Made by a program: the position numbers and the translations under genes
Shown here: positions 1-23,123 of the stretch, piece by piece
Layout: every line of letters begins with the position of its first letter
How positions within the stretch are numbered: the stretch's first letter is position 1
IMG/VR virus record: IMGVR_UViG_3300023082_000039
Span: 1-23,123 of that record
Strand: one strand, 5' to 3'
DNA from: a virus
DNA length: 23,123 nt
Notes under the pieces: generated by a model
Seen by the model: the letters and a program-made list of their open reading frames with translations, nothing else
Told to the model about the DNA's origin: nothing
Databases searched by the model: none

Positions 1-3000
1 AAGGTCTCCTATCACACCAGCACCAGCACCCATCATAGTCTCAGCCCAAGTTTTGTCTTCATTCATGAGATCGTACAGAGTTGGCATACCACTAGGACCA
101 TAGCCCGAGAAGTCTACCTCTGCACCAGTCATGGATTCAACACCCTGAGCAATCAGACCATCCATTACAGCATCTGCAATAGGGTACTCAGCAAGATCGA
201 TACCAGCCTCAGCCAACCAGTCCCGAACCATGTCCTTTACAGGGAACACTGGCAATGCAGCAGAGACAGCGTTACCAGCGCCATAGAGAGCCGACATGGT
301 ACCAAGGAAGCGGATCTTCTCAGCCTGAGTAAGTTTTTTACCTGAACCAAGACCACCATCCCAGAGCTGCTCTGCAACCCGCATATGGTAGCTCATGAAC
401 TGAGTAGCAACTGATGCCCACCCCTTTTGCCATTGGCTATTGGAGTCTCGTGTCATGTTCTGGGTAAAGGTCTTAGCTCTTGCCAAGATAGCACCCTCAC
501 CAAACCGATCAGGGATCTTACCGGGATTAAGCTTAGTCCACTCATCGTAGGCAGTAGCCCATGCAACTACACGAGCATTAAGTTCACCCTGCTTGAAAAA
601 CTCTCTGTGAGTCCCTACAGCCTGACCAATTGGACTCTCCTTGATCTTACCAGCAAACTGTTGACCGGGGGACTTCAAGGACATATTATCCAAGTAGCTC
701 AAGTCACCACCTACGTTGGCAAACCCAGACTGCTTCATGGTCTTCACCATGTTCATCCAGTTGTTCTTTTCCCAACCCATGACCTTACCAAACTTATTGT
801 AAAGTCCACGGACAACATCATCACTACCAGAGTGAAGTGCCAACCAAGTTGGAACCCATGCCCTACCACCTGCCAGACCCGAACGAGGACTGATCGCAAC
901 AGTAGAAGCGATGGCAGAGCTCTGGAGAAACAATTGCTTCACATTCCAGAAGCCAAGCTTAAGATCAGAGGTAGTCTTACGAATGAACGTCTGAACGTCA
1001 TTAGCAGTTGCCCAGTTGTTGTCGACAAAGCTACGAGCTGACTCACCACTCTTATCAAAGATCTTGTTAAGGACCTTATCCTTGAGTACGTTACGACCAG
1101 CATCCAGAGCATCGATCTGGCCAAACAGAGAGGTCATAGACACACGAGCTGCCTCAGCCTTATCAATACCGATTCCTGATTTGTAAGGAGGGTTATTGAT
1201 GTAGTACCTTGGGTTGGCTCTCAGAGTTTCAGGATGAACATCCAGCAAGTGACCAAACTCTTGTATCCAGTCATTAGTGGATTTGATTGCATAGTCTTCC
1301 ATCACTCGGACATTGATCATGTTGCGAGTAGCAGAGGCTAGTGCATCCATAGGACTTAGGACAGACTCCCATTCCTGCTTGAAGACAGAACTCTTGTCAG
1401 TCGTATAGACATCCAAGAGAGAGTCACTTCGTTCCTGAGTAAACTTAGCAGAGGTATCCTGCAACAAGTTCCGTTCAGAACTCTGGTAGTCGTAGAAGTC
1501 CTTGCCGTAGATGGACTCATATTTCATTACCTCAGAAGATCGTTGACCCTTTGCAGTAAAGACAATAGGAGTATCCAGATCGATCTGCTTGAGCTTGACC
1601 TTCTTGATGAACTCATCATACGAGAATGGCATATTCTCATCGATCCACTTGGCAGCACCCGGATCTTTGTTCTTAACCTTGATACGAGCTTCGTCCATCA
1701 GCTTGGCAATTTCACGGGCCTGAGCTTCAGTAGGAACAGAAGCAAGATTGGTATCACCCTTAAGTACCTTAGCACCCTCTAGGTCTTCTACCTGCCCCTG
1801 TCGAATGAAGAAGTCATACTTCTGTTCCAAGTGACCACCCTCGATATGACCGAGAGTCTTCATCTTGATACTATTCCGTTTGAAGTCTTTAGTCAGAGTG
1901 TAGGTTGGACTATCTGCATGTTGGATGATCTTATAACCATCTGCCAGCAGCTTCTCTACAAGTTCCCTACGATCCTGCCACTTAGCCATAAGGTTAGGGA
2001 AGTTGAACTTCTCTTCACCATTCTGGATGACCTTGACACGGAAGGGCTCTTTCTGATCCAATGGCAGTCGATCAACTACCTTACCAGTAATGCTCTGGAC
2101 TTCATTAGTCTGAGTCTCTTTGTTGAGTACCTTCATATCGAAGTTCTCAAGACCCTTGGCTGTCATACGCTTTACTTTATCAGCATCACGAACGATGTAG
2201 TCAAGATCACCCATCTGCACATAACGGAAGTAAGCTTCGTACTGATCCTCTGAAGGAACCTTGCTAAACTTCTGATGGAACGCAGTCTCAAACTCAGAGG
2301 CGCTAGTGAAGTTCTTCTTCTGTACACGGGTCTGACGGAACATAGTGTCCATCTCTTTGTACCACTCAGAAGATTTACCACGGAATGGCTTAGTTACATC
2401 ATCGACAATATGAGCCAAGTACTCTGTCGTACCAACTACCTGACCACGGCTCTTGACATTCGATTGAGACAACAGGTAATCTGGACTACGGAGAGACCGA
2501 GCAAACTTGTTGTTGAATGTATCAGGAGAAGCAATAGTAGTGTCTACTTCAAGACTACGGAAGTTACCAGTGTCAGTGATTGGCTTCTGGACTTCAATGT
2601 AGTAGCCCCCAAGCTGGTCCTGTTTAACAGCATAGTCATCAGTCTTCAGTCCAATGTATTTATCTGCATAGTTCTTGGCAGTTGCTTCATACTTAAAGAG
2701 CTGACCATCCTGACGACCAAACCGAACAGACATCATAGGTGTGTTAGTGATACGATCAGCTTCCGCAGGGATCACAGTGTAATCAATAATCTTGTGTGCA
2801 TTGCTTGGGAACATATCTGTGACACGCTCATAAGCCTCTGTAGCAGCCTTAGCTACTTGAGTGGGCTCTAGTCGGTCAGTGAGAGAACCCTCCTGTAGGA
2901 CCTTCAGTACGTCATCAGCACCATCTGTAATGGCAACCTCTAGCCTAGCCTGAGCTTCAGCATTGAGGAACTTAGAGCCATTGGTCAGGAACTGCTTAGG

Positions 3001-4113
3001 TGCAAAGAGACTAGGCAGTCTATCAGCTACTTCATCAATACGCTTCAGAGTAGTTAGACCAGTGAAGTCACCAGACATGATGTTCTTAGAGACGTTAGCA
3101 ATTGCAGAGACCTTATTTAGTCCAGCAGCCGCAGCGATCTGTCCAATGTTGCGGGGATTGGTTACAATCTGTTTCCCTACGATAGACATACCCTTAGCGA
3201 CCTTCACAGCCCCACCCAGAGGCACGGCACTAGCGACATCAGCTACAGTACCGAAGTTACCCCAAGCCTTGTCATTGGAGCTGTATGAGGCAACGTCACT
3301 GGCAAAGGTCATAGCCTCTACCATATTGTCTCCACCTAGGTCATCAATTATCTTGTTAAGGGTAGACTTAAATTCTTCTGGTGGTAGTGAATAAAGCTGA
3401 CTAATCTGTTCTTCACGATTTGAACCAGCCAACAGAGAAGCTGTAGGAGTTTCAATACGCTCACGACCCTTAAGAGTAGTATACCCGGGGATCATAGACT
3501 TAGCCATGTCAACACCCCAAGAACCCCAAGAGGTATCATCGTACTTCGTCTTGGTGGACTCTAGGATATCCTGTGCAATCTGACTACGCTGCATGGGAGC
3601 CTGAGCTCGATCCAGTACATCCATTGTACCTTCTGGGTCTTCAGACATTGCATCATGCAGAACATGATTGTCTTCCTGTGCAGTCAGGATATTGGTATAG
3701 AGGTCTGCATACTTCTTTTCAAGGATGGTATCGATGTTAGCAGAGTAAAGTTCATCCTTAGACAGGTTCTCTACAAGCGCCAAGTCATCCATATTAACTG
3801 GCTGAGCAGGGTCACGACTAGAGGCAATACCTCTGATGATCTCATTGCGCTGAGCCAAAACATTGGTGTCTTCTCGGGACTTGATGAGTTGATCCCATTT
3901 CTGTTGATACCCACCAGAGATATCTGCAGTCAATGTATCAGTCCCCGGAGAGGCATCTCCTAGAACCAGAGCCAACTTATCAGCCTTCTCCTGAGCGTAC
4001 TCAGGGCTATAGGTAGTGGTTGGAGCTTCAGGGAAGAGAGTCATACCTGAGACAGCTTGGCTGTTTACTACAGGACCTTCGTTCTCTGCGGGTTCTAGGA
4101 TTAGACCTACCAT
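1..4113 (-). CDS. Very large internal virion protein, C-terminus beyond the window
   Basis: Open frame of at least 1371 codons with no stop before the left edge, so the C-terminus is missing. The ATG at 4113 has an AAGGA Shine-Dalgarno about 8 nt upstream and follows the gp14-like gene by 19 bp. The protein starts MVGLILEPAENEGP and is mostly polar and helix-like, rich in Lys, Asp, Glu and Gln. A less polar stretch near residues 1265-1290 (FLGTMSALYGAGNAV) might be membrane-active. Its size, and its place as the last gene after a gp14-like protein, fit a podoviral ejection protein of the T7 gp16 kind, which leaves the capsid and helps DNA cross the envelope. I see no lytic transglycosylase motif in the N-terminal region where T7 gp16 carries one. 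The frame is certain; the role is inferred from size and position. Confidence 0.85.
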   Translation of the reverse strand, partial: MVGLILEPAENEGPVVNSQAVSGMTLFPEAPTTTYSPEYAQEKADKLALVLGDASPGTDTLTADISGGYQQKWDQLIKSREDTNVLAQRNEIIRGIASSRDPAQPVNMDDLALVENLSKDELYSANIDTILEKKYADLYTNILTAQEDNHVLHDAMSEDPEGTMDVLDRAQAPMQRSQIAQDILESTKTKYDDTSWGSWGVDMAKSMIPGYTTLKGRERIETPTASLLAGSNREEQISQLYSLPPEEFKSTLNKIIDDLGGDNMVEAMTFASDVASYSSNDKAWGNFGTVADVASAVPLGGAVKVAKGMSIVGKQIVTNPRNIGQIAAAAGLNKVSAIANVSKNIMSGDFTGLTTLKRIDEVADRLPSLFAPKQFLTNGSKFLNAEAQARLEVAITDGADDVLKVLQEGSLTDRLEPTQVAKAATEAYERVTDMFPSNAHKIIDYTVIPAEADRITNTPMMSVRFGRQDGQLFKYEATAKNYADKYIGLKTDDYAVKQDQLGGYYIEVQKPITDTGNFRSLEVDTTIASPDTFNNKFARSLRSPDYLLSQSNVKSRGQVVGTTEYLAHIVDDVTKPFRGKSSEWYKEMDTMFRQTRVQKKNFTSASEFETAFHQKFSKVPSEDQYEAYFRYVQMGDLDYIVRDADKVKRMTAKGLENFDMKVLNKETQTNEVQSITGKVVDRLPLDQKEPFRVKVIQNGEEKFNFPNLMAKWQDRRELVEKLLADGYKIIQHADSPTYTLTKDFKRNSIKMKTLGHIEGGHLEQKYDFFIRQGQVEDLEGAKVLKGDTNLASVPTEAQAREIAKLMDEARIKVKNKDPGAAKWIDENMPFSYDEFIKKVKLKQIDLDTPIVFTAKGQRSSEVMKYESIYGKDFYDYQSSERNLLQDTSAKFTQERSDSLLDVYTTDKSSVFKQEWESVLSPMDALASATRNMINVRVMEDYAIKSTNDWIQEFGHLLDVHPETLRANPRYYINNPPYKSGIGIDKAEAARVSMTSLFGQIDALDAGRNVLKDKVLNKIFDKSGESARSFVDNNWATANDVQTFIRKTTSDLKLGFWNVKQLFLQSSAIASTVAISPRSGLAGGRAWVPTWLALHSGSDDVVRGLYNKFGKVMGWEKNNWMNMVKTMKQSGFANVGGDLSYLDNMSLKSPGQQFAGKIKESPIGQAVGTHREFFKQGELNARVVAWATAYDEWTKLNPGKIPDRFGEGAILARAKTFTQNMTRDSNSQWQKGWASVATQFMSYHMRVAEQLWDGGLGSGKKLTQAEKIRFLGTMSALYGAGNAVSAALPVFPVKDMVRDWLAEAGIDLAEYPIADAVMDGLIAQGVESMTGAEVDFSGYGPSGMPTLYDLMNEDKTWAETMMGAGAGVIGDL

Positions 4114-4132
4114 TTTATTTCCTTAACGTTGA

Positions 4133-4687
4133 TTAACCAAATGCATATGCACCGAGACGGCCAATAGCTTCTTGATTCTTTACGAGAGCACCACCAAGCG
4201 AGGATACACCCCCACCAGTAGATGCTGTAGTCTGCCCAGCAGCGATCTGACGATTGGCAGCAAACATCCCTCTGCCAAGCTCTTGATTCTGGGCAGAACC
4301 GACGAGGGCACCACCAGCTTGACCTTGGATCTGTCCGACGCCACCCTGTAGACCTGAGCCTGCAGAAGCACCCTGACTGTTGGCATTAGTCAAAGCTTCA
4401 CTTCGAGCAAGGACAGCCTGACGTACAATCTGTCGTCTCTGCCTATTGCCTTCCATTTCTGACTGAGCCTCTCGTAGTCGTTCTGCCCTCTCGGCACCAG
4501 CAGCAGCTTCCTTCTGTCCAGAATATTGCATGACACCACCAGCAATGGTAGCTGCAGTACCAACTGCACCAGCGATACCCCCGACACCAGTAGCAGCACC
4601 AGTTGCAACTGCGCCAGCCCCAGCGGCGGCTGTACCCGTAGCTGCAGTACCTGCGAGAGCAGCAGCGATAGCACTAAATATTGCCAT
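4133..4687 (-). CDS. Small internal virion protein, T7 gp14-like
   Basis: 184 aa. Residues 1-52 are almost entirely Ala, Gly, Thr and Val with no charge (MAIFSAIAAALAGTAATG onward), a hydrophobic segment able to enter or span a membrane. A charged helical stretch follows (about 58-95, EKxxA- and RQRRQ-type residues), then a Gly/Gln/Ala-rich low-complexity tail. A hydrophobic Ala/Gly head plus a helical Gln-rich body is usual for podoviral internal virion protein B (T7 gp14), which forms the outer-membrane part of the ejection channel. The start codon overlaps the stop of the upstream GNAT gene (TAATG), suggesting translational coupling. The next gene downstream is the giant internal protein, matching the gp14 to gp16 order of T7. 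Assignment by composition and position. Confidence 0.75.
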   Translation of the reverse strand: MAIFSAIAAALAGTAATGTAAAGAGAVATGAATGVGGIAGAVGTAATIAGGVMQYSGQKEAAAGAERAERLREAQSEMEGNRQRRQIVRQAVLARSEALTNANSQGASAGSGLQGGVGQIQGQAGGALVGSAQNQELGRGMFAANRQIAAGQTTASTGGGVSSLGGALVKNQEAIGRLGAYAFG

Positions 4688-5133
4688 TATAACTCCTTAA
4701 TGTAGCTGCACTCTGCAGGTCTATAACCATTTTTAGTATAAAATTTATGAAGATCTGTTGAATCATTTAGCATAGCCATTTGTACGATAGTTGCACCAAT
4801 CCTAACAGCCCAGTCTTCATAGGCTTTAAATAGGAGCAGAGAGTCCCTTGTACTACGATAACTCTCATCAACCCACCAAGCTAGCTCAGAGGCTACCTTA
4901 CGGGTAGAGAAGGGTGTAGGACTAGCGTGACCTAGGATCATGCCGTAGGGGCTCTCTGCGGCAGCGAGGATGATGATTAAATCAGTCTTGTCCCCCTGCA
5001 GGTATTTATCGAAGATTCCTCTGCAACTGACCTCACTGAAGTCAAGTACATTGTATGGGGAAGCCTCATAGAAGCTACGGGCCATACGGAAGACTTCTGG
5101 CCAGTCTTGTTCAGTTGCAAGTCTCAGGGTCAT
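4687..5133 (-). CDS. GNAT-fold protein in the T7 gp13 position (phage acetyltransferase family)
   Basis: 148 aa. The layout is that of a GNAT N-acetyltransferase: N-terminal RLATEQDWPEVFRMARSFYE, a central beta-strand region ending ELAWWVDESYRS, a helix (LLLFKAYEDWAVRIGA), then a strand and the C-terminal FYTKNGYRP that marks GNAT motif B. The acetyl-CoA pyrophosphate loop, normally Q/R-x-x-G-x-G/A, reads R93-S-T-R-D-S98 and lacks both small residues, so activity is doubtful. The gene sits between the tail-nozzle-like and gp14-like genes, exactly where T7 has gp13; gp13-type proteins in related phages are often annotated as acetyltransferases. It starts by ATGA overlap with the upstream gene and ends by TAATG overlap with the next. 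A minor virion or assembly role is as likely as catalysis. Confidence 0.75.
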   Translation of the reverse strand: MTLRLATEQDWPEVFRMARSFYEASPYNVLDFSEVSCRGIFDKYLQGDKTDLIIILAAAESPYGMILGHASPTPFSTRKVASELAWWVDESYRSTRDSLLLFKAYEDWAVRIGATIVQMAMLNDSTDLHKFYTKNGYRPAECSYIKEL

Positions 5134-7160
5134 GGCAGTCCATTAGCTGTTTCAAATCCGGACCAGCCTACAATAGAGAAAGGTTTACCAGATTCACCAA
5201 AGAATTTGAATTGAAGACTATAGCCAGTGCCACGCATCTTCAGTCGAGACCTTTGGTAGTTCCTGTAGACCCCGTGTCTGTACACTTGCTGAGGATTAGA
5301 GAACCTAGCAGACTGTTCATCGAAGGTATAATCCCAAAGACCCTGCACATAACAAGACCCATCAGCAACTTCCTCTGTCACAATAGACAAATAGTTAGTT
5401 TGGAAGTTCTTAAGAATATCCCCACGAATACGGTATCCAGTAATGAAAAACTGTTCGTAAGGAACTGTGCCCCAGTCAAGATAATTAGTCCCAATCATCT
5501 CAGCCCATGACATTGAAACCCCGTCAACAGCCAAGAACTTAAATACCTTGGGTCCATTGTTTCTTACAGCGACAACACCAGAGATTTGAATGGATGTATT
5601 TGGTATGCTCAGAGGATAGAAGGTTCCGGTAACAGCATCAAGAACAAGTATGTTAGTGTACTTGGAGACACCATCTTCTGGCATGATATTGTAGATCCAG
5701 TAAACAAGACCTAGCTGGTCATTAAAAACACCCTTAGCCGTAGTTTTAGAGTACTGTGGAATTGCATCATAGAAAGACTGGATACTCGTCTGAGTAAGAT
5801 TACTGACTTCTGATGTTAGACCAACTTCAGACTTCTTCAAAGCAAAGATACCTTCGTAGTTCCACCAAACAGGTAGCCCACCGATGTCAACAATACTAGT
5901 CTTTGACAGAGCAGGGAAACTTGAGATCTTAGAGACAGTATAATCAGTTGCCCTGAAAGATGCATTATCAGAACCAGAGATAGACCAGACACCATTAGTA
6001 GCAAACACGAACAAAGACTGTCCAATTACTCTCATATCAAGGACAGTGTTGATGTCTTGGATCTTAATTGTACCACCATCAGATGGCAACAGATCAAAAC
6101 TATCTTTAGCTGTAGGGTCATTCGCTTGGTAGCATTTACCTAGCTGACTATCATCTTCAATGATCTGTGTAAAGTAGATGGTGTTAGAATAGCCCGTAGA
6201 GCCTACACCAGCGTAGAAAGCTCGTCCAGCGAAGAATGATACCACAGAAGGCTGAAAGCCACCAGAGGTCGTCTCTGGGACACCTACGATGCCACTGAGT
6301 GCAGCCCTGTTAGTACTGAATGCATTTAGGATGTAGTGACCACGAGCAGCAGGAGTATTACCTAGATAACCATTCCTAGAGAGGTATGTGCCATCTGGAT
6401 CAAACTTATCTGCGCCGACGGTGTCACCCTCAGTATCAGTAAGGGTATAGAACCACCAGAAGTCTACGTTACTCGGGTAAAACCCCAGTTCGTTAAACCA
6501 GTACACCATCGCATTAGTTGGAGTAGTCGGAGTAAAGACTGTAGGGTACCAACCTTGATTAAAGAGGTTGTAATTGTGGACTACTGATAAGGTAACGGGA
6601 CGCTCATCAACCTGCAGACCATCATCCAGTGTCTCGAAATCTCGAATGGTAATGTCAATAGTATGAACTACCATTGCATTGGTCACAGAATCATATTCAA
6701 TATAAATAGTCTGGCAACAAGGGTGAGCAACAAAGAGGTAGCCCTTGCCCGAAGAGAAGCTACAAAGATTTGCTTTTACATCTGCGTTAGTGAAGGGTGT
6801 AATTTTATATGCCAGAAGATCAACAGATGAAACCAGCAGTGCAGAAGATAGTGATGTACCAGAATTAGCTTCAAAGAAACTGAGGGCATTACCAAATTGG
6901 ACTACTACAAAATCTTTAGAGTCATTCTCCGAGACTGTCTCCCAAAGAAACTCATTACGAACCCCATCAGAGGGGAGTGACTTGGGAACAGCATCAACTT
7001 CGTAGGAGAACGACTTTCGACTTAGAGCCTTGCCTCTGCGGTCATAGACAACATTCGAGGAACTAGTGACGCTGTTCTCTGGACTATTGACACCTGTTAC
7101 TTCGGTGATGAGTCCCTTCGAAAAGTTATTCTCTACAGTGACACTAGCAGCTCTTGGCAT
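5130..7160 (-). CDS. Tail nozzle / tail tubular protein B-like (T7 gp12 position)
   Basis: 676 aa. The N-terminus (NNFSKGLITEVTGVNSPEN, then SSNVVYDRRGKALSRKSF) is typical of podoviral tail-tube or stabilisation proteins, which open with a 'GLITE..G.N.PEN....NVVYDRRG' stretch. The rest is rich in aromatic residues, Ser, Thr and Gly with short beta strands, as expected of the beta-propeller nozzle of T7 gp12 (794 aa) and its shorter relatives. The C-terminus (SIVGWSGFETANGLP) is polar. It lies 3 bp after the 84-aa gene and has an AGAGGA Shine-Dalgarno. Its stop overlaps the GNAT start (ATGA). It would form the distal tube of the short tail, beneath the adaptor encoded two genes upstream. Family assignment is from the N-terminal pattern, size and position. 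Confidence 0.75.
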   Translation of the reverse strand: MPRAASVTVENNFSKGLITEVTGVNSPENSVTSSSNVVYDRRGKALSRKSFSYEVDAVPKSLPSDGVRNEFLWETVSENDSKDFVVVQFGNALSFFEANSGTSLSSALLVSSVDLLAYKITPFTNADVKANLCSFSSGKGYLFVAHPCCQTIYIEYDSVTNAMVVHTIDITIRDFETLDDGLQVDERPVTLSVVHNYNLFNQGWYPTVFTPTTPTNAMVYWFNELGFYPSNVDFWWFYTLTDTEGDTVGADKFDPDGTYLSRNGYLGNTPAARGHYILNAFSTNRAALSGIVGVPETTSGGFQPSVVSFFAGRAFYAGVGSTGYSNTIYFTQIIEDDSQLGKCYQANDPTAKDSFDLLPSDGGTIKIQDINTVLDMRVIGQSLFVFATNGVWSISGSDNASFRATDYTVSKISSFPALSKTSIVDIGGLPVWWNYEGIFALKKSEVGLTSEVSNLTQTSIQSFYDAIPQYSKTTAKGVFNDQLGLVYWIYNIMPEDGVSKYTNILVLDAVTGTFYPLSIPNTSIQISGVVAVRNNGPKVFKFLAVDGVSMSWAEMIGTNYLDWGTVPYEQFFITGYRIRGDILKNFQTNYLSIVTEEVADGSCYVQGLWDYTFDEQSARFSNPQQVYRHGVYRNYQRSRLKMRGTGYSLQFKFFGESGKPFSIVGWSGFETANGLP

Positions 7161-7163
7161 TGA

Positions 7164-7418
7164 TTAGTCCTCTGTGACCTTTGGTTTCTTGTAGTTGATC
7201 TGACGATTAGGTGCCTGATCTACATAATTCTTAATGGCAATGAATGCCTGTCGATGTCCTGTAAATCTACCTCGAAGGGCTACAGGGACAATACCGGAAT
7301 CTACTTCGATATGCCAAAGGCCAGACCCCTCTCGTTCCATCACAATCTTGAACTTGGAATTACCCATGTCCACTACTCGGAGACCCTCAGAACTTTCTAC
7401 ATATTGTTCGATATTCAA
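7164..7418 (-). CDS. Small protein of unknown function in the tail module
   Basis: 84 aa, starts MNIEQYVESSEGLRVVDMGN. Alternating short hydrophobic and charged strands (FKIVMEREGSGLWHIEVDSG, then VALRGRFTGHRQAFIAIKNY) suggest a small mixed alpha/beta fold, followed by a basic tail (NYKKPKVTED). There is no signal peptide and no membrane segment. The start overlaps the stop of the adaptor-like gene (ATGA), and the stop lies 3 bp before the nozzle-like gene, so the three are probably translated together. I do not recognise the family; conserved position between two tail components suggests a minor virion or assembly protein. Confidence 0.7.
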   Translation of the reverse strand: MNIEQYVESSEGLRVVDMGNSKFKIVMEREGSGLWHIEVDSGIVPVALRGRFTGHRQAFIAIKNYVDQAPNRQINYKKPKVTED

Positions 7419-8188
7419 CGGCCATATCCTTTTCTACTGTTACGTCGCTTCTCCAGAGGAGTGCGATTGTCTGTATTGTCTTGAGTCTTGTACCCAAGGA
7501 TGCGATGCTTACGTTCTTTACGTTCAGCCTTCTCATTGGCAGTCTGCTTGATCTCTACGAATGCCTGAGCCTTAGCGGCATTCAAAAGCAACTGAAACTG
7601 ACGAGCATCAATTTGAGGTACATAGGTATCACTCATAACGAATGTAGGAACCAAAGCACCAATACCATAGGTTCTAGCAGAGGTAAGTGTAGTCTCTACA
7701 GAAGAATCGTAGGAATCAAAAATAATAGTGTGATCATCAGGGCTAGTCCAATAACTAGGATGATTGTCATTTCTGTATTTGATATTGAAGTCACCACCTG
7801 CCATTGTGACTACCTGAGTGTCAACCCAGTTTTCACCGTAACTGTCAAGTCCATTCATGTAATCGAAGAACTGAGTCACAGGCATATAATCTAGGTCACG
7901 GAAGTTTGTATCTGTAACAGTGTCACCTACGTTGTACTTAAGGTGTTTGATATTTGATACAGTTGCAGGAAGATACATGACACATGGCTTGGTATTGTCA
8001 GTTGATGCATCTAGGTGGAATAGACCCTCGGATTCCTTAGGTTCTAGCTCAGTGATGATCTCGTAATAGCATTCTTTAATAATATTGGCTACCGCAAGAC
8101 TTTCTGCAGTATCTGCAAAGGAATTGACTTCATCCCCATCGAGAGCTTCTAGAATACGCTGAGTAAGTTCAATTAGTGTGTAACGCAT
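7415..8188 (-). CDS. Head-tail adaptor-like protein (tail tubular protein A position)
   Basis: 257 aa. It opens MRYTLIELTQRILEALDGDE, then helical segments (AVANIIKECYYEIITELEPKE) and a beta-rich middle, and ends in a basic helix (EKAERKERKHRILGYKTQDN). An N-terminal helical bundle with an inserted beta region fits the ring-forming adaptors (T7 gp11 / P22 gp4 class) that join portal to nozzle; T7 gp11 is 196 aa. The pattern YLPATVSNIKHLKYNVGD, followed by a 'Y...' substrate-like loop, is common in podoviral tail tubular proteins. The start has a strong GGGAGGT Shine-Dalgarno in the 10-bp gap after the membrane/coiled-coil gene. It sits two genes before the nozzle-like protein, in the usual A-before-B order. 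Reasonable but motif-poor call. Confidence 0.65.
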   Translation of the reverse strand: MRYTLIELTQRILEALDGDEVNSFADTAESLAVANIIKECYYEIITELEPKESEGLFHLDASTDNTKPCVMYLPATVSNIKHLKYNVGDTVTDTNFRDLDYMPVTQFFDYMNGLDSYGENWVDTQVVTMAGGDFNIKYRNDNHPSYWTSPDDHTIIFDSYDSSVETTLTSARTYGIGALVPTFVMSDTYVPQIDARQFQLLLNAAKAQAFVEIKQTANEKAERKERKHRILGYKTQDNTDNRTPLEKRRNSRKGYGR

Positions 8189-8198
8189 GTTACCTCCC

Positions 8199-8675
8199 TC
8201 ATTTAGTCACCTTAGCTTCGATCCTTTTCAAGAGTTCCTGAATGACCTGAAGGCTAGTGGACTGACTATTTACAGTAGTCTGAACTTCCTTGAGGGCCTG
8301 CTGAATGTTAGAGACATTAGTATCTGTAGCAGCTTGCTTGTAACCTAGTTCATCAACCTTGCGCTGAGCACTTTCAAGTCCATTTAATCGTTCATTTGTT
8401 CGAGCAGCTTCCCCAGATATGGCGACATTTCTGTCTTTGTGGAGATCCTGATGTTCTTCCCATCGTTTGAGGGAAGAGGTATTATTCACATCGACCTTAT
8501 CGGATAGTCTGTCTACGCGGGCTTCAACCCTAGCAGTAGCAGTCGCAGATGCCTGATCCCTTACGGCCCAGTAGTACCCACCACCACCAATAGCTATGAT
8601 CAGAAGAATAGTGTTAGCATTAACACCAAATTGCTTTATCCAATCTTGGATACCCGAGGAGACAATAGTAGTCAT
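8199..8675 (-). CDS. Membrane-anchored coiled-coil protein of the lysis cassette, possible holin
   Basis: 158 aa. One clear transmembrane segment near residues 20-37 (ANTILLIIAIGGGGYYWAV) follows a short amphipathic N-terminus. The remaining 120 residues form a long hydrophilic coiled coil (repeating LS.KVD, LNGLESAQRKVDELG, LQVIQELLKRIEAKV). Translation is coupled to the o-spanin gene by ATGA. It is the only single-TM protein of suitable type next to the endolysin and spanins, so a holin-related or lysis-timing role is possible. Canonical holins are smaller and lack such a long coiled coil, so an envelope-anchored structural role is an alternative. No family recognised with certainty. Confidence 0.65.
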   Translation of the reverse strand: MTTIVSSGIQDWIKQFGVNANTILLIIAIGGGGYYWAVRDQASATATARVEARVDRLSDKVDVNNTSSLKRWEEHQDLHKDRNVAISGEAARTNERLNGLESAQRKVDELGYKQAATDTNVSNIQQALKEVQTTVNSQSTSLQVIQELLKRIEAKVTK

Positions 8676-8863
8676 TTACATATACTCGCATAAATTTTGT
8701 TATTCTCTACGATCTGTTCTTTAGTTCCTTTTGTTAGGACATCAGAGCGAGAGGGATTAATTGATCGACCTAGGTCACAATAGTTTCCAGAACTAGTCGC
8801 GCATCCACTTATTAAGCTCAGCATCAAGACTGGCATCATCCATCTTAGACACATCATTGCCAA
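8672..8863 (-). CDS. Outer-membrane spanin lipoprotein (Rz1-like)
   Basis: 63 aa. A signal sequence with basic residue R7 and hydrophobic core (PVLMLSLIS) ends in a lipobox L-I-S-G-C21, so the predicted mature lipoprotein is 43 aa with an N-terminal lipidated Cys. The first 71 bp overlap the 3' part of the inner-membrane spanin gene in another frame, the classic nested Rz/Rz1 layout. The mature part is short and polar with two further Cys. Its partner is the i-spanin encoded by the overlapping gene; together they fuse inner and outer membranes in the last step of lysis. The stop overlaps the start of the following gene (ATGA). Confidence 0.85.
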   Translation of the reverse strand: MAMMCLRWMMPVLMLSLISGCATSSGNYCDLGRSINPSRSDVLTKGTKEQIVENNKIYASICK

Positions 8864-9035
8864 TCTCCTTTGCTTTCTTGATGTTTTCTAGTCTTACTTT
8901 ATTTTCGGCAGCGGATGCACTAGCACGCTGGTCTGATTTACCCTTAAGGTAGATACCAGCAACCAACGCCAGTGAAGCCCCAACTGCAACAATATATCCA
9001 TAGAACTTACTCCAAAGTGCTGTAAGGAAGATCAT
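8793..9035 (-). CDS. Inner-membrane spanin (Rz-like)
   Basis: 80 aa, type II membrane protein. Residues 11-30 (FYGYIVAVGASLALVAGIYL) are a transmembrane segment, followed by a periplasmic charged helix (KGKSDQRASASAAENKVRLE onward) likely to form the spanin coiled coil. It is short for an Rz protein (lambda Rz is 153 aa). The start overlaps the endolysin stop (ATGA), and the o-spanin starts inside its 3' part in another frame. Endolysin, i-spanin and o-spanin form a compact lysis set. Confidence 0.85.
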   Translation of the reverse strand: MIFLTALWSKFYGYIVAVGASLALVAGIYLKGKSDQRASASAAENKVRLENIKKAKEIGNDVSKMDDASLDAELNKWMRD

Positions 9036-9841
9036 CCCTGTCTAATCCTTTTTACAAAGTAAATAAGGGCACCTACGGCACCAAGGACAATGACTGCAGC
9101 CAAGGCATACTGAATAGCGACTGAACCAGATGCTGCTGCTGTGACACTTGCGACTGCTGTACCTGCAAGACCGATAGCCTCAGGCTTTGCAAGAATACTA
9201 GTGACACTGATATTCTCACGAGGGGCTTTAGCATCACCACCCTCTACAACAGCCACAGTAGCCACTACAGGAGTATCCATGACCATCCGTAGGGCATTGC
9301 CCAGAACACCTAGCTGGCTCTTGTAGACGCCCTTGGGGTCCTTACCAGTGACACGGATTGTCCACCCACGCCCATTAGCAGAGAAACCTTGAGAGCCCCC
9401 GAGAGTCTTGAGGAATCGCATCCGCTCATTACAGTAATCAGTGATGAGTTTCTTGATACCACCGGGGTACTCTCGGACCTTCTGAAGAGTAATCTCACCA
9501 ATGTGACCATCAATTTCAGAACCTACAACACGCTGCAGAGATTTGATAGCCTGTGATGGACCAGAGTTAACACCGTAGTCGAAGACTGCATAATCTAGAC
9601 CGACAGGGAGCACATCACCCCCCGCCTGAGTCCAGTAGGATTTAACGTAGATTGCAGTAGCCTCAGCAAGAGTGAGTGCTTTAACTTCAGCAGCAGTGAC
9701 ACTGGCTTTACCACGGTGAGCAGCTAGTACTTTGTGAGTGATCCCATATTTAGTAGGACCACCAGAGTCTGTCTTAACATTAGAATAGCCTCCCTCATGA
9801 CCAAACATGAGTTCGAGGGCTGTTGTAAGAGTCTGTCTCAT
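9032..9841 (-). CDS. Endolysin, GH108 N-acetylmuramidase with C-terminal membrane segments
   Basis: 269 aa. The N-terminal domain shows the GH108 signature: FGHEGGYSN with catalytic-type Glu16, then DSGGPTKYGIT (residues 25-35). The middle (SYWTQAGGD, VFDYGVNSGPSQAIKSLQ, then DGHIGEITLQ) matches the GH108 body and a peptidoglycan-binding-like part that follows it in many phage muramidases. It would cut the glycan backbone between MurNAc and GlcNAc. There is no N-terminal signal or SAR segment. The C-terminus instead has two hydrophobic stretches (about 222-242 and 245-263) ending in the basic KRIRQG, so the enzyme may be tethered to the inner membrane by a hairpin. It has a GAAGGA Shine-Dalgarno, lies 14 bp after the tailspike gene, and overlaps the i-spanin by ATGA. 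Confidence 0.88.
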   Translation of the reverse strand: MRQTLTTALELMFGHEGGYSNVKTDSGGPTKYGITHKVLAAHRGKASVTAAEVKALTLAEATAIYVKSYWTQAGGDVLPVGLDYAVFDYGVNSGPSQAIKSLQRVVGSEIDGHIGEITLQKVREYPGGIKKLITDYCNERMRFLKTLGGSQGFSANGRGWTIRVTGKDPKGVYKSQLGVLGNALRMVMDTPVVATVAVVEGGDAKAPRENISVTSILAKPEAIGLAGTAVASVTAAASGSVAIQYALAAVIVLGAVGALIYFVKRIRQG

Positions 9842-9855
9842 TTATTTTCCTTCTG

Positions 9856-11451
9856 TTAACCGCCACCAACAAGTGTAATATTACCCGGGGTAACTGCACT
9901 GTAGGTTGGGCTAATACCCGAGCCATATGTATTCGAATCAAGCTTGCCGTAGACACCAGCACCGAGAGCAATACCTGTATGAGTTCCAGAGGCTGCAAAC
10001 ATACTATTGTTAGAGATGGTTGCGTAAATAGCAGTTTCAATATCCATACCTGAGGAACTGGCATGTTGGCCAACCTGAAGAAGGTTGTCCGAGATATTAA
10101 CACACTGAAGATTAAGATTAGCCCCAATCTTAATGTTGCTGCCTTGAAGAATGGAAGAAGCCATATTCAATTGGTTGTTTACCAGCGATACATGGAAGAA
10201 TCGAATACTTCCGTTTGCGCTAGGGTCACGGTCCATCTTAATGTTTGCAAGGTCCTGTCCTTCGAAAGAACAGTTTGTCATAAGCAAGATAGATGTAGAC
10301 TGAGTTGGCATAGCAACGCTGCCCTTGGCAGACATTTGATAGCCGATGTTACCACCATTGATTTTTAGGTTATTGACTTTCAAACCACCGGAATTGTATT
10401 GTAGGATACCGATACGGTTTCCAGTTGGGCGGCTAGTAATAAAACGGCTATTGGTAATGCAACTGTCACCACCGTCTGGGTGGTTTTCATTCTCGATGAT
10501 TGTTGCAATATCGTAGTCTGTAATAACTATATCATCTAGGGTGTAGGCAAGTGCTCGATAGCCATGGAAACCCGTTGGGAACCCTGTGATCCAAAGACCA
10601 CGAAGAGTCGAGTAAGGATTTTCACCACCTGCACAAGTGAGTTGGATACCAGCACCCTGAGTCTTGCCATTCACAGACTGGATGAATGCTCCACATAGCT
10701 CAACAGGCACATTGCCATCCACTGTAAGGAAGTTAGCAGAGCTAGTATCCCCAGTAATAAACTTGGTAGAACCCTTTCCTTTGCCATGGATACCACCTTG
10801 GTGAAGGACTAGTCCACAATCTGAGTAAATAGTCTTACTGGTCGGAGCAACAATCAATCCAGTATCAAACGCCTTCTGTAGGGCAACTTTGTTGGCAGCA
10901 GCCTTAGAATTGTCATTTGGGACAACACCTGCTTGTTCAGGGAGTATCTCGTCAGCTTTGAGTTCCCAATATTGCAGATTTGTGTCTTGAAATCCAAGTA
11001 TCGGGGGAGAGGCTACTCTAGTGTAGAGACCTGCACCCAAATCTCCAACAGTGTTAAAACCAGCAGTACGAAGATAAGAGATGCCGGGAGCGTAACCAGC
11101 AGCTTGTGCAATAACCTTTGTCGGGACATTACTCACTACAGCAGCAGCAGTATCCATAGCCAACTCAGCAGCGGCTTCAGCAATCTCTACAGCATCAAGG
11201 ACTCTCTCAAGGAACCCGGTGAGGTTATCATCGTCCACTGTAATATCGTCTGCTTGTAGCGTGCCCACGTTCAGGACGTCATTATGGTTCATATCAAAGT
11301 CGGAGAGCATCTGATTGGGAGTTGCTCCATCACGACTAAGTGTGTTATCGAATGCCTGTTCAATTAGATCAGAGTTCTGATTAACGACTGTGGCAGCAGC
11401 AGTGGGACTCCCCAATAGATTCGCTACATTACCGAGAGATAGTTTGGCCAT
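9856..11451 (-). CDS. Tailspike / tail fibre with beta-helix body
   Basis: 531 aa. Residues 1-62 (MAKLSLGNVANLLGSPTAAA to LNV) are of the type that anchors receptor-binding proteins to podoviral tails. A helical linker follows (FLERVLDAVEIAEAAAELA, about 80-100). From about residue 185 the sequence turns to repeated short strands rich in Asn, Gly, Ser and Ile (for example NSRFITSRPTGNRIGILQYN and NLQCVNISDNLLQV), the pattern of a right-handed parallel beta-helix (pectate-lyase-like fold). Such tailspikes bind and often cut surface polysaccharide. I cannot assign catalytic residues, and there is no intramolecular chaperone domain at the C-terminus (ends GNITLVGGG). It lies between head and lysis genes, unlike T7, where the fibre gene follows the internal proteins. 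Confidence 0.8.
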   Translation of the reverse strand: MAKLSLGNVANLLGSPTAAATVVNQNSDLIEQAFDNTLSRDGATPNQMLSDFDMNHNDVLNVGTLQADDITVDDDNLTGFLERVLDAVEIAEAAAELAMDTAAAVVSNVPTKVIAQAAGYAPGISYLRTAGFNTVGDLGAGLYTRVASPPILGFQDTNLQYWELKADEILPEQAGVVPNDNSKAAANKVALQKAFDTGLIVAPTSKTIYSDCGLVLHQGGIHGKGKGSTKFITGDTSSANFLTVDGNVPVELCGAFIQSVNGKTQGAGIQLTCAGGENPYSTLRGLWITGFPTGFHGYRALAYTLDDIVITDYDIATIIENENHPDGGDSCITNSRFITSRPTGNRIGILQYNSGGLKVNNLKINGGNIGYQMSAKGSVAMPTQSTSILLMTNCSFEGQDLANIKMDRDPSANGSIRFFHVSLVNNQLNMASSILQGSNIKIGANLNLQCVNISDNLLQVGQHASSSGMDIETAIYATISNNSMFAASGTHTGIALGAGVYGKLDSNTYGSGISPTYSAVTPGNITLVGGG

Positions 11452-11466
11452 TGGGGGTCCTGTTCG

Positions 11467-11751
11467 TTACTTGAGAGCAGTGAGGATTGCATTAACCTTG
11501 GCCTGAAGATCAGCAAGGTTGTTGTTTAGTGCGGTAATAGAAGCATTGACAGACGTGAGGGATGCGGCAGTTGTATCAGTTGTAGCAGCAGTAGCGGCTG
11601 GAACAGCAGTCATAGCATTATCTGCAGTACCTACAGTACCGGTGAGGTTGGCTACAGCGGCCAAGGCTGTAATAGTGGCCTTCCCTGTAAACTCATCCGC
11701 AACGACCTCAAGGCCCTTCATGTCAATCTGTTGATGACGTGGCTTAGGCAT
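11467..11751 (-). CDS. Small Ala/Thr-rich coiled-coil protein, perhaps a head fibre or trimeric appendage
   Basis: 94 aa with a near-perfect AAGGAGAT Shine-Dalgarno 5 nt before ATG, predicting high expression. The N-terminus is polar (MPKPRHQQIDMKGLEVVADE), the middle is Ala/Thr/Val-rich, and the C-terminal 30 residues form a heptad-like helix (SLTSVNASITALNNNLADLQ then AKVNAILTALK) suited to a parallel trimer. It is the first gene after a strong terminator hairpin and precedes the tailspike gene. Small trimeric coiled-coil proteins in this position can be head fibres or fibre-attachment factors. I do not recognise the family; the role is inferred. Confidence 0.7.
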   Translation of the reverse strand: MPKPRHQQIDMKGLEVVADEFTGKATITALAAVANLTGTVGTADNAMTAVPAATAATTDTTAASLTSVNASITALNNNLADLQAKVNAILTALK

Positions 11752-11760
11752 ATTATCTCC

Positions 11761-11793
11761 TTAAAGAAAATGGGGAGCCATTCGCGACTCCCC
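11761..11793 (-). terminator. Rho-independent terminator after the decoration gene
   Basis: Minus-strand stem GGGGAGTC / GGCTCCCC with loop GCGAAT (11793-11772), then ATTTTCTTTAA. Strong GC stem plus U-rich tail is a standard intrinsic terminator, here inside an otherwise continuous late cluster. It precedes the AAGGAGAT Shine-Dalgarno of the next gene. Confidence 0.8.
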
Positions 11794-11801
11794 GAAGAGT
11801 T

Positions 11802-11817
11802 TATCCGTTTTCGGATA
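11802..11817 (-). promoter_or_regulatory. Short hairpin right after the decoration gene stop
   Basis: TATCCG-AAAA-CGGATA (minus strand), six pairs with a tetraloop, starting in the base after the stop codon and 8 nt before the terminator stem. Tandem hairpins of this kind protect mRNA 3' ends. Confidence 0.6.
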
Positions 11818-12330
11818 TTATACCTGACCCGGATTTGCATCCTTCGAAGGTACGTAGATCTTAATTCGGAGAATCAACCGACCAGCAGTAAATGTACCCG
11901 CATTATAGACCACGATATTCGATGGATAGACAGTAGTCACGCCCACCTGAGCACCAGCATAGGTAACACCTGCAGTAAGAACGTTCTTCTCACCGGATAC
12001 GTTAATGTTGGCAATCGGGAGAGCAGCCACAAGACCGTCATAGTCATACTCTGTAGCATTGTATCGCATGGTACCGAAGTTAACCGAAGTACCACCAACG
12101 GCAGCAGTTTCAGAGATTACCTCAACAGAATCGATACGAGAGTTACGGGGGAGGATGACATACGGCTTACCGAGTACGGTAGGGGCAGCAGCAGAAGTAG
12201 AGACACCAGCAAGGTCAATCTCTAGTTCGATAGTGCGGTCAGAGCCAGCACCGGGGTATTCGCCACCATCAAAGGAGCGACGTTCACCGGCAAAGGTGTG
12301 GTATAGACCATCAGCATTAGTCCAAGGCAT
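11818..12330 (-). CDS. Probable head decoration / minor capsid protein
   Basis: 170 aa directly after the major capsid gene. Almost entirely beta-type sequence (RTIELEIDLAGVSTSAAAP, PYVILPRNSRIDSVEVISET, AGRLILRIKIYVPS) with no membrane segment and no Cys. An all-beta protein encoded just after the capsid gene, with its own hairpins before and after, is typical of capsid decoration or cement proteins. It begins MPWTNADGLYHTFAG; its Shine-Dalgarno AAAGGAA lies inside a small inverted repeat (12337-12351), which may limit initiation. A rho-independent terminator follows at 11761-11793. Function by position and fold type only. Confidence 0.7.
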   Translation of the reverse strand: MPWTNADGLYHTFAGERRSFDGGEYPGAGSDRTIELEIDLAGVSTSAAAPTVLGKPYVILPRNSRIDSVEVISETAAVGGTSVNFGTMRYNATEYDYDGLVAALPIANINVSGEKNVLTAGVTYAGAQVGVTTVYPSNIVVYNAGTFTAGRLILRIKIYVPSKDANPGQV

Positions 12331-12336
12331 ATTAAA

Positions 12337-12351
12337 TTCCTTTCAAAGGAA
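12337..12351 (-). promoter_or_regulatory. Inverted repeat covering the decoration gene Shine-Dalgarno
   Basis: TTCCTTT-G-AAAGGAA (minus strand); as RNA five pairs (UUCCU/AGGAA) with a 5-nt loop. The right arm is the Shine-Dalgarno of the 170-aa gene, so the hairpin would hide it. The left arm is also the U-rich tail of the preceding hairpin. Confidence 0.5.
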
Positions 12352-12372
12352 GGGGGCCATTCGCGACCCCCT
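12351..12372 (-). terminator. Terminator-like hairpin after the major capsid gene
   Basis: Minus-strand stem AGGGGGTC / GGCCCCCT, 8 pairs including one G.U, loop GCGAAT. It is followed by TTCCTTT, an imperfect U-rich tail, so it may be a partial terminator or an RNA stabiliser. The loop and inner stem are the same as at 11772-11793. Confidence 0.65.
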
Positions 12373-12378
12373 GTGTTA

Positions 12379-13329
12379 TTACGAAACCACAGCTTCGTTG
12401 GTGAGGATAGTAACCAGCGACTCAGGACGATAGAAGCCGTAGCCCCAACGTGCCGTTACAACGTGTTCATCACGCTGATAGTCCTTGTTACGTTCACCTT
12501 CAACCTTCGGAGGCTGACGGACAGCACCAACAAAAGGATTTGCATCCCCTGCAGTAGAGAAGAAGTAGTTAGCAACACCAGTGGTAGTCGAGACACCGTT
12601 GATGGTTTCGTTAACACCCTTAGGCAGCCAGTTCGATACGTAGACGTCAAAACCGAAGACGTTCATACGGAACTTCATGCCAGTCGAAATACCGTCTCGT
12701 ACGATACCTTCCCACTGTGGGTTATTGGATACGTTCACGAGGTTGGTAAGAGTTTCAAGAGTGTACTCAGCAGAAGGGTCGATGATTGCCACGAGGTTCG
12801 TCATGGGGACGGATGCCTTGCGAAGGGCATACTTGGCAGCAGCGAAGTCCTGCGGGGCGATACGACCGCCTGTACCCGAGCCTACGAAGCGATGGTTACC
12901 ACCGTTGATCGTATTCAGAGAGCCAGCAGTCTGACCAGCGTTACCGATAGCGAAGGCATCGATTTCCATACGCTCTGCAATTGCACGAGACATCTTGACT
13001 GGAATCTTAGCTTCAAGCTGAGCAGTGTAGAACGAGTCCTGCTTGAACTTATCGGTGATGTAAGTACCCGAAGCGACATAATCCGTAATACGGAACTGGA
13101 AGTTACCAGTGTCGATTGCAGTATACTTGATTGCCTGACCTTCTTCGTAGTCATAGGTGTCCATCTGACCGATAGATGGGATGTTGATCAGATTGCCATC
13201 CGGGAAGTCCGTCAGCATGTCAACATACTTCATGAAGAATAGTTCTTCCTCAAAGATTTCCTTGAGGCGGGTAGACCAGATCTGGGAACGAACCAGAAAG
13301 TCTACAGTCGTAGTCATAATACCAGACAT
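12379..13329 (-). CDS. Major capsid protein (HK97-fold type)
   Basis: 316 aa. It follows the scaffold gene by 23 bp with an AAGGTAA Shine-Dalgarno. The early part has a long helix (LKEIFEEELFFMKYVDML) and beta strands (NLINIPSIGQMDTYDYEEGQ). The middle carries the helix-rich P-domain pattern (AQLEAKIPVKMSRAIAERM, PQDFAAAKYALRKASVPM, then NLVAIIDPSAEYTLE). The end is the strand-rich A/P region (FRMNVFGFDVYVSNWLP to RWGYGFYRPESLVTILT). Terms such as 'IDPSAEYTL' and the C-terminal 'GYGFYRPES' recur in capsid proteins of small podoviruses; the length is near T7 gp10A (345 aa). A hairpin after the stop separates it from the decoration gene. Confidence 0.85.
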   Translation of the reverse strand: MSGIMTTTVDFLVRSQIWSTRLKEIFEEELFFMKYVDMLTDFPDGNLINIPSIGQMDTYDYEEGQAIKYTAIDTGNFQFRITDYVASGTYITDKFKQDSFYTAQLEAKIPVKMSRAIAERMEIDAFAIGNAGQTAGSLNTINGGNHRFVGSGTGGRIAPQDFAAAKYALRKASVPMTNLVAIIDPSAEYTLETLTNLVNVSNNPQWEGIVRDGISTGMKFRMNVFGFDVYVSNWLPKGVNETINGVSTTTGVANYFFSTAGDANPFVGAVRQPPKVEGERNKDYQRDEHVVTARWGYGFYRPESLVTILTNEAVVS

Positions 13330-13352
13330 TTTAAATTACCTTATATTGTAAA

Positions 13353-14096
13353 TTACTCCCAAGGAATCCCACGGGCATTGCACTCTGCCATTGAACGCAT
13401 CATCTCAGATGTAATCTTAGGCTCAAAGTAAGCCTTCGGATTAGTCTTCTTCATAGCGTCGTAGTAAGCTTTGTTCTTAACACCAGTGTTAGTAGGTGTG
13501 CCAAGACTGTTTACGCTTGTACGAGGCGCTGAGGGGTACTGAGGGGTGCCTTGAGTCTCTTCTACACCAACCAACTTGAAGAAGGCTGCAGGAGAGCTAG
13601 AGGCGATACGTTTCAATTCGTCGAGCGATACGCCGAGTTCCTTGGAACGATGATTGAGGGTGAGTTGTACTTGATCGCCTAGCTGTTCAGTGAGAACTCG
13701 CTTGACACGATCTGCATTGGTCTCCTGCTTCTGCCTAGCTTCACGCTGAGCGAGGATGGCATTCAACCGGGCTTCTAGTGCTTCATCATCTAGCTGGTCT
13801 GGCTTCAAGTCTGGTGGGACCTGCGTTACGACTGGCGGCTCTTTGCCATCCCTCATTTTGTCTAGAAAGGATTCAAGAGAGGTTCGAGTGTTCAGCTCTG
13901 CTTTGAGTTCATCAGCTTTCTTTTTCAGAACTTCAATAGTCATGTCAGCCTGATACTTACCCTTGGCAAGTGCTGCATAGTCTTTGAATTTCTTACCTTC
14001 ACCGACGAGCTCGGCAACGTAATCCTTGGATTCATCGATGGTCACGGTGTCATCTTCGGGAATAGCGTCAAAAATATCCAATTGGGTGGTCTCCAA
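13353..14096 (-). CDS. Capsid scaffolding protein
   Basis: 247 aa, strongly helical and highly charged. The N-terminus is acidic (METTQLDIFDAIPEDDTVTI), followed by coiled-coil stretches (EVLKKKADELKAELN, DDEALEARLNAILAQREARQ) and a Pro/Thr-rich hinge (about 187-207). The last 40 residues are basic and conserved-looking (KNKAYYDAMKKTNPKAYFEP to GIPWE) and could contact the capsid. Acidic helical rod plus basic C-terminus, placed right before the major capsid gene, is the usual profile of a podoviral assembly scaffold such as T7 gp9 (307 aa). It follows the 79-aa gene by 2 bp. Confidence 0.82.
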   Translation of the reverse strand: METTQLDIFDAIPEDDTVTIDESKDYVAELVGEGKKFKDYAALAKGKYQADMTIEVLKKKADELKAELNTRTSLESFLDKMRDGKEPPVVTQVPPDLKPDQLDDEALEARLNAILAQREARQKQETNADRVKRVLTEQLGDQVQLTLNHRSKELGVSLDELKRIASSSPAAFFKLVGVEETQGTPQYPSAPRTSVNSLGTPTNTGVKNKAYYDAMKKTNPKAYFEPKITSEMMRSMAECNARGIPWE

Positions 14097-14098
14097 TG

Positions 14099-14338
14099 TT
14101 AGTTAAATAGACCCTTGATCCTCTTAAGGATTCGAAGGGCACCGTTTCGATCAGCCTGTAGATAAGCCCAAGATGGACTCTCGTACTGAACGAGTGATTC
14201 TGTTGCTCTCTGTTCTTCTGCGATATACCGGTCTAGGATATCACTAAAGGCTTGCAGGAGAATGGGGTTGTTCTTGAGTGCATACTCAATTGCATCCTGA
14301 TCAGATGCTTTCTTATCCCTTAGCCACTCTGTTTTCAT
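14099..14338 (-). CDS. Small helical protein between portal and scaffold
   Basis: 79 aa, starts MKTEWLRDKKASDQDAIEYA; strongly helical, with charged N-terminus and basic C-terminus (ALRILKRIKGLFN). No membrane segment. The start overlaps the portal stop (ATGA), and the stop is 2 bp before the scaffold ATG, so it is translated together with both. Small genes in this slot occur in many podoviruses; I do not recognise the family. An assembly or scaffold-accessory role is possible. Confidence 0.7.
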   Translation of the reverse strand: MKTEWLRDKKASDQDAIEYALKNNPILLQAFSDILDRYIAEEQRATESLVQYESPSWAYLQADRNGALRILKRIKGLFN

Positions 14339-16179
14339 TGAGGTGGTGTCCCTTCAGGAGGTGGGGTGAAAGCACTAGGGTCAGCAGTAGGCTCTGAGTA
14401 GTCATCAGGTGTAAGACCCGTAGGTGCTACAGCTTCTGTCATCTGAGACTCCTGTGCAGCTTGCATCAGCTTCTGGGACTCACTGGCTTCAGAGATACCT
14501 ACGTAAGGAATCATGATGTCATAGTCCTGCAAGTTGAGTACCTCTTCTATGACCTTAGCAAGGGCCAAGGACGAGAAGTGTTGACGTACAGTAGGGTCAG
14601 TACCTAGAGGACTCTGAGACCAACTGGTGAGGTTCTGTATGAGTTCTGCTTGCTCTGCAAAGTGACGAGCTGCAATTGGCTTGATACGACCATTGGCAGA
14701 CAGATCACTACGAGTAATATTCTGAAAATCAACTACGCCATACTCTTGGTCAATTGCACGGATAGTAGTCTCAGTCAGATTCTCTTTAGCAAGTACAAGC
14801 ATTGCATTCAACAGAGGCTCAATGATGAGTTCCTCAAACTGACTGATCTTGTTCTGAAAGATACGAGCGGCTGCATTCTCAAGTCGTTGGACTTCATAAG
14901 CAGTTTTTTCACCGGGAGTACGGAAACCCATAGCTTCCTTAGGTGAACCAGCCATCTCTTCCATACGCTGTTCGATTTGGGCAATCTCAATGTTCATGTT
15001 AAGAGCATTGACATCAGGTGCCATCATCTCGACATCACCATCAGCGTCCGTATAGATACGTTCCATAGGACCCCATTCGAAATCTCCTACTGCACCAGTG
15101 CCCTTGATCTTAAGGACGGGGTAAGTAACGAGATCGAGAATGTCTGACTTCATGTTCTCAATGTGATCCAGACGATACTGGAGACCCACAAGATTATCAA
15201 GAGGCCCCATAGCCCAGAGATTATCCTGACGTATACGCCACCCTGCGTGGTATAGTGGCACTTCTGCCAGAGGGTACGGATACGGCTTCTTAATCGCGAT
15301 CTTATGTCGGTCGATGACGACGACAAGGTGGTTCTTGAGGAAGACGTTGTTCTCTCTGTCATATATGTCTCCAACAAATGTAAGAAGTTCTACATAGTCA
15401 GATTGCAGATAATGCTTGAAAGAAGTGAACCCGTCGACTGAGTAAGCAACATCAGTTACCTGAATCTCAGTCTCACCAAAGTTCGATGCAGAATGACGTA
15501 CCTCTAGGAGGTAGTCGAATACCTTAGATGCCAACTCTCGGTCAGTCTCGGTAGTAGACATCCTTTCTAGAACATCCTTAGCTTCACCGATTGTCATGAG
15601 AGTCTTGTAGATCTTGGGGGCATTGGAAAAGGAAGCTGCAGTAGGATTCATGCAGATGTCTTGAGGAGGGATACGAATGATCCTAGGCCCGATGTAACCT
15701 ACCTTGATACCTGTACGATCATTCTCCTGTGACTCATCAACCCACTCTACAGTACTAAAGCAATTACCGAAGTCAATGTAGTCGAGGACTAGCTTTTTAA
15801 TCTCTTCCTTGAACTGACGTTGGTTAGCTGCCCACATCATGTAGTCTTTGATTGAATCTACCTTACCAGAGGCTTCATCAGCAGCAGACTGACCTTCCCA
15901 ATTCAACCACCGTCTTTTAGGAAACATAGTGGCAATGTAGTTGGCGTAGAGGTTATCTCTGATCTGTGTGAGCTTAGGGAGGGTAGTAGAGTTAGTCCAA
16001 GGGAGTTTGGAGTTGGATGTATGCTTGGTGTCTGTAGCGTAGAGATACCTACGTAGCTCTTGCCATTCACCCATCTTGACTTGACGACCTTGGTTCCAAG
16101 TAGTCCACATGTTGGCGATGGAAGACCCAAGGGTATCCTTGTCAATTACGTCTTCTAATAGAAGTGTCTTCCCGACCAT
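14335..16179 (-). CDS. Portal protein (head-tail connector)
   Basis: 614 aa; T7 gp8 is 536 aa. Typical podoviral portal features: N-terminal 'W.....R..R..W..L..Y..AT.....SKLPWTNSTTLPKLTQ..D...ANY...LFP'-like pattern (residues about 28-90), a wing region, and a helical stem/crown zone (about 395-440, IEQRMEEMAGSPKEAMGFRT, where 'AGxPKEAMGxRTPGEKTA' is a common portal motif). The C-terminus is Pro/Thr-rich (FTPPPEGTPPQ) and probably disordered. It forms the dodecameric ring through which DNA is packaged by the terminase encoded upstream. The stop overlaps the start of the 79-aa gene (ATGA), and the start lies 3 bp after the stop of the Ser/Thr-rich repeat protein, with AAGAAG as Shine-Dalgarno. 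Confidence 0.88.
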   Translation of the reverse strand: MVGKTLLLEDVIDKDTLGSSIANMWTTWNQGRQVKMGEWQELRRYLYATDTKHTSNSKLPWTNSTTLPKLTQIRDNLYANYIATMFPKRRWLNWEGQSAADEASGKVDSIKDYMMWAANQRQFKEEIKKLVLDYIDFGNCFSTVEWVDESQENDRTGIKVGYIGPRIIRIPPQDICMNPTAASFSNAPKIYKTLMTIGEAKDVLERMSTTETDRELASKVFDYLLEVRHSASNFGETEIQVTDVAYSVDGFTSFKHYLQSDYVELLTFVGDIYDRENNVFLKNHLVVVIDRHKIAIKKPYPYPLAEVPLYHAGWRIRQDNLWAMGPLDNLVGLQYRLDHIENMKSDILDLVTYPVLKIKGTGAVGDFEWGPMERIYTDADGDVEMMAPDVNALNMNIEIAQIEQRMEEMAGSPKEAMGFRTPGEKTAYEVQRLENAAARIFQNKISQFEELIIEPLLNAMLVLAKENLTETTIRAIDQEYGVVDFQNITRSDLSANGRIKPIAARHFAEQAELIQNLTSWSQSPLGTDPTVRQHFSSLALAKVIEEVLNLQDYDIMIPYVGISEASESQKLMQAAQESQMTEAVAPTGLTPDDYSEPTADPSAFTPPPEGTPPQ

Positions 16180-16182
16180 ATG

Positions 16183-16608
16183 TTACTTCTTCTTCTGTTT
16201 ACCGAGGGACTCGTCAGTCTTCTTTGCGTTCTCTCGAAATGCTGCGGTGGACTTACTGATGGCCCCTGTGATCTCAGCGATTGGCCCCTTCATGGGCTGA
16301 CCACTGCGAGACTTAGGACCCTTACTGGTATCAGGTGTTTTACCTGAGGTACTACGAGATGCACCCGAAGTAGTACTGGCTTTGCCAGAAGTGCTCCTAG
16401 AGGCACCGCTAGTAGCTGATGTCTTCCCAGAGGTAGATCTACTAGCACCAGACGTAGAACTCGCTGCAGCAGGGCGTGTGGCCGGTACAGGACCCTTCTT
16501 AGGGGTAGCAGGTGTACTAGCTAGTTTAGTGTTGTAAGACTTGCCCTCAAATGAGAATGTCTTCTTGCCAGCTTTACGGGCAGCAGCAAATGAATCTTTA
16601 AATGCCAT
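16183..16608 (-). CDS. Ser/Thr/Lys-rich repeat protein with short phage N-terminal module
   Basis: 141 aa. The N-terminus (MAFKDSFAAARKAGKKTFSF then EGKSYNT) is a short module, 'F..A...ARKAGKKTF.W.GK.Y.T', that I have seen at the start of unrelated small phage proteins. The middle is low-complexity and positively charged: the unit TSGASRSTSGK occurs three times with a 14-residue period (residues 52-62, 66-76, 80-90). The C-terminus is basic (ENAKKTDESLGKQKKK). Likely disordered, perhaps DNA- or capsid-binding. The ATG directly follows the terminase stop (TAAATG). The nearest good Shine-Dalgarno (AGGAGG) is 22 nt upstream, separated by a stable hairpin, so initiation is unusual. Located between terminase and portal. 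Confidence 0.78.
   Translation of the reverse strand: MAFKDSFAAARKAGKKTFSFEGKSYNTKLASTPATPKKGPVPATRPAAASSTSGASRSTSGKTSATSGASRSTSGKASTTSGASRSTSGKTPDTSKGPKSRSGQPMKGPIAEITGAISKSTAAFRENAKKTDESLGKQKKK
16339..16455 (-). repeat. Three 42-nt-period repeats encoding TSGASRSTSGK
   Basis: Units at 16455-16423, 16413-16381 and 16371-16339 each encode the same 11 residues. Codons differ at most positions: only 2, 2 and 4 of 11 codons are the same in the three pairwise comparisons (1 v 2, 1 v 3, 2 v 3). Confidence 0.85.
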
Positions 16609-16636
16609 TTATGCGATACCGCCGAAGCGGCCTCCT
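16609..16636 (-). promoter_or_regulatory. Shine-Dalgarno bridged to ATG by a UUCG hairpin
   Basis: On the minus strand AGGAGG (16636-16631) is followed at once by CCGC-TTCG-GCGG (16630-16619), a stem with the very stable C(UUCG)G loop, then TATCGCATAA and ATG at 16608. The linear gap is 22 nt; folding the 12-nt hairpin out leaves 10. This resembles T4 gene 38, where a stem-loop brings a remote Shine-Dalgarno near the start. Coupling to terminase termination (TAAATG) is an alternative. Confidence 0.5.
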
Positions 16637-18159
16637 GTTCTTCCTTCCCATGCTTTAGGTCTTGACTGCATGAGGCTTGATGTTGGGGCTACAATAATAC
16701 CAAGAACAGACGCAAGGCAGTCCTTAACGTCATCATGTGCTGGATTCTGTAGAACGAGTTCTTCTTCGAGAATCTCACAGTTGCCGCCTTTGTAGTGCCA
16801 CATCTGATGATTCTCATACTTGGGGTTCAAGGAAGCGAACATACGTTCTTCTTTGGTACCCATATGTCTATTAGGTCTATGTTCCTCAACGGTAAGAGCA
16901 AGCCCCCACTGACGAATGTAGTTATCTTTGATCTCTTTAACAATGACCGATTGGAAGCCTGTGACTTCAGCTCTGATCTTTCTAAAGCCCCACCGTTGGT
17001 GCAGGGATAGAATCTTGTCGAAGTACTCTTTGATCTTGTCAGTCTTGAATCGTTCGATGTCTAGGATGTAGACGTTGTTATAGGCGTCAACTCCGACAAC
17101 AACAATGGATGAGAAGTCAGCTTTACCTCTGACGGACGCCGCGAAGTCAACTGCAGCGAATACGTTAAGTCTACGGGTGTTATAAGAGACGGACCCGTTG
17201 CTGTGAGATACAAGCCCCCGGTTATAGTATTGAAATAGTTCCCGTGAAATCGGGGCTGATTCGGCGTCATTAGGATCGTTATAGTATTGGGCTCTGAACT
17301 GTGTACGGTCAAGGTATTTAGCTTTCTTCTGTGCAAGGATGCGTTGATCAAAACCAAACCATTTGCCATCAGGTCTTTGTTGACGTGGCCAGATGTATTC
17401 GCCCGAACCGTCTCCTACGTCTTCTACCTGACGTTCGAAGACTTCGTAAACAGCAGACTCTGCGAGAACTTCGCCATGAGGATCGTACTCTTCCATGTTC
17501 ATTTCGAGCATGTCGTTGTAAAGATCTTGGGGATGGTAACGAGTACCAACGACCCATTCAAAGGAGTCTGCACTTTCGATAGATGCCAACAGCGAATACT
17601 GCTGACGGACCTTCTCACGACCTTCTTCTGTGTAGGCATTCTCCTTGACAACGACGTCATCGAGTACAGCGATATCACAGTGCATACCAGTAAGACCAGT
17701 AGTCAGACCGCCAATGAAGATAGTGGGGTCACGAATAGCCTCAGCCTTGCGGAGAGGATGGTCAATAGAGATTTCAGAGTTAGTCCACTTCTCACGCTTA
17801 CCTTCCTCAGGATGAACCATCTCTGGCCAATACCTTTGGTAGATCTTGGAAGTGAGGATGTCTTTGATGAACTTGAGTTGCTTCTCAGCCAAGTTTGCAG
17901 TAGAAGAGATATAGAGGACACGTACTGCGGGGTTACGAGTGATCTCCCAAGCTACCCGGTAGGCGACCATAGCTGACTTGCCGTGGTCACGGGGCAACAG
18001 GGTCAACTGATGATGCTTGGCGTCTTGGCGGCACCACCAGTCAATGAGATCAAGATGGACACCACCTAGGACTCGTTGAGGATGAACAAGGTTGATGAAG
18101 GTAACAAGGGATTGCTCAGCAGCTTCCCGAATCATTTGGTGCTTACTGATGACAGTCAA
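16609..18159 (-). CDS. Large terminase subunit (DNA packaging ATPase/nuclease)
   Basis: 516 aa from a TTG start at 18159. This start lies 1 nt after the stop of the preceding gene and has AGGA about 10 nt upstream. An upstream in-frame TTG at 18210 (533 aa) has no Shine-Dalgarno and would overlap the previous gene by 50 bp. Using the 516-aa numbering: Walker A LPRDHGKS (55-62), Walker B DIAVLDDVV (162-170), coupling motif VGTRYH (204-209), and the RNase H-like nuclease with AVDFA (Asp338), AEVTG (Glu398) and HDDVKDCLA (475-483). These are the features of T7 gp19-type terminases, which translocate DNA into the prohead through the portal and cut concatemers. Together with the small subunit gene it opens the late cluster. 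Confidence 0.92.
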   Translation of the reverse strand: MTVISKHQMIREAAEQSLVTFINLVHPQRVLGGVHLDLIDWWCRQDAKHHQLTLLPRDHGKSAMVAYRVAWEITRNPAVRVLYISSTANLAEKQLKFIKDILTSKIYQRYWPEMVHPEEGKREKWTNSEISIDHPLRKAEAIRDPTIFIGGLTTGLTGMHCDIAVLDDVVVKENAYTEEGREKVRQQYSLLASIESADSFEWVVGTRYHPQDLYNDMLEMNMEEYDPHGEVLAESAVYEVFERQVEDVGDGSGEYIWPRQQRPDGKWFGFDQRILAQKKAKYLDRTQFRAQYYNDPNDAESAPISRELFQYYNRGLVSHSNGSVSYNTRRLNVFAAVDFAASVRGKADFSSIVVVGVDAYNNVYILDIERFKTDKIKEYFDKILSLHQRWGFRKIRAEVTGFQSVIVKEIKDNYIRQWGLALTVEEHRPNRHMGTKEERMFASLNPKYENHQMWHYKGGNCEILEEELVLQNPAHDDVKDCLASVLGIIVAPTSSLMQSRPKAWEGRTGGRFGGIA

Positions 18160-18160
18160 T

Positions 18161-18646
18161 TTATTTCCATCCTGATGCAGTGTATGTGATTGTTCGAGTA
18201 GACCCACCAAGGAGTGTGCCGACGAGTCCTCCTACAAGTCCCGAGACTGACAGAGAGAAGATACCAAGACCTGAGGGAGCCTGAATAGTGAATGTGCAAC
18301 CGGGCCAGACATTGGTGGTAGTGGGCGTAACCGTCATATTGCCCAGTAGAGTCGATTGGAGTGCAATGATGGGGGCAGACACCAGAGGTACCAGAGACAT
18401 CGCTCCAGAGGTCTGTGTGGAGGCTACAGCATAGTCTGTACGCTGAGGGCGCCAGTAGTAGGTGTTTCCATCATAGGAGCATCGCATGACCTCTTGCACA
18501 GAACCCCATAGATCAGATACCACTGCATACCAACCAACATAGGTTTGACTTGCAGAAAAGGAACTGAGCAGGGTGGCAACAGGTAACGGATCACCATTGT
18601 TCACATAGCGGATCGAAGAGAGCGAAGGGGTTGCATATGCGAACAA
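18161..18646 (-). CDS. Beta-rich protein of unknown function between terminase genes
   Basis: 161 aa from a TTG start with a strong GGGAGGT Shine-Dalgarno 4 nt away; no ATG or GTG start fits better. N-terminal part has the 'D.YY..RP.. TDY' type of aromatic strand-rich sequence (VMRCSYDGNTYYWRPQRTDY). The C-terminal half is Ser/Thr/Gly/Val-rich beta sequence (LSVSGLVGGLVGTLLGGSTR). No signal peptide. The stop nearly touches the TTG start of the large terminase. Perhaps a minor virion protein; I do not recognise the family. Confidence 0.65.
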   Translation of the reverse strand: MFAYATPSLSSIRYVNNGDPLPVATLLSSFSASQTYVGWYAVVSDLWGSVQEVMRCSYDGNTYYWRPQRTDYAVASTQTSGAMSLVPLVSAPIIALQSTLLGNMTVTPTTTNVWPGCTFTIQAPSGLGIFSLSVSGLVGGLVGTLLGGSTRTITYTASGWK

Positions 18647-18664
18647 GGGGACCTCCCGGAACGG

Positions 18665-18955
18665 TTAGATGTGGAACAGAGAAACTGCAGTAGCACCAGT
18701 GGCAGTTCCCACCGAGAATGCAGTAACAGACAGAGGAAGGATGGTAGTGCCTACACCAACAGTGACTACGAGGTTGCCCCCGCCCGACAGGGTAAGATTA
18801 ACTGTACCTGCTGTTGTAGCATTGATGAGGACTGCGTTGCCGGGACTGGCCCCTACAGCAGCACTGCGAGAGTACTGATCGTTTGCAGAGACAGAAGAAT
18901 CCTGACCAACTACAGTAACACGAATAGAAGCATCAGGTGCGTACAAGTTTGCCAT
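18665..18955 (-). CDS. Small beta-sandwich-like protein of unknown function
   Basis: 96 aa, starts MANLYAPDASIRVTVVGQDS. Alternating strands of Val, Thr, Gly and Ser (INATTAGTVNLTLSGGGNLV, then VTVGVGTTILPLSVTAFSVG) with almost no charged residues after position 30 suggest a small all-beta domain of the kind used as capsid or tail decoration. The start overlaps the last base of the small terminase stop (TAATG), implying coupled translation. It and the next gene are two short beta-rich genes inserted between the terminase subunits. Function unknown. Confidence 0.68.
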   Translation of the reverse strand: MANLYAPDASIRVTVVGQDSSVSANDQYSRSAAVGASPGNAVLINATTAGTVNLTLSGGGNLVVTVGVGTTILPLSVTAFSVGTATGATAVSLFHI

Positions 18956-19503
18956 TAGTTGGGCTTCCCCATAATTCGTTCAAAGTCTACATCAGAGTCT
19001 GTGTTATCTCGAAACATTCGCTCAGCCTCCAGAAGAATCTTCTCCTTGGTTGGGCGGCCCACCCGACTTGCTGCGCTCGTCTTTGATTCAGGTCGTTTCC
19101 ACCCGCCTGACAGAAGAATCTTATCTGCAGCAAATGAATCCTTCTCATCAGAAGATGCTCTGACTTTGATCCGGTGCAATGCGGTAGCTCTGAGTTTGAC
19201 TTCGAGTTCCTCTCGCCATGCAGGAAGATACTCTTGGAAGAATGATGCTTCGGATAGTTTCTTCCAGTGTACCCATGAATCTAGGTAGGTTGTTGCAAAC
19301 TCATATTCGGTAGGATCACCCATCTCGACATACAGACGACGGAGACTTGGGTAGACGATACCATTGTGGAATGTGTGGTCATAGTCCTTGAGGGTGTACT
19401 GAGCGTAACGAAGGTCAGTGTCATCCAGCTCTAGGAACATGGGCTTCACGATATGGGCACCGGAAGCATTCTTAAACTTAAGTCGGTTAGGTACAAATGC
19501 CAT
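18955..19503 (-). CDS. Putative small terminase subunit, first gene of the late cluster
   Basis: 182 aa with a GGAGAT Shine-Dalgarno. Helical and charged; the middle (EASFFQEYLPAWREELEVKL then RATALHRIKVRASS) and the later segment SRVGRPTKEKILLEAERMFR have the look of a small DNA-binding recognition subunit, with 'GRPTKEKI..EA' as a common basic motif in podoviral small terminases. No enzyme motif. It is two genes upstream of the large terminase and is the first gene downstream of the minus-strand promoter candidate. Assignment rests on position, size and the basic helix; not on a firm family match. Confidence 0.65.
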   Translation of the reverse strand: MAFVPNRLKFKNASGAHIVKPMFLELDDTDLRYAQYTLKDYDHTFHNGIVYPSLRRLYVEMGDPTEYEFATTYLDSWVHWKKLSEASFFQEYLPAWREELEVKLRATALHRIKVRASSDEKDSFAADKILLSGGWKRPESKTSAASRVGRPTKEKILLEAERMFRDNTDSDVDFERIMGKPN

Positions 19504-19592
19504 TGGGATCTCCGGGCTTTACATACGTATACATACTGTATTACTATAGTAATTCTCTTGATACACTAGTTGCACTAGATAAACCAAAAGTA

Positions 19593-19624
19593 AACTTTTA
19601 GATACTTAAGTAATACTAAAAGTT
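19593..19624. repeat. Nested inverted repeat in the late leader
   Basis: AACTTTTAG (19593-19601) and CTAAAAGTT (19616-19624) are perfect 9-bp inverted arms. The 14-nt spacer itself contains the perfect 10-bp palindrome TACTTAAGTA (19603-19612). It lies between the promoter candidate and the first late gene, so it would be transcribed in the 5' leader. Confidence 0.7.
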
Positions 19625-19683
19625 AAACTATTGTATAGAGAAAACTTAAAGAAAAGCTTATAGTAAAACTTATCGTTTACTCT

Positions 19684-19719
19684 ATAACTATGTCTAACAT
19701 ATTTTTGAACAAAAGTCAA
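19684..19719 (-). promoter_or_regulatory. Candidate sigma70-type promoter for the late cluster
   Basis: On the minus strand TTGACT (19719-19714) is followed after 17 nt by TAGACA (19696-19691), preceded by TG one base upstream, an extended -10 pattern (TGTTAGACA). The -35 matches 5 of 6 consensus bases; the -10 is weak (3 of 6) but helped by the TG. Transcription would start near 19684, giving a leader of about 180 nt before the small terminase gene. No other minus-strand pair in the region looked better. Confidence 0.4.
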
Positions 19720-19790
19720 CCCCCTTAGACAAACTATTTTACATGGGTACTGAAATTGTTACATAATTTTTTCGAGAAAGTTTCAGGGTG

Positions 19791-19799
19791 TGATACAAT
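19791..19799 (+). promoter_or_regulatory. Candidate extended -10 promoter element, rightward
   Basis: TGATACAAT reads as an extended -10 (TG-N-TACAAT). The -35 at the usual 17-nt distance is TTCGAG (19771-19776), a weak match. The same TGTGATACAA string occurs again at 20387-20396. Placed just before the C/G-rich block. Confidence 0.3.
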
Positions 19800-19802
19800 C
19801 TA

Positions 19803-19835
19803 CCCCTACCCCGGGGGTCACCCCCTGCTACCCCC
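19803..19835 (-). other. Potential G-quadruplex tract
   Basis: Four C-runs on the plus strand (19803-19806, 19809-19812, 19821-19825, 19831-19835) give G4, G4, G5 and G5 runs on the minus strand with spacers of 2, 8 and 5 nt. This satisfies the usual intramolecular quadruplex rule with tracts of at least four. A GGGGG run (19813-19817) inside one spacer could pair with a C-run and compete as a hairpin. Confidence 0.55.
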
Positions 19836-19848
19836 TTCGATTATGTAC

Positions 19849-19864
19849 CAATTGCATGCAATTG
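19849..19864. repeat. 16-bp perfect palindrome CAATTGCATGCAATTG
   Basis: Exact self-complementary 16-mer in the control region, 14 bp from the C-rich block. Length and symmetry fit an operator for a dimeric regulator. Two related palindromic families (TTGGTATACCAA and TTGGCAT-containing) occur nearby. Confidence 0.6.
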
Positions 19865-19893
19865 AAAAACCCTTGGCATGGCGGGGCAATACT

Positions 19894-19907
19894 ATTGGTA
19901 TACCAAT
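19894..19907. repeat. Palindrome ATTGGTATACCAAT, copy 1 of 2
   Basis: Perfect 14-bp palindrome. The core TGGTATACCA recurs at 20126-20135 within CTATTGGTATACCA (12 bases of shared left context), about 230 bp away. Recurrence makes a regulator-binding site more likely than chance. Confidence 0.6.
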
Positions 19908-20122
19908 GTAATACATACTGTAGTACGAGAAGATAGTTATAGATCATCACTGTTATGTTGAGGTATCATAGTACCATAGGTACATTAGATGCAACTGTAA
20001 TTCGTGTCACTCAACATGTAAGGCAGATGAACACATGCACTCGACACGTAATACATTAGTATCATTACAGAATATAACTATTACCCTGCAACTCCAATGC
20101 CATTGGCATGCTACTGTAATGC

Positions 20123-20137
20123 TATTGGTATACCACT
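20123..20137. repeat. Palindrome TGGTATACCA, copy 2 of 2
   Basis: CTATTGGTATACCA is shared with copy 1; the outer right arm is degenerate (CT instead of AAT). It lies 14 bp after ATGCCA-T-TGGCAT (20097-20109), another inverted repeat. Confidence 0.55.
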
Positions 20138-20518
20138 GATACACAACAAATCATGTCCTATCACATCCCCTCATAGAAGGTCACTGAGAGACGCCACAAG
20201 TCCCGTGGTGCATCCTTCATTCTTCTTCTGTCACTCATTCTAGGGGCTTCCTTGTGTCAACCAGAGGCATGTGACATTAATACAACAGAGAATAATCTTC
20301 TACTGTGACCTATTGTTATGAGATGAGATTCCTCAATTGCACCTAGTCAAGACATATCATTCCAACTCAATCACTCTTTGTTACACTGTGATACAACATG
20401 TGATCTTGACCTATTGACATTGATTGTTGTTTGTGCAATGCGCGTGCGCTTTCTGTCCCTATGGTGGGGCCGATGGTCCTATCATTCTTCCCGAGATGGT
20501 GCCGAGACGATCACGGAT

Positions 20519-20527
20519 TGTTACAAT
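20519..20527 (+). promoter_or_regulatory. Candidate extended -10 element upstream of the structured RNA
   Basis: TGTTACAAT matches the extended -10 pattern TG-N-TACAAT. No -35 match lies 17 nt upstream. Transcription would begin near 20534, about 50 nt before the first stem of the proposed non-coding RNA, which makes this the best-placed candidate for driving it. Sequence evidence alone is weak. Confidence 0.28.
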
Positions 20528-20584
20528 ATTGAAACATTATGTTACTTCACTTATCCAATTCGATGTGAGATAAAGAGATTGTAA

Positions 20585-21165
20585 GCAGATGAGGGCCGGT
20601 TGAACCTCTTAAATCCTCCTCCGATTAGCCACTAGGGTAACCTAGTCTAGCCTCTTGATCGAGGACATTGGCAGAACTAATAGGCAACTGGATATGGTGC
20701 CTAGTGTGAGACAAAAGGATGTCGCTACTCAAACCGCAAGGTTAGAGAAAGCCCCTTAGGTGGAAAGCTAAGACTTAGGCGATGTAACATTGTTACATGA
20801 GTTCCTATTCAAGGTGGACGCTGTGTTGAAGCTAGGTTATGGTGCAAATCATCATCATTGAAGGGACTTGAGTGAATGGTCAATCGACTGTGAGAAACTC
20901 AGGTGAGGACGAGTGGAAACTATTCGTAGCGCATGACAAAGCGTGAGGGGTAGTGGTGGCTTAATCAAAGTCATCCTCGTTCAATATCTGGCCACTATCC
21001 CCGCGTAGGATACTTAAAAGTATTCACGTGTTGCCTCTGAAACAGAGGGCATAGGGGATAAACATAACGGACAAAAGACACTATCGTATTGATCTGTGGA
21101 TAGCTTGTGCAATCGGGTGCCGAGTACTAGCTTGAAGCGTTCTTTGTAGTGTGTAACAAAACCGT
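20585..21165 (+). ncRNA. Candidate large structured non-coding RNA, unknown family
   Basis: About 580 nt with no protein frame but an unbroken series of stem-loops readable by eye. Stems: ACTAGG-GTAA-CCTAGT (20631-20646, GNRA loop); CCTC/GAGG (20651-20664); TAGGCA/TGCCTA (20681-20703); TGAG-ACA/TGT-CTCA (20707-20732); AACC-GCAA-GGTT (20732-20743, GNRA loop); ATGTAAC-ATT-GTTACAT (20782-20798); CCTATTCAA with TTGAA-gc-TAGG (20804-20836); CGAGTGG-AAA-CTATTCG (20910-20926); GGGGTAGTGG with CCACTA-t-CCCC (20947-21002); CGCGT-a-GGATACT-TAAA-AGTATTC-ACGTG (21002-21030); TGCCTCTG-AAA-CAGAG-g-GCA (21032-21051). A long-range stem ACGG...ACACTA with TAGTGT...CCGT (21067-21165) closes the last domain. 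Size and phage setting recall the giant GOLLD and ROOL RNAs, but I cannot match their consensus. Strand and ends are inferred; the plus strand is favoured by G.U pairs in the stems and by the rightward operon downstream. Confidence 0.6.
20736..20752 (+). repeat. GC(A/G)AGGTTAG(A/T)GAAAGC repeat, copy inside the structured RNA
   Basis: GCAAGGTTAGAGAAAGC; 15 of 17 bases match the copy at 21256-21272. The first bases form the GNRA loop and 3' arm of a hairpin. Confidence 0.6.
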
Positions 21166-21189
21166 ATTTAAAATAACAATTGTAATTCT

Positions 21190-21221
21190 ATGGAGGGCAG
21201 TGGCACTTAATTGCCCTCTAT
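21190..21221 (+). promoter_or_regulatory. 10-bp hairpin in the leader of the rightward operon
   Basis: ATGGAGGGCA (21190-21199) pairs with TGCCCTCTAT (21212-21221), ten pairs including one G.U, with a 12-nt loop. No U-run follows, so it is not a standard terminator. It lies between the structured RNA and the first gene and could be a processing or stability element, or an attenuator with partner sequences in the repeats downstream. Confidence 0.6.
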
Positions 21222-21255
21222 ATTGGTGCAATTGGCACTGTGAAAGCTATACCTT

Positions 21256-21272
21256 GCGAGGTTAGTGAAAGC
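21256..21272 (+). repeat. GC(A/G)AGGTTAG(A/T)GAAAGC repeat, copy in the operon leader
   Basis: GCGAGGTTAGTGAAAGC, directly upstream of the AGGAG Shine-Dalgarno (21274-21278) of the 166-aa gene. It also overlaps a tandem GTGAAAGCTA (21240-21249 and 21265-21274). Confidence 0.6.
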
Positions 21273-21287
21273 TAGGAGTTTCCTATC

Positions 21288-21788
21288 ATGACTACTCTGG
21301 TAATTGCAAATACAACGGCACTTCCTTCCGTCAAGCAGATCAATGCCCATTCCGTTCGTTTGGGTACGGCATCGATCAAGCTGCAACAGCATATCCATGA
21401 ACATGCTTTGGTTATCGCTCAGCATATCGCTGCCCATGGGGACGTGACAATCGCTGACACTCTGGTCAATGCACTCGGGAAGTCGATCCGCAAGAACCCA
21501 TTGCGTGACTGGTTCCTGATGTACGGTGGCTGCCAGTGGAATGCCGACAAGAAAGCCTTCCGCAAGGCAAAGGACTTCACGTTCGAATTGGAAGTGGCAA
21601 CAGCCAATCCTTTCTGGGAACTGGCACCTGAAGCCGAATACAAGCCGATGGATATCCTCAAGGAAATCGAGAAATTGGTACACAAGGCCCGCAAGCATCT
21701 GGCTGAAACTGACGCCGAAAAGCTGGCAGCCGACAAGATCAACACGGCAGTGCTGGCTCAGCTTGAAGCCTTGGTCCCGGCCAAGTGA
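21288..21788 (+). CDS. First gene of the rightward operon, unknown function
   Basis: 166 aa with an AGGAG Shine-Dalgarno 9 nt before ATG. Composition is soluble and helical: MTTLVIANTTALPSVKQINA, then a His-rich helix (IKLQQHIHEHALVIAQHIAA), a conserved-looking middle (KSIRKNPLRDWFLMYGGCQW then NADKKAFRKAK), and a charged C-terminal coiled coil ending LVPAK. No membrane segment. It overlaps the next gene by GTGA, so the two are probably coupled. The 110 nt upstream hold a 10-bp hairpin and repeated GTGAAAGCTA. As first gene downstream of the divergent control region it is probably an early, host-takeover protein. I do not recognise a family. Confidence 0.82.
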   Translation: MTTLVIANTTALPSVKQINAHSVRLGTASIKLQQHIHEHALVIAQHIAAHGDVTIADTLVNALGKSIRKNPLRDWFLMYGGCQWNADKKAFRKAKDFTFELEVATANPFWELAPEAEYKPMDILKEIEKLVHKARKHLAETDAEKLAADKINTAVLAQLEALVPAK

Positions 21789-21961
21789 AGTACGTCTATA
21801 AGGATTTCACAGGACTGTACTATGCTGGCTCTGGTATTGGTTGGGCTGGTCATGGTGGCTCAACTTGGACCAAGGATATCACTAAGGCTAAACACCTGAC
21901 ATTGGTGGAGGCTGAACGTATGAAGTCCTATATTACAGGCGAAGCTATCGAAGTAAGATAA
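21785..21961 (+). CDS. 58-aa protein, GTG start, unknown function
   Basis: Frame starts GTG at 21785 and overlaps the stop of the 166-aa gene as GTGA; the same type of coupled junction occurs throughout the late cluster. Protein begins MKYVYKDFTGLYYAGSGIGW and ends ITGEAIEVR. The pattern (Tyr- and Gly-rich strand pair, then a helix KAKHLTLVEAERMKSY) suggests a small folded domain. There is no alternative ATG near the start. Short but supported by the overlap and by protein-like composition. Function unknown. Confidence 0.6.
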   Translation: MKYVYKDFTGLYYAGSGIGWAGHGGSTWTKDITKAKHLTLVEAERMKSYITGEAIEVR

Positions 21962-21965
21962 CGAG

Positions 21966-22012
21966 TATAATACGCAGAGACCGTAGGTCTATTCCTATCA
22001 TCTTTGCGTATT
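21966..22012 (+). promoter_or_regulatory. Nested inverted repeat with a perfect TATAAT, before the tRNA-like element
   Basis: AATACGCA (21969-21976) and TGCGTATT (22005-22012) are perfect 8-bp inverted arms. Between them AGACC-GTA-GGTCT (21978-21990) forms a second stem. TATAAT (21966-21971) overlaps the left arm and would be a perfect -10, but no -35 match lies 16-18 nt upstream. It could be a promoter/operator or an RNA element leading into the tRNA-like structure. Confidence 0.5.
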
Positions 22013-22027
22013 GTGAACGTTATGCAT

Positions 22028-22106
22028 GAGTACAGGTGCCTAGGATGCTGCGCAGCAAGGTAAGGCTCTGTCTATTGATAGTCGGTTCGATCCCGACCCT
22101 GTACTC
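22028..22106 (+). ncRNA. tRNA-like element lacking an anticodon arm
   Basis: GAGTACAGG (22028-22036) pairs perfectly with CCTGTACTC (22098-22106). Taking the inner 7 bp as acceptor stem, the element is 76 nt to the discriminator (22030-22105). The T-arm is canonical: GTCGG (22081-22085), loop TTCGATC (matches TTCRANY), CCGAC (22093-22097), directly stacked on the acceptor. The D-like region GCCT/AGGC (22038-22041 with 22063-22066) encloses a perfect palindrome TGCTGCGCAGCA. I tried all 5-7-5 frames in the remaining bases and found no anticodon stem. No CCA is encoded. Either a decayed phage tRNA or a tRNA mimic. Confidence 0.5.
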
Positions 22107-22170
22107 TAACATACTGTTGTATGGGCTTATGGACAATGGTGTCTATTGGCAAAGCAGAAGGAATATAGTC

Positions 22171-22344
22171 ATGGAAAAGTTTAGCCTCGCAATCGTTCGT
22201 CCCGTCGCTGGTCACAAGGGTGAACTGATCTACACAATGGATCGCTATGCTGATTCGATCAGTGCTGCCGTCAAGGCCACACGTCTTGAAGTCGAAGGGT
22301 CCGGCTGGATCGTCCTTCAAAAAGATGCATTTGTGAAAGGCTGA
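22171..22344 (+). CDS. 57-aa protein of unknown function
   Basis: ATG at 22171 with AGAAGGA about 8 nt upstream. The frame stays open upstream as far as a GTG at 22036, but that would run through the tRNA-like element and has no good Shine-Dalgarno, so 22171 is preferred. Protein: MEKFSLAIVRPVAGHKGELI and on to WIVLQKDAFVKG; a compact mixed beta/alpha pattern. No membrane segment. Lies between the tRNA-like element and the 116-aa gene (9-bp gap). Not recognised. Confidence 0.65.
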   Translation: MEKFSLAIVRPVAGHKGELIYTMDRYADSISAAVKATRLEVEGSGWIVLQKDAFVKG

Positions 22345-22353
22345 GGTGCAATC

Positions 22354-22704
22354 ATGTTCACTCAGGGAAAATCGTATCGTCTGATCGACGGCAAGACCAT
22401 CATGTTCTGTGAGAATGTGGTGAATGAGGTGGCGTTCCTATCATTTGTGCAGGACTCAGGCCGATCTGATGCATGTGTAGCACGTTGGTCGTCCGATTGG
22501 ATGGAAGTTCCGCCTGCTCCAAAGGTGACTCGTGAAGAGTGTATTGTCTATCTCTATGATGGGCATTTGTACTCAAGACCAATTTCCAAGTGGTCCTTTT
22601 ACGATGAGAGAAACTATACCAAAGTCTCTCGTGTTCTCAAAACCCATGTAGAGGACCAAGGGCTCACGATTGAGGTTCTGGAGTACTATCCCACCAAAAA
22701 GTAA
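22354..22704 (+). CDS. 116-aa protein of unknown function
   Basis: ATG at 22354, 9 bp after the previous stop, with GAGG upstream. Sequence is soluble and strand-rich: MFTQGKSYRLIDGKTIMFCE, then SGRSDACVARWSSDWMEVPP, then YLYDGHLYSRPISKWSFYDE, and a C-terminal TIEVLEYYPTKK. Two Cys. The 'K.Y.LIDG......V' start resembles small domains of the SH3/tudor kind, but I cannot assign it. Probably part of the early rightward operon of small proteins. Confidence 0.75.
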   Translation: MFTQGKSYRLIDGKTIMFCENVVNEVAFLSFVQDSGRSDACVARWSSDWMEVPPAPKVTREECIVYLYDGHLYSRPISKWSFYDERNYTKVSRVLKTHVEDQGLTIEVLEYYPTKK

Positions 22705-22727
22705 CTAAACGCTCTCAGTGAGCTTGT

Positions 22728-22955
22728 ATGAGGCGAATAGCTATGATCTATGTTATGATCCTGATGTTTGTAAGCCATGATGTTTACAACAAGGGCAATG
22801 TGCATACCACGGAGTACCAATTCTCTTCGATGGAAGAGTGTGACTCTGTGAAGAACCATCTCATCGACATTATGGCGACCGACGAGGCCCTCAAGAATGT
22901 CAAGACTTCGGCTTATTGCTTCGAGAAGAATTCGGTCTCAAGCAACTTCAAATAG
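22728..22955 (+). CDS. Small exported or membrane-anchored protein, unknown function
   Basis: 75 aa with a positively charged start (MRR) followed by a hydrophobic stretch (residues 4-15, IAMIYVMILMFV) and then a polar domain with two Cys (DSVKNHLIDIMATDEALK and SAYCFEKNSVSSNFK). This is a signal-anchor or signal-peptide-like arrangement with no clear cleavage site, so the polar part would lie in the periplasm. The Shine-Dalgarno before 22728 is weak; an in-frame ATG at 22743 with AGG upstream is a possible alternative start. The stop overlaps the Shine-Dalgarno of the next gene. Not recognised. Confidence 0.65.
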   Translation: MRRIAMIYVMILMFVSHDVYNKGNVHTTEYQFSSMEECDSVKNHLIDIMATDEALKNVKTSAYCFEKNSVSSNFK

Positions 22956-22962
22956 GTGTGGA

Positions 22963-23123
22963 ATGGTTATCCGTCGATTGCTTGCAGTCTTCATCGGAGT
23001 ATGGGGATTTGCACTGACTTTATGGGTGATCGACTGGCTAGGGCCACTTGACATCCATGCTTCGTTCAAGGTGGGGATTTTCCTTACCTATTATTTTGGC
23101 TGGGCTGGTGTTGCATTAGCACT
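22963..23123 (+). CDS. Small membrane protein, C-terminus beyond the window
   Basis: ATG at 22963 with AGGTG about 6 nt upstream, 7 bp after the previous stop. At least 53 residues: a basic N-terminus MVIRR, a first transmembrane segment (about 6-26, LLAVFIGVWGFALTLWVIDWL), a short loop with GPLDIHASFK, and a second hydrophobic stretch (about 37-53) at the window end. Likely an inner-membrane protein next to another membrane/export gene. Function unknown. Confidence 0.6.
   Translation, partial: MVIRRLLAVFIGVWGFALTLWVIDWLGPLDIHASFKVGIFLTYYFGWAGVALA

Follow-up and report, generated by a model that had tools for sequence, protein, structure and literature searches.

The window analyzed in this study comprises 23,123 bases and is the entire length of an IMG/VR-type virus record, itself a fragment, in which leftward and rightward operons diverge from a common junction. 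The leftward genes include those for TerL (16609-18210), a 614-aa head-tail adaptor and the major capsid protein, and TerL has 57-65% identity to its counterparts in the cobaviruses and phages closely related to them, which are Zobellviridae podoviruses infecting marine bacteria. As judged from these sequences, the window represents a Zobellviridae-like podovirus, and the structured stretch considered here lies on the early side of its divergent junction. The first gene of the leftward late operon, starting at 19503, is small, belongs to phrog_8035 and by its position is probably the small terminase gene, and the rightward early operon begins at 21288 with the gene for a phrog_1448 protein; a listing of open reading frames (ORFs) revealed no convincing gene in the 1.8 kb between the two. 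The equivalent junction of Lentibacter phage ICBM1 holds a direct terminal repeat, that is, the genome ends, with the first early gene 0.9 kb from the left end, and that of Vibrio phage ICP2 measures 1.75 kb and has three annotated sigma-70 promoters. Based on the layout of these two junctions, the right-hand, early side of the window junction is where the first transcript would be expected to start.

The first early gene (21288-21788, + strand) was assigned to the phrog_1448 family, of unknown function, by its match to PHROG 1448 (E 8e-35), and the protein has no match among Pfam models. Relatives of this gene were identified in 471 phage records, many of them near the left genome end, and it is commonly found near the left end of autographivirid genomes, preceded by ~0.5-1.2 kb in which few genes or none are annotated. 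Phrog_1448 scans of viral contigs and genome contigs added few relatives, and a scan with another early gene added none. The second early gene (21785-21961, + strand) encodes 58 aa and has a GTG start that overlaps the stop of the phrog_1448 gene. Farther downstream (22028-22106, + strand) is the tRNA-like element noted in the original prediction, which is present as a fold (z -2.3) with a 9-pair acceptor-like stem (GAGTACAGG/CCTGTACTC), a canonical T-arm (GTCGG-TTCGATC-CCGAC) and aberrant D and anticodon arms. It was not called as a tRNA by ARAGORN, which found no tRNA anywhere in the window, and its best Rfam match was tRNA-Sec at 16.4 bits, compared to a cut-off of 47; it may be a processing element of the early operon.

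The stretch originally singled out (20585-21165, ~580 nt) had been described as lacking an open frame, and this description holds up to the early gene, as there is no ORF of at least 60 aa in 20585-21287 and the longest + strand frame there is 38 aa. Its placement at the head of the rightward operon was also correct. To assess its folding, the energy of the + strand was compared with that of dinucleotide-shuffled copies, the check that the original prediction had called for, and the result bore out an excess of stability: at -181.9 kcal/mol the + strand had a z of -2.32, with 3 of 100 shuffles as good, while the - strand had a z of -0.38. The signal was stronger for the extended element at 20565-21287 (z -3.6 with none of 20 shuffles as good, and z -3.95 with none of 60), and it was present at a z of -2.7 (none of 40 shuffles) when the long stem described below was left out (20565-21120). 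In a scan of the junction by 200-nt segments, the strongest on the + strand were 20901-21100 (z -3.7; -1.5 on the - strand) and 21101-21300 (z -3.0), and nothing comparable was detected in 19501-20500, where the lowest z was -1.5, on the - strand. The number of stems was a different matter. The original prediction held an uninterrupted row of stems like this one to be rare in random sequence, but the 22 confident helices that were observed compare with 18.8 ± 3.7 in shuffled copies, 14 of 60 of which had as many; because shuffles yield nearly the same number, stem count was rejected as evidence for a structured RNA.

The upstream part of the junction (19504-20560, assigned to neither strand) was delimited from the ORFs and the ICBM1 annotation and is likewise gene-free, with no comparable strand-specific fold signal. 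On its late side, at 19894-20137, are two TTGGTATACCAA palindromes within a 59-nt unit that is repeated 230 nt apart, and in the window as a whole there are five matches to the palindrome, compared to 0.2 expected. The palindromes at 19894-20137 are possibly regulator sites or a genome-end signal.

In the predicted fold of the + strand, a domain of many helices comes first and a long stem second. The 5' domain (20585-21120; z -2.3 to -2.7) has ~20 predicted helices, as judged from pair probabilities, including a long-range helix that joins 20594-20605 to 20979-20993. Both GNRA tetraloops of the original prediction were recovered at the bases named: a GUAA hairpin at 20631-20646 (loop GTAA, 20637-20640; mean pair probability 0.97) and a GCAA hairpin at 20728-20747 (loop GCAA, 20736-20739; mean pair probability 0.98). 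Within the strongly folding segment 20901-21100 there is also a compact three-helix domain at 20996-21060 (20996-21002/21054-21060, 21003-21014/21019-21029 and 21032-21039/21043-21051), with mean pair probabilities of 0.83-0.97. The strongest element is the long imperfect stem at 21127-21275 (z -3.62, none of 200 shuffles as good), which has ~47 pairs in five stacked segments and an apical 13-bp helix (21189-21201/21210-21222), and which ends 12 bases upstream of the ATG at 21288. A Shine-Dalgarno-like sequence in the AAGCTAGGAG region (21269-21277, + strand) overlaps its end; the 5' part of this sequence closes the stem, the base of which touches the AGGAG. We propose this stem as a candidate RNase III-type processing and translation-control stem. 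The right boundary first drawn at 21165 cuts through it, and the long-range closing stem that had been predicted there (21067-21083 with 21147-21165) is absent from both the minimum free energy and centroid folds, in which 21142-21155 pairs with 21248-21261.

Searches for relatives of the window leader, another check that had been suggested, were negative throughout: no significant nucleotide relative was identified by blastn in phage and plasmid records, none by nhmmer and blastn across 83 loci of TerL and phrog_1448 relatives, none in the records behind 26 of these loci, and none by a search for an exact 24-base motif. The record with the nearest TerL relative (L004, 97%) breaks inside TerL, and the leader region is absent from it. 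Since no homologue was detectable, the helices of the window have no covariation support of their own, which we counted against their interpretation as an early leader. One syntenic locus, L016, has a 1.9 kb junction and a stretch that folds strongly (rc 5061-5560, z -4.2), and in both L016 and the window a CUAGG-GNRA-CCUAG hairpin (CUAGG-GCGA-CCUAG in L016, similar to the GUAA hairpin of the window) is followed by the 18-base motif UGCCnAGUGnGAGACAAA. Elsewhere in viral contigs the motif was detected only in unrelated, apparently coding contexts. Because the formal tests of the two leaders were at chance level (local alignment score z 1.5, structure-profile alignment z 0.6), homology between them is not claimed, and no conservation of sequence or structure was found between the window leader and any other leader compared. 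The gene-free junction of another relative (L109, reverse complement, ~6088-6687) had a + strand z of -4.7.

Most of the related leaders have a strong stem in the corresponding position; what recurs among them is position and not sequence. For this survey a 180-nt segment abutting the first early gene was folded from each of 19 leaders of ~16 lineages of related phages, with sequence inside the coding region downstream of the start as the control; the first early gene was another small gene in IME271, LIMEzero, NMeng1, ICP2 and ICBM1, and the end of the L016 leader was set by eye. The mean z was -2.81 for the sense strand, -1.47 for the antisense strand and -0.42 for the coding control, and 74% of the leaders were below -2, with the window at -3.4. 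Three further loci gave -1.0 (L178), -2.25 (L181, which appears to have upstream frames) and -0.5 (L182). The weak values for L178, L182, LIMEzero (-0.6) and ICP2 (-1.4) were counted against the early-leader interpretation and imply that a strong stem before the early gene is common, not universal. No description of such leaders was found in the open-access literature.

Two groups of these leaders were aligned for the analysis of covariation. The first, a leader of ~650 nt before the phrog_1448 gene of Rhizobium phages, was represented by RHph_Y48 (L146:1-667), TM34, Y1_20 (L156 and L157 being among the set) and an IMG/VR record (L002:5240-5880); 32 of its 169 pairs had compensatory double changes, compared to 12.3 in column shuffles (none of 500 had as many) and 3-6 in slid registers, and 95.9% of cells pair. 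The second, of ~450 nt, was represented by six friunaviruses and Acibel007 (in phiAB1, L148:1120-1573); 23 of its 101 pairs had compensatory double changes, compared to 6.3 in column shuffles (0 of 500) and 2-6 in slid registers, and seven of these pairs are in a ~21-pair stem before gene 1. Each structure was derived from the alignment on which it was then tested, and the kinship of the phages inflates the column-shuffle control, but the slid-register control argues against such effects accounting for all of the covariation. The covarying pairs include G-U pairs, as expected of RNA. DNA of the friunavirus leader region matches 158 records, nearly all of Acinetobacter phages, and some members have an inserted hairpin. 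As read from these alignments, the data indicate that structured leader RNAs are under selection at this position in those other phages, a result that does not extend to the particular helices of the window. In view of the strand-specific stability of the window leader and the covarying leaders at the corresponding place in other podoviruses, the rightward operon is likely to begin with a structured RNA; this much of the original proposal of a large structured RNA stands, while its helix count is ordinary.

Our preferred explanation, which we hold to be probable if well short of certain, is that ~20565-21287 is the non-coding, folded 5' leader of an early transcript and ends in an RNase III-type processing and translation-control stem. 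The predicted layout has a multi-helix domain first and then the long imperfect stem at 21127-21275, whose end falls on the Shine-Dalgarno sequence of the first early gene. By analogy with T7, we infer transcription, RNase III cleavage and a translational effect in the window as follows: upon infection the leader would most likely be transcribed first, by the host RNA polymerase; host RNase III would cut the long stem during RNA synthesis; and the cut would free the leader, give the early mRNA its 5' end and make the ribosome site of the first early gene accessible. In support of the early-leader interpretation we counted the stability of the extended element and of the long stem beside the Shine-Dalgarno sequence and ATG, the weak signal of the - strand, the survey of 19 leaders, the covariation in the Rhizobium and friunavirus leaders, the R0.3 site of T3 and T7, the syntenic divergent junction and early first gene in the window, ICBM1, ICP2 and L016, and the finding that the T7 A1 leader also folds better than its shuffles (z -3.8). 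Counted against it was that no consensus sigma-70 promoter was identified on the + strand in 19800-20585, and also that a long stem near the Shine-Dalgarno sequence could work in the absence of RNase III. The T7 model is the simplest that fits all of the observations.

The multi-helix 5' part exceeds the requirements of a cleavage site and could thus have some additional role, an idea that we regard as rather unlikely. One form that this role could take is that of an ornate non-coding RNA in its own right, which would be set free from the early transcript and act in trans as a folded particle or binder of a host factor, as proposed for GOLLD and ROOL RNAs. The Rhizobium (~650 nt) and friunavirus (~450 nt) leaders are multi-domain and covary well beyond the 3' stem, again exceeding the needs of a cleavage site, and the 5' domain of the window is more stable than its shuffles; against this, the signal of that domain is modest, its helix count is ordinary, it shares no conservation with the other leaders and it has no match to GOLLD, ROOL or any other Rfam family. 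We consider a trans-acting RNA unlikely, if worth keeping in view. We are more doubtful still of the broader proposal that several podovirus families carry an undescribed class of large (400-700 nt), fast-diverging folded leader RNAs at the head of the early operon, usually before phrog_1448, with one member in the window; RNase III would release these RNAs, and they would then act on the host in trans during the early phase of infection.

Two further alternatives appear improbable. Phage HK022 has put RNAs, short hairpins close to where its early transcripts start, and the window leader, with which a long early operon opens, might be a similar antitermination RNA that acts in cis on host RNA polymerase during elongation and lets transcription of the operon pass terminators; put elements, however, are ~70 nt long compared to ~700 nt for the leader, and comparison of the leaders revealed no conserved hairpin motif. 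That the junction is instead a DNA-level signal (a genome terminus, packaging or replication-origin region) with incidental RNA stability would suit the direct terminal repeats of ICBM1 and the repeats with TTGGTATACCAA palindromes, but is hard to reconcile with stability that is strand-specific and peaks beside the start codon, with palindromes that are outside the structured part, and with the RNA-like G-U pairs among the covarying positions of other leaders.

If the leader is indeed that of an early transcript, as we favor, a feature left blank by annotators in many podoviruses would be a conserved structured RNA element that controls whichever gene is expressed first upon infection. Both the Rhizobium leader and that of the friunaviruses combine strong covariation support with the lack of an Rfam match, and since both are from cultured phages their function is directly testable.

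Among known RNAs, GOLLD and ROOL, which the original prediction named in suggesting a new family or a divergent member, resemble the window leader in being large folded phage RNAs of unknown function. They often occur near tRNA islands (PMC12286853), whereas the window leader opens an early operon, lies immediately ahead of a gene and has no tRNA island. Scans with cmscan (the whole window at the gathering score, and 20100-22200 at E ≤ 5 with permissive filters) identified no match to GOLLD, ROOL, group I or II introns or other Rfam classes, the permissive scan returning only chance snoRNA matches far below threshold. As there was neither a covariance-model match nor a tRNA called by ARAGORN, membership in these families is not supported and the element was classed as a structured early leader, not as a new ornate RNA family.

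The R0.3 site of T7 acts in RNase III processing. The leaders of T7 and T3 resemble that of the window in that they are non-coding, occupy the left end of the early operon of a podovirus and have a stem immediately ahead of its first gene, and two features of an R0.3-type leader were found in the window, namely a gene-free leader at the early-operon head and, immediately upstream of the first early gene, a long imperfect stem (21127-21275). In T3 and T7, R0.3 lies between promoter A3 and gene 0.3 (PMC3276506). The T7 leader has three host promoters inside 430 nt, whereas that of the window is longer and gene-free with no recognisable promoter; the first genes also differ (0.3 versus phrog_1448), and cleavage in the window is putative. 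The friunavirus leader (Acinetobacter phage phiAB1 type) is shorter (~450 nt) and AT-rich, has a clear sigma-70-like promoter in front (TTGACA...TAAGAT) and no sequence similarity to the window, but similarly precedes a phrog_1448-family gene and ends in a ~21-bp stem before gene 1. The Rhizobium phage leader (RHph_Y48, TM34, Y1_20 and L002) differs from that of the window in its strong covariation, and no sequence similarity was detected between the two; neither has an Rfam entry, and they are alike in position, in a length of ~650 nt or similar, in the phrog_1448 gene downstream and in the long stem before its start codon.
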